Below, piece by piece: positions 1 through 64,000 of a DNA stretch of 64,000 nucleotides. Source of the DNA: Caldithrix abyssi DSM 13497 (lineage in GTDB: Bacteria; Calditrichota; Calditrichia; Calditrichales; Calditrichaceae); NCBI RefSeq assembly GCF_001886815.1, contig NZ_CP018099.1, forward strand, positions 1,114,501 to 1,178,500, read 5' to 3'. The notes under the pieces are model-generated. The model saw nothing but the letters and a program-made list of their open reading frames with translations. It searched no databases and was not told the origin of the DNA. The translations under genes were made by a program, and so were the position numbers. Within the stretch, counting starts at the first letter, position 1. Every line of letters starts with the position of its first letter.

Positions 1-1704
1 GAAATCCAGCAAATTGAAATGCAAATCCATGAAATTCAAAGTCAACTGACCGGCAACGATGCCCATAACGCCCGGCTGTTAAAAAAACTGGGCGAATTGC
101 AAGATCGCTTCAGCCTGCTGGGCGGCTATGAGCTGGAATCGGAAGCGAAAAAAATTTTAATGGGGCTGGGCTTTAAAGAGTCGGACTTTTTTCGCCCTTT
201 AAAGGAATTTAGCGGCGGCTGGCGCATGCGCGCTTATCTGGCTAAAATCCTGTTAATCAAACCCGATCTGCTTTTGTTAGATGAACCCACCAATCACCTG
301 GATTTGCCCTCGCTGGAATGGATCGAAGGCTTTTTAAAGACCTTTACCGGCAGCATGATCATCATCTCTCATGATCGTTATTTTCTGGATCGTCTGGCGC
401 AGATCATCGCCGAACTGCAACACGGGCAATTGACGCTCTATCACGGGAACTATCACTTTTACGAGCAAGAAAAAGCAAAGCGCCAGGAACAGTTAATCAA
501 GCAATGGGAAGAGCAGCAGGCCGAAATCCAGCGCATTCAACGCTTTATCGATCGTTTTCGATACAAAGCCACTAAAGCCGCCCAGGTGCAAAGCCGTATT
601 AAGAAGCTGGAAAAATTAGAACGGATTGAGCTGCCCGAAGAAGAAAAATTCATCCGCTTTAAAATTAGAGCGGCGGTCCAGAGCTATAAAGATGTTTTAC
701 AAATTGAAAATCTGTTTTTTAGATATGTGGAAACCCAACCCTGGATCTTTCAGGGCGTCGATTTTCGTCTGTACCGCGGACAAAAGATTGCGCTGGTCGG
801 TCCTAACGGCGTGGGCAAAACAACGTTTACGCGTCTGATCACCGGTGAATTGAAACCAACGCAGGGGAAAATTCAGGCAGGCCAGCGCGTGAAGATCAGC
901 TACTACGCACAGCATCAGGTCGATGCGCTGAATCTGGACAGCACGGTAATGGAAGCCGTGCAGCAGAGCGCCGCGCCGGAGTTTAGCGGCAAAGAGCGCG
1001 ATATTCTGGGAACCTTTGGCCTAAGCGGCGATGCCGTGGAAAAACCGATTAAAGTTCTTTCCGGCGGCGAAAAAGCTCGTGTTTCGCTGGCAAAAATTTT
1101 GCTCTCGCCGGCTAACTTTTTGATTATGGACGAACCCACCAACCATCTGGATTTAAAATCCAGAGAAGCGCTGGAATTCGCCCTCAACGATTACGACGGC
1201 ACGCTGCTGCTGATCTCGCACGATCGCTATTTTCTGGACAAGCTGGTGCAAAAGGTGGTGGAAATCAAAGACGGCAAACTGTACGAATACGAAGGCAATT
1301 ACAGCGACTACCTGCGTTTAAAAGAAGTGCGTGTCTTTATCGACCAAAAAGAAAAATCCTCAGCAGAACAAAAGCCAGAAAGCAAAAAAAGCGCCGGCAG
1401 AAAAAGCAAAGAACAAAAACGCCTGGAGGCCGAAGCGCGCCAGAAAATAAGCCGTCAGCGTAAAAAACTGGCCGCGGAAATTGAACAACTGGAAAACCAG
1501 ATCGAACAGGCGGAAGCGCAAAAAGCCGATCTGGAAAAACAACTGGCCGATCCGGCGACTTACCAGAACAGCGCCCGCGCCGTGGAACTGCAAAAAACCT
1601 ACAAACAACTGCAGGAAAATTTAACCGCCTGGGAAGCGCGCTGGGAAGAAGCCCAGTTGGCCCTCGAAGCGTTGCTGGCAGAACTGGAAAAAAATCTTTC
1701 ATGA
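1..1704 (+). CDS. ABC-F family ATPase, 3' part (5' end outside window)
   Basis: The reading frame is open from base 1, so the gene begins upstream. The first Walker A is missing, while the rest of the first ABC domain is visible (signature FSGGW near residue 65, Walker B LLLLDEPTNHLD, H-loop ISHDRY). A linker helix rich in Lys/Arg/Gln follows. The second ABC domain is complete, with Walker A GPNGVGKTT, signature LSGGEKARVSLAK, and Walker B MDEPTNHLD. The last ~120 residues are a charged Ala/Lys/Glu coiled coil of the kind seen at the Uup C terminus. ABC-F proteins lack membrane domains and act on the ribosome as translation factors or in drug resistance. The coiled coil favours a Uup/YheS-like housekeeping role over resistance, but the subfamily cannot be fixed without the N terminus. 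The stop TGA is at 1702-1704. Confidence 0.93.
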   Translation, partial: EIQQIEMQIHEIQSQLTGNDAHNARLLKKLGELQDRFSLLGGYELESEAKKILMGLGFKESDFFRPLKEFSGGWRMRAYLAKILLIKPDLLLLDEPTNHLDLPSLEWIEGFLKTFTGSMIIISHDRYFLDRLAQIIAELQHGQLTLYHGNYHFYEQEKAKRQEQLIKQWEEQQAEIQRIQRFIDRFRYKATKAAQVQSRIKKLEKLERIELPEEEKFIRFKIRAAVQSYKDVLQIENLFFRYVETQPWIFQGVDFRLYRGQKIALVGPNGVGKTTFTRLITGELKPTQGKIQAGQRVKISYYAQHQVDALNLDSTVMEAVQQSAAPEFSGKERDILGTFGLSGDAVEKPIKVLSGGEKARVSLAKILLSPANFLIMDEPTNHLDLKSREALEFALNDYDGTLLLISHDRYFLDKLVQKVVEIKDGKLYEYEGNYSDYLRLKEVRVFIDQKEKSSAEQKPESKKSAGRKSKEQKRLEAEARQKISRQRKKLAAEIEQLENQIEQAEAQKADLEKQLADPATYQNSARAVELQKTYKQLQENLTAWEARWEEAQLALEALLAELEKNLS

Positions 1705-1756
1705 AAGGCTCTGCAAAAAATGGATGGCCGGGAGGTTAAAGATGGGCGTGGCTGGA

Positions 1757-1928
1757 GGGTGTCTCAAAAGCGACATCAAGTGTATATATATGCAAAAAAA
1801 GAGAAAGTTTTACAATAGCCCTCACCCCCTTTCCCCCTCTCCCGATTTTCGGGAGAGGGGGAATTAAAGGGGGTGAGGGAAAGAAAAACTTTATAAAAAT
1901 ACAATGTCTTTGACTTTTGAGACAGCCC
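1757..1928. mobile_element. MITE-like element, copy 1
   Basis: A non-coding block of ~170 bp is bounded by imperfect inverted repeats: TGTCTCAAAAG at 1760-1770 and its complement CTTTTGAGACA at 1914-1924, each flanked by G/C runs. The centre (1819-1879) is a long near-perfect hairpin, CCCTCACCCCCT and CCCCCTCTCCCGA on the left and their complements on the right, separated by a few T. A second copy lies at 26436-26607, with the same hairpin and right end. Size, inverted ends, lack of coding capacity and repetition fit a miniature inverted-repeat element mobilised in trans. Its ends differ from those of the IS1182-type element here (AGGCTGTTGCA), so that IS is not the obvious driver. Confidence 0.72.
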
Positions 1929-2204
1929 CAGAAATAGAATTCTGCGCCGGAATGGATCGGCAGGCAAATGACTCCACTCTCGTACTCAATGCCATCGCTT
2001 TGAACGGCCATTGTTTTCTCCATTTGATTTTGAAAAAATTTTAACGCAAATTAGAAAAAAATACAATCTTGCAGCTTTAAAATTCAAACCCGTTCGTTGC
2101 GCAACGTTTGTTTAACGGACCAGGGAATTGCTGCAACCGGGGCATGGAAATAAGAGGCATTGCCCTTAAGCTGAAAAAAAAGAAACCATAGGAAAGTCGG
2201 CAAC
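1929..2204. other. Intergenic region upstream of flippase gene
   Basis: No credible ORF. It contains a perfect 12-bp palindrome CGTTGCGCAACG at 2095-2106 and A/T-rich sequence before it. A ribosome-binding site AGGAAAG lies at 2190-2196, eight bases before the TTG start of the next gene. No convincing promoter hexamer pair was found. Confidence 0.5.
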
Positions 2205-3650
2205 TTGCAGGAACGCACACTTCAGCAAAAATCCGTTCGCGGGGTTAAGTGGCAAATCGGCACGGAAATTCTGGCCCGCGGCATTCAGTTAGTGACCATA
2301 TTTGTGCTGGCTCGCCTGCTTATGCCCGCCGATTTCGGTTTGATTGGCATGGCGCTCATTTTTACGCAGTTAGCCTATGTTCTGTTTGACATGGGCTTAA
2401 GCGTGCCGTTGATTCAAAAAAAAGACCTCGAAGCGCGCCACTACCAGACCGCCTTTAGCGTGTTTTTACTATTAGCGATTGTCTTTTACACGGCGGTGTT
2501 TAGCGCGGCTCCGCTGGCGGCTCGTTTCTTCAAAAACGAACAGCTGATTTCCATCTTGCGCTGGCTGAGCGTTATCTTTTTTCTGTATGCCCTGCGCGGC
2601 GTGGCCGCCATCCGCTTAACCAAACAATTGCGCTTCAGGGCGATGGGCGTGTTGCAGTTAATTTCTGTGCTCGTTTACGGAGCCATTGCCATTGCGCTTG
2701 CCCTGAATGGCGCGGGCGTCTGGAGTTTTGTGGCGGCCATCATCGGGCAGGAATTGGTGCTGACCGCGGCCTTTTTACTGGTTCTAAAAGAATGGTACGC
2801 CCCGGTGCTGTCCAGGTCCACACTGGCAGAACTCACCGGCTTTGGCGCAACGGTGTTTGTAACGCGCATTACCGGTTACCTCAATGTCAACCTGCCCAAT
2901 ATTGTCATCGGCCGCTGGCTGGGCGAAAGCGCGCTGGGCTTTTATTCTGTCGGCTATCAATTGGTAGATTTCCCCGTGCAGCGCATTTCCAAAAATATTT
3001 TGCGCGTCATGTTCCCCACCTTTTCCAAGGTGCAGGATAACCCGCAAGAGTTTAATTATTTTTATCAGGAAACCTTACGCGGTATGCTGCTGGCGGTATT
3101 GCCCATCTTTGCATGTATGGCTCTGGTGGCGCCGGAGTTCGTCAATATTTTTTACGGCCCGAACTGGCAACCGCTGATTCCCGTTTTGCAAATCTTAACC
3201 ATTGTGGGCCTTTCCCGCTCATTGTGGACACTAAGCAGCGTTGTCTTTCTGGCTAAAGGTCGGCCGCAAACCGAATTGAAAATGAATCTTGCTTATTTTG
3301 TTTCTCTTTTAATTGTTTTGTCGTTGGTGTACGCTGCCGGTTTGCAGGCGGTTGTAAGCAGCGTGGCCTTGCTTATCTTTAGCTTTATGCTCGTCTTTTT
3401 ACTTTCCAGTTTAAAGATGATGAAATTCTCGTTGAAGCAATGGATTAAAACGGCCCGCGCCCCCCTTTTGGGCAGCGTGCTGATGGCCATTCCGGTGTGG
3501 GCGCTTAAGACGCAGATTTTATCGGACAGTAGTATGCTGTTACGCCTGCTTTTAATCGTCGGGCTGGCCGGTTTGCTGTACGTGGTCTCCGTTCTTTTAA
3601 TCGATCGCTCTTTGTTTTCATACCTGCGGCGCATAATGAATTCAAAATGA
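2205..3650 (+). CDS. Polysaccharide/lipopolysaccharide flippase (Wzx/WzxC-like, MOP superfamily)
   Basis: A 481-residue polytopic membrane protein with about 12-14 hydrophobic segments. The N terminus has the pattern of oligosaccharide flippases: a short basic stretch (SVRGVKWQIGTE), a first helix (LVTIFVLARLL) and the LMPADFGLIGMALIF motif common in WzxC/colanic-acid-type exporters. The central FPVQRISKNILRVMFPTFSKVQ segment is also typical of this family. It should flip lipid-linked glycan repeat units across the inner membrane. The start is TTG at 2205, chosen because AGGAAAG sits eight bases upstream and no ATG is nearby. No glycosyltransferases adjoin it, so the glycan is unknown; a polysaccharide deacetylase and a WlbA-type sugar dehydrogenase lie elsewhere in the window. 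Confidence 0.88.
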   Translation: MQERTLQQKSVRGVKWQIGTEILARGIQLVTIFVLARLLMPADFGLIGMALIFTQLAYVLFDMGLSVPLIQKKDLEARHYQTAFSVFLLLAIVFYTAVFSAAPLAARFFKNEQLISILRWLSVIFFLYALRGVAAIRLTKQLRFRAMGVLQLISVLVYGAIAIALALNGAGVWSFVAAIIGQELVLTAAFLLVLKEWYAPVLSRSTLAELTGFGATVFVTRITGYLNVNLPNIVIGRWLGESALGFYSVGYQLVDFPVQRISKNILRVMFPTFSKVQDNPQEFNYFYQETLRGMLLAVLPIFACMALVAPEFVNIFYGPNWQPLIPVLQILTIVGLSRSLWTLSSVVFLAKGRPQTELKMNLAYFVSLLIVLSLVYAAGLQAVVSSVALLIFSFMLVFLLSSLKMMKFSLKQWIKTARAPLLGSVLMAIPVWALKTQILSDSSMLLRLLLIVGLAGLLYVVSVLLIDRSLFSYLRRIMNSK

Positions 3651-4086
3651 TCGTAGAACGGCGCTGGCTAATTTTTAAAGTTGCGAAAAACATTTTGGTA
3701 AACTAATGCCGTAAAATCCGATTATAAAGGTAATGCTGGCATGGTTCCGGATTGGCGTGAACGATTTTTAGCGGATGGGAAAATGGCCAGGGCGTTTTCC
3801 GGTTATGTTTGTTAGCCGCAAGTAAACGGTGTTTTTCTTTTACCGCGAAAGTCCGGGATATTGCACAAAAGGCAGGTCGATTCCCTGAACGTAAACTTAA
3901 AAGCGGGAAAAGAAGTGATTGCGGTCATGGCTTTCTCAGAGCAATTTTCGATATTGGAATAAGGCGCTGGTTTCATGAAAAAAAGAGATTTTTAATTTAT
4001 CCCATAAAAGGCCGACCAGCTCCGCTAAAATGCGCGATGGAGTTGAGGGAGGAAGAATTTTAATAATAAACGGGGTTGTTTAATAG
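3651..4086. other. Intergenic region, no recognised feature
   Basis: 436 bp between the flippase and the first FG-GAP gene. An 84-codon open frame at 3809-4063 has no recognisable domain, no ribosome-binding site and unusual composition, and I do not call it. GGGAGGAAG near 4048-4056 lies too far from the ATG at 4087 to serve it obviously. No terminator hairpin or repeat was recognised. Confidence 0.4.
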
Positions 4087-6060
4087 ATGAAAAGATTTTT
4101 AATTGCATTGGTGTTGCCCTTGAGCTTATGGGCGCAGAATGATCCGCTAACCTGGCAAAAGCACGTGGTGCTCGATACGTTAATCGGCATCAAAAAGCTG
4201 GCCATTGCCAATCTGGATCTTGACGCCAACAGAGATATGGACATTGCGCTGACGGCCAATCCGGAAAGCAACGGCAGCGAGGATTCGACCCTGGCAAACG
4301 TGCTGTGGTTAAAAAATACGGGCGATGAAATATTTGAAGCGCACGTCATCGATTACAAGCTGGCCGGCGCACGAGGACTGGCCGTGGGCGATTTGAATGG
4401 CGACGGCTGGCCGGAGGTGGCGGCCGGTTCACGGTCGGATTCCAGCCCCCTGATGATCTACAAAAACGATTCCACGCCCGATGTGGGAACCTGGCAACGA
4501 ATTGCCGTGCAGGGCCCCGCTCCCAATCACTACGAAATTCTGATGGTCGATCTGGATCAGGACGGTCGGCTGGACATTGTGGATGGCTTTGGCGACGACG
4601 CGAATTTCGGCAGCGCCAATAGCGGCATCGTAATTGATTCCATTCGTTTTTTGAAAAATACATCCTCTCTAAATCAGTTGTCGTTCCAGCACAAATTAAT
4701 TGTTCAGACCTCGTCGCCTTCGGCCATGGCGGTTGCCGATTATGACCGGGACGGTCTGCAGGATGTGGCGGGCCTTAGCTGGATTAATTACGCCTCGCTT
4801 ATCCCGGCAGCCGGAGAAAATTTTAAATGGTGGGCGCAGCAAACCGACACCACCTTTCTGGAAATGCAGGAAATTATCGATAGCTACGGCGGTAACGATC
4901 TGCAGGCGGCGGACATGAACGACGACGGCTACCCGGACCTGGTGGCTGCCGGTTACAAAGCGCGTACGCTCGATTTGTGGCTTAACGACGGAACAGGAAC
5001 TTTTGCCACGCGCCTTACGATTGATCAGAATCTCGCCTATCCGCGTCATGTCTCCGTGCAGGATGTGGACAGCGACGGCGACATGGACATTGCCCTGACC
5101 ATTGACCTGGAAAACAAGATCGTCTGGTACGAAAACGACGGTTTGTTAAATTTTACCAGACACGTGCTGGACAGCGCTTTTACCTATGCCTATTTTGTCC
5201 ACATTTTTGACCTGGACGGTGACGGCGACCAGGATGTGATCGGAACGGCGCAGGATGCCGGCGTGCTGGCCTGGTGGGAAAACGGTCAGGCAGAAGAATT
5301 AATTGCCGCCGCCGGCGCCCCGGATACATTGCGCTTTAATCAGAATCAATTGTTAATTAAATACGACCCGTCCTTTCCGGGCGGCATGACTTCGGCGCAC
5401 TTTAACCACGGTAAAAATCCCGATTCCCTGCAGATGGCCGCCGGAATCGAACGCGTGGCTGGCGCCGGGTTGTACACCATTGTTTCCCATGCCGCTTTTT
5501 ATTCGGCCACCGCCGTGTTCAAATACGACAGCATTGCCGAGTGGCAGAGTTTGCGAAACATCGATGAAGGCCGGTTGCGCATCTGCTACTGGAATGATTC
5601 TCTGGCAATTTGGCAACTGGCGGGCAATGGCGGCCAGGCGGTGGATACGACAAAAAATGAGATTTCTGTGCTCGATATTTCCGCAGAATTTCATAAATAC
5701 GCCCAATTTACTCTGTGCCTTTCCACAGGGCCAAGTATTGTCGGCAATGATCCAGCTCCGCTCGTGCCGGTAAAAATTGAGCACCGGGCCTATCCCAATC
5801 CTTTTAACAGCCAGACGTGGATTCATTTTACCGTGCCGCAGGCAGCGCAAGCCAGATTGCAAAACGTGCGTTTGAGCATTTACAATCTGCTGGGGCAGCA
5901 GGTTAAGACCATTTACGAAGGATATTTACCCGCCGGCGCTTATCGCTTTTTGTGGAACGGCAACAACCATCGCAACCGCGCCATCAGTTCTGGCTGGTAT
6001 TTTTACCGCCTTTCGGTGGGCGCTGAGGTCGTGCAGGGAAAAATCCTTCTCATCCGTTAA
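4087..6060 (+). CDS. Secreted FG-GAP/VCBS repeat protein with T9SS type A sorting domain
   Basis: 657 residues with a short signal peptide (MKRFLIALVLPLSLWAQ). Seven repeats follow, each with a calcium-binding D-x-D-x-D-G-x-x-D style loop (for example DLNGDGWPEVAAG, DMNDDGYPDLVAAG, DLDGDGDQDVIGTA), a beta-propeller fold of the FG-GAP/VCBS type. A beta-rich middle domain (about 400-560) comes next. The last ~85 residues form a Por-type sorting domain: YPNPFN, then LSIYNLLGQQV, then SGWYFYRL, ending in a basic ILLIR tail. In FCB bacteria such domains direct proteins through the type IX system to the cell surface or medium. The next gene is a diverged paralogue 58 bp downstream, probably co-transcribed. 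The ligand is unknown. Confidence 0.88.
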   Translation: MKRFLIALVLPLSLWAQNDPLTWQKHVVLDTLIGIKKLAIANLDLDANRDMDIALTANPESNGSEDSTLANVLWLKNTGDEIFEAHVIDYKLAGARGLAVGDLNGDGWPEVAAGSRSDSSPLMIYKNDSTPDVGTWQRIAVQGPAPNHYEILMVDLDQDGRLDIVDGFGDDANFGSANSGIVIDSIRFLKNTSSLNQLSFQHKLIVQTSSPSAMAVADYDRDGLQDVAGLSWINYASLIPAAGENFKWWAQQTDTTFLEMQEIIDSYGGNDLQAADMNDDGYPDLVAAGYKARTLDLWLNDGTGTFATRLTIDQNLAYPRHVSVQDVDSDGDMDIALTIDLENKIVWYENDGLLNFTRHVLDSAFTYAYFVHIFDLDGDGDQDVIGTAQDAGVLAWWENGQAEELIAAAGAPDTLRFNQNQLLIKYDPSFPGGMTSAHFNHGKNPDSLQMAAGIERVAGAGLYTIVSHAAFYSATAVFKYDSIAEWQSLRNIDEGRLRICYWNDSLAIWQLAGNGGQAVDTTKNEISVLDISAEFHKYAQFTLCLSTGPSIVGNDPAPLVPVKIEHRAYPNPFNSQTWIHFTVPQAAQARLQNVRLSIYNLLGQQVKTIYEGYLPAGAYRFLWNGNNHRNRAISSGWYFYRLSVGAEVVQGKILLIR

Positions 6061-6118
6061 GCCCGGGAATAATTGGCTGCGGAGGATCATTAAAATTGTA
6101 AAAACATTCGGAGGAAGG

Positions 6119-8452
6119 TTGCGGCGGAGGCAAAATTTTTATTTTTCATGGTTTAACAGAACCATTTTAAGCACAGGCCTGAGCGTATTTCTGTTGTGGG
6201 GGCAGACCGTCACTTTTTCGGGCAAAACGGTGATTGACGACAATCTTGAAAAAGCCAAAAAAAATGCCGTGGTCGATATTGATCTCGACGGCGATAAAGA
6301 CATTGTGTGCACCGCCAATCCGGAGGGAAGCAGCGGGATCGAAGACCCGAACGGTTTAAACGTGGCGCTGTATCTGAACGACGGCAGCAATGTTTTTAGC
6401 GTAAAGACCATCGACGCCAATTTCCGAACGGCGCGCGGCCTGGCGGTCGGCGATTTGAACGGCGACGGCTATCCTGATGTGGCAGTGGGCAACGCCAATG
6501 CCGACAGCGCCCTGGCCTGGTACAAAAATCCCGCCGGCGCCTACGACAATCCATGGAAAAAATACCATCCGGGAAGCCTCGCCCCGTTTAACTACATTGT
6601 GCGCATCCTTGATTTTGACGGCGATTCGGACCTGGACATTGTGGATGGCATGGGCGACGCTGCGGCCGGTGGCAGTAGCGCGGACGATTATGTCCGCTGG
6701 CTGGAGAACAACGGCGCCGATCCGCCCGTTTTTAGCGAACACCTGATTATTAATTACCCTTCGCCCGCCGGCATTGCCGTGGCTGATTTTAACGGCGATG
6801 CGGTTTACGATGTGGCCGCCATGGCCTGGACGGATTATTTTAGCGCCTCGCCCCTGGTCGATGAAGATGTGCGCTGGTGGGCGCAAACCTCAACCAATGT
6901 TTTTACCCAGCAGGAAGTCATCAAAACCTCGTACGGCGGGAACGACGCCCGGGCTGCCGATCTGGATGGCGACGGAGACGCCGATTTGATTGGCGCCGGC
7001 TACAAAGCGCAAACCATCGATTGGTGGGCAAACGACGGCAGCGGCCAATTCGGCGCCAGTCTGTACACCATCCGCACCGCCTTTAACCATGCGCGCAATG
7101 TGCAGGCGGTGGACCTGGACGGCGACGATGACCTGGATCTGCTGGCCTGCGCCGACGACGACAACCTGGTGGTCTGGTTCGAGAATGACGGCTCGCAAAA
7201 CTTTACCGAGCACACCATTGACAACGCCTTTACCTATGCCTACTTTGTGACGCCGGCCGATCTGGATGGCGACGGCGATGTGGATGTGGTGGGCACCGCG
7301 CAGAATGCCGTTGAAAGCGGAAACACCATTGCGGGGCAGCTGGCCTGGTGGGAAAATAATCAGGCCGAAGAACAAACCATCGCCAGCGGCGATCCGCCGC
7401 CTGCCAGCTTTTACAGCGGCGCCGTACTGATCGACTTCCAGAACGGATTTACGGGCGGCCTAACGTCCGTTTTTTTCAACCACGGCAGTAATGCTAATAA
7501 AAATCTGGTGGGCGGCGGCGTGCACCATATCGCGCAAAAGGGCTTTTACACCATTCGCACTCTGGCCGCCACCTACGACGGAAGCATCGAATTCTCTTAC
7601 GATGGCATCGCCGAGTGGTCGGCTATCTCCAATGAGGCCGATCTGAGAATTTGCTACTGGGACGAAAACAATGATCAGTGGATTCTGGCCGGAACGTCGC
7701 AGTCCGTTGATGCCCTGAACAACGCCATTACGGTTAGCGGCATTGCCGGACAACTGCACAATTTTGCCCGGTTTACTCTGGGCTCGGTTTCCAGCGATAA
7801 TTCACTGCCTGTTACGCTAAGCGGCTTTGAATTCAGCAAACAAGAAACCGGCATCTGGTTGACCTGGAAAACGGAGAGTGAAATCGAAAATCTGGGCTTT
7901 GAACTTTGGCGGTCGGAAGACGTGGACACGGTACGCCGACTGGTGATTTCTTTTGAATTTGAAGATGCGCTACAGGGCCTGGGAAATTCCGGCGTTGGAA
8001 AAACTTATGGCTATCTGGATGAGGACGTATTGCCCGGAAACACCTACTACTACACCCTGATTCAGGTCGATTACAGCGGCCGACGCAGCGAGGTTGGTCG
8101 ATTGTCCGCGCATTTTGTGCCGTTCGGTTTAACCAGAGTGGTCAACGGCCAACAGCCGGAAGCTCCCCGGCTTTTGAACAACTTTCCCAATCCCTTTAAC
8201 AGCGGCACGACCATTGTGTTTGAATTGCCGGCGTTGACCGCCGAGGCCGCGCAGACGGTAAGGGTGATGATCTTTGATGTGCGAGGGCGCCTGGTGCGCG
8301 CTCTGTTTGAAGGAAGTTTAAGCGACGGTCAATATCGTATTCGATGGGACGGTAAAAATAGCGGAGGCCAGAGCGTGCCTTCCGGCAAATATATTTGTGT
8401 TTTGAAAGGCCAGAATTTCAGTCTGTCAAGATTTTTAACGCTGGTAAGATAA
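6119..8452 (+). CDS. Secreted FG-GAP/VCBS repeat protein with T9SS sorting domain (paralogue)
   Basis: 777 residues, a tandem paralogue of the preceding gene. It has the same seven Asp-rich propeller repeats (DLNGDGYPDVAVG, DLDGDGDADLIGAG, DLDGDGDVDVVGTA) and shares the segment SYGGND. It differs by an added ~110-residue fibronectin-like domain (from LPVTLSGFEFSKQ to about residue 680) before the sorting domain (FPNPFNSGTTIVFELP, VMIFDVRGRLV, SGKYICVL, FLTLVR). The start is TTG at 6119. GGAGGAAGG at 6110-6118 abuts it, so the spacing is short and the exact start uncertain; no in-frame ATG/GTG is better placed. The N terminus (RRRQNFYF, then a hydrophobic stretch to LLWGQ) is signal-peptide-like. 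It is likely a surface-displayed or released adhesion or scaffolding protein. Confidence 0.85.
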   Translation: MRRRQNFYFSWFNRTILSTGLSVFLLWGQTVTFSGKTVIDDNLEKAKKNAVVDIDLDGDKDIVCTANPEGSSGIEDPNGLNVALYLNDGSNVFSVKTIDANFRTARGLAVGDLNGDGYPDVAVGNANADSALAWYKNPAGAYDNPWKKYHPGSLAPFNYIVRILDFDGDSDLDIVDGMGDAAAGGSSADDYVRWLENNGADPPVFSEHLIINYPSPAGIAVADFNGDAVYDVAAMAWTDYFSASPLVDEDVRWWAQTSTNVFTQQEVIKTSYGGNDARAADLDGDGDADLIGAGYKAQTIDWWANDGSGQFGASLYTIRTAFNHARNVQAVDLDGDDDLDLLACADDDNLVVWFENDGSQNFTEHTIDNAFTYAYFVTPADLDGDGDVDVVGTAQNAVESGNTIAGQLAWWENNQAEEQTIASGDPPPASFYSGAVLIDFQNGFTGGLTSVFFNHGSNANKNLVGGGVHHIAQKGFYTIRTLAATYDGSIEFSYDGIAEWSAISNEADLRICYWDENNDQWILAGTSQSVDALNNAITVSGIAGQLHNFARFTLGSVSSDNSLPVTLSGFEFSKQETGIWLTWKTESEIENLGFELWRSEDVDTVRRLVISFEFEDALQGLGNSGVGKTYGYLDEDVLPGNTYYYTLIQVDYSGRRSEVGRLSAHFVPFGLTRVVNGQQPEAPRLLNNFPNPFNSGTTIVFELPALTAEAAQTVRVMIFDVRGRLVRALFEGSLSDGQYRIRWDGKNSGGQSVPSGKYICVLKGQNFSLSRFLTLVR

Positions 8453-8461
8453 ACAAAGGCC

Positions 8462-9664
8462 ATGGAGAAGGCAGAAAAGCAAACGTTTGAGGTGATTGTT
8501 GTAGGGGCAGGCATTGCCGGTTCCCTTGCCGCCCGCCTGTTAGCTCAAAAAGGGATTTCTGTTTTACTCCTGGAAAAAGACGATTACGCCGGTAAAACCA
8601 AGGCCTGTGGCGGACTTTTTGACCGCTCGTATTTTGAACGTTTTGTGGGTGATGAGCGGATTATTGAGCAGCGCATCCGCAAAAATATCTTTCATCTCCC
8701 CTGGGGCGATGTGACGTATGACTGCGATCAGGTTACGGTTAAACGCCGAATTTTTGACCGTCATCTGGCGCAGGAAGCCAAAAAAGCGGGCGCCGTACTG
8801 ATGAATCGACAGAAGGTGATTTCCTTTGAGGTTAAAAAACCAGGCGAGGTTGAGGCGACTGTGAAAGAAATGGGCTCCGACCGTTTGTGGCAGGTCAGGG
8901 CTTCGATTATCCTGTTGGCGGATGGCCCGCATTCGGTTGCCTTTCAAAATCCATTTTTTAAACGGCAGTTGAAAAAGAAATACTGGGCCTATGCCCAGGT
9001 TTACGAGGTAAAAGGCGTGGCGCTACCGCGGAACGAAGCGCACATCTATTTTTCGCCCCGCCTTTACCGCTGGGGATACGGCTGGATTTTCCCCTACAAA
9101 AAGGAAAGTAATGTGGGCGTGGGCGCCATTTTATCGGAACTGGCAAAACGGCCTTTAAAACAAAAACTATTTGAGTTTTTACGAATCTTTCCGCAAACGG
9201 CGCCGTTGTTAAAGGGACGCCCGATCGTCGATAAAAAGGGCGGCTACATTCCCATGTGGCTTTTAAACCGCCTGTCCGATGACTCGCAACTGGTGCTGGG
9301 CGATGCGGGGGGCATGGTCAGCCCCTTGTTTGGCGCCGGCATTAACTATGCCATGGAAGCCGCCGAGGCCTGTGTGCCGGTGGTGCAAAACGCCTTAAAG
9401 TCCGGGGATTTTTCAGCCCGGGCGTTGAAAGCTTACGATCTGGAAATTAAAAAGCGCTTTGGACGCGAATTACGCAAGCAAATGGCGCTGGCTAAAATCA
9501 TCATCTTCAGTAAACGTTTCGGAAAACTGTTGCCGGTTAAAATTTTGTCGATTATTGCCTTTGGCGTAAAATATTCGCGCTGGAATAAAATTAAAATTCT
9601 GGCTTACCCCTGGCTGGGCAGGCCCATGGTGGGCGCGCCAAACAGGGGCAAAGCCTCGGATTGA
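8462..9664 (+). CDS. Geranylgeranyl reductase family FAD-dependent oxidoreductase
   Basis: 400 residues. The N terminus is a Rossmann dinucleotide site (VGAGIAGSLAARLLAQKG), followed by LLEKDDYAGKTKACGGLF, the Lys/Cys-Gly-Gly pattern typical of the ChlP/BchP/archaeal GGR family. The second FAD motif is LGDAGGMVSPLFGAGINYAM near residue 280. Family members reduce isoprenoid double bonds in (bacterio)chlorophyll side chains, menaquinone or archaeal-type lipids. No pigment genes are seen here, so quinone or polyisoprenoid saturation is the plausible role by elimination. It starts 9 bp after the FG-GAP paralogue and 44 bp before a radical SAM gene, so the pair probably share a transcript. Confidence 0.85.
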   Translation: MEKAEKQTFEVIVVGAGIAGSLAARLLAQKGISVLLLEKDDYAGKTKACGGLFDRSYFERFVGDERIIEQRIRKNIFHLPWGDVTYDCDQVTVKRRIFDRHLAQEAKKAGAVLMNRQKVISFEVKKPGEVEATVKEMGSDRLWQVRASIILLADGPHSVAFQNPFFKRQLKKKYWAYAQVYEVKGVALPRNEAHIYFSPRLYRWGYGWIFPYKKESNVGVGAILSELAKRPLKQKLFEFLRIFPQTAPLLKGRPIVDKKGGYIPMWLLNRLSDDSQLVLGDAGGMVSPLFGAGINYAMEAAEACVPVVQNALKSGDFSARALKAYDLEIKKRFGRELRKQMALAKIIIFSKRFGKLLPVKILSIIAFGVKYSRWNKIKILAYPWLGRPMVGAPNRGKASD

Positions 9665-9708
9665 ACAAAACAAAAAAAGCGATGGCGTTCAAGTAAAGGA
9701 ATACGTTT

Positions 9709-10794
9709 GTGCTGAAAAAGAGAATTCAATTATTATCCAGGTTGCCTTTGTACAGAGCATTTTATACCTTTGCCAGGGGCAGAGCGCCATTGCCGGTAAA
9801 CTTTACGCTCAGTTTGCTCTATTCCTGTAATTCGCGTTGCGCCACCTGCAACGTGTATTTAAAAAAGGTGGATAATCTGACGCCGGATGAATACGACAGG
9901 ATTTTTGCCACGGTGGGGCAGGCGCCGTTCTGGTTTACGCTAAGCGGGGGCGAGCCTTTTTTGCGCAAAGATATTGTCGATATTGCCCGGGTTATCTATC
10001 AACGATCCAGACCGGCCATTATCAATATCCCGACCAACGGCAGTCTGTATCGCATTATTCCGGAACGCGTGGAAGAAATTTTGCGCGCCTGCCCGGAATC
10101 GGATGTGATCATCAACCTGTCGCTGGATGAGGTTGGCGAAAAACACGATGAAATACGCGGCTATCCGGGCAACTGGGAACGCGCGATTAAAACCTATCAG
10201 GAATTGCAAAAATTGAAACGCTATCCTAATTTGACGCTGGGCATTCATACCGTGATATCGGTTTTTAATGTACGGCGCTTTCCGGAAATTTACAAAGAGC
10301 TCATCGCTTTGCAGCCGGATTCGTACATTACGGAAATAGCCGAAGAACGCGTGGAGCTGGAAACCATGGGGCTGGACATTACGCCGGACGCTGATGAATA
10401 CACCGCGGCCATCGATTTTTTGATTGGCGAAATGAAAAACAGCCGGTTGAAGGGACTGGCCAGGGTGGCGCGTTCTTTCCGCATCGAATACTATCAACTG
10501 GTTAAACAGTTCCTGCAGACGCATCAACAGGTCATTCCCTGTTATGCGGGCGTGGCTTCCTGTCAAATTTCGCCGGACGGGGAGGTGTGGCCCTGTTGCA
10601 TCAGAGCGGATTCTATGGGAAATTTACGCGAACATGATTACAATTTTCCGAAAATCTGGAATGGAGAGGCGGCGAACCGGATTCGCAGGAGCATTAAAAA
10701 TCGGGAGTGTGCCTGCCCGCTGGCCAATGCCAGTTACACAAATTTGTTGTTACATGGACGTTCGCTAACCAAAATTGCTTTGAGATTGGTGTAA
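9709..10794 (+). CDS. Radical SAM protein with C-terminal Cys-rich (SPASM-like) region
   Basis: 361 residues. The 4Fe-4S site is C-x3-C-x2-C (SCNSRCATC) near residue 43, within the expected FTLSLLY strand, followed by a FTLSGGEPFLRKDI motif for SAM binding, so it is a clear radical SAM enzyme of the MoaA/NifB/PqqE group. The C terminus has further cysteines (CYAGVASC, WPCC, ECACP) in a SPASM-like arrangement that may bind an extra cluster. The start is GTG at 9709, supported by AAAGGA about eight bases upstream. The substrate is unknown. Pairing with a geranylgeranyl-reductase-family gene suggests a lipid or quinone modification, but a peptide substrate cannot be excluded. No small precursor peptide gene was recognised next to it. 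Confidence 0.86.
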   Translation: MLKKRIQLLSRLPLYRAFYTFARGRAPLPVNFTLSLLYSCNSRCATCNVYLKKVDNLTPDEYDRIFATVGQAPFWFTLSGGEPFLRKDIVDIARVIYQRSRPAIINIPTNGSLYRIIPERVEEILRACPESDVIINLSLDEVGEKHDEIRGYPGNWERAIKTYQELQKLKRYPNLTLGIHTVISVFNVRRFPEIYKELIALQPDSYITEIAEERVELETMGLDITPDADEYTAAIDFLIGEMKNSRLKGLARVARSFRIEYYQLVKQFLQTHQQVIPCYAGVASCQISPDGEVWPCCIRADSMGNLREHDYNFPKIWNGEAANRIRRSIKNRECACPLANASYTNLLLHGRSLTKIALRLV

Positions 10795-10867
10795 AAAAAT
10801 TATACAAGAGCCGGAGCTGTGGAGGGCATAACTGCTTTCCAGCCGCTATGGAAAAGGATTTCATTAA

Positions 10868-10885
10868 TGGCACGGAAATTGTAAT
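10868..10885 (+). promoter_or_regulatory. Candidate sigma-54 promoter
   Basis: TGGCACGGAAATTGTAAT has GG and GT separated by exactly 10 bases, matching the -24/-12 layout of sigma-54 promoters (consensus TGGCAC-N5-TTGCW), with T replacing C in the -12 GC. Predicted start is about 12 bases downstream, giving a leader of ~20 nt before the ATG at 10914 with AAGGG as ribosome-binding site. An almost identical site lies at 50717-50732. No sigma-54 activator gene is recognised here. Confidence 0.45.
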
Positions 10886-10913
10886 GATTGAACAAAAAAT
10901 GTTGTAAGGGAAA

Positions 10914-12143
10914 ATGCGATTGAAATCCTTTGTTACCGTTTGCTTGAGCCTGCTGATGTTTGTTGCCGTCGGCAGAAGCGATAATTATGCCGGCCTGGCC
11001 AGTAATCTTTTTTTGCGTGCTGAATTAAGCCCGCGCGCTTCCGCTTTGTCCGGCGCTTATTCCGCTATTGGCAACGACGTGCAGGCCATCTACTACAATC
11101 CCGCCGCATTTGTACAAATGAAAAGACATGAAATCAGTTTAATCCATGTGCAATGGTTCGAAGATGTGCGCATGCAGAACCTGAGTCTGGGGTTTAAGCT
11201 GGACCCAAAGTTTGCCGTTGGAATTGGCATCTCTTACATGGGCATGCCGGAAATTCAGGGCAAAGATCGTTTCGGGCAGGAAACGGAAAAAATCAGCGTA
11301 AGCAGCGCCATCGCCCAGTTGAATGTGGCTTACAAGGTTCATCCGTCCTTTTTTATGGGGTTGGGGGTCAAATATTTCAGAGATGATCTGGCCGGCTATA
11401 TCGGATCGGGCATGGCTCTGGACTTTGGGTTTTTAATGGAAACCCTGATCCCGCGTCTGACGGTGGGCGGCGCCGTTCAAAATCTGGGCAATAAAATTCG
11501 TTATGACCAGCAAGAGGAAGCCATTCCCTTAACCTATCGTCTCGGAATCGGGTATGCCATCCCGGCCGCGCATTTAAAAATTGCGGTGGAAGGGGTGCGC
11601 TCCCTGGATCAAAACTGGCGCCTGGCTACGGGCCTTGAATTTTCGTACAACCGCTTTGCCTTTTTAAGAATTGGCAATAAATGGCTGGGAGAGCGTTCAG
11701 ATTTACAGCCATCCTTTGGCGCCGGTTTTAATCCTAATTCCAGCCTTTCGCTGGATTATACCTTTTACAACCATCAGCAATTGGGCTACACGCATCGCGT
11801 GGGGATTAGCTTTCGTTTTGGCGAAGTAAAAAACATGCGAATAGGGGGGCTTGGGCCTGCCGAATCATCATTTGTTTTAAGGCCGCCGCAGCGTGTTTAC
11901 GCCTACTTACACGGCGATACGTTGAAGGTGGAGTGGTCTGATGTTCCCGGCGCCCGCTATCGCGTCTATTTACGCAAAACCAACGACAGCAAATGGATTA
12001 AAGCCACCCCGCGTCTTTTGTGGGCTCATGAGCTGAATATCAAAAAACCAAAGAGAAAAACCATGATCGATATCGCAGTAACCAGCGTGATTGACGGCAA
12101 AGAAAGCTCTTTTTCACGGATTGTAACGGTGGAAATTAAATGA
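10914..12143 (+). CDS. PorV/PorQ-like outer-membrane beta-barrel protein with C-terminal extension
   Basis: 409 residues with a signal peptide (about 1-22). The opening is characteristic of the PorV/PorQ (UPF0164-like) family: LFLRAELSPRASALSGAYSAIGNDVQAIYYNPAA, with the conserved G-A-x-x-A and YYNPA elements. Repeated amphipathic strands run to about residue 310 (GISFRF). A ~90-residue beta-sandwich-like tail follows (RPPQRVYAYLHGDTLKVEWSDVPGARYRV), which ordinary PorV proteins lack. PorV-type proteins act at the cell surface in T9SS cargo handling. The next gene, a large T9SS cargo, overlaps the stop by 4 bp (ATGA), pointing to translational coupling and a dedicated partnership. Confidence 0.83.
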   Translation: MRLKSFVTVCLSLLMFVAVGRSDNYAGLASNLFLRAELSPRASALSGAYSAIGNDVQAIYYNPAAFVQMKRHEISLIHVQWFEDVRMQNLSLGFKLDPKFAVGIGISYMGMPEIQGKDRFGQETEKISVSSAIAQLNVAYKVHPSFFMGLGVKYFRDDLAGYIGSGMALDFGFLMETLIPRLTVGGAVQNLGNKIRYDQQEEAIPLTYRLGIGYAIPAAHLKIAVEGVRSLDQNWRLATGLEFSYNRFAFLRIGNKWLGERSDLQPSFGAGFNPNSSLSLDYTFYNHQQLGYTHRVGISFRFGEVKNMRIGGLGPAESSFVLRPPQRVYAYLHGDTLKVEWSDVPGARYRVYLRKTNDSKWIKATPRLLWAHELNIKKPKRKTMIDIAVTSVIDGKESSFSRIVTVEIK

Positions 12144-14998
12144 TGAAAATCAACAAAATACTTTTGACCATTGTTTCTTTTAATTTATTTTTCGCGATTT
12201 TACAGGCCCAGACCAGTCATTTTCAGTTGATCTGGGATAATAATACAGAAGACGACATGTACATGTACCGCATCTTCCGGGGAAATAACGCCAACCAGTT
12301 GCAGCAGATAGACAGCGTTTACTTTCCCGATTCCACTTACAATGATTACAGAATTCAAAAGGGCGCGCTGTATTATTACGCCATTAAAGCCGTGGATTTG
12401 TCGCTTAATGCCAGCGATTTTTCCGATCAAGTTTCTGCCGCCATTCCGCAAATTACGCAATTTCCCGAGCAGGTGGAATGTCCGCCGGATACCACCATCA
12501 GCTATACCCTGGCCGATCATGTAAACGACCCCGACCATTCGCCCGCTGATATTCATTGGCAGGTTAGCGGTTATAATCAGTTGCAGGTAACCCTGGATAA
12601 CAACGCCGGCTTGCTAACCGTGGTAACGCCGTCGAACTGGGCCGGGCAGGATCGAATGGATTTAACCGCCACCGATCCGGATGGCTTTGAAGATAGAGTT
12701 TCGATTTATTTTGTGGCTAAAAACGGAAGCCTGCCGCCCGAACTGAATACCATCCCCGCTCAAACAACACCGGAAGATACGCCCTTAACGCTGAACCTGT
12801 TACAGTTTGCGGACGATGGCGACACGGCGCCCGACCAGTTAAAATTTACCGTTTCGGACGGCGATCATTTGACCCTGCATCTAAAAGATAGTTTGCTGAC
12901 CATTATTCCGGAAAAGGACTGGTTCGGCAGTTCGACGGTTAAGGTTGAGGTAGAGGACGAAAAACAGCTCACTGACAGCACGTCGTTTGAGGTGGTGGTT
13001 ACTCCGGTCAACGATCCGCCTGTTTTAAGCAGCCTGCCCAATTTTAAGTTGAACCAGGACACCTCCGTCTCTATAAATCTGAATGATTATGTGTACGATG
13101 TTGATGATGACAACGCCAGTTTAAGGTGGGAGTTTGCCAACTACCCGCATCTGGAGCTGGAATACAACCAGAGTTCGCAAAGCCTTACAATAATAACGCC
13201 CGCGGACTGGGCGGGATTTGAATACATCATTGCAAAGGTTGCGGATGCGAACAATGCCTTTGCGCGGGATACGATTACCGTTCAGGTTTTAAGCAAAGAG
13301 GTCAAAGCGCCTGTCATTTCTGCCTTTCCCGACATCCGCATCAACGAAGACGAAACGACATCCATTGATTTAAATAAATATGTGCAGGATGCGGATACGC
13401 CCATCCAGAACTTGTTCTGGCAAACCCATGGCCATACCAACACGGTTGTTAGCATTGATTATCAGAATAAAATCTTGCATGTCGGCGGCAAACCGGACTG
13501 GTTTGGTGAAGAGCAGTTCTGGCTTAAGGTCAGCGATCCGGATCAGCAGGCCGACAGCGTTCTGGTAAAGGTAACTGTTTTGCCGGTCAACGATCCGCCG
13601 TTTTTTAAAGGCTTTCCGGTGGTCGATCTGTCGGAGCAGAATCCGAAAAGCATTGCCTATAAAAATTACATCAGCGACGTGGACAATTCGTCGGATGAAC
13701 TTTATTTACGCTTTCTGGAAGTGGATTCCATTCAGGTCACCATCAACGATGCGGCCATTTGGTTTGAGGTATCTGAACAATGGTTTGGCAGCGCGGAAAT
13801 TACTTTAATCGTTCAGGATCCGGCCGGAGCGGCAGACAGTATTCAGACGCTGGTCTATCGGCAGAATCTGGCCCGGGCGCCGCGCATTGTGAATCTGGAT
13901 ACGCTTCACATCGATGAAGATCGTTGGCGCAAGCTGAGCCTGAGCGATAAGGTCGATGATCCGGACACGGATAAAGAAAATATCAATTGGGAAATTCTCC
14001 CGGGGCAAAATGTCAGCGTTCAACTGGATCAGACCTCAAAAGAAGCGACCCTGCAACCGGCGCCAGACTGGTGGGGAGAAGAGGAAGTCGTCTTTAAGGC
14101 GACCGATCCCGATGGTTATTTTGATTTTGACACATTAAAAGTCTATGTGCGACCGATAAACGATCCGCCGGAATTGAAGACCATTCCCGACCAGACCATG
14201 CTGGCCGGAACCTATTATTCCTTTGATCTTAAAGAATATTTGTATGATGCGGACGGCTACGACGACCTGGCAAACATCGAGTTGTTAAACAATCCCAATG
14301 GCTACATCGGATATTATTTAACCGAAAACGGTTTTCGCGCCACGTTTTTTGCCCCGCAGGGATTCCACGGCAACGAAACGTTTATGCTAAGAGTAACCGA
14401 CCGGGCCGGAGCGCAGGCGGTTGCCATTTTTGTGGTCAGAGTGTTGGCAAAAACCGTAAAAGATAAAATAGACGTGAATTCCTTTGGCAGCGGAACGGTC
14501 ATCTATTTTAGCTGGAACTCGCGCATGCCCACGCGGGACTATATCGAATACAGCCTGGATTACAGCTTCGAGCAGCGCAGCGAAATGGAAGCGGAATTTA
14601 CCAGAGTACACCAGGTTACGCTTAAAGACCTGGAGCCCAACCAGACCTATCATTTCAGAATCGTTTCGCTGGATGAAAATGGCAATGTGATCGTCAATCC
14701 GGATTCGGTTTTTACAACAGGAAAACCGGTCACGGGCGTTAATGTTTTCCCCATTCCATACCGCAAAAGCGATCCCGATGCGGGAGACGGCATCTATTTT
14801 ACCAATTTAAACGGTAACGCTACCATCACCATATTAAACTTGCTGGGCGAACTGGTTTTTAAAAAGGAGATTAACGAAGCGGTTTTTCGCTGGGATGTAA
14901 AAAATACAGCCGGACACGAAGTTCGTTCGGGCATCTACTTTTATCACATAAAAACAGATAAAAAGAATTATCGGGGCAAATTGATCATTATTCGCTGA
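12140..14998 (+). CDS. Large secreted Ig/cadherin-like repeat protein with T9SS sorting domain
   Basis: 952 residues with a signal peptide (ILLTIVSFNLFFAILQAQ). A fibronectin-type domain (about 25-105, YRIFRG to YYAIKAVDLS) is followed by about seven tandem ~90-residue beta-sandwich repeats with the recurring linker VNDPP and motifs such as DWFG or DWAG and DPDG, of the cadherin-like/tandem-95 type. A second fibronectin-like domain (about 785-865, ending TYHFRIVSLDENGNV) precedes the sorting domain (VFPIPYRKSDPD, ITILNLLGELVF, SGIYFYHI, KLIIIR). Such repeats often mediate calcium-dependent adhesion. The start overlaps the PorV/PorQ-like gene by 4 bp; a second ATG lies one codon downstream. 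Confidence 0.86.
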   Translation: MMKINKILLTIVSFNLFFAILQAQTSHFQLIWDNNTEDDMYMYRIFRGNNANQLQQIDSVYFPDSTYNDYRIQKGALYYYAIKAVDLSLNASDFSDQVSAAIPQITQFPEQVECPPDTTISYTLADHVNDPDHSPADIHWQVSGYNQLQVTLDNNAGLLTVVTPSNWAGQDRMDLTATDPDGFEDRVSIYFVAKNGSLPPELNTIPAQTTPEDTPLTLNLLQFADDGDTAPDQLKFTVSDGDHLTLHLKDSLLTIIPEKDWFGSSTVKVEVEDEKQLTDSTSFEVVVTPVNDPPVLSSLPNFKLNQDTSVSINLNDYVYDVDDDNASLRWEFANYPHLELEYNQSSQSLTIITPADWAGFEYIIAKVADANNAFARDTITVQVLSKEVKAPVISAFPDIRINEDETTSIDLNKYVQDADTPIQNLFWQTHGHTNTVVSIDYQNKILHVGGKPDWFGEEQFWLKVSDPDQQADSVLVKVTVLPVNDPPFFKGFPVVDLSEQNPKSIAYKNYISDVDNSSDELYLRFLEVDSIQVTINDAAIWFEVSEQWFGSAEITLIVQDPAGAADSIQTLVYRQNLARAPRIVNLDTLHIDEDRWRKLSLSDKVDDPDTDKENINWEILPGQNVSVQLDQTSKEATLQPAPDWWGEEEVVFKATDPDGYFDFDTLKVYVRPINDPPELKTIPDQTMLAGTYYSFDLKEYLYDADGYDDLANIELLNNPNGYIGYYLTENGFRATFFAPQGFHGNETFMLRVTDRAGAQAVAIFVVRVLAKTVKDKIDVNSFGSGTVIYFSWNSRMPTRDYIEYSLDYSFEQRSEMEAEFTRVHQVTLKDLEPNQTYHFRIVSLDENGNVIVNPDSVFTTGKPVTGVNVFPIPYRKSDPDAGDGIYFTNLNGNATITILNLLGELVFKKEINEAVFRWDVKNTAGHEVRSGIYFYHIKTDKKNYRGKLIIIR

Positions 14999-15332
14999 GT
15001 TTTTTTGGGAAGAATTTTCAATAAAGGCCTCGATGGTCGCTCCCGCGCTGATGTACGGGGAGATTGATCGCGGCGATGGCAATTGTCCAAATAATTGCAG
15101 GCGCAGTTTATTCTTTTTGAATTGAAGGATAATCGCTCAGGTAAGGGATGTTCTGGTCATAAAAAATTTATTTTTCGGCGTGGTGTTGCGGTAGCGCAAC
15201 AAAAGGCGTGCAGGCCGGCGCACGCAGTGAATATTTCTTAATAAAAATCATTCGATTAAGTTGCATAAGTCACAATAATTAACTTCACTTCTATGTAAAA
15301 TTGGTTTAAATTAACCAAGATGAGCTCTGTTT
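14999..15332. other. Intergenic region upstream of AraC-type regulator
   Basis: 334 bp without a credible ORF. It contains a short hairpin GTTGCG-gtag-CGCAAC at 15185-15200 not followed by a T run, so it is not a clear terminator. The last ~90 bases are A/T-rich and may hold the promoter of the 15333 gene, but no hexamer pair stands out. Confidence 0.4.
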
Positions 15333-16061
15333 ATGTACAAAATTCTTGTGGATATTGATGAACGCTTCTTGTTGGACGAGTGTCGCGCTGTTTTTTCAGA
15401 GTTTGGCGAGGTGGAGCTTTTGGTTCAAAAACCGTCGTCCGGGAATAATAATACCGTTTCCTTCGACGCGCTTTTTTTTATTAGTAATCGGCTTAATTCG
15501 GAAACATTAACCAGGCTGGAAATCTATCGTAAGCAGTATCCCAAATTCCCCCTTGTTTTTTACAATCATTCCTTAATGTTGGACGACATGGCGCGGGAGC
15601 TACCGCAAAAAAATCTTTATTTGATTGTCGGAGATGAACGCAAATGGCATTTGAGGCAACTGGTTAAGCGCATGCTCAAAATGCACTGGCGTCGGTTGCC
15701 CTACAAAGAACTGGGCATCGATTTCGACAATTTGTCCGAGAGGATGAAAAAGGTGCTTCAATACATCGAAACCTCTGAGTTTGAGAAGTGTGATATTTTC
15801 CACATCGCCGATTTTTTACAAATTACGCCCAGTTATTTCAGCCAGATTTTTAAGGCAGAAACGGGCCAGTCCTTTCGTAGTTTTATGCAGCGCGTTTTGA
15901 ATTACTACGAGAATTTATTATTTTTAGACTGGGGGCTGGAAATAAAAAAGGTTTCCAGGATGTTAGGGTATAGTGAACTGTCCAGTTACAGTCGTTCATT
16001 TAAAAACCGAAAAGGGCAGTCGCCGCGGGCGTTTGTAAAATTACAATCGCGCCGCAACTAA
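15333..16061 (+). CDS. AraC-family transcription regulator with degenerate receiver-like N terminus
   Basis: 242 residues. The C-terminal ~100 residues are an AraC/XylS double helix-turn-helix: first HTH around IFHIADFLQITPSYFSQIFKAETG, second around IKKVSRMLGYSELSSYSRSFKNRKGQSP, which has the family's usual GY-x3-S-x-S-R-x-FK-x3-G-x-SP pattern. The N terminus (about 1-110) starts MYKILVDIDERFLLDECRAVF, resembling a receiver domain, but no phospho-acceptor Asp in a D-x-x-x-P context and no conserved K-P were found, so phosphorylation control is doubtful. It lies 37 bp upstream of a polysaccharide deacetylase and a receiver protein and may regulate exopolysaccharide functions. Confidence 0.82.
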   Translation: MYKILVDIDERFLLDECRAVFSEFGEVELLVQKPSSGNNNTVSFDALFFISNRLNSETLTRLEIYRKQYPKFPLVFYNHSLMLDDMARELPQKNLYLIVGDERKWHLRQLVKRMLKMHWRRLPYKELGIDFDNLSERMKKVLQYIETSEFEKCDIFHIADFLQITPSYFSQIFKAETGQSFRSFMQRVLNYYENLLFLDWGLEIKKVSRMLGYSELSSYSRSFKNRKGQSPRAFVKLQSRRN

Positions 16062-16098
16062 CTTTTTAATCTATCACTAACGCTGAGATCTGTTTAAT

Positions 16099-16977
16099 AT
16101 GAAAAATGTATTGACCGTTGATGTGGAAGAGTGGTTCCATCCCGAAGCTTTACAAAATCAATTTCCAATGGATTCCTGGCCCGATCAAAAAAAGCGCCTC
16201 GAACCGTTAATCGAGCGCTTATTGGAAGCATTCGATGTTCATCGGGCGCGCGCCACCTTTTTTGTTCTGGGTTGGGTGGCGGAACAGAATCCTCAGATTG
16301 TAAAAAAGATTGTGGCCGCGGGTCATGAGATCGCTTCTCACAGCTATGCGCATCGCATGGTGACGAAGATGAGCCCGGATAGTTTTGACCAGGATCTGAA
16401 GAAGTCCATACGTGTATTGGAAGATATTGCCGGTGTGCGCGTCAAAGGATTCCGCGCGCCGACGTTCTCCATCACCGGGCAGAACTTATGGGCTTTTGAT
16501 GTGTTGGCTCAAAACAATCTGGAGTACGATTCATCCATCTATCCTATCTGGCACGATCGTTACGGCATGCCGCACGCCCCCCGCACGCCCTTTATCTTCG
16601 AAAGCGCAGGGGGCAAACCTATTGTTGAATTTCCCATGCCAACCATCCGTATTGGCAATAAAAACATCCCCTTTGGCGGCGGAGGATATTTGCGGTTGCT
16701 GCCCCTGTGGTTTACGCAATACGCCATTAAAAAATTTAATCGGGAAGGCCACCCGGCCATTATTTACATGCATCCCTGGGAGTTCGATTCCGATCAGCCG
16801 CGCGTGCCATTGGGTAGGCTTCAAAGTTTACGCCATTACGGAAGAATTAAACGCAACTTTAATAAACTGGAGCGTTTATTAAAACAATTTGAATGGATGG
16901 CCATGGAAGATTACCTTACCTTACTTAAAAAAGAAGAAAAATTGTCCGTAAAAAAATTAAACCTTATTACTAAATGA
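16099..16977 (+). CDS. Polysaccharide deacetylase, XrtA-associated (DUF3473) type
   Basis: 292 residues, NodB/CE4 fold. The opening LTVDVEEWFH has the catalytic Asp of motif 1. ARATFFVLGWVAE follows, then motif 2 HEIASHSYAHR (H-S-x-x-H metal ligands) and motif 3 GFRAPTFSIT. The sequence IYPIWHDRYGMPHAPRTPF and the later YMHPWEFD are characteristic of deacetylases found in exosortase/XrtA exopolysaccharide clusters. It should de-N-acetylate a surface or exported polysaccharide. There is no signal peptide, as usual for this subfamily. No exosortase or PEP-CTERM protein is recognised in the window, so the system may be encoded elsewhere. Confidence 0.88.
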   Translation: MKNVLTVDVEEWFHPEALQNQFPMDSWPDQKKRLEPLIERLLEAFDVHRARATFFVLGWVAEQNPQIVKKIVAAGHEIASHSYAHRMVTKMSPDSFDQDLKKSIRVLEDIAGVRVKGFRAPTFSITGQNLWAFDVLAQNNLEYDSSIYPIWHDRYGMPHAPRTPFIFESAGGKPIVEFPMPTIRIGNKNIPFGGGGYLRLLPLWFTQYAIKKFNREGHPAIIYMHPWEFDSDQPRVPLGRLQSLRHYGRIKRNFNKLERLLKQFEWMAMEDYLTLLKKEEKLSVKKLNLITK

Positions 16978-17022
16978 ACCGATAACTGTAATTGGGAAAA
17001 ATAATGAATGGGGTAAAATTCA

Positions 17023-17499
17023 ATGAGTGAAACAAGACATATCCTGGTTGTTGATGACGAGCAAGAAGTGCGGGATACACTTTACAATGTTTTAAAAAGT
17101 CTCGATTACGTACCACACGTGGCCGCGAGTGGTAAAGAAGCGCTGGAGATCATCAAAAATGAGCGGATCGATGTGGTGCTGTCCGATTTGTACATGCCAG
17201 AAATGGATGGTATTGAGCTTTTGAAACGCGTAAAGGCGATGAATAGCAAGGTTGTCTTCCTCATGATTACCGCGCACCCCACCATTGAAACAGCCGTTGA
17301 TGCCATAAAAAAAGGCGCTTACGATTATCTGACCAAACCGTTTCATATTGAAGAGGTGCGGCTTAAAATTAATCGGGCGCTGGAACGCAAAGGGATGGCC
17401 AGTTCTCTCAAAACGGCTAACGGCATCATCTGGGCTTTGATTTTTTCCATCCCCCTGTGGTTGATTCTGGGGATTATTCTGGCCAGACTTTTAAAATGA
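17023..17499 (+). CDS. Receiver-domain protein with C-terminal transmembrane anchor
   Basis: 158 residues. Residues 5-125 are a complete CheY-type receiver: acidic pair D11/D12, phospho-acceptor D55 (VVLSDLYMPEMDG), T83 (LMITAHP), K105 (YLTKPF). After a short linker (ERKGMASSLKTANG) the last ~25 residues form one strongly hydrophobic helix (IIWALIFSIPLWLILGIIL) followed by a basic end (ARLLK). Receivers are normally soluble or fused to DNA-binding or enzymatic outputs; a lone receiver tethered to the inner membrane is unusual. The context (AraC-type regulator, polysaccharide deacetylase) suggests control of surface polysaccharide export, possibly by recruitment to a membrane complex. No kinase is adjacent. 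Confidence 0.85.
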   Translation: MSETRHILVVDDEQEVRDTLYNVLKSLDYVPHVAASGKEALEIIKNERIDVVLSDLYMPEMDGIELLKRVKAMNSKVVFLMITAHPTIETAVDAIKKGAYDYLTKPFHIEEVRLKINRALERKGMASSLKTANGIIWALIFSIPLWLILGIILARLLK

Positions 17500-17580
17500 T
17501 CCGCTAAAATTTTTAGATTTCTGTCCATTATTTAATTATATTCAGCCAACCTTCATGTACATTTTGACGGAGGAAGCCGG

Positions 17581-18012
17581 ATGCCCGTTTCTGTTTGCCA
17601 TGGTTGGGTAGAAGTACGTACCAAAGGCTTTAACGATATTATCAACATCACGCCTCAGGTGCGGCAATTTGTCAAAGAAAAACATCTTAAAGAGGGACAA
17701 CTTTTAATTTTTATTAACGGTTCCACTGCGGCCATCAGCACCGTCGAATACGAACCGGGATTGCTGCAGGATATTCCTGAGATGATGGAAAAGATTGCGC
17801 CCATGAACCGCCGCTACCATCACGACGACACCTGGCACGATGGAAACGGTTACGCCCACCTGCGATCTACCCTGACCGGCACATCCTTTACCGTTCCGGT
17901 AATCGACGGCCAGCTGGTCTTGGGAACCTGGCAGCAGATTATTCTTCTGGATTTTGACAATACCAGTCGTCAGCGGCGCGTTGTTCTGCAGTTCGTGGGC
18001 GAAATGGAATAG
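17581..18012 (+). CDS. YjbQ/UPF0047 family protein (secondary thiamine-phosphate synthase-like)
   Basis: 143 residues, the usual family length. Hallmarks: a central HHDDTWHDGNGYAHLRSTLTG stretch, in which the conserved His/Asp-Gly-His residues bind metal or substrate, and VIDGQLVLGTWQQIILLDFD with the terminal RxRRVVLQ strand. E. coli YjbQ has weak thiamine-phosphate synthase activity in vitro; the real role remains unclear. The start ATG at 17581 is backed by GGAGGA at 17569-17574, six bases upstream. It converges on cmoB with only 3 bp between the stop codons, leaving no room for a separate terminator. Confidence 0.9.
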   Translation: MPVSVCHGWVEVRTKGFNDIINITPQVRQFVKEKHLKEGQLLIFINGSTAAISTVEYEPGLLQDIPEMMEKIAPMNRRYHHDDTWHDGNGYAHLRSTLTGTSFTVPVIDGQLVLGTWQQIILLDFDNTSRQRRVVLQFVGEME

Positions 18013-18015
18013 AAC

Positions 18016-18996
18016 TCAGGGACGTTTTGCAAGAAATATGGCGCGCCGGGGACGCGGATAGCCTTCAATGGTGTATTTATTATCTGCGGGATTTAAAAAA
18101 TCCGGCAACGATTCGAATTGCATCCAATCTGTTGACCGCTGTTCGTCAGTCGTCGTTAGGCTAACATCAATCAAGCGAATATCATGAAAGCCCGCTCGTT
18201 TTAGCCAGTTTTGCAAGGTAGGCGCAGACGGAATAAACCAGACGTTGCGCATTTTGGCGTAGCGGCCTTGCGGCACCAATACCTGCCCGTTTTCTCCTTC
18301 GATAACCAGCGTTTCCAGCACCAGTTGCCCGCCAGATTTAAGCAATCCTTTGAGTTTGAACAGATGATCAAAAGGAGAACGTCGGTGGTAAAGCACGCCC
18401 ATGGAAAAGACCGTGTCAAAACATTGTAAGCTTTCAGGTAGGTCGTCGATGCCCAGGGGCAAAACCTGTACAGCCGGGTCGTTGATGTATTTTTGCATGG
18501 CGGCAAACTGGTACACATATTTTAAATAAGGATCAATGCCGATGACCAGCCGTGCGCCGGCTCCGCGCATGCGCCAGCAAAAATATCCGTTGCCGCTGCC
18601 CACATCCAGAACAAGACGTTGCCGCAGCGGTTCGATATGGTCTTTTAAGCGCTCCCATTTCCAATCGGAACGCCATTCGGTGTCAATGAATATATCGAAA
18701 AAAGAAAGAGGCCCTTTGCGCCAGGGGTGCAGGCGTCGCAACAATTTTTCAAGATGGTCTCTGGTCTGGTCGTCCAGATCGTCTTTTTTCCCGATCTGAA
18801 TTACCGCTCTGTTTAAAGCGATTTGCGAAGGGCGGGCGGAGGGTAAATGGGCGATGATCTCTTCCCACCCGGCGATGTCCCGGTTGCCTGCCGGCTGTAA
18901 GGCCCGTTTAATTTGTTGCGCCAGCGTGTCTTTCCAGGCGCGGGGGATTTCTTCAAACTCTGTAAGCAAATCCAGAAAAGCGGTGTAGTCGATCAT
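18016..18996 (-). CDS. cmoB: tRNA U34 carboxymethyltransferase CmoB
   Basis: 326 residues, matching E. coli CmoB (about 323). Visible marks are WRSDWKWERLKDHIEPL near residue 125, the SAM-binding glycine loop LDVGSGNGYFCWRM, GIDPYLKYVYQF and FDTVFSMGVLYHRRSPFDHL. CmoB transfers the carboxymethyl group of carboxy-S-adenosylmethionine to 5-hydroxyuridine 34, giving cmo5U in wobble-reading tRNAs. Its ATG overlaps the stop of cmoA by 4 bp (ATGA), so both halves of the pathway are coupled. cmoAB is best known from Gammaproteobacteria, so its presence here is notable. Confidence 0.93.
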   Translation of the reverse strand: MIDYTAFLDLLTEFEEIPRAWKDTLAQQIKRALQPAGNRDIAGWEEIIAHLPSARPSQIALNRAVIQIGKKDDLDDQTRDHLEKLLRRLHPWRKGPLSFFDIFIDTEWRSDWKWERLKDHIEPLRQRLVLDVGSGNGYFCWRMRGAGARLVIGIDPYLKYVYQFAAMQKYINDPAVQVLPLGIDDLPESLQCFDTVFSMGVLYHRRSPFDHLFKLKGLLKSGGQLVLETLVIEGENGQVLVPQGRYAKMRNVWFIPSAPTLQNWLKRAGFHDIRLIDVSLTTTDEQRSTDWMQFESLPDFLNPADNKYTIEGYPRPRRAIFLAKRP

Positions 18997-19715
18997 TTAA
19001 TAGCCACCATGGAAATAAAATTTAAATTCTGGTACCACTGGTAACATTTGCTAAAACCAAGGGTAAGCAAACGTCGTTTGTGTGTATTAAAAGGTTCCGG
19101 CACAAGCACATTTTCCAGAGCGCTGCGTTTCTGGCTGATTTCCAGGTTGCTGTAGCCGTGCGCTTTTTTAAAAGCCAGGTGGAGCGCTTCTTGAAAAGCC
19201 TGCTCTTCATTGTCGTCAAAGATGGTTTTTTCGGAAATAATTAAGATGCCTCCGGAAGTCAGGCCCTCAAAGATTTTTTGCAGGACAGAGGAGCGTTCTT
19301 CCGGTGGAAGGAATTGTAAGGTGAAATTTAAAACCACCACAGAGGCATTGACAATCTTTATGTGACGAAAATCGGCGCAAACTAAATGAACGGGCGTATT
19401 GGCGTTTTTTAAATATTGCTTGCTTTCGCGGATCATGGCCGGCGAATTATCAACCGCAACAATCCGAACGCCCGGCCTGGTAATGCCGTTGCTCATGGCC
19501 AGGCTGGCGGCCCCCAGCGAACTCCCGAGGTCGTAACAGCGCGTATGGGGCTGAACATGATAGGCCGTAAGCAGGCTGATGCCCTGTAAAATTTCGTTGT
19601 AACCGGGCACGGAGCGGCGAATCATATCCGAAAAGACGCGCGCCACCGTCTCATCAAAGGTGAAGCCGCTGATTTGTTCCAGCGGGCGGGAATAGATGTC
19701 GTCTTTCTTTTCCAT
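18993..19715 (-). CDS. cmoA: Carboxy-S-adenosyl-L-methionine synthase CmoA
   Basis: 240 residues, near the usual 247. The N terminus KKDDIYSRPLEQISGFTFDETVARVF matches the family. RRSVPGYNEI and the SAM loop YDLGSSLGAASLAM follow, then VAVDNSPAMI and VVLNFTLQFL(P)PEER. CmoA uses SAM and prephenate to make carboxy-SAM, the donor used by CmoB. It is the first gene of the cmoA-cmoB pair on the minus strand. The upstream ribosome-binding site is weak (AAAAG). Confidence 0.94.
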   Translation of the reverse strand: MEKKDDIYSRPLEQISGFTFDETVARVFSDMIRRSVPGYNEILQGISLLTAYHVQPHTRCYDLGSSLGAASLAMSNGITRPGVRIVAVDNSPAMIRESKQYLKNANTPVHLVCADFRHIKIVNASVVVLNFTLQFLPPEERSSVLQKIFEGLTSGGILIISEKTIFDDNEEQAFQEALHLAFKKAHGYSNLEISQKRSALENVLVPEPFNTHKRRLLTLGFSKCYQWYQNLNFISMVAIK

Positions 19716-19888
19716 TCTTTTGGGCCTGTTAATTTTAACTGGGAAAATATAGTAAATATTGGAATAAACTAAAAGAGCAGTTTGCAGTATTTACTGGACA
19801 ATAAGGTTTTAAATATTTTGAGCGACAAGAAGACTCGGTGGAGTAAAAAATTGCTTGCAAAGAAAACATGGCCAATGAAAAAATACTG

Positions 19889-19910
19889 ATGGAAAACCTT
19901 CGCCCCTACT
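19889..19910 (-). repeat. GTAGGGGCGAAGG dispersed motif, solo copy
   Basis: On the minus strand this reads GTAGGGGCGAAGGTTTTCC, one base different from the inverted ends of the element at 50231-50337. It lies in the 213-bp gap between thioredoxin-like and cmoA genes, as a solo end or decayed remnant. No coding content. Confidence 0.5.
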
Positions 19911-19928
19911 CACGGCCGCAGTTGAGAT

Positions 19929-20234
19929 TTAATAGGCAACCATGCGCTTTAATTCATCTTCAAAATCCTGCAGCGACATGTAACGGTTAAGACGTTTATA
20001 TTCGCGCCCATCCACAAAAATAATAATGGTCGGCACGCTGAATACCAGAAATTGGCCTCTCAATTCCGGGGCTTTTTCAATATCCACATATTCGAAATGA
20101 ACAATGTCGAATTGCTCGCAGATTTGCTGCACCTGTGGCCGCAAAACCTTGCAAACGTTGCACGATTCCGTAGAAAAATAACCAACAACGATGGAATGCT
20201 TGTTTAATAATTCATGAAATTCATTTAGTGTCAT
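19929..20234 (-). CDS. Thioredoxin-like protein (CxxC)
   Basis: 101 residues with a thioredoxin fold: VVGYFSTESCNVCKVL carries the active site C-N-V-C, and FSVPTIIIFVDGRE gives the cis-proline strand. The active site differs from canonical WCGPC, so redox potential or partner probably differs. There is no signal peptide, so it is predicted cytoplasmic. The ATG overlaps the stop of the preceding TIGR03545-like gene by 4 bp (ATGA). It is therefore the third member of a coupled operon with two membrane-associated proteins of unknown function and may serve their assembly or a shared process. Confidence 0.86.
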   Translation of the reverse strand: MTLNEFHELLNKHSIVVGYFSTESCNVCKVLRPQVQQICEQFDIVHFEYVDIEKAPELRGQFLVFSVPTIIIFVDGREYKRLNRYMSLQDFEDELKRMVAY

Positions 20235-22075
20235 TTAAACAACTTCTTCAATTTTTCTTGCACATTTTTGCCTGTTTTTTTCTTTTCTTTTTCGATGCGT
20301 TGTTTGATTTCGTGTTCCCGTTTTTTTAATTCTGCTTCTACTTTGCGCAATTCGCTTTCATATTTTTGCAATTGTTTTTCCAGCTCTTTCTGGTGGCGGG
20401 CGACAAAAGTTAAGAACCGCTGTTTAGAAGGATCGGTTTTCTTTTTAATTTCGGCTTCCAATCTTGCTTTGGCCTTTTCCGCTTCGGCGCTTAATTTCTC
20501 TTTGAGTCGTCGGGCCAGCGCCTCGTCCGCATTAGAATTTAGCTGTATCTTCCAGCGACCGGCCTGTCCGCTGATTTTTGCTTTGATGGTAAGTGTTTTA
20601 AGGCTGCGAAAAACGTCCAGCGTCAATTGCTGGGCGTAATTGAGTTTTTGGTTTGCAGTGGGCGTCAGTTCGAGCCCTGTGGCCAAAAAGCGGATTTCCG
20701 TTTTTACCGTGTCGCCGCTAAGCGTCAATTGTGCTTTTAGCGTTCCGCGGCCTTTTTTTACCGTAAAAGGAAAATAAGGCGAGTCGCTAATTTGCGTGTT
20801 GTCCAAAGAAAATCCCTGATAAAGCAAATCAAATGTTTCGTGGGGTACATCCTTGAGATAGTTCAGTTTGCCATTTAAAACGAAGGATCGGTCGCCGGCG
20901 CTTTGCCCGGAAATTTTAATCACCGTCGGGCGGTGGATAAAACGCTGATCGGAAACAATGTCTAAAATTTGCCCGGCCAGCTGAAGGTCGTCGTGCGTTT
21001 GCCCGGAAAGGCGTATTTGCCTGATCCAGAAATCGGGCCGTCCATGGGGCGAGTAAAAATAGATATCCTGGCCTTTAAAGCGCGGCGGATTTTCCTTTTT
21101 AGGCGCGTCCGATTTCAATCGGGTTAGATAACGGCGGCCGGTTTGTACGTAGCTCAAATAATTTTCCAGGCGATGGATCAGAGTTTTGCCGAACAGCAGT
21201 TGACCGATATTACGGCGCGTAATTTCCGGAATACGGGCTCTGGAAAGCGCCCGTCGGTAGTCCTGTTCAATCCAGCGCTCAACCTGCGCCACACTGGTTT
21301 GCAGACTCTGCAACTCTTTTTGCAGGGCGGTTTCCGTGGCGCGGATGGAGTCGGAAAGTAAGGCGGTTTTTTTCTTTACGCTATTCAATGTGCTCAGCGT
21401 TTTTTGCAGGCTTTTTAAGGTTTTGATGTTTTTAATATCAAGCTTTTTAATTTGCGCTTCGAGTTCTTTAAAATCCTGCTCATAGCGGGCGTTTTTTAAC
21501 TTTTTGTTCCATTTTTCAAAAGATTGATTTAACGCCTTTTGCAGCGAATCAATTTTGCGCGGCGATTCAAACTGGAGCAGGCGGATCAGGCTATCGACGT
21601 TTATTTTAGCGCGAGCGTCGCTTAATGAAAGACCTGCGTTTTGTTCCATGTTCTGCGCCACGCGTTTTAATGATTTACTGATGATATTGTCTGCCTTTTT
21701 TTTACCAATCGGCTTTTCAGGTAGCGCGCCGTCCGTCTGGCGAGGCGTATTGGTTTTAAAATCACTTATCTGAAAGTTTTCTACAATGATTTTTTTAGAA
21801 AGCAAAGGCCAGAATTCAAAGTTGAGCTCGCAGGCGCCTGTTTCAAAAAGGTTGCGCATGGTGTTGCGAGGATTGGTCACGCGCAATCCATTGAATTTTA
21901 GATGCGAACCAAAAAATGAAAAATCGAGATCGTCGATTTCAACCCTGGCTCCCACAAGGGCGCTGCCGCTTGCTTCCAGTTTGGCTTCCAGCCAGCGATC
22001 GGTAAAGATCATGCTGAGCGCTAAAAACAAAACGACCAGCGCCGCTAACAAAATAACACCTTTCCAGCGTATCAT
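20231..22075 (-). CDS. TIGR03545-type membrane-anchored protein of unknown function
   Basis: 614 residues. The N terminus is a single membrane helix (GVILLAALVVLFLALSMIF). A segment resembling the AsmA/DUF748 start follows (LEASGSALVGARVEIDDLDFSF, HLKFNGLRVTNP). The middle (about 130-300) is rich in charged heptads, likely coiled coil. A beta-rich part follows, and the last ~90 residues are almost entirely Lys/Glu/Gln/Arg helix ending in LKKLFK. I recognise it as the TIGR03545 family, usually found next to TIGR03546, which is exactly the arrangement here (4-bp overlap). Role unknown; by analogy with AsmA-like proteins it may span or organise the envelope. Confidence 0.75.
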   Translation of the reverse strand: MIRWKGVILLAALVVLFLALSMIFTDRWLEAKLEASGSALVGARVEIDDLDFSFFGSHLKFNGLRVTNPRNTMRNLFETGACELNFEFWPLLSKKIIVENFQISDFKTNTPRQTDGALPEKPIGKKKADNIISKSLKRVAQNMEQNAGLSLSDARAKINVDSLIRLLQFESPRKIDSLQKALNQSFEKWNKKLKNARYEQDFKELEAQIKKLDIKNIKTLKSLQKTLSTLNSVKKKTALLSDSIRATETALQKELQSLQTSVAQVERWIEQDYRRALSRARIPEITRRNIGQLLFGKTLIHRLENYLSYVQTGRRYLTRLKSDAPKKENPPRFKGQDIYFYSPHGRPDFWIRQIRLSGQTHDDLQLAGQILDIVSDQRFIHRPTVIKISGQSAGDRSFVLNGKLNYLKDVPHETFDLLYQGFSLDNTQISDSPYFPFTVKKGRGTLKAQLTLSGDTVKTEIRFLATGLELTPTANQKLNYAQQLTLDVFRSLKTLTIKAKISGQAGRWKIQLNSNADEALARRLKEKLSAEAEKAKARLEAEIKKKTDPSKQRFLTFVARHQKELEKQLQKYESELRKVEAELKKREHEIKQRIEKEKKKTGKNVQEKLKKLFK

Positions 22076-22599
22076 CCCTGCCTCACCGCCTGTATTTTTT
22101 TGTAAATCGCATAAAATTTAGTTGATTTAAGTAACTGAACAATTTTTAACTGCTGAATTTTAGGGTCGAGCGTTTTGCGGTAGTAAATGACAAAGAGTTT
22201 AACGCCAAATGTCACGGGCAAAAATAAAAGCAGGCTTACGGCCAGGCTGCCCATTACCACAGTGTTGTTGTAGCGACTCAGGGCAATAATCGGAAATTGA
22301 TAAAAGAAAGTCCACAGCCCATGTAAAGCGGGAACATCCACTAACAGAAAATAACCCAGGCTGTGAAAAAGCGGATCTAACAGATAAGCCAGACCGCTAA
22401 ACAGGGCAAACGAAAAAATGACGCTGCCCAGATTCACCTTAAAGATGATCACGATTAAAATTACCAACACATTGTGTAGCGTGAAAAACGGCGTCAATCC
22501 CAAAATCATGCCCAGACTAAAGCCCACGGCAATTTGCGCCGGCGTATCATCCGAGCGTAAAATTTTGAGAATTTTAGCGAGAATTTCCAGGCCGAACAT
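22072..22599 (-). CDS. TIGR03546/DUF2062-like integral membrane protein
   Basis: 175 residues when started at the ATG at 22599 (MFGLEILAKIL), preferred over an upstream ATG at 22659 because CTGGAG lies at 22605-22610 on the coding strand. It has several hydrophobic helices, with AVGFSLGMILGLTPFFTLHNVLV resembling the DUF2062 signature (G-x-x-x-G-x-x-P). C-terminal helices are SLAVSLLLFLPVTFGVKLF and a basic tail. TIGR03546 proteins are generally encoded with TIGR03545; here the two overlap by 4 bp and a thioredoxin-like gene follows. Function unknown. Confidence 0.75.
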   Translation of the reverse strand: MFGLEILAKILKILRSDDTPAQIAVGFSLGMILGLTPFFTLHNVLVILIVIIFKVNLGSVIFSFALFSGLAYLLDPLFHSLGYFLLVDVPALHGLWTFFYQFPIIALSRYNNTVVMGSLAVSLLLFLPVTFGVKLFVIYYRKTLDPKIQQLKIVQLLKSTKFYAIYKKIQAVRQG

Positions 22600-22698
22600 G
22601 CAATCTCCAGTGTAGTTTTGTGAATTATCAAATATAAAGGAAAATAGGAGTAGAAACAAGAAATCTCCCCATGAAGCGCGTCTTTTTTATCCAGGGCG

Positions 22699-22857
22699 GC
22701 GAGGCGGCGATCAAAAACATTTTCGCAGGGATAAAAACAACCACAGAGAACACAGTGAAGTCACAAAGGCGCAAAGAATGTTTAAAATTAAAAATAGTTT
22801 CAGTTGCCCTCCCCCTCTTGATCTCCTTTTCCAAGAATAAAAGTCTGGGAGAAGGGA
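22699..22857 (+). repeat. CACAGAG-type dispersed repeat, copy A
   Basis: Contains AACCACAGAGAACACAGTG, then CGCAAAGAATGTTTAAAATT and AAAAATAGTTTCA, then an AGAATAAAAGTCTGGGAGAA tail. Copies: 42420-42588 (reverse orientation, sharing the whole unit), 50390-50480 (reverse, inner part) and 51995-52120 (same orientation). It is non-coding and A/T-rich, and resembles the CACAGAG repeats seen between genes in many environmental bacterial genomes. Confidence 0.7.
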
Positions 22858-22876
22858 GCGCTGAAAGTGGACAGTT

Positions 22877-22935
22877 GCCATTCAACCATTCAACTAATCA
22901 ACCATTCAACCAATCCAGCAGCACAAAAATTTTCA
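22877..22935 (+). repeat. CAACCATTCAACC repeat, copy 1
   Basis: Tandem variants of CCATTCAAC followed by CAATCCAGCAGCACAAAAAT. The ~44-bp segment 22890-22934 is nearly identical to the reverse complement of 50132-50176. A shorter relative (TTTAACCATTCAACC) is at 26399-26413. It ends 13 bp before the left end of the IS1182-type element. Confidence 0.65.
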
Positions 22936-22948
22936 AATCCCGCCAGGG

Positions 22949-24656
22949 AGGCTGTTGCAAATTCAGTTTGAGTAAAATTCAAAAAATTTGTAAATTCTGG
23001 GCGACAGATAAAACAAGTAATAACAAAGGAATTCCATGAGTTTTATTACTTATAATCGCTCACAAATGAATCTCTTTGGCTATAGTGTGGAAGATTTTGC
23101 CAGAGACGATCCAAAGAGTCGATTTGTAGTGGAGTTGGTTTCGCGCCTTGATTTAAGTGCACTTTATTCCCGTTATAGTTCACAAGGCGGTGATTCTTAT
23201 GCCCCAGACATGATGCTTGCCTTATGGTTTTATGCTTATAGTAACGGCATTACCAGCACCCGTAAGCTGGAGGAATTGTGTAAATATGATACGCGCTACA
23301 TTTATATCACTGGGAATCAGCATCCGGATCATAGTACATTAAGTCGTTTTCGCAAGGCACATTTGGATTTATTAGACCAATATTTTGTAGAGATACTTTT
23401 AATTGCCCAGGCCGAAGGCATAAGTAGTTTCAACCAGATAGCCATAGATGGCACGAAAATCAAAGCGCACAGCAGTAAGCGTCATGGCTACACTGAGGAT
23501 CAATTAGACAAACGTATAGAGAAGTTAAGAGCAGAGATCAAGCAATACATGCAGCGCTGTAATTTTGTAGAACAGGGGGCCACGGATGAATTAGATTTAG
23601 AAACTCTTCGAGCGGAGAAAGAACGGCTTGAGCGCTTAGAGAAAGAGATATTAGAACGTAAAGCCCAATTGAAAGAGCGTAAGAAACAGCTCAAATCAGA
23701 ACACCGTTCAAGACATCAAATAAATGTAAAAGAGCCGGATGCCCGCATGATGCCTTCGGTGGATGGACCGGGCTATAACGCACAATTAGGCGTAGATATG
23801 TCCAGTCATTTAATAGTAGCTCATGAAGTCGTAAGCCAGCCCAACGACCAGGGTCAATTCATACCGATTCAAGAACAAGTAGAGAAGAATCTTGGTTCAG
23901 ATGATAAGCGATCTTACACGGCCGATTCCGGTTATCACAATAGCACAGACCTAAAAGAATTGGAAGAAAAGCAGATCGATGCCGTAATAGCCGATCCCCA
24001 GTTATCCAATCGTTCGATAAAGGAGACACCGACCTCCAAGGAAGAATTGCAAAAAGAAGAAAGAAAACTAAAACGAAGTGATTTTGTGTATCATGAACAG
24101 GGAGATTACTATGAATGTCCGGCGGGTAAGAAGCTTTTTCCAGTTGAGAGGAATAGCGAACGGATCGTATATCGTTCCAATGATTGTCAGGACTGTCCCT
24201 TAATTAATTTATGCATTTCCAGTAAAAAGAAAGTTAAGCAAATCCATCGTTCAGTTAATGAGAGTTATTGCGAACGTATGGCGAAAAAGTTACAAACTTC
24301 AGCGGCGCAGGAACGACTAAAGAAGCGTTCGGTGACAGTTGAACCTGTTTTTGGTAATTTGAAGCATAATTTAGGCTATCGTGGATTTTCCTTATCTGGT
24401 CTTAATAATGTTCGTAGTGAATTTACGTTAATGTGTATTGGGCATAATATTAATGTTCTATTTAAAAATATGTTAGGGAAACGTTTAGCAGCGTTTATAA
24501 AAGCATCACAAGAAAAAGATGATCTATTAATTTTATTTTCAAAGAATATTTTGGCATTTTTAATTCTATATTTTGCCCAACGTTTAAGAATGAGAAAAAA
24601 TTATCAATATCGGAGAATATAAACATTAATTCCTCCCCCCCCCCATGCAACAGCCT
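22949..24656 (+). mobile_element. IS1182-family insertion sequence, apparently intact
   Basis: A 1708-bp element with perfect 11-bp terminal inverted repeats, AGGCTGTTGCA at 22949-22959 and TGCAACAGCCT at 24646-24656. It is flanked by the 6-bp direct repeat CCAGGG at 22943-22948 and 24657-24662, consistent with target-site duplication. The inverted repeats can be stretched by neighbouring G/C, so the boundary is certain only to within about two bases. It contains one full-length transposase gene. A run of ten C precedes the right end (24635-24644). Perfect ends and direct repeats suggest recent insertion. Confidence 0.9.
23036..24622 (+). CDS. IS1182-family DDE transposase
   Basis: 528 residues, full length. 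The N terminus (FVVELVSRLDLSALYSRY, DPKSRF, YAPDMMLALWFYAYSNGI) and the TGNQHPDHSTLSRFRKAH motif are typical of IS1182/IS5-group transposases. Catalytic residues are D138 (IAIDGTKIKAHSS), D297 (YTADSGYHN) and E436 (VEPVFGNLKHNLGYRGF). Between them are a Lys/Glu coiled stretch (about 160-225) and a cysteine cluster (YECPAGKKLF, CQDCPLINLC), also typical. AAAGGA precedes the ATG at 23036. No frameshift or stop interrupts it, so the element should be active. Confidence 0.95.
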   Translation: MSFITYNRSQMNLFGYSVEDFARDDPKSRFVVELVSRLDLSALYSRYSSQGGDSYAPDMMLALWFYAYSNGITSTRKLEELCKYDTRYIYITGNQHPDHSTLSRFRKAHLDLLDQYFVEILLIAQAEGISSFNQIAIDGTKIKAHSSKRHGYTEDQLDKRIEKLRAEIKQYMQRCNFVEQGATDELDLETLRAEKERLERLEKEILERKAQLKERKKQLKSEHRSRHQINVKEPDARMMPSVDGPGYNAQLGVDMSSHLIVAHEVVSQPNDQGQFIPIQEQVEKNLGSDDKRSYTADSGYHNSTDLKELEEKQIDAVIADPQLSNRSIKETPTSKEELQKEERKLKRSDFVYHEQGDYYECPAGKKLFPVERNSERIVYRSNDCQDCPLINLCISSKKKVKQIHRSVNESYCERMAKKLQTSAAQERLKKRSVTVEPVFGNLKHNLGYRGFSLSGLNNVRSEFTLMCIGHNINVLFKNMLGKRLAAFIKASQEKDDLLILFSKNILAFLILYFAQRLRMRKNYQYRRI

Positions 24657-24857
24657 CCAGGGAGGTACTAGATCTTTAGAAGGAAGTATCCTAAAAAGGC
24701 TGAAATTCGCTGTGCGTAATGCTTGTTATTTTTGAGGTGATTCATTATATTCAAAAGGCATGTATTTTTAGATTCTTAAGTCAAACGCATCATTTTCAAA
24801 ATTTGAAAAAGTTTGATTAAACGGAAATCATTTGTATGGAAGGCATCAGGAGGATAG

Positions 24858-25826
24858 ATGAAAAACTTTGCACTTATAGGGGCCGCCGGTTATATCGCTC
24901 CACGTCATTTAAAAGCCATTAAAGAAACCGGAAACCGATTGGTCTGCGCAACGGATCCTGCAGATTCGGTTGGCATTCTGGATTCGTACTTTGATGATGT
25001 TGATTTTTTTGTTGAGTTTGAACGTTTTGATCGCCATGTGGAAAAATTGCGCCGTATCAACAAAGGCGATGAGATACATTACGTAAGCATCTGTTCACCA
25101 AATTACTTACACGACGCCCACATTCGCTTTGCCTTGCGTGTGGATGCCGACGCCATTTGCGAAAAACCGCTGGTGCTCAATCCGTGGAATTTAGACGCCC
25201 TGGCCGAGCTGGAAGAGGAAACAGGGCATCGGGTGTACAATGTGTTGCAGTTGCGATTGCATCAGACCATTAAAGACTTACGCGAGCGGATTTTGAAAGC
25301 GCCCGCGGATAAAAAGTATCCTATCGATTTAACGTACATTACTTCGCGCGGCAAGTGGTATTTTTATAGTTGGAAGGGAAACATCGAAAAATCGGGCGGC
25401 GTGGCAACCAATATTGGCATCCATTTTTTTGACATGTTGAGCTGGATTTTTGGTAGAGTGCAGCATCTGGAAGTACATCATTCGGATCGAAAGAAGGTGG
25501 GCGGTTTTATTGAACTGGAACGCGCTTACGTGCGCTGGTTCCTTTCGCTGGACAAAAACGATTTGCCGCCGCAGGCAGTGCAGGCCGGGCAGCGCACTTA
25601 CCGCAGTATTTTGATCGATAATGAGGAAATGGAATTTTCCGGCGGATTTACAGATCTGCACACGGTTGTTTATCGCGATATCCTGGCCGGGGGCGGATAT
25701 GGTATCGAAGATGCACGCACTTCTATCGAATTGGCCTACCGCATCCGCCATGCGCAGGTGGTACCCGCGGAAAAAGAAAAAATGCATCCCCTGTTGTTAA
25801 GAGCGCTGGGAAAAGCAGGCAAATGA
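24858..25826 (+). CDS. wlbA: Gfo/Idh/MocA dehydrogenase, WlbA/WbpB type
   Basis: 322 residues. The N-terminal Rossmann motif ALIGAAGYIAPRHLKAIKETG and the later VSICSPNYLH, CEKPLVL and LTYITSRGKWY are characteristic of WlbA/WbpB, which oxidise the 3-OH of UDP-GlcNAcA in the route to 2,3-diacetamido-2,3-dideoxyuronic acids of O-antigens. SGGVATNIGIHFFDML carries the catalytic His/Asp region. AGGAGG lies just upstream. The usual partners (WbpA, WbpE, WbpD) are not adjacent: the gene sits alone between an intact IS and a decayed one, so rearrangement may have split the pathway or the partners lie elsewhere. Confidence 0.87.
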   Translation: MKNFALIGAAGYIAPRHLKAIKETGNRLVCATDPADSVGILDSYFDDVDFFVEFERFDRHVEKLRRINKGDEIHYVSICSPNYLHDAHIRFALRVDADAICEKPLVLNPWNLDALAELEEETGHRVYNVLQLRLHQTIKDLRERILKAPADKKYPIDLTYITSRGKWYFYSWKGNIEKSGGVATNIGIHFFDMLSWIFGRVQHLEVHHSDRKKVGGFIELERAYVRWFLSLDKNDLPPQAVQAGQRTYRSILIDNEEMEFSGGFTDLHTVVYRDILAGGGYGIEDARTSIELAYRIRHAQVVPAEKEKMHPLLLRALGKAGK

Positions 25827-25876
25827 ATTCGATTGCCAAACACCTGTGGCAGCGCAACAGCGAGTAAAAATTTAAT

Positions 25877-26275
25877 TACGGTTATGCACGAACCAAAGAT
25901 GGTCGGGAGTTAGAAGTATTTAAGTTTTTTAAACAGGTAAAGAATTCGAATATTTTTTAGAAAAAGTAGAAAGCTTCAGAGCAAAGAACGGTCTTAAGAA
26001 GTGCTTATTGGGCGTGGAATCCATGGATAGATATTGTTTTGCGCTCATTTTTTATCTACACCGAAGGGATATGAGATTGTCCAGCTAAATCCGATGCATA
26101 TCAAGCGCAATAGTCGCAGTAAAAAAGAAAAAAAGGCCCAAAGGTAGAAAGGGATGGGCAGCGCCAGGGCTTTAACGGTCTTATTCAGAAAGATATTAGC
26201 CATCATTTTTGCATTAGTAAGAGATGATAGCCTATACATAGAAGGCAATAGAAAATCCAATAAAGCAGCCTAAAA
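25877..26275 (+). pseudogene. IS110-family transposase remnant, frameshifted
   Basis: No single frame is open, but three consecutive frames give IS110 N-terminal sequence. From 25877: YGYARTKDGRELEVFKFFK. After a shift near 25942: EFEYFLEKVESFRAKNGLKK, then LLGVES. After another shift near 26060: KGYEIVQLNPMHIKR, the most diagnostic IS110 motif. Weaker similarity continues to about 26275 (LAIIFALVRDDSLY). IS110 transposases have a DEDD catalytic domain at this end. The C-terminal half is not found, so this is a truncated, decayed copy. Confidence 0.7.
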
Positions 26276-26435
26276 GCAACAATTTAAGATATGGCGGGAA
26301 GACCTTCAGATCCCCCATAAAAGCATACAATAGTAGGACCTTCGGCATTTAACGCTGTAAGGCATTATAGCCTACTTTCACCCATTCCCCTGTTTAATTA
26401 TTTAACCATTCAACCGTATGGATACTTCACTCCGG

Positions 26436-26607
26436 GGGTGGTTCAAAAGCGAAATTAAATGCATAGTTATTTAAAATCATGGAAAATCTTACATTAGCCC
26501 TCACCCCCTGCCCCCTCTCCCGAAAATCGGGAGAGGGGGAATTAAAGGGGGTGAGGGAAAGAAATAATTTATAAAAATACATTGTCTTTGACTTTTGGGA
26601 CAGCCCC
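26436..26607. mobile_element. MITE-like element, copy 2
   Basis: Second copy of the element at 1757-1928. The hairpin (26498-26557) and right part, including GTCTTTGACTTTTGGGACAGCCCC, are nearly identical; the left end is decayed (TGGTTCAAAAG at 26439-26449 instead of TGTCTCAAAAG). The A/T-rich interior left of the hairpin differs most. The remaining 26608-26783 is A/T-rich with a run of CTCTTACACTCT-type repeats (26632-26665) and probably the promoter of the next gene. Confidence 0.72.
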
Positions 26608-26783
26608 TCCATTCAGAATGACCGGCCGATGACTCTTTACCTCTTACACTCTAAACTCTTTCCCTCTATATTTCCCATTCTTACTTTTTTTTAGTTTTTT
26701 TATCTTTTGATATTTGAATTTTATTAAAATAATGCCTATTATTTTTTTAGAAAAAATTGTTAAACTTTTCATGTGGAGGGCGC

Positions 26784-28316
26784 ATGAATTATCCGGTGTG
26801 GGAAGTCGCCTTTGGCTCTGGCCTTGTAATGGCCGTTGTATCGGTGGTGCATGTTTTTGTGTCGCATTTTGCGGTTGGCGGCGGTCTTTTTCTGGTGCTA
26901 ACCGAACACAAAGCCTATCGGGAAAACGATGCCCGCTTGTTAGAATGGCTCAAAAAGCATACGCGCTTTTTTGTGCTGGTTACGGTGGTCTTTGGCGCGG
27001 TAACCGGCGTTGGCATCTGGTTTACCATTGGCCTTATTCAACCCACAGCCACCAGCAATCTGATTCACATCTTTGTCTGGGGCTGGGCCATCGAATGGGT
27101 TTTCTTTTTTCTTGAAATTACAGCCGCCTTGCTTTACCTGTACGGCTGGCAGAAAGTGGAGCGAAAACTTCATCTCATTTACGGCTGGATTTATTTTGTC
27201 ACGGCGTTTATGAGTATGGTGGTGATTAATGGTATGGTCAGTTTTATGCTTACGCCCGGCGACTGGCTGCAAACGCACAATTTCTGGGACGGATTTTTTA
27301 ATCCCACCTACTGGCCTTCCTTATTTACGCGCTTTTTATTTTCTCTGGCCTTAGCCGGAATTTACGCCCTGTTTACGGCTACCCTGCAAAAAGACAAAGT
27401 CTTACGCGCTAAAATTGTGAAATGGAGTCTGGGCTGGGTAATTCCCGCTTTTATTCTGGTAGCGCTTTCTGCCTGGTGGTACCGGGGCGCCATTCCTGAG
27501 GATGTCTGGTTGTACGCCAGGGGAGTAATGCCCACCGCGACCTTTTACTTAAAGTTGATGATTATTTTCGCCGTACTGACATTTGTGCTTGCGGCACTGG
27601 CCTATTTAAAAGCGGCCCGTTTGCCGTTTGCCTTTGCCGTTGTCATTACTCTTACCGCATTTGTAACCATGTGGTCGTTTGAGTTTGTGCGCGAAGCCAT
27701 TCGCAAACCGTATGTTATTTACGATTATGTTTACGGCAATTCGCTGTATGTCAGGCCCATACCCGGCGACGACGGGTTTAACACGGAAAACCTGCAAGAA
27801 AAAGGAATGTTGCAGACAGCCAAATGGGTTCAGCAGCGCGAAATCAACGAACAGAATATGGAACAGGTCGGAAAAGAAATTTTCCGTCTGCAGTGTATGA
27901 GCTGCCATACAACGGAGGCTTATCGCGGCGTAAAACAGTACATCGAAACCTATCAATGGGATGAGACGGTCATTGCCGAAATGTTGCGCGGCATTGAGCT
28001 GATGGGCAGGGGAATGATGCCACCCTTTGCCGGAAACGATCAGGAACGCCTGGCCCTGGCGCGCTACCTGGCGAACCTGACCACACAGGTAAAACCGCTG
28101 TCGCTAAGAGACGGGCAAAAACTGTACGCCAGCTACTGCGGGGTTTGCCACCGGAGCGCTGCGGATGAGCCGGCCGTGGAGTTTTTTAAGGAACTGGAAA
28201 AGGAAGAGGCCATGGAAATACTGGATAATTTACCTGACCTGATGGAGCAAATGCCGGCCCTGAAGTTGAGCCCGCAGCAAAAGCAAACCCTGTATGAGTG
28301 GTTGAAAAATCGATAA
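26784..28316 (+). CDS. Cytochrome bd-like subunit I fused to two c-type haem domains
   Basis: 510 residues from the ATG at 26784, preferred over an upstream TTG (26757) because GGAGG lies at 26775-26779. The first ~330 residues are polytopic and resemble CydA by eye. H23 or H28 in the first helix could match the haem ligand H19 of E. coli. FGAVTGVGIWFTIG matches its second helix, and WAIEWVFFFLEI carries two Glu (E104, E111) near the E99/E107 positions, one residue closer. REAIRKPYVI resembles the CydA C-terminal region. The quinol-binding Q-loop is not recognised. RFLF has Phe where CydA has the haem b558 His. The C terminus has two c-haem sites, C371-x2-C374-H375 and C452-x2-C455-H456, with GRGMMPPF supplying a likely Met ligand. 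Probably an oxidase or electron-transfer complex fed by cytochrome c. Confidence 0.78.
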   Translation: MNYPVWEVAFGSGLVMAVVSVVHVFVSHFAVGGGLFLVLTEHKAYRENDARLLEWLKKHTRFFVLVTVVFGAVTGVGIWFTIGLIQPTATSNLIHIFVWGWAIEWVFFFLEITAALLYLYGWQKVERKLHLIYGWIYFVTAFMSMVVINGMVSFMLTPGDWLQTHNFWDGFFNPTYWPSLFTRFLFSLALAGIYALFTATLQKDKVLRAKIVKWSLGWVIPAFILVALSAWWYRGAIPEDVWLYARGVMPTATFYLKLMIIFAVLTFVLAALAYLKAARLPFAFAVVITLTAFVTMWSFEFVREAIRKPYVIYDYVYGNSLYVRPIPGDDGFNTENLQEKGMLQTAKWVQQREINEQNMEQVGKEIFRLQCMSCHTTEAYRGVKQYIETYQWDETVIAEMLRGIELMGRGMMPPFAGNDQERLALARYLANLTTQVKPLSLRDGQKLYASYCGVCHRSAADEPAVEFFKELEKEEAMEILDNLPDLMEQMPALKLSPQQKQTLYEWLKNR

Positions 28317-28333
28317 AATTTTTCGGAGGAATT

Positions 28334-29446
28334 ATGAACGTCCACGATATTATTCCAATCATAGATCCCAATCCCATCCCCGGTCCTTTCTGGCTTTTTA
28401 AGCTACTGTTGATGGTAACTTTTTTGCTGCACATCCTGGCCATGAACATGATGATGGGCGTTGCGGTCATTGCTCTGGCTGCAAAATTTAAAATACAGAA
28501 CGAAATGTACCAGAAATTGTACGACAACTTAAAGAGTAAAATACCCAATCTTCTGCCGGCCACCATCACCCTTGGCGTGGCCCCGCTGTTGTTTGCACAG
28601 GTGCTTTACGGGCCATACTTGTACACGGCCACCATTATTTCCGGTTGGGTGTGGTTTTCCATCATCATCTTGCTGACCGTGGCTTATTACGGATTTTATT
28701 TTGTTTCCTTTAAAAAAGAGGAAAAATTTAAAAAGCCGATTTTAATTTTAAGTGTGGCGTTGATTATGTTCATCGCCCTTATTTACACCACTAACGTTCT
28801 TTTGTACATGCAACCGCAGTACTGGGCGGAAAAATATTTTGAACAACCTGCAGGCGCTCATTTGTTTTTAGACGACGCTACGTTGATTCCGCGTTTTCTA
28901 CATTTTATCATCGGGGCGCTGGCCATTGGCGGATTGTTTGTGGCCGTGATTGGATATTTAAAGAGGAAGAAAGAGCCGGAATTCGCCGCCTTTTTAATTA
29001 AACATGGCGGACGCTGGTTTATGTTTGCCACCATGGCCCAGTTTGTGGTGGGCAGCTGGTTTTTAGTTGCCCTGCCCCGCGAACAAATGCTACTGTTTAT
29101 GGGCAAAAATATGGCCGCCTCCATCCTTTTAGTGCTGAGTATGGGACTGACTCTGCTTACCATTTTTATGATGTCGCGCAAATTAAAAGGCGAGGTGTTA
29201 CAGGCGCCGGTAGCGGCCATCTCCTTTATTACTTTTATCGTTCTGGTCATGATGATCGTTATGCGCGATATTTTACGCGATTCGTATCTTGGACCTTATT
29301 TCAGAGTAGAAGAATTGTCATTTCAACCGCAGTGGGCAGTGTTGGCGTTGTTTCTGATACTTTTTGCGGCCGGGATTCTGGTCTGGCTGTGGATGTTGAA
29401 AAAGTATCCCTTTCAAGCCGATGTTAAAAACGAGAAAGGTGTTTAA
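28334..29446 (+). CDS. Polytopic membrane partner of the bd-like/c-haem protein
   Basis: 370 residues from the ATG at 28334 (GGAGGA at 28325-28330), 17 bp after the preceding gene, so clearly one operon. About nine hydrophobic helices. By eye it resembles subunit I rather than a standard CydB: FLLHILAMNMMMGVAVIAL puts H33 near the CydA H19 position, and RFLHFIIGALAIGGLFVAV puts H190 where CydA has H186, the ligand missing in the partner. The Glu pair of the partner is absent. This suggests two related subunits sharing haem ligands between them. The standard CydB N terminus is not evident. Function is inferred from context. Confidence 0.65.
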   Translation: MNVHDIIPIIDPNPIPGPFWLFKLLLMVTFLLHILAMNMMMGVAVIALAAKFKIQNEMYQKLYDNLKSKIPNLLPATITLGVAPLLFAQVLYGPYLYTATIISGWVWFSIIILLTVAYYGFYFVSFKKEEKFKKPILILSVALIMFIALIYTTNVLLYMQPQYWAEKYFEQPAGAHLFLDDATLIPRFLHFIIGALAIGGLFVAVIGYLKRKKEPEFAAFLIKHGGRWFMFATMAQFVVGSWFLVALPREQMLLFMGKNMAASILLVLSMGLTLLTIFMMSRKLKGEVLQAPVAAISFITFIVLVMMIVMRDILRDSYLGPYFRVEELSFQPQWAVLALFLILFAAGILVWLWMLKKYPFQADVKNEKGV

Positions 29447-29501
29447 AAACAAACGCGCTGCACAGAGGATCAATGGCTGTAAATTTAAGGGGGGAGCACG
29501 G

Positions 29502-31619
29502 TTAGTTTTTCTCAATTTTCCCATTTGCCGTAAAAGCCGTCAGCTTTTCTTTCAGTAAATTCAGATTTAACGGTTTGCGCAAAACCATGTCCACGCCGGC
29601 TTTAAGGGCGCCCTCGATTTCGCGGGCGTCATCGCTGGCGGTCAGGGCAAAAATGGGCGTGTGTTTGCCGCTCTCTTCTTCTAATTTTCGCATCTCTCTG
29701 GTGGCCGTGTAGCCATCCATGACCGGCATTTGCATATCCATCAATACCAGATCAAATGGTTTCTGTCTAAAAAGTTCCACGGCTTCCTTACCGTTCCTGG
29801 CCAGCTCCACCTGAAAGCCGGCGCGTTTTAAAATGGAGATCATCAACTTCTGGTTCACGCGGTTGTCTTCGGCAACCAGCACTTTTAAAGCAGGTTCCGA
29901 TTCCTTTAACGTATGGCGCGTAATCAAAGTGTTCTCCGGTTTTGCGCCGCTGACAATAGTGCGGATAGTTTTTAGCAATTCTCTGGAGCGGATCGGTTTT
30001 AACAAAAAGGCTGCAATGCCGCTTTCAAGGCAGCGCCGGGCGTCTCCGGGTTTTCCAAAGTTGGTCAGCAATATGATTTGCGGCGCGGCGCCCTGGCTGG
30101 CGGCGCGCACCTGTTCGGCCAGCTCAAAATGAAAGTCGTTGTCAGGACGCGCGTCAATCAGCAGCAGGTTAAACGGATTTTTAGCCCGTGCAGCCTGAGT
30201 TAATAACTTACTAAGTTTCTGGCGCTCTCCGGTTACTTTAACATCTATTTTCCACTGCCGCAGTAACTCTTCCAGCACAAGGCCGCTCATCCACTGGTCG
30301 GAATAAACCAGTACGCGAATCGAGCTTAGATCAACGTCTGTTTCGGGGCCAGGCGCGGCAGGCTTTTGACTTGCCGTAGAAAAGGGAATTAAAATTTCAA
30401 TTTGCTGAGTCTCCGCCTGTTCTTTTTTTAAGGCGATTTTGTAATCCAGTTTGGCAATACAATAGTTCACAAAATCGATACCGGTATCACCGCTTTGATG
30501 CGCAGATTGACCGTTTGGATGGATGAGCCTGGAAAAATAATCTGAAATGTTATCGTTGGCCGGAAAGGATATTAAAAATTTAATTCGCCGCTCCTCAACG
30601 GGTTCTATATTAATTATTATGTTGCAATGCGAAAGATTCTGGAAAAGGACATCCATAATCACAAAAGCCAGATGTTTTAAGTAATTGGGATCGTGATGTA
30701 TGAACAAAGGGATTTCGGGATGGATGCGTAAGAGTAGTTCGATCTGTTTTTCGCCGGTCTGAACAACAAAGGGCGAAAGCGCGTCTTCAATACAGTCGCG
30801 AATGTTGAAATCCGTTTCGTGAATGGGAAGATCGTCGCCTTTTTCATGGTAATCCAGCGCTTTTTGCAGGTCGTTTAAAATGGAAAGCAGATGATCGGAA
30901 TTTAGCCCGGCGAGTTGAGTCTGTAACTCGCGTTCGGCTTTGTCGTCAGATTCTTTTAGCAAATCAACGATGTGCAAAATGTTGTTCAGAGGCGTGCGTA
31001 ATTCATTGACAAATGATTTTAAAAGAGCGTAATCGGTCGGCGTGTTTTTTTTGCTGCGGGATTGCAGCTCTTTTTGTAATTTGTTTACCTCGAACTTATA
31101 CTGGTAGTAACGCTGGTAGGCCTGCAGGGCGCTGCGGTAGGCAGAAAGCAAAAGATTTAATAGCTGCCGGTTGTTGGTGGAAATCTCGTGCGTATCTCCC
31201 AGGTAGATGCTTGTGAGAATAACCTGCGGATTGGTTTGCCCGGCAACGGTTTCATTTTGCAGCGCATCGTTCACAAACGAAAGCAGCGCGCCCGGTTCAA
31301 ATTCTTTCAAAAACAGGTAGTCGGCGCCGCATTCTATGATTTTGATAATTTCTTTTGGCTCGTTCAGGGTGGTCATCAATACCACCGGAATGGTTTGAAG
31401 TTGAGGATGAGATTTAACCGCTTTGCAAAGTTCCATGCCGTTCATCTCGGGCATCATAATATCGCTTAAAATCAGGTCCGGTTTCTGCTCGTGAATTTTT
31501 TCAAGGGCCAGTTTGCCATTGGCTGCGGTCGTTATTTTAAAACCATCTCCGGCAAGCGCCTTTTCAATAAAAAATCGCTGAGCCAGGCTATCTTCAACAA
31601 CTAAAATATTTTTTGCCAT
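29502..31619 (-). CDS. Multi-receiver hybrid protein with His-less kinase remnant
   Basis: 705 residues; last gene of the chemosensory operon. Receiver 1 (1-120) is intact: D53 in LILSDIMMPEMNG, T83, K105. A helical region leads to SFVNELRTPLNNILHIVDLL (about 202-220), a histidine-kinase dimerisation motif in which the phospho-acceptor His is Asn (N205). The following ~200 residues look like a degenerate ATPase domain lacking clear N and G boxes. Receiver 2 (about 430-555) keeps the Asp (LLLIDARP) but has a weak acidic pair. Receiver 3 (about 580-700) is intact (VLVAEDNRVNQK, LVLMDMQMPVMDG, LTASDD, LRKPL). It cannot autophosphorylate in the usual way, and probably receives phosphate from CheA as scaffold, sink or output. 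Confidence 0.85.
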   Translation of the reverse strand: MAKNILVVEDSLAQRFFIEKALAGDGFKITTAANGKLALEKIHEQKPDLILSDIMMPEMNGMELCKAVKSHPQLQTIPVVLMTTLNEPKEIIKIIECGADYLFLKEFEPGALLSFVNDALQNETVAGQTNPQVILTSIYLGDTHEISTNNRQLLNLLLSAYRSALQAYQRYYQYKFEVNKLQKELQSRSKKNTPTDYALLKSFVNELRTPLNNILHIVDLLKESDDKAERELQTQLAGLNSDHLLSILNDLQKALDYHEKGDDLPIHETDFNIRDCIEDALSPFVVQTGEKQIELLLRIHPEIPLFIHHDPNYLKHLAFVIMDVLFQNLSHCNIIINIEPVEERRIKFLISFPANDNISDYFSRLIHPNGQSAHQSGDTGIDFVNYCIAKLDYKIALKKEQAETQQIEILIPFSTASQKPAAPGPETDVDLSSIRVLVYSDQWMSGLVLEELLRQWKIDVKVTGERQKLSKLLTQAARAKNPFNLLLIDARPDNDFHFELAEQVRAASQGAAPQIILLTNFGKPGDARRCLESGIAAFLLKPIRSRELLKTIRTIVSGAKPENTLITRHTLKESEPALKVLVAEDNRVNQKLMISILKRAGFQVELARNGKEAVELFRQKPFDLVLMDMQMPVMDGYTATREMRKLEEESGKHTPIFALTASDDAREIEGALKAGVDMVLRKPLNLNLLKEKLTAFTANGKIEKN

Positions 31620-31628
31620 GATTAAAAT

Positions 31629-32396
31629 TTATTTCTCTTTATCGCTCTGTCGTTTTTTTACTTTGTCTGCGTATTCCGGATACAATTCCACCAGGCACGT
31701 GGGACATAAACTGTGCGTAAAGGTGACCTCGGCATGCTCTTCGATGTACTCCTCCACGCGGTGCCAGTATCCTTCATCGTCGCGGATTTTATGGCAATGA
31801 GAGCAAATGGGTAACATGCCGTGTAGTTGTTTGATTTCGTTCAGGGCTTCTTTTAATTCTTTGTTGACGCGTTCTAACTCGCGCGTCTTTTGTAGAATGG
31901 TTTCGTACGATGAGAGCAGGATGTCGATGATTTGCATTTGCTGAGAGGTGATGGTGTGCCTTTTGCCGGCAAAGACGACCTCGAACTTTAATTCCGGCCC
32001 GTTAGATTCGCGGATTTTTTGGTTGGCCAGAATGTATTCGATGCGGTTAATCAAAGTCGGCAGATCGTACGGCTTGATAATAAAGTTATCCGCGCCGGAT
32101 GCCAGGCCTTTAATAATGTCTTCCGGTTCCTGCAGGGCGGTTAAAAGAATCACGGCCAGCGGCGGATCCTGGAACTCTTTTTTAATGATTTTGCACAATT
32201 CGTAGCCATCCATCTCCGGCATAATCACATCGCTGATTACGATGTCGAACGTTTGCCCTTTGAGCAATTCCAGCGCTTCCATGGCGTTATAGGCCACCGT
32301 TGTTTGATAACCCTCTTTGTTTAGGTCGCGTTTTAATTGCAGCGCCTGAGTTTTGCTATCTTCGACGATTAAAATTCTGGGATTTTGTTTTTGCAT
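31629..32396 (-). CDS. Response regulator with C-terminal Cys/His motif
   Basis: 255 residues. Residues 6-125 are a complete receiver (IVEDSKTQALQLKRDL, D in VISDVIMPEMDGYEL, LLTALQEP, IIKPYD). An alpha-helical linker (ETILQKTRELERVNKELKEAL) leads to a C-terminal module with LPICSHCHKIRDDEGYWHRVEEYI and SLCPTCLVEL, whose C-x2-C-H and C-x2-C spacing suggests a metal site. This tail is known from other stand-alone regulators and some sensor proteins, but its output is not established. It lies 14 bp after cheB, so it is a likely phosphorylation target of the operon's CheA. Confidence 0.88.
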   Translation of the reverse strand: MQKQNPRILIVEDSKTQALQLKRDLNKEGYQTTVAYNAMEALELLKGQTFDIVISDVIMPEMDGYELCKIIKKEFQDPPLAVILLTALQEPEDIIKGLASGADNFIIKPYDLPTLINRIEYILANQKIRESNGPELKFEVVFAGKRHTITSQQMQIIDILLSSYETILQKTRELERVNKELKEALNEIKQLHGMLPICSHCHKIRDDEGYWHRVEEYIEEHAEVTFTHSLCPTCLVELYPEYADKVKKRQSDKEK

Positions 32397-32410
32397 CGTT
32401 TGATCTCCGT

Positions 32411-33433
32411 TTATGATTTATTAAAGATCGTTTTTATTTGCTCAACTATTTGTTCGGGTGAAAAAATAAATTGCGCGGCGTCCAATTTGATGGCAACGCC
32501 CGGCATGCCGAACACCACGCAGCTCTCTTTGTTCTGGGCAATGGTTAACGCCCCTTTCTGCTTCATCAAGGCCAGCTCCTCTGCGCCGTCTTTGCCCATC
32601 CCGGTTAGCAAAATGCCGATTGCTCTGGGCCCCAGCGCTTCGGCAACGGATTTAAACAGGTAAGAAACAGCGGGTTTAACGCTGTGTACAGGCGGCGCGT
32701 CAATTAACTTAATCCTTCCATTTCTGGAAATGGTCATGTGATGATCGCCCGGCGCAAAATAAACATGGCCGGGTTGGGTTTTTTCGCCGTCTCTGGCAAT
32801 CTGTATGTGCAGCGGAGATTCGGCATCGAGCCATTCGATGAATAAGGGGATGAAATTGACCGGCATGTGCTGGACAACTACAATGGGTACTGGCAGGTCG
32901 CCTGGAAGATTTTTAAATAAATAATTCAAAATCTGCGGGCCGCCGGTGGAGGCGCCGATGGCAATTAATTCAAATTGATTTTTATGAATTGAGGTCGGTT
33001 TGCTTAATGTCCCATCCCCGGCAGGCGTTTTGTCGAAGTTGTTCAAATGCGACGTGTCTTTTACCTGATTGTTTTTAATGTATTGGATAAGCTCTCTGGT
33101 TTTTGTGAGAAAATTTTCGTCCGTAGGATTGAGCGGGAAGTTGGGAAAGGGCACAAGCCAGGAATCTCGCGGCGCCTTCAGGTTCTCCGCATTTAGCAAC
33201 AGAATGGAGCAGCCGAACAGCTGGTGTAAAAAGTGCAGCCTGTCCGCAAAATCTTCCACTTCTTTTGAAACGACGAAAACCACAAAGTCAAACGTATGTT
33301 TCGCGCTTAACTGGTTGAGCACCAGCTGATCTTTGTTGAAGCTTAATGAAACGTTAAAGTCTTTTTCTTTTTTTAAAGATTGTTCGATTACCGTTCCATA
33401 TACCATAGATTGCGCAATAATCAGAATATTCAT
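32411..33433 (-). CDS. cheB: CheB-type methylesterase with degenerate receiver
   Basis: 340 residues. The C-terminal methylesterase domain is intact: S162 in GASTGGP, H189 in VVQHMP and D282 in LTGMGKDGA form the catalytic triad, with spacing like the S164/H190/D286 of Salmonella CheB. The N-terminal ~120 residues have receiver length and start MNILIIAQSMVYGTVIEQSL, but lack the acidic pair (A7/Q8) and the phospho-acceptor Asp (DFVVFVVSKE where DxxxxD-P is expected). Methylesterase activity is therefore probably not switched by phosphorylation. It removes methyl groups from receptor glutamates, opposing the CheR of the same operon; in Wsp systems the matching gene is wspF. Confidence 0.9.
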   Translation of the reverse strand: MNILIIAQSMVYGTVIEQSLKKEKDFNVSLSFNKDQLVLNQLSAKHTFDFVVFVVSKEVEDFADRLHFLHQLFGCSILLLNAENLKAPRDSWLVPFPNFPLNPTDENFLTKTRELIQYIKNNQVKDTSHLNNFDKTPAGDGTLSKPTSIHKNQFELIAIGASTGGPQILNYLFKNLPGDLPVPIVVVQHMPVNFIPLFIEWLDAESPLHIQIARDGEKTQPGHVYFAPGDHHMTISRNGRIKLIDAPPVHSVKPAVSYLFKSVAEALGPRAIGILLTGMGKDGAEELALMKQKGALTIAQNKESCVVFGMPGVAIKLDAAQFIFSPEQIVEQIKTIFNKS

Positions 33434-33442
33434 GGTTTTCGG

Positions 33443-35686
33443 TCACTCCGTTCCGATTAGTTTGTGGATGAGGTCTAATAAGGATTTTTGTTTGAAATCC
33501 TGTTTTATGAAATAGGCGTTGGCGCCCGCTTCCAGGCCTTTTTTCCGGTCGCTTTCGGAACCTAAAGAGGTCAGTAAAATGACCGGTATTGATTTCATTT
33601 TTTGTTCGGCTTTTATTTTGCGTGTCAATTCAACGCCGTCCATCTCCGGCATTTGCACATCGGAGATGATCAGATCGAACGTTTGCTTTTGCAAAATTTG
33701 CCAGGCCTGCTGGCCATTGATGGCGGTTTGAACTTCGAATCCCGCCGATTCCAGAACATTTTTCAACAGAACGCGCGAAGTGATGGAGTCTTCTACAACT
33801 AAAATTTGTTTTGGTTTTTGTTTTTTGATGGCCATTGGCTTAAACCGGTCGGAGCAGGCCGCAAAAATATCGTGCACATTCAAAACCGGCACAAGCGAAC
33901 CGTCGCCTAAAATGGTTACGCCGGATAAAAACCGGACTTCTTCCAGAGGCGGATTGAGCTTTTTCAGGATGATCTCTCGTTCATCAAGAACCTGATCCAC
34001 TGAAACGGCAATTTCATGCTGTTCGTCAAGGCGCAGAATAAGAATGTTCAGATATTGGGGCGTCTCCCTGTCTTCAGTTTTAATGTCTAAAAGAGAAGCA
34101 AGAGAAAAGAGCGGGATGTTTTGTCCGTTTAAATTTACTACCAGTTGGTTTTCGACCGTTTTTAATTGAGCAACCTCCAGCCGCATGGGCAGCCGTACGA
34201 ATTTGGTGGGAATGATCGCCCGAAAGTCATTGGTGTAGATTAAAATCCCCCGGCTGGTGGCAAAGCTCAGGGGAATGGTCAGGTAAAAGGTGGAGCCGTT
34301 GGGATAGTAGTTTTCTACTTTTAAGCTGCCGCCCAGCTTTTCGATGTTCTCCAGAACAACCGCCATCCCCAGCCCCCGTCCGGAAAGCTTGCTTACCTCA
34401 TCTTTAGTGGAAAGACCGGAGTGAAATATCAAAGAGAGAACCTGGCTTTCGTTCATGTCGTCCAGTTCCGCCTGAGTGACCAGGTTTTTTTTCAGAGATT
34501 TTTGTTTGATTTTAGCCAGGTCCAGGCCTCGGCCATCGTCAGAAACTTTTACCACAATGCTCTGATCTCGCGGAGGCAGCACTTCAATGGTGATTTTACC
34601 CACTTCTGGTTTTCCGCGCATAAGGCGTTCTTCCGGCGGTTCAATGCCGTGATCCAGGCTGTTTCTGATCAGATGAATGAGGGGGTCTTTTAGTAACTCC
34701 AGGGTGTGTTTATCCAGCTCAACCTCTTTGCCGTAAATTTTTAATTCGATTTTTTTATTCATTTCACGGGCAATGGCCCTGGTGGAGCGTTCCAGATAAT
34801 TGGTAATGGTGGAAAAAGGGAACATCATCAACTGCTTAATATCATCCAGGTGCTTGTCGATCATGGCCGTTATTTGAAACAGATCATTCTCCAAAGTATT
34901 CTTAAGGAGGTCCACCTGTTTTTTGATCAGGGAAAATTCTCTGAAGAGTTCGGAATTAAGGGCGTCGGCTGAATCGGACGCTACGAGCCATTGTCTCCTT
35001 TTTTTGCCGATCGCTTCTAACTGGTCATACAGTTGATTGATATGATCGATGTAAAATTTCTGTTTGATTTTAATGGCGATCAGATCTTCCGATTGGGTAA
35101 ACAGTTCCCGGATTTTCTGGTACGAGATTCGGATGGTCTCCTGGGCTGCATCCGCTGATTTGGGTTGAGTGGCGGGGGCGGGCTCTGGAGCGGTGGTTTT
35201 TTCGGGCGTTTGCCCGGCTGCTTCCGGTCGGGACGCTTCGGGCTTTTGCGCTGCTTTGGGCCTGGCTGCCGGTCTTTTTTGCGCTTTTTCTTTGGCCGCT
35301 GCTTTAATTTCGCCGCTGGCGGCGGCCTGCAGTTGCTTTAAAATATCGATGTCGCAGGAGGCGTTAAAATTATTTTGATTTAACAGCTCGTTCAGATGTT
35401 CGATGCTGCGATTCAATACCGCCCGTATTCCTTCGTTCAGCTTAAGCTCCTTGTTCTTGATTTTGGAAAAAAGAGACTCAATGGCCTGGCATAACTCTTC
35501 CACCGCCGAAAAATTTACGGCCCGGGCAGCGCCCTTTAAACTGTGCGTGGTACGGAACATCTCTTCGACGGCGCGCTCATCCGCTCCTTCTTCCAGAGCG
35601 AGCAACCCGTCGTTTAAAATGGTTAAATAATCTTCCGCCTCGGCCTTGAATATTTCTAAAAGTTCTCGTTCAAAATCCTGATCCAT
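33443..35686 (-). CDS. cheA: CheA histidine kinase with C-terminal receiver
   Basis: 747 residues. The Hpt domain is at 1-110 with H48 (FRTTHSLKGAARAV). A Pro/Ala/Lys-rich flexible linker (about 125-190) takes the place of a P2 domain. A helical dimerisation domain follows. The ATPase has an N box IHLIRNSLDHGIE, G1 VSDDGRGLD and G2 SGRGLGMAVV. A CheW-like domain is at about 480-605, and a complete receiver at about 625-745 (LVVEDSITSRVLLKNVL, LIISDVQMPEMDGVEL). CheA with fused receiver is typical of WspE/FrzE-type systems rather than flagellar chemotaxis. It lies between the MCP and cheB genes with 8-9 bp gaps. Confidence 0.94.
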   Translation of the reverse strand: MDQDFERELLEIFKAEAEDYLTILNDGLLALEEGADERAVEEMFRTTHSLKGAARAVNFSAVEELCQAIESLFSKIKNKELKLNEGIRAVLNRSIEHLNELLNQNNFNASCDIDILKQLQAAASGEIKAAAKEKAQKRPAARPKAAQKPEASRPEAAGQTPEKTTAPEPAPATQPKSADAAQETIRISYQKIRELFTQSEDLIAIKIKQKFYIDHINQLYDQLEAIGKKRRQWLVASDSADALNSELFREFSLIKKQVDLLKNTLENDLFQITAMIDKHLDDIKQLMMFPFSTITNYLERSTRAIAREMNKKIELKIYGKEVELDKHTLELLKDPLIHLIRNSLDHGIEPPEERLMRGKPEVGKITIEVLPPRDQSIVVKVSDDGRGLDLAKIKQKSLKKNLVTQAELDDMNESQVLSLIFHSGLSTKDEVSKLSGRGLGMAVVLENIEKLGGSLKVENYYPNGSTFYLTIPLSFATSRGILIYTNDFRAIIPTKFVRLPMRLEVAQLKTVENQLVVNLNGQNIPLFSLASLLDIKTEDRETPQYLNILILRLDEQHEIAVSVDQVLDEREIILKKLNPPLEEVRFLSGVTILGDGSLVPVLNVHDIFAACSDRFKPMAIKKQKPKQILVVEDSITSRVLLKNVLESAGFEVQTAINGQQAWQILQKQTFDLIISDVQMPEMDGVELTRKIKAEQKMKSIPVILLTSLGSESDRKKGLEAGANAYFIKQDFKQKSLLDLIHKLIGTE

Positions 35687-35694
35687 CGGGACCT

Positions 35695-37656
35695 CTAACT
35701 CAATTGATAAATGGAGATGATACTTTTCAGGTTTTCGCTGGTTTTCTTCAGGTCTTCGATCACCTCTTCTAACTGGTGCATGCCGTCCAGGTTTTGCGTG
35801 GTGGCCTCTTTGATGTTTTCCATAGCCTCTTTAATTTGCGAGGTGCCCACAAGTTGCTCCCGGGAAAAATCAGAAATTTCGGAAAGCACAGTGATCAGAC
35901 TTTCAATGGAAGATGAAAGATTTGTCATTGAATGATAGGCTTTTTGCACAAAATCAACGCTGCCGTCGATGGTTTTGTTGGTTTGCTCCACCTGTAAAAC
36001 GGTTTTACTGATCGATTCCTGGATGGTGTCCAGAATGTTTTGAATTTGCTGCGTGGATTTTTTGGACTGATCGGCAAGATTGCGAACTTCATTGGCCACC
36101 ACGGCAAAACCCTTGCCGTATTCGCCGGCCTTGGTGGCTTCGATGGAGGCATTAATGGCCAGGATGTTGGATTGCTCGGCAATTTCTTTAACGGCCGCTG
36201 TAATCTCGCCGATGGTCTGACTTTGTTTGCTCAGGTCGATGACCATGGCGGAAACCTGATCCATTTGCTTTTTGACCTCCTGAATGCCCTGGTTGATCTG
36301 GTTAAAGGCTTCGGTGCCCTGGTTGGTAATCTCCACCGCTTTTTCGCCGACTTTCAGAGATTCTTTGGCCTTTTCGTTAAACGATGTTGCCAGTTGAGAA
36401 ACTTCTTCCGAACTGCTGGCGGTTTGTGAAATGGCTGTTGCCGTTTCAGAAGAAGAAGCCGTTATCTGGGCAATGGTGGCCGAGATTTCGCTGGAGCTGG
36501 AAGAGATCACATTGATATTTTCCAGCAGGTCGCGCAGCTGCGCCTTTAATTGGTCAACAAAGTTTTTTAGACTGTACGTCAATTTTCCAATCTCATGTTC
36601 GCCGTCAATAACCTTAATATCCGCATTTAAATTACCGGTTGTGATTTGCTGGATATCGCTGATAACCGATTCAATAGATCTGGAAACGCGGCTTCCCACG
36701 GCATAAGCTGCCGCCGCACCAAATAACAACAAAAAGGTGCACAGAATGATGAAAAAGATAATCAAATTGCGTAGCGGGGCGCTGAACTGATCGTACAAAA
36801 TTTGAGAAACCACAATCCATTTAAACTGCCCGGACGAGAAAGCCGCAAAAGATACAGGAGAGGCGCAGGCAAAAGCATCTCGTTGGGCAAAATCGAAAAT
36901 TCTGGTGCAGGTGTTAAAATTAGTAAACTGACTGATTTTAATGCTTAACCCCTGCTTTTGTGAGCCAGCGGTGGACAGCACGTTTCCGTTTTTGTCCACT
37001 AAATAGACCTGTAGTGTGGGCTTTAGCGAAAGACCTCTTTGTAAGATTTGATCTATGGACTTTTGCGGGATTTGCAGAGCAATGACGCCCAGAACTTCCC
37101 GACGGTTGTTTAGCACGGGCAGGGCCATAAAGAGAACCGGTTCGTTGGCAAAAGGATCGTATCGAAAATCAGACATGCTCAATTTTTTGGATTGCGTCGC
37201 ATTTTGTACGGCCTCTGATAAAGGCGAGTCGGAGAATGAGGCCTCGTAAACAGATTTGTTAAAATCGTTTTGAGGCTTGCTCTGGTAAAAGATGGCGCCG
37301 GTTGTGCTTTCGATAAACGAGACATTGATGTTTTCCCGGTTGGTGATATGGGCGATAATTCTGTTAATGCGATTTTTTTGAGCGGAATTGAGTTGCGTGG
37401 CCTTAGAAAAGGTTTTAACAATATCGCTGTTTGCGGCCAACAAATTCAAATAGGTGATGTGGCTCTTCAAAAAATCTTCAATCAGGTCTTTTTTAGTGTC
37501 GCTCAACCATTTTAATTCTATTTGCGTTTCATTTTTATGATCGTTGGCAAAATAGCGATAGGTGAAAATACAACCAAAGATGATGGGAATGAAAAGGATT
37601 CCCACCATGCTGCTGATCAATTGAGCCTTAAATGACCTTTTAAACAATTTGAACAT
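35695..37656 (-). CDS. Methyl-accepting chemotaxis protein
   Basis: 653 residues. An N-terminal membrane helix (about 13-33) is followed by a ~250-residue periplasmic ligand domain of Cache size (residues 40-285). The second helix (LIIFFIILCTFLLLFGAAAAYAVG) leads to HAMP (about 310-365) and a long cytoplasmic coiled coil whose tip EIAEQSNILAINASIEATKAGEYGKGFAVVANEVR is the conserved CheA/CheW contact. No C-terminal tether pentapeptide for CheR/CheB is present (ends SIISIYQLS). It is the only receptor in the operon, so it probably signals specifically to this CheA. Ligand unknown. Confidence 0.93.
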   Translation of the reverse strand: MFKLFKRSFKAQLISSMVGILFIPIIFGCIFTYRYFANDHKNETQIELKWLSDTKKDLIEDFLKSHITYLNLLAANSDIVKTFSKATQLNSAQKNRINRIIAHITNRENINVSFIESTTGAIFYQSKPQNDFNKSVYEASFSDSPLSEAVQNATQSKKLSMSDFRYDPFANEPVLFMALPVLNNRREVLGVIALQIPQKSIDQILQRGLSLKPTLQVYLVDKNGNVLSTAGSQKQGLSIKISQFTNFNTCTRIFDFAQRDAFACASPVSFAAFSSGQFKWIVVSQILYDQFSAPLRNLIIFFIILCTFLLLFGAAAAYAVGSRVSRSIESVISDIQQITTGNLNADIKVIDGEHEIGKLTYSLKNFVDQLKAQLRDLLENINVISSSSSEISATIAQITASSSETATAISQTASSSEEVSQLATSFNEKAKESLKVGEKAVEITNQGTEAFNQINQGIQEVKKQMDQVSAMVIDLSKQSQTIGEITAAVKEIAEQSNILAINASIEATKAGEYGKGFAVVANEVRNLADQSKKSTQQIQNILDTIQESISKTVLQVEQTNKTIDGSVDFVQKAYHSMTNLSSSIESLITVLSEISDFSREQLVGTSQIKEAMENIKEATTQNLDGMHQLEEVIEDLKKTSENLKSIISIYQLS

Positions 37657-37673
37657 CGTAGCGCCTCCTAAGA

Positions 37674-38192
37674 TTATTTTGATTGATTAAAAAGAGGTTG
37701 TTGTGCGTTTAATATATTTTGCACGTCAACTAAAACGGTCGAATCTTTTAACAACCCCTGAATGTAACTCTTTTGTTTGCCTTTAATGCCGGTTAAATTG
37801 GTCTGGATTTCTTTTTCGGAAATGATGCGGTAGTCGATTATCTGATCAATTAACAGGCAAACTTTTAGCTTATCGTGTTCAATGACAATGACATATTGAC
37901 CGTCCGCCGCGTCCGTTTTTAGATTGAATATTTGCTTAAGATCGAGCACGGTGTAGATCACGCCCGAAACATTGATCACGCCGGCAACCACAGGCGACAC
38001 GCCCGGTATCTGAGTCGCTCCTCTAAAAGGCTGAATGGCCCTGATTTGTTGAACGTCAATGGCGTAAAGCTCATTGTTTAACGAAAATAACACAATGGTG
38101 CGCGCGTCTTTGATCTCTTCCGGCAGGAACGCTTTTTGAGCTAAGCGTTTGGCGCGTTCTTTTAACAGCGTATTTTTGTCGTTTGTCTCCAT
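37674..38192 (-). CDS. cheW: CheW-like coupling protein (second in operon)
   Basis: 172 residues. An N-terminal extension of ~27 residues precedes the CheW fold: TIVLFSLNNELYAIDVQQIRAIQP, VSPVVAGVINVSGVIYTVLDLKQIF, VCLLIDQIIDYRII. CheW links receptor tips to CheA. Two CheW genes flank cheR in this operon, as wspB and wspD flank wspC in Pseudomonas. It lies 17 bp before the MCP gene. Confidence 0.92.
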   Translation of the reverse strand: METNDKNTLLKERAKRLAQKAFLPEEIKDARTIVLFSLNNELYAIDVQQIRAIQPFRGATQIPGVSPVVAGVINVSGVIYTVLDLKQIFNLKTDAADGQYVIVIEHDKLKVCLLIDQIIDYRIISEKEIQTNLTGIKGKQKSYIQGLLKDSTVLVDVQNILNAQQPLFNQSK

Positions 38193-38201
38193 CTCTCCAC
38201 C

Positions 38202-39611
38202 TTAACTGGCTAATCGGCTTGTTTTTAAGATTTTTTCTACCATTTGTTTGAACTGAAAGGCGCTCATTCCTTCGCTGCCCGGAATTTCTTGTTGAGGATC
38301 GAAGCTCCGAATTAAGTTTAGTACGTTGGTGAAATGCATTCGGCTGTCTTTAATCCGCCCGTTAAACGTGTACAGGTTGGCCAGGTGAAAATGGGCCATA
38401 ATGTGGTCTGGTTTAAGGTAAAGCGCCTTCTGAAAGGATTTTTCAGCTTCCGCGGTTTTGCCCATTTCCAGATAGATGGTGCCCAGTAAATAGTGCGCAT
38501 GGGAGTCGAGGTTATTGCGAAGCAGGTAATTCTGCGTTAATTTACGGGCTTCTTCCAGATTCCCGAGATCGGCCAGATTTTTGATGAGCGTTAATTCTTC
38601 AAAATTATTATTCGCTTCTTCAGGGGCAGGCGCTGCATCGGTTTTGATTTTTTCTTTTGTCTTCGCTTTATGCTCAAAATGGGGATGAATCACCTTAAGG
38701 GCCGCTTTCTGCGGCTTGCGCGCTGTTTTTACGTGCTCTTCTTTGATGACCGGCGGAATATGTTTGCGGTAGAGAATAACGCTGTTGATCAACTGCCCCT
38801 TGAACTTTTTAAAATGCAAGGAAGGAATTTCCGCCGGACCGGAAATAAAGTAACCGTCCTCATCAAGCAGATCATGAAACCTTTGAAGGGTATTCAACAT
38901 CGTTTCGCGATCAAAATAAATCAGCACGTTGCGACAGATAATAATGTCAAAGTTTTTCCAGTTTTCGTTAACCGGGAAAGGCCCTTTTTTTAAGTTATGC
39001 TGCTCAAAATGCACCATCTTTTTAATGTGCGGCGCAATCTGGAAATATCGCCCGTTTTGGGGCGTAAAATATTCTTTCATGTATTTAACCGGCATATTCC
39101 TGAACGACCAGTTGGAGTACAGGCCTTCGCGCGCTTTGATTAAAATGTGCTGGTTTATATCGGTAGCCAGAATACGAGCCGGAATCGGCTTTGGGTGATT
39201 TTTCTGAAGCTGGTCAATGAGCATGGCCACAGAGTAGGCTTCTTCGCCGCTGGAGCAGCCCGCGCTCCAGATGGCCAGCGGCTGTTGGCTGTGCGCTTTG
39301 CGACGAATAATAGCCGGTAAAATTTCCTTTTCCAGCACGGCAAACAGCTTGTGGTTGCGGAAAAAATAGGTTTCGGAAATGGTCAGGTGGTCGAGCAGGT
39401 CAAAGTTCCGGCTTAAATCTTCTTGCAAAAGACCTTCTATTTTGGTATGCAGCGCGTCTATCCGATATTCGTTAAAATAGTTGATTAAAGCCCTCTCCAC
39501 GTCTGCCGCTTTGTCGGCAAAGGAAAGTCCCAGCTCATCCCGAATTTTTTCGATCACTTTATCCAGCAACAGCCGGTCAACTTGCAATGATCTGACGTTC
39601 GATTTTTTCAT
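38202..39611 (-). CDS. cheR: CheR methyltransferase with C-terminal TPR domain
   Basis: 469 residues. The N-terminal helical domain (1-90) is followed by the SAM-binding methyltransferase domain: SAGCSSGEEAYSVAML, ILATDINQHIL, IIICRNVLIYFD, GYFISGPAEIP. A Lys-rich linker (about 285-335) leads to tetratricopeptide repeats (about 345-440; HAHYLLGTIYLEMGKTAEAEKSFQKALYLKPDHIMAHFHLANLY). CheR-TPR fusions match WspC. It methylates receptor glutamates. The ATG at 39611 overlaps the upstream cheW by 35 bp with only a weak ribosome-binding site. A TTG eight codons in would shorten the overlap but is no better supported. Confidence 0.92.
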   Translation of the reverse strand: MKKSNVRSLQVDRLLLDKVIEKIRDELGLSFADKAADVERALINYFNEYRIDALHTKIEGLLQEDLSRNFDLLDHLTISETYFFRNHKLFAVLEKEILPAIIRRKAHSQQPLAIWSAGCSSGEEAYSVAMLIDQLQKNHPKPIPARILATDINQHILIKAREGLYSNWSFRNMPVKYMKEYFTPQNGRYFQIAPHIKKMVHFEQHNLKKGPFPVNENWKNFDIIICRNVLIYFDRETMLNTLQRFHDLLDEDGYFISGPAEIPSLHFKKFKGQLINSVILYRKHIPPVIKEEHVKTARKPQKAALKVIHPHFEHKAKTKEKIKTDAAPAPEEANNNFEELTLIKNLADLGNLEEARKLTQNYLLRNNLDSHAHYLLGTIYLEMGKTAEAEKSFQKALYLKPDHIMAHFHLANLYTFNGRIKDSRMHFTNVLNLIRSFDPQQEIPGSEGMSAFQFKQMVEKILKTSRLAS

Positions 39612-40068
39612 ATTCTTCTTTAACTTTTCGATTGATTTTTTGCAGTTCGCTTTTGGTTAGCAGCGTATCCGGATTAATACAATAGATAAAGCCTTCTTCT
39701 TCTTTGATTACGCGCTCAAAGAACTTAGCATCCGGAACAATATTCTGTACCGGAATGCTGTTTTCATCATACGCAGGAACGATTTGCGAGACCTGATCCA
39801 CCACAAAAGCCAGGCCCGATTTATTGGATTCGATGATAATTAGCTGATCGTTCAGGTTAATTTCGCGCTCTTTTAAGCCCAATATGTAGCGCAAATTAAT
39901 AACCGGCGTTATTTCGCCGTGAACGTTGATCAGACCGATTAAGTTTTTCGGCCCTTTGGGAATGGGAGAAATCTCTACAATTTGCGAAACTTTTTTTACA
40001 TAGCCCAGTTGAATGGCGTATTCATTTTTGCCAAGCTTAAAAACCAGATAATTTGCCGTCATAATCAT
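39577..40068 (-). CDS. cheW: CheW-like coupling protein (first gene of chemosensory operon)
   Basis: 163 residues. CheW fold: YLVFKLGKNEYAIQLGYVKKVSQI, GPKNLIGLINVHGEITPVINLRYILGL, LAFVVDQVSQIV. The basic C-terminal helix (KINRKVKEEYEKIERQI) extends past the fold. It is the promoter-proximal gene of an eight-gene minus-strand operon running to 29502 with gaps of 8-17 bp. The 5' end overlaps nothing: the 160-bp gap to the divergent pncB gene at 40232 should hold both promoters. Confidence 0.92.
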   Translation of the reverse strand: MIMTANYLVFKLGKNEYAIQLGYVKKVSQIVEISPIPKGPKNLIGLINVHGEITPVINLRYILGLKEREINLNDQLIIIESNKSGLAFVVDQVSQIVPAYDENSIPVQNIVPDAKFFERVIKEEEGFIYCINPDTLLTKSELQKINRKVKEEYEKIERQIIAS

Positions 40069-40231
40069 CCCCGTATGTCATTTTGATACTGAATTATCGG
40101 TGAATTTTAGGAATAAATTAGCTAATTCTTTGAGCGCAAAAATCGGACTAAATTAGAACAGATCATTGAATTTTAACGGTTATTGTTGTAAAATCGATCT
40201 TGCATCATTTAAAACAGCGGAGGATACAGCG

Positions 40232-41641
40232 TTGAAGTGTGAACAGATTGGTTTGCTGGTTGATAAATACCAGTTGACCATGGCGCAAACCTATTTTAAA
40301 AATAACAGGATGAAACATACGGCCTGTTTTGACTATTTTTTTCGAAAACTACCTTTCGAAAACGGATACCTTGTTTTTGCAGGCTTACAAGATTTGTTAG
40401 AAATGTTGGTTGATCTGCGCTTTGACGAGCGGGACGCCAGGTTTTTAATTGACGAGGGCTTTGATCGGCAGTTTGTCGATTATTTGCGCCAATTTCGTTT
40501 TAAAGGAACCATTTACGCCATGCGAGAAGGAGAAGTTGCCTTTCCGGTAGAACCGTTGTTGCGCATCGAAGGCAACCTGATTGAAACGCAAATTGCTGAA
40601 ACGCTGGTGCTGAACATTTTGAATTTTCAATCGCTTATTGCCACGAAAGCGGCGCGCGTACGTTACGCTGCCGGCGAACGCACCGTCAGCGATTTTGGTC
40701 TGCGAAGGGCGCATGGCCTGGGCGGCATCCATGCCAGTCGGGCGGCCGTCATTGGCGGGTGCGACTCCACTTCCAATATGTTAGCCGCTTTTCATTACGA
40801 CCTCAAGGCCGTGGGCACCATGGCCCATTCCTTTGTGCAGAGCTTTGAAGATGAATTGTCCGCCTTCCGCGAATATGCGCGCTTTAATCCCGATAGCTGT
40901 GTTTTGTTGGTGGATACTTACGACACACTGAAAAGCGGTTTGCCCAACGCCGTTAAGGTGGCCAGAGAGCTGGAGGCCAAAGGGCACCGGCTGGTGGGCA
41001 TTCGCATTGACAGCGGCGACCTGGCTTATCTTTCCAAAAAGGCGCGCCAAATGCTGGACCAGGCAGGGCTGGACTATGTGAGGATTGCCGTTTCAAATCA
41101 ATTGGATGAGTTCGTCATTCGCAGTTTGATTGAGCAAAAAGCGCCCATCGATTTTTTTGGCGTGGGCACGAGATTGATTACCGGCCAGCCCGATGCCGCC
41201 CTGGACGGCGTTTACAAACTAAGTCTGTTCGATTCCAGACCGCGCATGAAAATTTCCGACACGCTGATTAAATCTACTCTGCCCGGTAAAAAGCGCGTCC
41301 TGCGCTATTCCAATGGCGAGGGCGGATTTTTAGCCGATGCCATTGTGCTCGACGACGAACAACAGATCGATTGTATGTACCATCCGTTTGAAAAAGAAAA
41401 GCGTTTTAAAGTGGCCGGTCTCCATCAGGAAGATTTGTTCATCAAAGTAATGGAAAACGGCGAGATCATCATGGAACGGGAATCGGTGGAGCAAATTGCC
41501 AGACGAGTGCGGGAGCGACTGAAAATGCTGCCGGCCGAACACAAACGCTTTGAATACCCCCACATCTATAAGGTGGGCGTAAGTAAGCGACTGATGGATT
41601 TGCGAGATTCCATTGTCAAACAGTTTCGAAGGGAGGATTGA
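40232..41641 (+). CDS. pncB: Nicotinate phosphoribosyltransferase
   Basis: 469 residues from the TTG at 40232, chosen because GGAGGA at 40219-40224 is seven bases upstream; the frame is open further back without signal or conservation. Recognisable family sequence: [15 protein letters not shown] at the start, [82 protein letters not shown]. It converts nicotinate and PRPP to nicotinate mononucleotide for NAD synthesis. One base separates its stop from the ATG of the nicotinamidase gene, so nicotinamide salvage runs from a single operon. Confidence 0.94.
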
Positions 41642-41642
41642 A

Positions 41643-42260
41643 ATGAGCCGCGTTTTAATTTTAGTCGATATCCAAAATGATTTTATTCCGGGTGGGGCGC
41701 TGCCCGTTCCTGGCGGCGATCAGATTGTGCCCGTGGTCAATCAAATCCTTCCCTTTTTTGATCTGGTGGTGGCCACCCAGGATTGGCATCCGCCAGATCA
41801 CGGGAGCTTTGCATCCAATCATCCCGGAAAAAAGGTGTACGATACGATCGAATTAAATGGCCTGCAGCAGATTTTATGGCCGGATCACTGCGTGCAGGGC
41901 TCACACGGCGCCGATTTTGTACAGAATCTGAACACCAATCCGGTTGAGGCCATCTTTCGCAAGGGCACGGATCCGAAGATTGACAGCTACAGCGGTTTTT
42001 TTGACAACGGTCGAAAAAAAAGCACCGGTCTGGCCGATTACCTGCACGGCAGAGGCGTTAAGGAAGTTTTTGTGGCTGGTCTGGCCGGAGAATTTTGCGT
42101 GAATTACACCATTATGGATGCCGCCGACCTGGGCTTTAAAACCTTTTTGATTAAGGACGCCACCCGGCCGCTGGACTGGCAAAATTTTGAAAAGGCCATG
42201 CAAAAAATGCAGGAAAAAGGCGTAACCATTCTGGAGAGCAAAGACCTGGGAAATCGTTAA
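41643..42260 (+). CDS. pncA: Nicotinamidase
   Basis: 205 residues from the ATG at 41643 (GGGAGG at 41631-41636). Isochorismatase-like hydrolase with the nicotinamidase pattern: D9 in LILVDIQNDFIPGGAL (catalytic Asp), metal ligands in VVATQDWHPPDHGSF, catalytic Lys in IFRKGTDPKIDSYSGF, and Cys in VAGLAGEFCVNYT. It deamidates nicotinamide to nicotinate for the adjacent PncB. Length and motifs are normal. Confidence 0.94.
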   Translation: MSRVLILVDIQNDFIPGGALPVPGGDQIVPVVNQILPFFDLVVATQDWHPPDHGSFASNHPGKKVYDTIELNGLQQILWPDHCVQGSHGADFVQNLNTNPVEAIFRKGTDPKIDSYSGFFDNGRKKSTGLADYLHGRGVKEVFVAGLAGEFCVNYTIMDAADLGFKTFLIKDATRPLDWQNFEKAMQKMQEKGVTILESKDLGNR

Positions 42261-42419
42261 AAAAAATACGAATTATCACGCGGAGCGGGAGGCTGTGCCC
42301 GAATTATCCTGCTCTGGCGAGGGAAAAAAGTATAAGAGTTTAAGAGTGTAAGAGTTGAAGAGTCCGTAGGTAGATTGGCTGAACGAAAGCATTCAGGCCA
42401 GTCTGCCGTGAAGGCGATC

Positions 42420-42588
42420 AGCCTTCCCCTTCTCCAAGACTTTTATTCTGGGAAAAGGGAATCAAGGGGCTGAGAGTAATTGAAACTATTTTAAATTTGA
42501 AACATTTTTCGCGACCTTTGTGACTTCTCGGTGCTCTTTGTGGTCGCTTAAATTCCTGCGGGGATGTTTTTGGTTGTGGCTATGCTGT
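42420..42588 (-). repeat. CACAGAG-type dispersed repeat, copy B
   Basis: Reverse-orientation copy of 22699-22857. The complement reads ACAACCAAAAACATCCCCGC, GACCACAAAGAGCACCGAGA, TTTAAAATAGTTTCAATT and AGAATAAAAGTCTTGGAGAA. It occupies the 560-bp gap between pncA and the macrodomain gene (42261-42819). The same gap has short tandem repeats: AAGAGTTTAAGAGTGTAAGA (42333-42352) and ATTAAAAATTAAAAATT near 42595-42615. No gene is seen in the gap. Confidence 0.7.
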
Positions 42589-42819
42589 ACTAAGATTAAA
42601 AATTAAAAATTAAAAATTACGAATTACGAATAGTAAAGCACCGGTTTGCTTAGTTTTCGTCTTACATGTTGAATGATTTTCTGCGGTGATTGTCGTAATC
42701 TGCGAGAAAATTATTTTGCGCGCGTTGCGGTTTTTTTTAAAAGTTGCGGCTACGCTGCCTTAGTTTTTAAATTACAGGTCTTAAAACGCTCGCCTGTACC
42801 ATCCACAAGAGGAGGAGAA

Positions 42820-43368
42820 ATGAAACGGGTGAAAATAGGTTCCGTGGTTTTAGAGTTGGTTCAGGGAAATATTGCCAATCAGCCGGAGATGGAGGCAGTG
42901 GTCAATGCCGCCAACGCCATGTTAGCTTCCGGCGGTGGGGTGGCCGGAGCCATTCATAGCGCAGCCGGCCCCGGCCTTTACGAAGAATGCAGGCCGCTGG
43001 CTCCCATTCGACCCGGGCAGGCTGTAATCACCGGTGCGCACGGCTTGCCAAACCGCTATGTGATTCACACCCTTGGCCCGGTTTACGGAAAGGACAAGCC
43101 AGAAGACAAAATTTTGGCCGAATGCTACCGCAATTCTTTAAAACTGGCAGAAGAGAAGCGCATTGCCTCGCTGGCCTTTCCGGCCATTTCCACCGGTATT
43201 TTTGGCTATCCCGTCAGGGACGCGGCCAGGGTTGCCCTGAACACGGTGATTGCAATGGCCCCGCAGCTGAAGTATGTGCAAAAGATTCGCTTTGTGCTGT
43301 ACAGCGATTCGGATTTGAAGGCCCACGAGGAGGCGCTGGAAGCGTTGATGAACACGCCCGGATTATAG
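42820..43368 (+). CDS. Macrodomain (ADP-ribose-binding/hydrolase) protein
   Basis: 182 residues from the ATG at 42820, fixed by GAGGAGG immediately upstream; the frame is open 49 codons further back but into repeat-like DNA. Macrodomain marks: VVNAANAMLASGGGVAGAIHSAAG (ADP-ribose distal and catalytic loops), QAVITGAHGLPNRYVIHTLGP, and FPAISTGIFGYPVRDAARVAL (phosphate loop). MacroD/TARG-like domains remove ADP-ribose from proteins or nucleic acids or hydrolyse O-acetyl-ADP-ribose. The neighbouring pncBA suggests a local NAD/ADP-ribose theme, although a repeat-filled gap separates them. Confidence 0.9.
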   Translation: MKRVKIGSVVLELVQGNIANQPEMEAVVNAANAMLASGGGVAGAIHSAAGPGLYEECRPLAPIRPGQAVITGAHGLPNRYVIHTLGPVYGKDKPEDKILAECYRNSLKLAEEKRIASLAFPAISTGIFGYPVRDAARVALNTVIAMAPQLKYVQKIRFVLYSDSDLKAHEEALEALMNTPGL

Positions 43369-43451
43369 GCCGTGTCTTTTCTGCGTACGCTGGAATCCCC
43401 TTCAATCATACGAAGGTTTTCTGCTTTCGCTGGCGTTTGGACGGGTAAAGT

Positions 43452-44150
43452 TTATTGGTAAAGGTATTCGAATTCCCGCAGGCTTTCTTTAATGGTTTGC
43501 GGCAATTCCTTGGCAAATACATCGAGGGCAATTAAAGCGTTCAGGTGGGCATCGCGGCCGGTAATGGCGCGAAAGCGGCTGGCCAGTCCGGCATTGACCT
43601 CTTCGATCTCGCGGTAAGTTTCAATCAGTCCGTCCATATCCCAATCGGCCGGCTGCCCCTTTTTGTATTTGATGAATTCGCCTAACAGATAAGTGCTGGC
43701 AGCCCTGAAGATGGTTTCGGTTAAGGTGGCAAAGGGTAAATGAAAACGAACCATGGGCTTTAATTTAGCCAGAATCGGGCATCCGCTGCTCACCATAAAT
43801 ATGCCCATCATGGAGCCCAGGCCTTGTTGCACCGATGTTCGTGAGGAATAAGTTCGCTCTTCCGTCTCCACCAGAACGGTAACCTTTTCGTAAGAGATAA
43901 TGTCCTTAAAATCCTTCAAAATGTATTCCAGATTGCGCGTTACCGGACACAGAGGATGTTCTTCTTTTGTCAACGGGCAATTGGCGCATTGATGAAAATC
44001 CAATTGCGATAACCTGGACGGTTGAAAGGAGTTTTTGGGTATGATTTCCAGCGTCTCCGCATCCAGTTCAATGTCAAAACTCAGCGTTTTGCCGGTGTCG
44101 AATAAAAAGCGATAGATAAAGTGCAATTGTTTGTCTTTCTTCATTTTCAC
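43452..44150 (-). CDS. Conserved-looking hypothetical protein with Cys motif
   Basis: 232 residues, family not recognised. It starts MKMKKDKQLHFIYRFLFDTGK (beta-rich). A cysteine cluster CANCPLTKEEHPLCPVTR (about 53-70) could hold a metal. The central GSMMGIFMVSSGCPILAKLKPMVRFH segment has a further Cys. The last third is helical (ADWDMDGLIETYREIEEVNAGLASRFRAITG). There is no signal peptide or membrane helix. It converges with the macrodomain gene (83 bp apart) and lies 60 bp upstream of nothing on its own strand except metH, which starts far upstream. It resembles uncharacterised proteins from environmental bacteria that carry the same CPLT/CPV pattern, but I cannot name a function. Confidence 0.75.
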   Translation of the reverse strand: MKMKKDKQLHFIYRFLFDTGKTLSFDIELDAETLEIIPKNSFQPSRLSQLDFHQCANCPLTKEEHPLCPVTRNLEYILKDFKDIISYEKVTVLVETEERTYSSRTSVQQGLGSMMGIFMVSSGCPILAKLKPMVRFHLPFATLTETIFRAASTYLLGEFIKYKKGQPADWDMDGLIETYREIEEVNAGLASRFRAITGRDAHLNALIALDVFAKELPQTIKESLREFEYLYQ

Positions 44151-44209
44151 TTCTTAATGCCATACGTGTTTGTTAACTTGTAAATATGTTCGACATTCTT
44201 TCGTAAAAA

Positions 44210-47200
44210 TTAACCGTCTTCTTCGATAAGGATGGGCGCCAACCAGCGTTTAAGCGATTCAATGCTCATTCCTTTGCGGTGCGCGTAGTCGGTAAGCTGG
44301 TCCATGCCGATTTTACCCACGCCAAAGTAACGGGCTTTGGGGTGTGCAAAATAGTAGCCAGCCACCGAAGCCGCCGGTTGCATGGCCATCGATTCAGTTA
44401 GCGTAACGCCAATCTTCTCAGTGGCCTGCAGTATTTTAAAAATCGTTTGCTTTTCGGTGTGATCGGGGCAGGCCGGGTAGCCCGGAGCGGGTCGAATGCC
44501 CCGGTATTTTTCGGCGATGATCTGCTCATTGCTCAAATTTTCATCTCTGGCGTATCCCCAGAACTCTTTGCGCAGCCGTTCGTGCAGGTGCTCGGCAAAG
44601 GCTTCTGCCAGGCGGTCGGACAGGGCTTTTAGCATGATGATTTTGTAGTCGTTGTGATCTGCCTCAAGATGTGTGATGACTTCCTGCAGGCCAATGCCTG
44701 CCGTTACCACGAAGAAACCGAGGTAGTCATTAATTCCGCTCTCTTTGGGGGCAATGAAGTCGGACAGGGCGAAATTCGGTTTTCTGCCGTTGCGCTGCAT
44801 TTGTTGACGCAGGGTGTGAACGACCGCCAGAAGCTGCGTCCGTTCGACATTGCCATAGACTTCGATGTCGTCGCCAATGGCGTTGGCCGGAAAGACGCCC
44901 AGAACGCCGTTGGCCTGTAGCCATTGTTTACGGGTAATTTCATCCAGCAGGCGGTTGGCGTCGTTAAACAATTTTTGCGCTTCCTCCCGATGCTCCGATT
45001 CTGTTAGGATTTGCGGATATTTACCGCGCAACTCCCAGGCGTTAAAAAAGGGCGTCCAGTCGATTCGTTCGCGCAAAAGATCGATGGAGTAATTTTTTAG
45101 AATTTGCAGGCCGCTGGTTTGGGGCGCGGTAATCTCTTTTGGGCTGAAAGAAAGCTTCAGGCGATTACGCCGCGCTTCTTCAATGGGAATAAGCCTGACT
45201 CTGGAACGTTGTTTGTGGAAATTCTCCGCTAATTTCTGGTAATCATTGCGCAGGGCGCTGGCAAATTTTGCGCGCGTTTTACGATTTAAAAGATTGCTGA
45301 CCACGCCCACCGACTGCGAGGCGTCGGGCACGTAAACGGCCAGCCCTCTGGAATAAGCCGGGGCGATCTTTACCGCCGTGTGTTTTTGCGAGGTGGTTGC
45401 GCCGCCGATGAGCAATGGCAAATCGAGCCCCTGCCGATCCAGCTCTTTGGCCACGTGCACCATTTCATCCAACGAGGGCGTAATTAACCCGCTCAGCCCG
45501 ATAATGTCCACCTTTAAGGCGCGCGCCGCTTCGATGATCTTTTCTGCGGGAACCATCACGCCCAGATCGATGATCTCGTAATTGTTGCAACCCAGCACCA
45601 CGCCTACAATGTTCTTGCCGATGTCGTGTACGTCGCCTTTAACGGTGGCCAGCAGAATCTTTCCCCTGGCCGTAGAGGCGCTTTGTAGTTTAAGAGCTTC
45701 CAGATAGGGCGTTAAGTGGGCCACCGCTTTTTTCATCACGCGGGCGCTTTTGACCACCTGCGGTAAAAACATCTTGCCCGAGCCGAAAAGATCGCCCACC
45801 GTTTTCATGCCTTCCATTAAGGGGCCTTCGATGACCTTGATGGGGTCGCCGTATTTCTGGTAGGCTTCTTCGGTGTCGGCTTCAATGAATTCGGTAATGC
45901 CTTTGATCAGAGCGTAGTGCAGTCGTTCTTCCACGCCTTTTTCGCGCCATGCTAATTTTTTTTCTTCTTTAACGGTTGACTGCCGCGCCTGCTGGGCAAA
46001 GGCGATCAAACGCTCTGTGGCGTCGGGCCGACGGTTGAACAGCACGTCTTCCACCAGTTCCAGCAGGTCTTTGGGAATGTCTTCGTACACGGTTATCTGG
46101 CCGGCGTTGACGATGCCCATATCCATGCCGGCCTGAATGGCATGGTACAAAAAGGCCGAATGCATGGCCTCGCGTATCAGGTTGTTGCCGCGAAAAGAAA
46201 AAGAGAGGTTGCTCACCCCGCCGCTAACTTTGGCGTAAGGCAGGTGAGCTTTAATGTAGCGAACGGCTTCCAGGTAATCGAGCGCGTAGTTGGCGTGCTC
46301 GCTCATACCGGTGCCCACGGCAAAAATGTTGGGGTCCAGGATGATGTCCTGCGGCGGGAAGTGGATTTTTTCGGTAAGCAGCCTGTAGGCGCGTGTGCAA
46401 ACCTCGATGCGTCTTTCCAGAGTATCCGCCTGTCCCTTTTCGTCAAAGGCCATTACCAGCACCGCGGCGCCCAGGCGTCGCGCCATGCGGGCGTGTTCTA
46501 AAAACGTTTCCTCGCCTTCTTTAAGGCTGATGGAATTGATGATCGATTTTCCCTGCAGGCATTTTAATCCTGCCTCAATCACTTCCCAGCGCGAAGAATC
46601 GATCATCACCGGAACGCGCGCGATGTCGGGCTCGGCGGCAATCAAATTCAAAAAGCGCTTCATGGCTTCAACGGAATCGATTAATCCTTCGTCCATGTTT
46701 ACGTCTAAAATTTGCGCGCCGTCTTCCACCTGTTTGCGGGCGATGGCCACGGCTTCTTCAAAATGGCCTTCGCGAATCAGGCGGGCGAATTTACGCGAAC
46801 CGGCGATATTACAGCGCTCGCCGATGTTGATGAAATTGCTGGTGGGCAAAATGGTTAAAGCCTCCAGGCCGCTGAACTGCGTGTAAATCGGCGGTTCAGG
46901 GATTTTACGCGGCGGCAGATGCTCGACGATCTCCACAAAGGCGCGGATGTGCTCGGGCGTGGTGCCGCAGCAACCGCCCACAATGTTCAGCCAGCCCTGA
47001 GCGGCGTACTCTTTTAAAACGACGGACATCTGGTCGGCCGTGGCTTCGTATTCGCCAAATTGATTGGGCAAGCCGGCATTGGGATAAAGCGTTACGTAAA
47101 CGTCGGCCATTTTGCTCAACTCTTCGATAAAAGGCCGCATTTCTTCCGGCCCCAGCGAACAATTTAAACCGACGCTGAATATGGGGTAGGGCTTAATGGA

Positions 47201-47899
47201 AACCCAAAAGGCCTCTAAGGTTTGCCCCGATAGCGTGCGCCCGCTTTTGTCCACAATGGTCACAGAAATCATGATCGGCAGATGGGTGTTGAGCTCGTCA
47301 AAACAATTCTGAATGGCGTAAAGAGCGGCTTTGGCGTTTAGCGTATCGAAGATCGTTTCGATCAGGATTAAATCGACGCCGCCCTCGATCAAGCCCTTGA
47401 CCTGCTGGTAGTAGGCGTCCACTACCTGGTCAAAGGTTACGGCCCGGTAGCCGGGATCTTCCACTTTGGGCGAAATGGAAAGCGTGCGATTGGTAGGGCC
47501 CACCGAACCGGCCACAAAGCGCGGTTTATGGGGCGTTTCTGCGGTTTTGGCGTCCGCCGCCTGTCTGGCCAGTTGAGCCGAGGCCCGATTCATCTCATAA
47601 ACCAGCTCTTCCATCTGGTAGTCTGCCAGAGAAATGGCGTTGGCGTTAAACGTATTGGTCTCAATGATGTCGGCTCCGGCGTCCAGATAGGCGGCGTGAA
47701 TTTCGCGAATGATGTCGGGCTGCGTCAGGCTCAGCAAGTCGTTGTTGCCTTTAAGGTCTGTTGGCCAGTCCTTAAAGCGTGAGCCGCGGAAATCTTCTTC
47801 GCCGAGGCGGTAGCGCTGGATCATGGTGCCCATGGCGCCGTCCAGCACTAAAATACGTTTTTCAAGCTGAGAACGAATCCGTTTTTCTTTATCCTGCAT
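44210..47899 (-). CDS. metH: Cobalamin-dependent methionine synthase
   Basis: 1229 residues from the ATG at 47899, the normal MetH length; a TTG at 47932 would add eleven residues without a ribosome-binding site. All four modules are present. Homocysteine domain: [12 protein letters not shown], Zn ligands in GLNCSLGP and [12 protein letters not shown]. Pterin domain: [26 protein letters not shown]. Cobalamin cap and domain: [21 protein letters not shown], with the axial His in D-x-H-x-x-G. C-terminal reactivation domain: [34 protein letters not shown]. It methylates homocysteine using methyl-tetrahydrofolate. No cobalamin riboswitch was recognised in the 138 bp before the gene. Confidence 0.97.
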
Positions 47900-48037
47900 T
47901 TTTTTTACCGTTTGTGAATAATTATTGTACAAACTTAAAGTATTTTGTAAATGGTTGCAAGATTAGTCTTTGAATGGGATTGAATTTAAATTTTTTACCC
48001 TTTAAATTGTTTCAGGGTATTTAGGCCGGGGAGAACT

Positions 48038-49537
48038 ATGTTTAAGAAAATTCTTGTTGCCAATCGAGGCGAAATTGCTTTACGAATCATTCGTACCTGT
48101 AAGGATATGGGTATCCAATCCGTTGCGGTTTATTCTGAGATCGATCGAAAGAGTCCGCATGTTTTATTTGCCGACGAGGCTTATCCACTGGGAGGCGTTA
48201 CCTCTACGGAGAGTTATCTGCGAGGGGATAAGATAATCGAAATCGCCTTGCAGCACGATGTACAGGCCATCCATCCGGGCTATGGTTTTTTGTCCGAAAA
48301 CGCTGATTTTGCCCGCGCGGTTCGGCAGGCGGGGTTGATCTTTATCGGCCCGCCGCCGGAAGCCATTGAACTGATGGGCAGCAAAACAGCCGCCCGCATT
48401 TTAATGCGCGAACACGACGTACCGACCATTCCGGGCACGCTGGAGCCGATTACATCGGAACGGGAAGCGCTTAAGGTGGCCGAAGAGATCGGCTATCCCA
48501 TCCTGTTAAAAGCCTCTGCCGGCGGAGGAGGCAAGGGCATGCGGCTGGTGCACAGGGCAGAAGAGCTGGCAGACGCTCTGCAGGGCGCGGCGCGGGAGGC
48601 GCAGTCTGCCTTTGGCGACGCCAGCGTGTACATTGAAAAATATCTGGAAAAACCGCGTCACATCGAATTTCAGATTCTGGCCGATCAGCATGGCAATATT
48701 GTGCATCTGGGCGAGCGCGAATGCTCCATCCAGCGCCGCCATCAAAAAATCATCGAAGAAGCGCCTTCGGTGGTATTAACGCCGGAGTTGCGCCAGCAAA
48801 TGGGCGAAGCGGCCATTAAAGCGGCGCGCGCCTGCGGTTATCACAACGCGGGCACCATCGAGTTTATGCTCGATAAAGACGGTCGTTTTTATTTTTTAGA
48901 AATGAACACGCGTCTGCAGGTGGAACATCCGGTAACGGAACTGGTGACCGGTCTGGACCTGGTGCAGGAACAAATTCTAGTCGCGGCAGGCAAAAAACTG
49001 GCCATTCAGCAGTCGTACACTTCGTTTTATGGGCACGCCATTGAATGCCGTCTGTACGCTGAAGACGCGGATAATAATTTTTCGCCCTCACCAGGGACGA
49101 TCACGTTTTTGCGTCCGGCCATGGGGCCCGGCATTCGCGAGGACTCCGGCGTGGCCGAAGGGAACGAAATTTCCCTTTACTACGATCCGATGATCTCCAA
49201 ATTGATTGCCTGGGGCGCCAATCGTGAACAGGCCATCAATCGCATGATTCGCGCCTTAAAGGAATATCAACTGGCGGGCATTAAGACCAATTTCGGATTT
49301 TTGCTCAGGGTGCTGCAACATCCGGCCTTTAAGGCAGGGCAACTGAGCACAACCTTTATTGACCAGCACCGCGAAGATTTATTTAAAGAAGACCTTGCGG
49401 AAACGGAAGCCCTGGCGCTGGCCGCTTTGCTCGGCCACGTTAAAAGGCCTGCAAAATCATTTAAAATCGCTCAGCAAAACAATAAACCGGCGACCTCTCA
49501 ATGGAAGATTGTCGGCCGCATGAAAAATGCGAGGTGA
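48038..49537 (+). CDS. Biotin carboxylase (acetyl/propionyl-CoA or pyruvate carboxylase subunit)
   Basis: 499 residues. The ATP-grasp biotin carboxylase starts FKKILVANRGEIALRIIRTCKDMGI. GFLSENADFA, the Gly-rich loop KASAGGGGKGMRLV, GERECSIQRRHQKIIEEAPS and FLEMNTRLQVEHPVTE follow. About 45 residues at the C terminus go beyond the ~450-residue AccC core. With the adjacent biotin-carrier gene (2 bp after the stop) it forms the carboxylase half of a biotin enzyme. No carboxyltransferase adjoins, so the final substrate (acetyl-CoA, propionyl-CoA, pyruvate) cannot be decided; hence no firm gene symbol. Confidence 0.93.
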   Translation: MFKKILVANRGEIALRIIRTCKDMGIQSVAVYSEIDRKSPHVLFADEAYPLGGVTSTESYLRGDKIIEIALQHDVQAIHPGYGFLSENADFARAVRQAGLIFIGPPPEAIELMGSKTAARILMREHDVPTIPGTLEPITSEREALKVAEEIGYPILLKASAGGGGKGMRLVHRAEELADALQGAAREAQSAFGDASVYIEKYLEKPRHIEFQILADQHGNIVHLGERECSIQRRHQKIIEEAPSVVLTPELRQQMGEAAIKAARACGYHNAGTIEFMLDKDGRFYFLEMNTRLQVEHPVTELVTGLDLVQEQILVAAGKKLAIQQSYTSFYGHAIECRLYAEDADNNFSPSPGTITFLRPAMGPGIREDSGVAEGNEISLYYDPMISKLIAWGANREQAINRMIRALKEYQLAGIKTNFGFLLRVLQHPAFKAGQLSTTFIDQHREDLFKEDLAETEALALAALLGHVKRPAKSFKIAQQNNKPATSQWKIVGRMKNAR

Positions 49538-49539
49538 AC

Positions 49540-50049
49540 ATGAAGTATGTGGTAAAAATAGGCGAGCAAGAAGTAACGTTTGACTATGATGAAAGCAGCG
49601 GGAAGCTTACCAATCAAAACAAGCGCGACGTGCCTTACGACTGGGTAGAAGTGGCAAAGGGCTGTTTTTCGCTTTTGTTAAACGGAAAGAGCTACCTGCT
49701 GTATCTGGAACCCTCCAACGGTTCTTACAGGTTGTTTACGGAAGGCCGGATGATTAGCGCCAGTGTTCAGGACGAGCAGAATTTATTAATCAGCAAATTA
49801 GTAAAAGCGCACAAAGGCGAGCCCAAAGAGCAGGTCATCAAAGCGTCCATTCCCGGCCTTGTAACCAAAGTGTTTGTTAAAGCGGGCGATTCTTTAAAAA
49901 AGGACGATACGGTTTTAACCCTGGAAGCCATGAAGATGGAAAACCTGATTAAAGCGCCCTGTGGTTGTGTGGTGGAAAAAGTTTTTGTCAAAACAGGACA
50001 AACCGTGCAGCAAAATCAGGAGCTGGTGCTGCTGAAAAAGGTGGAGTGA
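49540..50049 (+). CDS. Biotin carboxyl carrier protein
   Basis: 169 residues from the ATG at 49540, two bases after the carboxylase stop, with GAGGTG as ribosome-binding site. The C-terminal biotinyl domain has the target lysine in LEAMKMENLI and typical flanks SIPGLVTKVFVKAGDSLKKDD and GQTVQQNQELVLL. The N-terminal ~85 residues (KYVVKIGEQEVTFDY, GRMISASVQDE) resemble the linker/BT-like region of acyl-CoA or pyruvate carboxylase subunits more than classical AccB. It carries carboxybiotin from the neighbouring carboxylase to an unlinked carboxyltransferase. Confidence 0.9.
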   Translation: MKYVVKIGEQEVTFDYDESSGKLTNQNKRDVPYDWVEVAKGCFSLLLNGKSYLLYLEPSNGSYRLFTEGRMISASVQDEQNLLISKLVKAHKGEPKEQVIKASIPGLVTKVFVKAGDSLKKDDTVLTLEAMKMENLIKAPCGCVVEKVFVKTGQTVQQNQELVLLKKVE

Positions 50050-50131
50050 AGCGCAACATAAAGCGAGATGATTTCTTACAACGGGGCATTTAAGAGTCCT
50101 TCCTTATAAAAGGTGTAATGCTGTATTATGC

Positions 50132-50176
50132 GAAAAATTTTGTGCCGCTGGATTGGTTGAATGGTTGATTAGTTAG
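50132..50176 (-). repeat. CAACCATTCAACC repeat, copy 2
   Basis: Reverse complement of 22890-22934: GGATTGGTTGAATGGTTGATT follows AAAAATTTTGTGCCGCT. Nearly identical over ~44 bp. It lies in the 736-bp gene-free stretch 50050-50785, which also holds the two repeats listed next. Confidence 0.65.
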
Positions 50177-50230
50177 TCTGTTATTTCAAATCTGTTTCTG
50201 CAAATGTGGTTAATTCCTACCACCGTTTAT

Positions 50231-50337
50231 GTAGGGGCGAAGGATTTCCAAGAACAATTCAGCGCTGGCAAGCATTAATCTTTAGTAATAAAAAAAACAC
50301 TCTGGACAAAGTGGGGATGGAAATCCTTCGCCCTTAC
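50231..50337. repeat. Short element with 19-bp inverted ends (GTAGGGGCGAAGGATTTCC)
   Basis: GTAGGGGCGAAGGATTTCC at 50231-50249 and its complement (one mismatch) at 50319-50337 bound 69 bp of A/T-rich non-coding DNA with a run of eight A. It is a MITE-like or REP-like structure. A solo copy of the end is at 19889-19910. Confidence 0.6.
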
Positions 50338-50389
50338 AAGTACGGTCATTCCTGAGTTTTTGTCTGGGAGTGAGGGCGAATGGGATGAG

Positions 50390-50480
50390 TGCAATGGAAA
50401 CTATTTTTAATTTTTAACATTCTTTGCGCCCTTTGCGGTTAATGATTTCTTTTTAATAGCAAAATCATCCCCGCTTATGT
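50390..50480 (-). repeat. CACAGAG-type dispersed repeat, copy C (partial)
   Basis: The complement reads CCGCAAAGGGCGCAAAGAAT, then TTAAAAATTAAAAATAGTTT and CCATTGC, matching the inner part of copies A, B and D; the CCACAGAG start is replaced by ATTAACC. Confidence 0.6.
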
Positions 50481-50716
50481 TTATTGGGTTGCCACTGTGC
50501 TGCTTTAGATCAGTTAGAAAGCCATATTTCTACTTGCAAAATCGACGATTCGGTCGAACGGTTCTACATAAATAGTCGAATGTCGATGCGATGATTGCGA
50601 AATATTTTCATGCCATGTAATAAATGCCTGTTAAAAGCGTTCATTAAAACCATGATGATACGCGAATTCTGGCTATTTCAAATAACTTACTGAAGAAAAG
50701 GAGAGGTGTTCTTGAG

Positions 50717-50732
50717 TGGCACGATAATTGTA
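50717..50732 (+). promoter_or_regulatory. Candidate sigma-54 promoter
   Basis: TGGCACGATAATTGTA: GG-N10-GT, the same variant -24/-12 form as at 10868-10885, including the CACG, AATTGTAATG context. Predicted start near 50742, about 44 nt before the lipoprotein ATG, whose GGAGG ribosome-binding site is at about 50774-50778. T replaces the canonical C of the -12 GC in both sites. Confidence 0.45.
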
Positions 50733-50785
50733 ATGTAAATGAAAAGAAAATAGAACAAGTTGAATCATGGTAATGGAGGTATCTT

Positions 50786-51631
50786 ATGGTACACAAAAAT
50801 TTTAAAATAGGTTTTCTAATCCTCGTTTTTGTCCTGTCTTTGGGGCTCATCGTTAATAGTTGTGAAAAGGCGGACGACAGCCTGACCACGGCTGATGTGG
50901 GCAAGGTGACCTTAAAGATCACGGATTCGCCTTTTCCGCTTAAGTTCGTTGAGGAGGCGAATGTAACGATTACTTTAATTGAAATGCACAGTGTTGACAG
51001 CGTCAATGGCGGCGAATGGATTACAGTGTGGGAAGGAAGTCAAACCATCAACTTGCTGGAACTGCGCGACGGAAAAACCGAAGACCTGCCGGAAGCGGAA
51101 GTGCCTGCCGGCACATACAACATGATTCTCATGCGCATCGATTCGGTGAGCATTAAATATGTTAACGGCACAGAGGTTTCTCTTGACCTGCCAGATGACG
51201 CACGCGCCGGTATCCGGGTTATGCTGGTGCCTCCTGTGGAAGTGGAAAACGGCGCATTGTCTGAAATATTGCTCGATTTTGATGTGAGTAAATCGTTCCG
51301 CATGAGCGGAAAATGGCATCGGAACTTTCCGGGCTTTATGTTCCGTCCGGTTGTTCGCGCGGTGTGGATGAACAAAGCCGGCGCTATTGCAGGCGCGGTG
51401 AGCGATACCAGTGGCGCAGCCCTGAGCGATGTGCAAATCCAGGTCGTCCGGGATTCAGTGGTCACGCATACTTTTACCAACCGAATGGGCTTTTACAAAA
51501 TTTTAGGTTTGCCGGAAGGTACCTACACGCTCAAGGCTGAAAAAGAAGGTTATCAGAGCGAAGAGGTTAACGGCATTCAGGTGACCAGAGGACAGGTGGT
51601 TAACCAGAATTTTACGCTGCTTCCTCAATAA
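50786..51631 (+). CDS. DUF4382-type lipoprotein with carboxypeptidase-regulatory-like domain
   Basis: 281 residues. The N terminus is a lipoprotein signal: a basic start, hydrophobic IGFLILVFVLSLGLIVNSC, with the acylated Cys at 26 in an imperfect lipobox (VNSC). Residues ~38-195 match the DUF4382 pattern (KVTLKITDSPFPLKFVEEANVTITLIEMH, INLLELRDGKTEDL, AGTYNMILMRID). The last ~80 residues are a CarboxypepD_reg-like beta-sandwich (GAIAGAVSDTSGAALSDVQI, TNRMGFYKILGLPEGTYTLKAEKEGY). Probably anchored in the outer or inner membrane facing the periplasm. It is monocistronic: sigma-54-like site upstream, strong terminator downstream. Function unknown. Confidence 0.83.
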   Translation: MVHKNFKIGFLILVFVLSLGLIVNSCEKADDSLTTADVGKVTLKITDSPFPLKFVEEANVTITLIEMHSVDSVNGGEWITVWEGSQTINLLELRDGKTEDLPEAEVPAGTYNMILMRIDSVSIKYVNGTEVSLDLPDDARAGIRVMLVPPVEVENGALSEILLDFDVSKSFRMSGKWHRNFPGFMFRPVVRAVWMNKAGAIAGAVSDTSGAALSDVQIQVVRDSVVTHTFTNRMGFYKILGLPEGTYTLKAEKEGYQSEEVNGIQVTRGQVVNQNFTLLPQ

Positions 51632-51660
51632 AGAACATGGGCTATCTCACAACCTGATTA

Positions 51661-51703
51661 AGAGGTCGTTTCGCCAGCAAAGCGAAGCGACCTCTTTTTT
51701 TTT
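51661..51703 (+). terminator. Rho-independent terminator of lipoprotein gene
   Basis: Stem AGAGGTCGtTTCGC / GCGAAgCGACCTCT (51661-51674 and 51682-51695) with a 7-base loop and one mismatch, followed by a T run to 51703. It lies 30 bp after the lipoprotein stop. Confidence 0.9.
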
Positions 51704-51994
51704 AATGCTTTCTCCGCAAGATCTGACATTTTAGCGGGCGAAGCGTTTTGTGAATATGTTACATGTAACGCATGACGAGTAATGAGTTACATGTTTAAGC
51801 GGAGGTGCTTAATCATCACACATTACTTACTACGGAATTTTGAACCATGATTAAAAGGATTGCAGGATTGCCTTGACATTTTACGCCTGAGGAAGTTTGC
51901 ACTCAATATTATTTTAAGAGAAATTTTTAGAGAAGAAAAAAAGAATTATGGTAATTTGTAAATCAAGAAAATCACGGATCAAACCTCTGGGGCA
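51704..51994. other. Gene-free DNA with GTTACATGTAAC palindrome
   Basis: No ORF. A perfect 12-bp palindrome GTTACATGTAAC sits at 51758-51769, and a half copy GTTACATGT at 51786-51794, 28 bp further. This could be a regulator site, but no adjacent gene start explains it. Confidence 0.35.
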
Positions 51995-52120
51995 GCCAAG
52001 CCGCAACCAAAAACATTTCCGCGGGGATTTAAGCAACCACAGAGAGCGCAGAGAGTTCTCAATGGGCACAAAGAATGTTTTAAATTAAAAATAGTTTCAA
52101 TGGCCCTCGCCCTTACGCCT
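51995..52120 (+). repeat. CACAGAG-type dispersed repeat, copy D
   Basis: CCGCAACCAAAAACATTTCC, AACCACAGAGAGCGCAGAGA, CACAAAGAATGTTTTAAATT, AAAAATAGTTTCAATGGCCC: same orientation as copy A and close to it for ~115 bp, then diverging. Confidence 0.7.
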
Positions 52121-52250
52121 CCGGCTCTGCTTCTTTACCCCTATCTTTTAAAATTTTTACCGCTCTTCACTCCGTAATCAACGGTGTTAAAAAATGGCGT
52201 TTGTTTCAGCTTTGTAAGCCGCAGATCGATTTAAACGGCACGCTGTCAAT

Positions 52251-52262
52251 TAAAACGTTTAA
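52251..52262. promoter_or_regulatory. Possible upstream LacI-type operator
   Basis: TAAAACGTTTAA with a perfect AAACGTTT core, centred 133 bp upstream of the promoter-proximal operator at 52384-52395 and differing at one base. The spacing would allow looping by a tetrameric LacI-family protein, but function is inferred only. Confidence 0.4.
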
Positions 52263-52345
52263 ATAGACCAGAGGAAGTATATTCGCGGTTTGCGGCGCTG
52301 TGGATTAAAAGGTGTTGTTTAAATCACAAAAAATAGCGAAAAAAC

Positions 52346-52395
52346 TTGACAACAAAAAATGGGTTGTATATATTAAAAAAAGGTAAAACGTTTTA
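52346..52395 (+). promoter_or_regulatory. Sigma-70 promoter and operator of LacI-type gene
   Basis: TTGACA at 52346-52351, 17-bp spacer, TATATT at 52369-52374: close to consensus. The perfect palindrome TAAAACGTTTTA at 52384-52395 begins 10 bp after the -10 box, where it would overlap the transcription start. Its central CG and symmetry fit LacI-family sites. The regulator's ATG follows at 52407, so autorepression is likely. Confidence 0.75.
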
Positions 52396-52406
52396 ACAGG
52401 GCTGTT

Positions 52407-53429
52407 ATGAAAATTACCATTCATGATGTGGCGCGTCGTGCCGGCGTTTCCACTGCTACCGTCTCTCTTGTTTTACACAACAAGCGAAAGATCTCTGAGG
52501 AAACACGCAAACGGGTTTTAAAAGCCATTCAAGAATTGAATTACCATCCCTCGCAGGTTGCCCGGGGACTGGTACTCAAACAAACGGGAAATATTGGCTT
52601 TGTTTTGACGGAAGATCATTTTCTGCGCACCGAACCTTTTTACACCAGAATTTTTCTCGGTACCGAATTTGAAGCTCGTGATTCCAACTACTTTGTTCTG
52701 CTTGCCACCATTCCCAATGATTTTTTTGACGACACGCCTTTGCCGCGTTTTGTTATGCAGCAAAATGTGGACGGCATTATCATCGCTGGTAAAGTCCCTT
52801 TAAAGTTTTTAGACAAGCTTCGCAGTTACAATTTTCCGCTGGTCTTTGTAGATTATTATCCTCCACGCGGAACTTACAGCGCGGTGCTCATTGATAATAT
52901 TCGCGGCGGAATGATCGCCACCGATCATCTGATTGAATTAGGACATCAGAAGATTGCGTTTATTGGCGGCGATTTGCAACATCCCAGTATTTCCGAACGA
53001 TATCTTGGTTACAAATTAGCGCTTGAAAAACACGGTCTGACTTATGATGCCGATCTTGTCGTTACTGGCGAACAATCTACCAGTAAAGAAAACGGCTACC
53101 GCGCCGTCTGCGCTTTATTGGATAAAAAGACAGAGTTTACCGCCCTGTTTGCCTGCAACGATGCCATGGCCATGGGAGCGATGGAGTGCCTGAAAAAGAG
53201 AGGAATTAAAATCCCCGAACAGGTAAGCATTGTGGGCTTTGACGATATTGAACAAGATGCCTTCCTTGACCCTCCTCTAACAACAATTGCCGTTCCCAAG
53301 CCTGATCTGGGCATTGAAGCAATGAAATTAATGCAAGACATTTTAAATAAAAACATCCGTACCAATAAAAAAGTACTGGTGCCGGTTGAGCTGGTTGTTC
53401 GAAAGTCAACTACGCGGTTAAGAGATTAG
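52407..53429 (+). CDS. LacI-family transcription regulator
   Basis: 340 residues. The N-terminal HTH and hinge (ITIHDVARRAGVSTATVSLVLHNKRKISEETRKRVLKAIQELNYHPSQVARGL) are complete. The periplasmic-binding-protein-like domain follows: NIGFVLTEDHF, DGIIIAGKVP, FVDYYPPRGTYSAVLIDNIRGGMIATDHLIELGHQKIAFIGG, LFACNDAMAMGAMECL, VSIVGFDDIEQ, LTTIAVPKPDLG. The effector is probably a sugar. A near-consensus promoter with an overlapping palindromic operator precedes it, indicating autoregulation. Downstream lie carbohydrate-binding-like, TonB-receptor and secreted-protein genes on the same strand, so it probably controls a glycan-uptake locus. Confidence 0.93.
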   Translation: MKITIHDVARRAGVSTATVSLVLHNKRKISEETRKRVLKAIQELNYHPSQVARGLVLKQTGNIGFVLTEDHFLRTEPFYTRIFLGTEFEARDSNYFVLLATIPNDFFDDTPLPRFVMQQNVDGIIIAGKVPLKFLDKLRSYNFPLVFVDYYPPRGTYSAVLIDNIRGGMIATDHLIELGHQKIAFIGGDLQHPSISERYLGYKLALEKHGLTYDADLVVTGEQSTSKENGYRAVCALLDKKTEFTALFACNDAMAMGAMECLKKRGIKIPEQVSIVGFDDIEQDAFLDPPLTTIAVPKPDLGIEAMKLMQDILNKNIRTNKKVLVPVELVVRKSTTRLRD

Positions 53430-53520
53430 CTCATTAGTCGTTTCAAGGTCTCTGGCCTTTGGTGCCAATGATAGGCCTTTTAAAAATAATGAACTTCAAT
53501 CAACCAAATGAGGAGGGCGT

Positions 53521-56055
53521 ATGAAGCGCTTTTTTTACCTTTCCCTGTTAATTTTATTGCTTCCTGCATTTTTGCTGGCAGAAACAAACCTGCTGAAAAA
53601 TGCAGACCTGGAAACTCGGGAGCCGGGTTTCTGGAATCGCGTTAATGACGATGGTACGCATGCCATCTGGGCTTCGGATACGGCTGCCAGCAATCCCTGG
53701 AATACGGACCTGCCCAGCGAATATTCTTTTAAGATCACCAAGGACGCGGCCAGCAGCGATGTGATTGGCTGGAAGAGTTTGAATAATGCCGATCGTTATT
53801 GGAATCGCGCAACCACGGAGGGGGCCAATAAGCTTTACAATGTTAGCTTTTATGTAAAGACGGAGGGCGTTAATACCAATCCTGCGACGATGGATGAGAA
53901 GATTTACGTTCGTTATTCTTTTCTGGCGGGCGGTAGTTTGATCGCAGAGAAGGTAATGGAAGTGGATCAGAGTGTTGCCAGTAAGCCGTGGCACAAAGTT
54001 GAAGACGCTATTTACGTGGGCGGCGCTCCGGAAGAGATTTACATTGAACTGTTGATGGGTAAAGACGCCACGGGTACGGTGTGGTTTGACAACATTTATT
54101 GTAATGTGGCTGATGGCTGGGCCATGGGCGTATTTAACGGCGATGCAGAGACGCCGGAAGGCTGGCTGCACTGGACTTCCAGCAGCAAAATTGGTTATGC
54201 CAATGTAGTGGATTCGGTGGCGCATAGCGGCGTTTATAGCGTATTGTTAAAAGAAGAAGATACCGATGACGATGAAATGGTCTTTTATAGTCAGCCCGTA
54301 CCCGCCCAGGCCGGCAAATGGTATAAAATTGGCGTTTGGGTAAAAACCGAAGGCGTTAATACCGACACCATGTGGTATCCGAGCAATGTGGTGCCAGATC
54401 GCGATGTAGATCGTGTGGCGATCAATTTCTTTTTTCACAAAGCGCCCATCGAAACCGATTGGAATCTGGTCGGTGGCGATCAGTTCTTTTACATTGATCA
54501 ACGAATCGGCCATGAAAACAGCGAATGGATTCATTATGTGGCGGTGGCCAAAGCTCCGGAAGAAGCGGCCGGTGTAAGCATGCGCGCACGTTTTAACCCA
54601 TTTGCTACCGGGAAAGTTTACTGGGATGATTTCTCTATTGAAGAGCTGGAAGTATTGCCTAATGTTATTGCTAATCCCAGCGTTGAAACTCGGGAGCCGG
54701 GTTTCTGGAATCGCGTTAATGACGATGGCACGCATGCCATCTGGGCTTCGGATACGGCTGCCAGCAATCCCTGGAATACGGACCTGCCCAGCGAATATTC
54801 TTTTAAGATCACCAAGGACGCGGCCAGCAGCGATGTGATTGGCTGGAAGAGTTTGAATAATGCCGATCGTTATTGGAATCGCGCAACCACGGAGGGCGCC
54901 AACAAGCTTTACAATGTTAGCTTTTATGTAAAGACGGAGGGCGTTAATACCAATCCTGCGACGATGGATGAGAAGATTTACGTTCGTTATTCTTTTCTGG
55001 CGGGCGGTAGTTTGATCGCAGAGAAGATAATGGAAGTTGATCAGAGCGTTGCCAGTAAGCCGTGGCACAAAGTTGAAGACGCCATTTACGTGGGCGGCGC
55101 TCCGGAAGAGATTTACATTGAACTGTTGATGGGTAAAGACGCCACCGGCACGGTGTGGTTTGACAACATTTATTGTAATGTGGCAGATGGCTGGGCCATG
55201 GGCGTATTTAACGGCAGCGCGGAGACGCCGGAAGGCTGGCTGCACTGGACTTCTACCAGTAAAATTGGTTATGCCAATGTAGTGGATTCGGTAGCGCATA
55301 GCGGAACGTACTCAGTAAGGCTGGAAGAAAAAGACAACGAAGACGATGAAATGGTCTTCTACTCTATTCCTCAACCTGCCGAAACCGGCAAATGGTACAT
55401 GATCAGCGCCTGGGTCAAAAACGTAGGCGTTAATACCGATACCGTATGGTATCCGACCAATGTACTTCCCGATCGTGAAATCGATCGAATTGCCATTAAT
55501 TTCTTTTACCATAAAGCGCCCATCGAAACCGATTGGAATCTGGTTGGCGGCGATCAGTTCTTCTATGTTGATCAGCGCGCCGGAAAAGAAAATCTGGACT
55601 GGACGCTGTATTCCGTGCTTTCTCAGGCGCCTGAAGAGGCGGCCGGCGTAAGCATGCGCGCCCGTTACAATCCTTTTGCAACCGGCGTAACTTACTGGGA
55701 TGATTTCGCCATTCAGGAAGTGGTGCCGCTGACAGTGGATATTGACGATCCTTCAAAAACGCTGCCGGTGATTGCCACCGATTACAATCTGTCGAACAAC
55801 TATCCCAATCCCTTCAATCCGACGACTGTAATCGAATACACAGTGCCCAAAGCCGGTAAGGTAACCATTGCCATCTACGATGTGCTGGGCCGCAAGGTGC
55901 GTACTCTGGTCGATCAGGATATGATGCCAGGTACTTACACCGCCATGTGGGATGGAACCAATGATGCCGGCCATAGAGTGACCTCCGGCGTTTACTTTTA
56001 TCAACTGAACGCTGAAAATGCAGTGATTACCAAGAAGATGACATTCATGAAATAG
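53521..56055 (+). CDS. Secreted protein of duplicated carbohydrate-binding-like modules with T9SS sorting domain
   Basis: 844 residues with a signal peptide (FFYLSLLILLLPAFLLAE). Two ~358-residue units follow, each with two galactose-binding-like (CBM4/9-like) beta-sandwiches: an A module (TREPGFWNRVNDDGTHAIWA to TGTVWFDNIYC) and a B module (GWLHWTS, GKWYKIGVWVKTEGVN, VYWDDFSI). A1 and A2 are almost identical; B1 and B2 have diverged. The C terminus is a classic sorting domain: NYPNPFNPTTVIEYTVP, VTIAIYDVLGRKVRTLV, GVYFYQL, KKMTFMK. No catalytic domain is apparent, so it probably binds glycan at the cell surface. ATG at 53521 with AGGAGGG just upstream; a strong terminator follows the stop. 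Confidence 0.85.
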   Translation: MKRFFYLSLLILLLPAFLLAETNLLKNADLETREPGFWNRVNDDGTHAIWASDTAASNPWNTDLPSEYSFKITKDAASSDVIGWKSLNNADRYWNRATTEGANKLYNVSFYVKTEGVNTNPATMDEKIYVRYSFLAGGSLIAEKVMEVDQSVASKPWHKVEDAIYVGGAPEEIYIELLMGKDATGTVWFDNIYCNVADGWAMGVFNGDAETPEGWLHWTSSSKIGYANVVDSVAHSGVYSVLLKEEDTDDDEMVFYSQPVPAQAGKWYKIGVWVKTEGVNTDTMWYPSNVVPDRDVDRVAINFFFHKAPIETDWNLVGGDQFFYIDQRIGHENSEWIHYVAVAKAPEEAAGVSMRARFNPFATGKVYWDDFSIEELEVLPNVIANPSVETREPGFWNRVNDDGTHAIWASDTAASNPWNTDLPSEYSFKITKDAASSDVIGWKSLNNADRYWNRATTEGANKLYNVSFYVKTEGVNTNPATMDEKIYVRYSFLAGGSLIAEKIMEVDQSVASKPWHKVEDAIYVGGAPEEIYIELLMGKDATGTVWFDNIYCNVADGWAMGVFNGSAETPEGWLHWTSTSKIGYANVVDSVAHSGTYSVRLEEKDNEDDEMVFYSIPQPAETGKWYMISAWVKNVGVNTDTVWYPTNVLPDREIDRIAINFFYHKAPIETDWNLVGGDQFFYVDQRAGKENLDWTLYSVLSQAPEEAAGVSMRARYNPFATGVTYWDDFAIQEVVPLTVDIDDPSKTLPVIATDYNLSNNYPNPFNPTTVIEYTVPKAGKVTIAIYDVLGRKVRTLVDQDMMPGTYTAMWDGTNDAGHRVTSGVYFYQLNAENAVITKKMTFMK
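53611..55310 (+). repeat. Intragenic direct repeat, 1074-bp period, partly homogenised
   Basis: The segment 53611-54236 recurs at 54685-55310 with about 20 scattered, mostly synonymous differences by my count. It starts abruptly at GAAACTCGGGAGCCGGGTTT. The remainder of each 1074-bp unit (54237-54684 and 55311 onward) is much more diverged in both bases and protein. Confidence 0.9.
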
Positions 56056-56062
56056 CATTTGT

Positions 56063-56101
56063 ACCGGAGCGGAACGACCAATCGTTCTGCTCCGGTTTTT
56101 A
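56063..56101 (+). terminator. Rho-independent terminator
   Basis: Stem ACCGGAGCGGAACGA (56063-56077), loop CCAA, TCGTTCTGCTCCGGT (56082-56096), then a T run. It begins 8 bp after the stop of the 53521 gene and separates it from the TonB-receptor gene. The 218 bp from 56102 to 56319 hold no gene. Confidence 0.92.
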
Positions 56102-56319
56102 TTTTATGTTTGGCCGGAAGTGTAAACCGCAGAAATGTGATTTACATTTTTAAACAAGGCGATGGCCAGGTCGTTCTCGAGAAGGCCAAAAAAATTTTAA
56201 ACAGAATGAATTCGGGAATGACGGGAAAAAAGTAAAGAAATTGAAAAATGGCAAGCAGAAAGCAGATAACGCTTCCTGTAAACCGATCACCATAATCCAT
56301 TTATTTCACGGAGGTTTAA

Positions 56320-59010
56320 ATGCGTTCCCTCCTGAAATTCGTTTCAATCGTTTTATGCCTATTGGGCGCTGTTGAGTTCATTCAGGCTGGAACAACGGGG
56401 AAAATTGTAGGTCGGGTAACCGATGCCGCAACCGGCGAAGGGTTGCCGGGCGTAAATGTATTTCTGGAAAACACCACCTTTGGCGCCGCCACGGATATGG
56501 ACGGCAATTTTATGATCATTGGCGTGCCGCCGGGCACTTACACCCTGGTGGCTTCTTATGTCAGCTATCGGGAAGTGCGTGTAACCGGCGTTCAGGTTAA
56601 CATCGACAAAACGCGGCGCGTTGATGTGAAACTGGAGCCCGCCACTCTTGAGCTGGAAGAGGCCATTGTGGTGGAGGCCGATCGACCTTTGTTCCGCAAA
56701 GATTTAACATCCACCGAGTCGTCCATCGGTCGCGAAACCATCGAGGCTTTGCCTGTTGAAGATTTGAGCGAAGTAATTAATCTACAGGCCGGCGTGGTAA
56801 ACGGACATTTTCGCGGCGGGCGTGTGGGCGAGGTCATGTACATGATCAACGGCATTCCCATGAACGATGTGTATTCCGGCACTTACGCTCTGGAAGTGGA
56901 AAATAATTCCATTCAGGAATTGAACGTCATAAGCGGGACTTTTAATGCCGAATACGGTCAGGCCATGTCTGGCGTGGTCAATGTTGTGACTAAAGAAGGC
57001 GGCACTAAACCGGAGTTAAATGTTTCGGTGTATAGCGGCGGCTATTTGACCGCGCATGATGACATCTTCTGGCAAAAGGATTTTAATCCCATTTACGACG
57101 TACAATTCACCGCAGGCGGGCCGTTTCCGTTTACAGGCAATAAATTGCGCTATTTTATGAGCGGACGCTGGAATAAGGATCCGGGCTACATCTATGGCCG
57201 TAAAGTCTTTTTACCCACCGACCACACCAGCGATTTTTTACTTAAAGATGTGCCGGAAGAACGTCAGTTTATGAGCCACGGCAAAATGTACCAGTTTTCC
57301 GAAGAATTGGCGCGAAAATTAATCGATGAGGCGCAGGCCGTATCGATGAATCCCATGGAACGGTACAGCGGCAACCTAAAACTTACCTACCAGCTGACCA
57401 ATGTGGACAAGATCAATGTAGAAACCATGTACCAGCGTCGCGCCTGGCGCCAGTACGACCACCGCTTTCGTCTCAATCCGGATGGCGATTATCGCTACAA
57501 GCAGTGGACCATAAACGCCTCGCTGACCTGGAAGCACGTGTTCAGCAATCGTACTTTTATGGATGTGTATTTTTCCTATTTTTACACCAATTTTAAACAA
57601 CATGTGTATGAAGATCCTTACGATCCGCGTTATGTGGTAAAAGAGCGACTGCAGGATACCGGCGCCAATGCCTTTGTTAGCGGCGGTCAGCAAATGTGGC
57701 ATTTTGATCGTTCGACTCTGACCCATTTGTTTAAATCGGATTTAACCAGCCAGATCAATTACCATCACCAGATTAAGATGGGCGTGGAAGCCAAACGGCA
57801 CCGTTTATGGCTTCACGAGTTCGAAATTTTGCCCGATCAGGAAAATCGAATCGCGCCGTTAACCAGTTTTCAGAATAATAAATACGTGCACTATCCAGTT
57901 GAGTTTTCCGGCTACATTCAGGACAAAATGGAATACGAGGATTTGATCGTTAACGCCGGCGTGCGTTTTGATTACTTTGATCCGGACGGGGAAGTACCGA
58001 CCGATTTTCTGGAACCAGGGAAAGCGCCCAGGAAAAAAGCCAACAGCAGTATGCAATTCAGCCCGCGCCTGGGATTGGCCTATCCAATTTCGGCAAACGG
58101 CGCCATTCATGTTTCGTACGGCCATTTTTTCCAGACGCCCAATTATTTTTATCTGTACACCAATCCTGAGTTTGATATTGATCCGCTGCAGTCGTCGGTA
58201 GCGCCGCCGCCGCAATCTTTAAAAAACACCATCGGCAATGCCAATTTAAAGCCGCAAAAGACAACCATTTATGAAATCGGACTCCAGCAGCAAATCGGAC
58301 AGTTGTACGGAATATCCATGACGGTCTATTTTAAAGATATCCGCAATCTTTTGGGCACGCAGGTCTTTCAAACCCTGGAAGGTATTCGTTATGGGCGTTA
58401 CATTAACCGCGATTACGGATTTGTGCGCGGCTTTACGCTGGATATGGAAAAACGCTATTCTTCCGGTTTTGCGCTAAACATCGATTACACCTTTCAGGTA
58501 GCCAAAGGAAACGCCTCGGATCCCAATAATGCCTTTTTAGACGCCCAGGCTAATAAAGAAACCGTTAAACAACTGGTGCCGCTCAACTGGGATCGCAGAC
58601 ACCAGATCAATGCCGCCCTGCAGCTGGGAACGCCTTCTACCCTGATGGCCAGTGTGATTGCCCGTTACGGAACGGGAATGCCTTACACCCAGGCTTCGCG
58701 AGTCGTGCAGCCGCTGGTCGAAAACGGCGGACGCAAGCCCGACGAATTTAATGTGGACGTTTATTTGAACAAGCAGTTTAGCTTTGGAAAGTACAAATAT
58801 TCCGTGTTTGTAAAGGTGTACAATCTACTGGATCGGCTGAATGAATTGCAGGTTTTTCAGGATACGGGGCGGGCTACATATTCCACCGAGCCGCTTTATG
58901 CGGGCGGTATCCGGCCGCGTGGATTAAATACATTGGAAGATTATTACATTCACCCGGAATTTTATTCGGCGCCACGGCGCGTTCAGCTGGGCGTGCAGGT
59001 TGGCTTTTGA
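56320..59010 (+). CDS. TonB-dependent receptor with N-terminal carboxypeptidase-regulatory-like domain
   Basis: 896 residues with a signal peptide (to about 24). The CarboxypepD_reg-like domain (about 26-115; GKIVGRVTDAATGEGLPGVNVFLENT, DGNFMIIGVPPGTYTLVASYVSY) is typical of FCB receptors. The plug follows (about 125-225; VEDLSEVINLQAGVV, YMINGIPMNDVYSG, GTFNAEYGQAMSGVVNVVTKEGG). The 22-strand-type barrel ends in aromatic VQLGVQVGF. No obvious TonB box is identified. It imports or exposes a substrate too large for porins; no SusD-like partner is seen, which separates this locus from classical Bacteroidetes starch-type loci. GGAGG precedes the ATG. Confidence 0.9.
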   Translation: MRSLLKFVSIVLCLLGAVEFIQAGTTGKIVGRVTDAATGEGLPGVNVFLENTTFGAATDMDGNFMIIGVPPGTYTLVASYVSYREVRVTGVQVNIDKTRRVDVKLEPATLELEEAIVVEADRPLFRKDLTSTESSIGRETIEALPVEDLSEVINLQAGVVNGHFRGGRVGEVMYMINGIPMNDVYSGTYALEVENNSIQELNVISGTFNAEYGQAMSGVVNVVTKEGGTKPELNVSVYSGGYLTAHDDIFWQKDFNPIYDVQFTAGGPFPFTGNKLRYFMSGRWNKDPGYIYGRKVFLPTDHTSDFLLKDVPEERQFMSHGKMYQFSEELARKLIDEAQAVSMNPMERYSGNLKLTYQLTNVDKINVETMYQRRAWRQYDHRFRLNPDGDYRYKQWTINASLTWKHVFSNRTFMDVYFSYFYTNFKQHVYEDPYDPRYVVKERLQDTGANAFVSGGQQMWHFDRSTLTHLFKSDLTSQINYHHQIKMGVEAKRHRLWLHEFEILPDQENRIAPLTSFQNNKYVHYPVEFSGYIQDKMEYEDLIVNAGVRFDYFDPDGEVPTDFLEPGKAPRKKANSSMQFSPRLGLAYPISANGAIHVSYGHFFQTPNYFYLYTNPEFDIDPLQSSVAPPPQSLKNTIGNANLKPQKTTIYEIGLQQQIGQLYGISMTVYFKDIRNLLGTQVFQTLEGIRYGRYINRDYGFVRGFTLDMEKRYSSGFALNIDYTFQVAKGNASDPNNAFLDAQANKETVKQLVPLNWDRRHQINAALQLGTPSTLMASVIARYGTGMPYTQASRVVQPLVENGGRKPDEFNVDVYLNKQFSFGKYKYSVFVKVYNLLDRLNELQVFQDTGRATYSTEPLYAGGIRPRGLNTLEDYYIHPEFYSAPRRVQLGVQVGF

Positions 59011-59176
59011 GAATGAGTAAAAAAGTTAGGTGATTAGAGTGTAAGAGTCTAAAAGCCAGCAGGAACACGGATTGCAAAAAAGGCAACGTTCTGCCGCTTT
59101 ACTCTGAACTCTTATACTCTTAACAAAAAACAGTCATCGATGCTTCAATTAAAGTAAAAAAGGGGCAGATGCCGCT

Positions 59177-62100
59177 ATGTTTAAAACAAAATTGATCGTG
59201 ATTTTAACATTAATTTTAAGCACGGCTTTAATGGCGCAGCGCAAACCGGACCCGAACGTGGGCGATACAAAACTGCGCCGCATGGGTATTATGGATGGCA
59301 ACCTGGTGCGGACCGTTTACATCAACTGGGGCGAAATTGCCCACTGGCCCGATTCGCCTTCCGGCGAATGGCCAAAGGGAACCGGACATCAATACGTGGA
59401 CGGTGTGGCGCTGGTTGTGCAGGCCCGAACCATCGATGAAGACGGCAACGTCATTTATCCCATGGAAACACAGTACCGGGAGTTTGTGGACCGCGGGCCT
59501 GAAAATCAATTGTGGGGCTGGGCGCCTCTGCCTGGTTATTTCAACCCCAAAAGTACCACGCCGGCAATTAGCAATAATCCGCAATCATGGCCCAATTTCT
59601 GGCCGGACAAAGCCGACGAGGATGGCTGGGTCAATCCCAATGAAATTCCCAACGACATCGACGACGACGGCAACGGGCTGGTGGATGACCTGGTCTATTG
59701 GAATGGCTTTTTTGGAAAAGGGGTGTTCAACGCCGATCTGGAAACCTATTTTGTGTTTGACGACGATCCGGACGAGGAGTGGAATTTTTATCCCGATCCT
59801 GGCGATAAAACGCGGCGGGGACTGGGGCTGGAAGTGGCCGCGCGCTATTTTCAGTGGTCGCAGGTGCTGGCCGAAGACGTGATTTTTGCCGTCTATTTTA
59901 TTACCAACGAAGGAAAGACCACCTACGACAGCGTCTATTATTGTTTTTACATCGACTGGGGAATTGGCGGAACCGACGATTCATCGGACGATACGGGCGA
60001 TTACAACACTCTGCTCGATATCGCCTGGGCCTGGGACGGCGACGGCTTTGGAACGCCCAATAACTGGTATCCGGTTGGCGTTGCCGGATTTGCTTTTCTG
60101 GAAAGTCCAGGCATTTACGACGACGGCAAGGACAATGACGAAGACGGCCTGATCGACGAAGACCGCCTGACCAAAGGCCCGGGTGAGTGGCTGGATACCT
60201 ATCCTTATGGCGTGGATGATCCCGCTCAGTTTGAAAGGTATTTTAAAAGAGCTCCCAGGCCGCACTGGTCTAACGATGAGGACGCCGACTGGGATGGCTA
60301 TTCGGATGTCAACGGCAACGGCGTGTGGGATCCAAAAGAACCGTTAAATGACGATGTGGGCAAAGATGGGCTTGGCCCTAATGATTTTGGTTATCCCGGC
60401 CCGGATGAGGGCGAAGGCGACGGCATGCCCACGCCAGGCGAGCCAGATTTTGACTACCTGGACAAAGATGAGGCGGATCAGATCGGTTTAACCGGTTTCC
60501 GCATCTTTCCGGTTCACACCTATGAATTGTGGAATGAAAAACAAAACTGGGAGGTGTTTAAGTCGGCGCCTCCGCCCCACAGCCAGGAAGTTACCGCCAA
60601 TCTTGGAATGTTTTTCTCTTCTGGCCCGTTTCCGTTAAAAGCGGGCGACACGCAAAATTATTCCATGGCGTTGCTCTTTGGCGAGAACGCGCAGGATCTG
60701 GTGCTGACCAAAAATACCATTCAACAAATTTACAATGCCGATTATCGTTTTGCCAAACCGCCGGATAAACCGAAAATTTTGGCGGCCATTCCTGGCGACC
60801 ACAAGGTAACTTTAATCTGGGATACGCGCGCCGAACAGTCATGGGATCCGTTCTTACAGGAGTATGATTTTGAAGGCTATCGCATCTATCGAAGCACAGA
60901 ACCGCAATTTCTGGAATCGCGTTTGATCACCGATGCTTATGGCCGCCCCACGTTCGGTAAACCGATCGCCCAGTTTGATTTGAAAAACGGCATACAAGGT
61001 TTGCATCCCATCGAAGTGCAGGGGGCAAATTTTGATTTGGGTAATGATACAGGATTGCGGCATTACTATATTGACACCGACGTTAAAAACGGCCAGACGT
61101 ACTACTACGCCATCGTCAGCTATGACCGCGGCCTGATTGATACCAGCGCTACCGGCGAAATTTCAGGTATTCCGCCTTCGGAATGCACCAGTAAAATCGA
61201 TGTGGATGTGGCCGGCAACGTTACACTGGATATTAACACCGCAGTGATTACGCCCGGCGTACCACCTGCCGGAATCATCGAAGCTTCCATCGACGGCGAA
61301 ATTCAGCGCGAAACCATTGGCACCGGCCCCTTTGAAATCGAATTTGTCATTCCCGATTCCGTAAAAGACGGCCACGAGTATGCCGTGGAATTTGGAGATA
61401 CCACCTACCTGCACGATCACGGCAGTCCGTTTTATGTGGTTTACGATATTACCGATGGCCAGCGCATTCAGCTAACGGATACCATCTGGATTGACGAAAC
61501 ATCGCGATCGCCTTTGATCGACGGCATGATTCTTAATATTGCCAACGATCAGGTAGAAATTGATCAGGAACGTTCGGGATGGATTGTTGGTAATACCACC
61601 TATCGCTGGCGTGTGAATCTGGATAGACGATTCTCTGGCAATAATTTGAATATGAATTACCCGGCAGATTTTGAAATTCTCTTTTCGGACGCCATCATCG
61701 ACACCGCAGAAAACCGCCTGGGTTATCCGCCGTATCAACCCTGTAAGTTTAGAATTACCAACTTAACGGAAGGCATTAATGCCCATTTCCAGTTTATTGA
61801 GTATTACGAAAAAGATTCTACCTTGAGCCCATATTACGAATGGCAAAATGCGGATTCTATTGAGGGCGCCATGATCTGGGTCGATGATCCCAGCCCCGAT
61901 AATCCATACAAAATGCGCACCACCTGGCGTTTTTATTTTGAGGCGGACGGCACTCCGGAAGACAATGTGCCGCCTCAGCCCGGCGATCGTTTTTTGCTGG
62001 CGACCAAAAAGCCCTTCCGCACGGGAGACCGGATTGTTTTTAAGGTAAAAGGAAAAGACTACGATTTGCAAAAAGCCAAATCCGATCTGGACAAAATCGC

Positions 62101-62401
62101 CGTGGTGCCCAATCCCTATCTGGCCGCGGCCGCCTGGGAACCTAAAACGCCATTCAGAACGGGGCGCGGCGAACGGCGCATCTATTTCATTAATCTTCCT
62201 ATGGAGTGTACCATTCGCATTTACACGGTGCGCGGCTATCTGGTAGATACCATTGAGCACCGCGGAAATACAGAAACGGGTCAGGCGTCCTGGAACTTGC
62301 TTTCCAAAGATGGACAGGAAATCGCCTACGGCGTTTACATTTATCATGTGGAAGCGCCGGGCATCGGAGAAAAAGTTGGGAAATTTGCGGTGATTAAATA
62401 G
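59177..62401 (+). CDS. Large secreted protein with Asp-rich calcium-binding repeats and T9SS-like C terminus
   Basis: 1074 residues with a signal peptide (KLIVILTLILSTALMAQ). The N-terminal half has several thrombospondin-3-like Asp/Gly/Asn segments (NDIDDDGNGLVDDLVYWNG, YDDGKDNDEDGLIDED, NDEDADWDGYSDVNGNGVWD). Around 540-670 is a fibronectin-like domain (HKVTLIWDTRAEQSWDPF, YRIYRSTEPQF, YYYAIVSYDRG). The C terminus resembles a sorting domain (VVPNPYLAAAAWEP, CTIRIYTVRGYLVDTI, GVYIYHVEAPG, KFAVIK). This architecture recurs in FCB loci that pair a TonB receptor with a PorV/PorQ-like barrel, both of which flank it here. Binding target unknown. Confidence 0.82.
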   Translation: MFKTKLIVILTLILSTALMAQRKPDPNVGDTKLRRMGIMDGNLVRTVYINWGEIAHWPDSPSGEWPKGTGHQYVDGVALVVQARTIDEDGNVIYPMETQYREFVDRGPENQLWGWAPLPGYFNPKSTTPAISNNPQSWPNFWPDKADEDGWVNPNEIPNDIDDDGNGLVDDLVYWNGFFGKGVFNADLETYFVFDDDPDEEWNFYPDPGDKTRRGLGLEVAARYFQWSQVLAEDVIFAVYFITNEGKTTYDSVYYCFYIDWGIGGTDDSSDDTGDYNTLLDIAWAWDGDGFGTPNNWYPVGVAGFAFLESPGIYDDGKDNDEDGLIDEDRLTKGPGEWLDTYPYGVDDPAQFERYFKRAPRPHWSNDEDADWDGYSDVNGNGVWDPKEPLNDDVGKDGLGPNDFGYPGPDEGEGDGMPTPGEPDFDYLDKDEADQIGLTGFRIFPVHTYELWNEKQNWEVFKSAPPPHSQEVTANLGMFFSSGPFPLKAGDTQNYSMALLFGENAQDLVLTKNTIQQIYNADYRFAKPPDKPKILAAIPGDHKVTLIWDTRAEQSWDPFLQEYDFEGYRIYRSTEPQFLESRLITDAYGRPTFGKPIAQFDLKNGIQGLHPIEVQGANFDLGNDTGLRHYYIDTDVKNGQTYYYAIVSYDRGLIDTSATGEISGIPPSECTSKIDVDVAGNVTLDINTAVITPGVPPAGIIEASIDGEIQRETIGTGPFEIEFVIPDSVKDGHEYAVEFGDTTYLHDHGSPFYVVYDITDGQRIQLTDTIWIDETSRSPLIDGMILNIANDQVEIDQERSGWIVGNTTYRWRVNLDRRFSGNNLNMNYPADFEILFSDAIIDTAENRLGYPPYQPCKFRITNLTEGINAHFQFIEYYEKDSTLSPYYEWQNADSIEGAMIWVDDPSPDNPYKMRTTWRFYFEADGTPEDNVPPQPGDRFLLATKKPFRTGDRIVFKVKGKDYDLQKAKSDLDKIAVVPNPYLAAAAWEPKTPFRTGRGERRIYFINLPMECTIRIYTVRGYLVDTIEHRGNTETGQASWNLLSKDGQEIAYGVYIYHVEAPGIGEKVGKFAVIK

Positions 62402-62411
62402 TGGGTGTGCG

Positions 62412-62448
62412 GAGAGAACCGTAAAATTGCGGTTCTCTTCTCCTTTTT
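62412..62448 (+). terminator. Rho-independent terminator
   Basis: GAGAACCG (62414-62421) pairs with CGGTTCTC (62430-62437), with flanking GGA/TCC adding weaker pairs, followed by CCTTTTT. It lies 13 bp after the stop of the 59177 gene and before the barrel gene, so the latter may have its own promoter or receive read-through. Confidence 0.8.
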
Positions 62449-62486
62449 AAAGAATTGAGAAAAAACTGAAAAACAGGGTGAGTGCC

Positions 62487-63509
62487 ATGAAACAAATAAA
62501 AATTGTGCTGGCTCTTTTAATGACATGCGCTTTGTCTTACGGACAGTACTCGAAAGATGTGAGTAATGTGGGAACGACGGCGGCTCCTTTTCTGGAAATT
62601 GGCGTGGGCGCGCGCGCCATCGGTATGGGCGGCGCGTTTGTGGCCACGGCCAATGACGTGAGCGCCATGTACTGGAATCCGGCCGGCATTGCCAACTTAA
62701 AGAACATCCAGGCTATTTTTGTGCATACCAACTGGCTGGTGGACATCACGTTTGACTATGCCGGTATTGTTTTCCCGCTGTACCAGTATGGAACCATTGG
62801 CTTAAATTTGACGGCGCTGAATATGGGCGAGATGAAGGTGCGCACCATTGACCATCCGGAAGGTACGGGCGAGTTTTTCGACGCCCGCGATCTGGCGCTG
62901 GGACTGGCTTACGGTATTAAAATAACCAATCGATTTGCGCTGGGCTTCAACGTAAAATACATTTCGCAAACCATCTGGAAAGAACATGCCGCCGGTTTTG
63001 CGCTGGATATTGGCACGCTTTACGAAACGCCCTGGAAAGGCTTGCGTATCGGCGCGGCGCTTACCAATTTTGGCACGGATATGCGCATGGATGGCAACGA
63101 TCTGCTGGTGTACTACGATGTGGATCCCTACCAGTTGGGGAATAATGACCGTATCTTTGCTGAATTGAAAACGGACGCCTGGCCATTGCCCCTGAATTTT
63201 CAACTGGGAATCGCCTACGATGCGCTAATGTCCGAACAGCATCAGTTAACTCTGGAAGTGGATGCGCTACATCCCATTGATAATACAGAAAGCATTAATC
63301 TGGGAATGGAATATCAGCTGCAGGGCAAATTCTTTTTGCGCGTCGGCTACCGAAATTTGTTCCTGAAAGATTCGGAAGAGGGATTTACTCTGGGCGGCGG
63401 AATACAGCTGCCGCTGATGGGCCGCATTCAGGGCGGATTCGATTATGCCTTTGCCGATTTCGGGCGCTTGCAGGATACGCATCGTTTCACCATTTTATTG
63501 CGTTTTTGA
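62487..63509 (+). CDS. PorV/PorQ-like outer-membrane beta-barrel protein
   Basis: 340 residues from the ATG at 62487 (a GTG nine bases upstream is less likely). Signal peptide to about residue 20 (ALLMTCALSYGQ). Conserved family start: FLEIGVGARAIGMGGAFVATANDVSAMYWNPAGIANL, then alternating strands ending in FTILLRF with the terminal Phe of outer-membrane barrels. Compared with the barrel at 10914 it lacks the extra C-terminal domain. PorV-type proteins carry T9SS cargo to the attachment complex; location beside T9SS-type cargo genes suggests locus-specific export. Confidence 0.87.
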   Translation: MKQIKIVLALLMTCALSYGQYSKDVSNVGTTAAPFLEIGVGARAIGMGGAFVATANDVSAMYWNPAGIANLKNIQAIFVHTNWLVDITFDYAGIVFPLYQYGTIGLNLTALNMGEMKVRTIDHPEGTGEFFDARDLALGLAYGIKITNRFALGFNVKYISQTIWKEHAAGFALDIGTLYETPWKGLRIGAALTNFGTDMRMDGNDLLVYYDVDPYQLGNNDRIFAELKTDAWPLPLNFQLGIAYDALMSEQHQLTLEVDALHPIDNTESINLGMEYQLQGKFFLRVGYRNLFLKDSEEGFTLGGGIQLPLMGRIQGGFDYAFADFGRLQDTHRFTILLRF

Positions 63510-63676
63510 AATGAGCTCAAAGAGCAGTGTTACCGATCAATTTCGCAACAACTTCTCTTAAACTGCGTTTTATTTAACAGCATTTAGCGCAGCGGGGCTT
63601 TTAAAGTCGTTCAAATGATTTTACAGGTTTTAATAATTGGCCAGAATAAAGATTTTAAGGGGTGTGTGGGCTTACG

Positions 63677-64000
63677 ATGTTATTGAAAATAGTAAAGTTT
63701 AATTTAATATTCCTTTTCGCTTACTTCACTATATTGCTGGGTCAGGCCAATCAAATTGCTGTTAATCGGGTTGAGCTCATGCCCAACCTTCCCACGCCCT
63801 ACCACATACGCGACTGGCAGCAGGTGGCCCAGAAGTACGACTCGCTTGTATTTAATCTCTCTTTAAGCGGACAATATCTGCCGCTGGTAGAAATTAACGC
63901 CACCGGAATCAATTACCCCGCGCTGGGGAATTTTGTCATGCCCAGTTATGTGGGCAGCCCCGAACCCTGGAGCGGCGAGGCGATTAACCAGCTTGCGGCG
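63677..64000 (+). CDS. Exported protein, 5' part (continues beyond window)
   Basis: An ATG at 63677 opens a frame of 108 codons that is still open at the window edge. The N terminus is a signal peptide (KFNLIFLFAYFTILLGQ). The mature start has NRVELMPNLPTPYHIRDWQQ, YDSLVFNLSLSGQYLPLVEI and FVMPSYVGSPEPWSGEAI. The pattern proline-rich PxPY-x3-DW, YD-x-LVF, YLPL reminds me of large secreted glycoside-hydrolase-like proteins of FCB bacteria, but too little is visible to claim this. It directly follows the PorV/PorQ-like gene (167 bp), so it is likely another product of the same locus. Confidence 0.75.
   Translation, partial: MLLKIVKFNLIFLFAYFTILLGQANQIAVNRVELMPNLPTPYHIRDWQQVAQKYDSLVFNLSLSGQYLPLVEINATGINYPALGNFVMPSYVGSPEPWSGEAINQLAA

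Follow-up and report, generated by a model that had tools for sequence, protein, structure and literature searches.

The genes described here lie in a window of 64,000 nucleotides, part of the single-contig 4.98 Mb genome of Caldithrix abyssi; phylum-mates from the Calditrichota are among the relatives of the pair (L012, L013). Two genes are of interest, which we refer to as subunit I and subunit II (Table 1). They share a strand, only 17 bases separate the stop codon of the first from the start of the second, and the flanking genes are unrelated to them. The pair therefore forms a bicistronic unit. Upstream, the translations read as an oxidoreductase-like and a transposase-like product; the transposase-like gene (window positions 23036-24622) lies 2 kb from the pair and has no evident connection to it. 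Directly downstream, on the minus strand, is a long series of response-regulator, CheA/CheB-like and methyl-accepting chemotaxis genes (window positions 29502-38192).

Table 1. Gene pair of C. abyssi and its sequence features, in window positions
Feature	Position	Strand	Remarks
Subunit I gene	26784-28316	+	ATG at 26784, stop ends at 28316; 510 aa product; CydA-type
First c-haem site of subunit I, C371-x-x-C374-H375	27894-27908	+	C371, C374 and H375 in 100% of 84 relatives
Second c-haem site of subunit I, C452-x-x-C455-H456	28137-28151	+	From the sequence
Ribosome-binding site of subunit II, GGAGG	28325-28329	+	Read from the sequence
Subunit II gene	28334-29446	+	ATG at 28334; 370 aa product; CydA paralogue (CydA'-like), 9 TM helices

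Judged by its sequence, subunit I is a true CydA homologue. Residues 14-229 matched Cyt_bd_oxida_I (PF01654) with 57 bits and an E-value of 1e-15, above the curated cut-off, and C-terminal c-type cytochrome domains were likewise detected above the curated cut-off (PF13442, 59 bits). The AlphaFold model, built with 68 relatives, had a pLDDT of 92.4 and eight transmembrane helices, and its top 17 Foldseek matches in the PDB were all bd-oxidase chains. By the positive-inside rule both termini are outside (N-out, C-out), which indicates that the predicted c haems of subunit I face the periplasm.

Residues H23, E104, E111, E300, R303, E304, R307, C371, C374 and H375 were invariant in 84 relatives of subunit I. 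In alignment with CydA, H23 corresponds to H19, E104 to E99, E111 to E107, E304 to E445 and R307 to R448, the E. coli numbers being those that we take from general knowledge of the family. A preliminary description of this locus had reported two glutamates in the second conserved helix region, which are E104 and E111; the third glutamate, E304, is also kept and was absent from that description. It had further listed two CxxCH motifs, at C371 and C452, and both are present in the sequence. M412, conserved in 97% of the 84 relatives, is probably the Met ligand of the first c haem. Meanwhile, the segment between TM6 and TM7 has only 14 residues in place of the Q-loop, and the column of the b558 ligand H186 holds hydrophobic residues (R183-F-L-F186 in C. 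abyssi), as expected from the earlier claims that subunit I has no quinol loop and carries a Phe where CydA has the b558 His.

The spacing of the two glutamates provided insight into the haem arrangement. E104 and E111 are 7 positions apart with no inserted Leu, the same spacing as in the Geobacillus enzyme, whereas the sequences of enzymes with the Leu101 insertion, such as those of E. coli and the canonical CydA of C. abyssi itself, display a spacing of 8. The structural meaning of this insertion and of the spacing has been described (PMC8951039). The shorter spacing predicts, by analogy, a Geobacillus-like arrangement in subunit I, with the H23 haem probably capped by E104.

Subunit II had no match in Pfam, NCBIfam or the PDB sequences. 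Profile comparison with hhalign aligned it to subunit I over 280 columns (E 5e-14) and to CydA (E 1e-6, probability 91), against an E-value of 0.07 and a probability of 0.8 for CydB. We rejected a CydB identity on these values, and the earlier statement that the partner resembles CydA more than CydB is upheld. The AlphaFold model of subunit II (73 relatives, pLDDT 93.2) matched bd-oxidase chains of the PDB at Foldseek ranks 1-15, followed by weak matches to ActF and PsrC at ranks 16-17. An NrfD/PsrC identity was rejected on this ranking and on the hhalign matches to subunit I and CydA. Based on the profile comparison and the AlphaFold model, subunit II is a CydA paralogue, neither CydB nor NrfD. 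The bd-superfamily membership that had been proposed for both subunits thus stands, with PF01654, hhalign and Foldseek in agreement: the profile searches and predicted folds, called for as a check against NrfD/PsrC or another non-bd family, returned the bd fold.

The two histidines originally singled out in the partner, H33 and H190, were found in all of its 74 relatives, as were R187 and R311. H33 aligns with H19 of CydA and H190 with H186, the b558 ligand. At the positions of E99 and E107 subunit II displays hydrophobic or small residues, and at that of E445 an Asp, His or Glu. We looked for the sixth b558 ligand at the column of CydA M393, where the residue of subunit II is not Met; M307, M354 and M37 are unproven alternatives. 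Putative haem pockets at H33 and H190 could hold up to two haems. Two separate sites are our default reading, since the equivalent sites of CydA serve different haems: those at H19 and H186 lie 15 Å from each other, with a b558-d Fe-Fe distance of 15.2 Å (PMC6853902). A conceivable alternative is one bis-His haem held jointly by H33 and H190.

Together, the residues of the two proteins are complementary in their predicted roles as ligands. Subunit I has the O2-site set and lacks the b558 ligand, while subunit II has the b558-type His and lacks the O2-site glutamates. These residues are invariant in 84 relatives of subunit I and 74 of subunit II, so the pattern is not due to chance, and the division of haem ligand positions between subunits suggested for this locus is borne out by the alignment to CydA. 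Sequence comparison also indicates that both subunits descend from CydA. In the tree, subunit I, subunit II, canonical CydA and OR-N each formed a clade; subunits I and II were sister clades, set apart from quinol oxidases (qOR) plus OR-N with a support of 92, which calls for caution given the long branches.

Scanning one genome per species, we confirmed at least 550 relatives of subunit I. The best 80 of these were distributed over Calditrichota, Acidobacteriota, Ignavibacteria and other lineages of the Bacteroidota group, Zixibacteria, Desulfobacterota, Verrucomicrobia, Armatimonadota, Latescibacterota and others. Genes of subunits I and II adjoined in all of the approximately 72 loci long enough to hold both. 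Clustering of neighbouring genes across phyla gave only subunits I and II in common, with no conserved third partner. Among viral contigs, 35 pattern matches yielded no confirmed relative. The distribution within the phylum of C. abyssi was patchy, with pair-type matches, distant ones included, in 9 of 40 genomes. Subunit I was the only type of PF01654 protein in three of the five relative genomes that were checked.

All 84 relatives of subunit I carried a c-haem tail, with one, two, three or eight CxxCH motifs. In Desulfobacterota the gene order was mostly reversed (II-I) and the tail was octahaem, its last part resembling MtrC/cytochrome c7 domains. Reversed loci in which subunit I has about 880 aa and eight CxxCH motifs were L036, L039, L046, L047, L049, L050, L052-L056, L060, L063, L067, L069-L071, L075, L078, L081, L082, L084, L086, L087 and L091. 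As a side reading, this version may be a bd-type oxidase that carries its own haem wire. In a Desulfobulbaceae-type family, 33 of 74 genomes encoded subunit II. We tentatively suggest that the haems of CydA were divided after a duplication, with the O2-reducing haem pair alone kept in one paralogue, which gained c haems, and only the low-spin b site or sites kept in the other; the octahaem version seen in Desulfobulbaceae could be an unrecognised terminal oxidase fed by periplasmic wires, possibly in cable bacteria too.

Some of the neighbourhoods contained respiratory genes. In L051 the pair adjoined, in divergent orientation, the operon of an alternative complex III; in L080 it came immediately after Rieske and cytochrome b genes. 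In Ignavibacteria, two tandem copies of subunit I preceded a single subunit II (L033:5647-9416, L035:6980-10726), near genes of a cbb3-type oxidase. Variants of the c-haem complement were also observed. A separate gene for a trihaem protein with the motif LGMHC followed the pair in L005 (2610-4070), and in L006 and L007 this protein is apparently fused to subunit I at the C-terminus; it had no match in Pfam, NCBIfam or the C. abyssi genome. A distant homologue of subunit II with its own C-terminal CxxCH (L008:1384-2754, L009:1147-2493) immediately preceded alternative complex III genes of multihaem ActA-like and TAT-ActB-like type. In a Geobacter-type locus, the gene right after the pair encoded an octahaem cytochrome of the tetrathionate-reductase family (L074:9922-11430; TIGR04315, 522 bits).

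Within the bd superfamily, families that lack a quinol site, namely OR-C and OR-N, were reportedly named by Murali, Gennis and Hemp in 2021. OR-C comprises CydA-type proteins that bear c haems and may be paired with a paralogous subunit. In its features the C. abyssi pair matches this family, which makes it a probable member: it has a bd core without a quinol site, and its CydA-type subunit bears a c-type haem motif, the CxxCH being invariant in the 84 relatives. Since such families already have names (cited in PMC13189123, PMC10839748 and PMC11707229) and the pair is common, the label of an undescribed system given in the preliminary description was too strong. Its observations were confirmed and its interpretation holds for the architecture, but not for that label. 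What stands out about the pair is that the ligand positions are divided invariantly between two paralogues, that no family model covers subunit II, and that an octahaem version exists.

The CydAA' enzymes of the OR-N type in Nitrospira and Nitrospina (PMC10839748, PMC12342949) resemble the pair in consisting of CydA paralogues, in their proposed use of cytochrome c, and in being encoded near alternative complex III. However, OR-N proteins have 14 TM helices, are accompanied by separate dihaem c proteins, keep the His at the b558 position, and form a separate clade, whereas subunit I of C. abyssi has 8 TM helices plus a c domain and lies apart in the tree even from the OR-N-like proteins of its own phylum. 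Those proteins, found in class-level relatives (L118, L125-L128), have about 600 aa and 14 TM helices, with an adjacent gene for a dihaem c protein. Archaeal CydAA' (qOR4a/b; Caldivirga) is also built from two paralogues of the superfamily; it is said to use quinol and to have no c haems. Canonical CydAB (E. coli, Geobacillus thermodenitrificans) shares the fold of both subunits and the equivalents of H19, E99, E107 and E445 in subunit I, but has CydB as partner, all three haems in one subunit, a quinol loop and no c haem. The helix bundle of subunit I with its ligand equivalents, and the same fold in subunit II, place the pair in the superfamily, while the missing Q-loop, the hydrophobic H186 column of subunit I and a partner other than CydB set it apart from canonical quinol oxidases.

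We propose, with a probability of about 0.7, that the pair is a two-subunit terminal reductase of the bd superfamily (OR-C type), whose electrons would come from carriers in the periplasm, either c-type or copper, or straight from a complex III, and which most likely reduces O2. This proposal builds on the homology, ligand conservation, gene pairing and loop-charge topology described above. We know of no spectroscopy, activity data or other biochemistry for any member of the family. The order of electron transfer that we infer, with the presumed haem occupancy and with O2 as the presumed substrate, would begin with complex III or alternative complex III oxidising quinol outside the pair. On the periplasmic side, the c haems of subunit I would then receive the electrons from a small c-type cytochrome or a copper protein, or by direct contact. 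From there they would pass to the b-type site or sites of subunit II, likely a relay or a replacement of the lost b558, and on to the high-spin haem pair of subunit I; a direct route is the alternative. Next to an H23 haem capped as in Geobacillus, O2 would be reduced at the E304-ligated haem with protons from the cytoplasm. O2 is not certain as substrate, since strictly anaerobic anammox bacteria have a related bd-like protein of the OR-N type (PMC3578206).

The C. abyssi genome encodes a canonical CydAB elsewhere, and the pair is therefore not simply the bd oxidase of this organism. A gene for an ActA-like multihaem c protein lies next to a Cox cluster. Class I c-type cytochromes are scarce, and an anchored monohaem c-type protein of 123 residues is a candidate electron donor. 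A COX1-family protein of 745 aa (L130, G000:C1:1543500-1547500) looks like a quinol-dependent NO reductase.

One alternative keeps the architecture and changes the task, with the pair acting as a periplasm-fed reductase of peroxide, NO or trace O2 in stress defence and not in O2 respiration. In its favour, such side activities are established for canonical bd oxidases, the pair is carried by many anaerobes (Desulfobulbaceae, Geobacter), and C. abyssi itself probably does not respire O2 (PMC5317091). We nevertheless consider this alternative unlikely, as the complex III operons adjoining the pair (L051, L080) point to a respiratory role, and aerobes such as Granulicella also carry it. Less probable again is an electron-transfer module that is not a terminal reductase, in which electrons would be exchanged between c haems, membrane b haems and quinone, in complex-III-like manner or in reverse electron transport. 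Such a role was reportedly once proposed for the bd-like protein of Nitrospina. The octahaem tails, suggestive of wiring to extracellular or periplasmic electron networks, would fit such a module, as would the related protein of anaerobic anammox bacteria (PMC3578206). Against it, neither subunit has a quinol loop, and the invariant H23, E104, E111 and E304 would be superfluous in a pure relay.

Two further readings are highly improbable. The match of subunit I to the CydA family could suggest an ordinary cytochrome bd quinol oxidase (CydAB) with added c haems, but subunit I has neither Q-loop nor b558 His, its partner is not CydB, and canonical CydAB is encoded separately. Equally doubtful is a quinone-linked complex with subunit II as an NrfD/PsrC-type quinone protein: it draws on the weak ActF and PsrC matches, which rank below an unbroken series of bd-oxidase chains, and is contradicted by the profile matches to subunit I and CydA.

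If the pair is a terminal reductase as we propose, it would serve the otherwise anaerobic C. abyssi by removing O2 or in microaerobic respiration. We regard the two tasks as equally plausible in an organism that failed to grow by respiring O2 (PMC5317091).

These findings have implications for how respiratory chains are read from genomes. Annotation of such loci shows a lone CydA and misses the whole oxidase, because no Pfam or NCBIfam model exists for subunit II. Closed genomes of cable bacteria have been reported with only CydA and no complete oxidase (PMC10030654), reports on which the missed subunit II may bear. If true, a cytochrome-c-fed bd enzyme would also explain how the chain ends in many organisms that have complex III but few haem-copper oxidases. 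To our knowledge, quinol is the electron donor of all bd oxidases whose structure or activity has been determined. The enzyme proposed here would represent a second wiring of copper-free, high-affinity oxygen chemistry.
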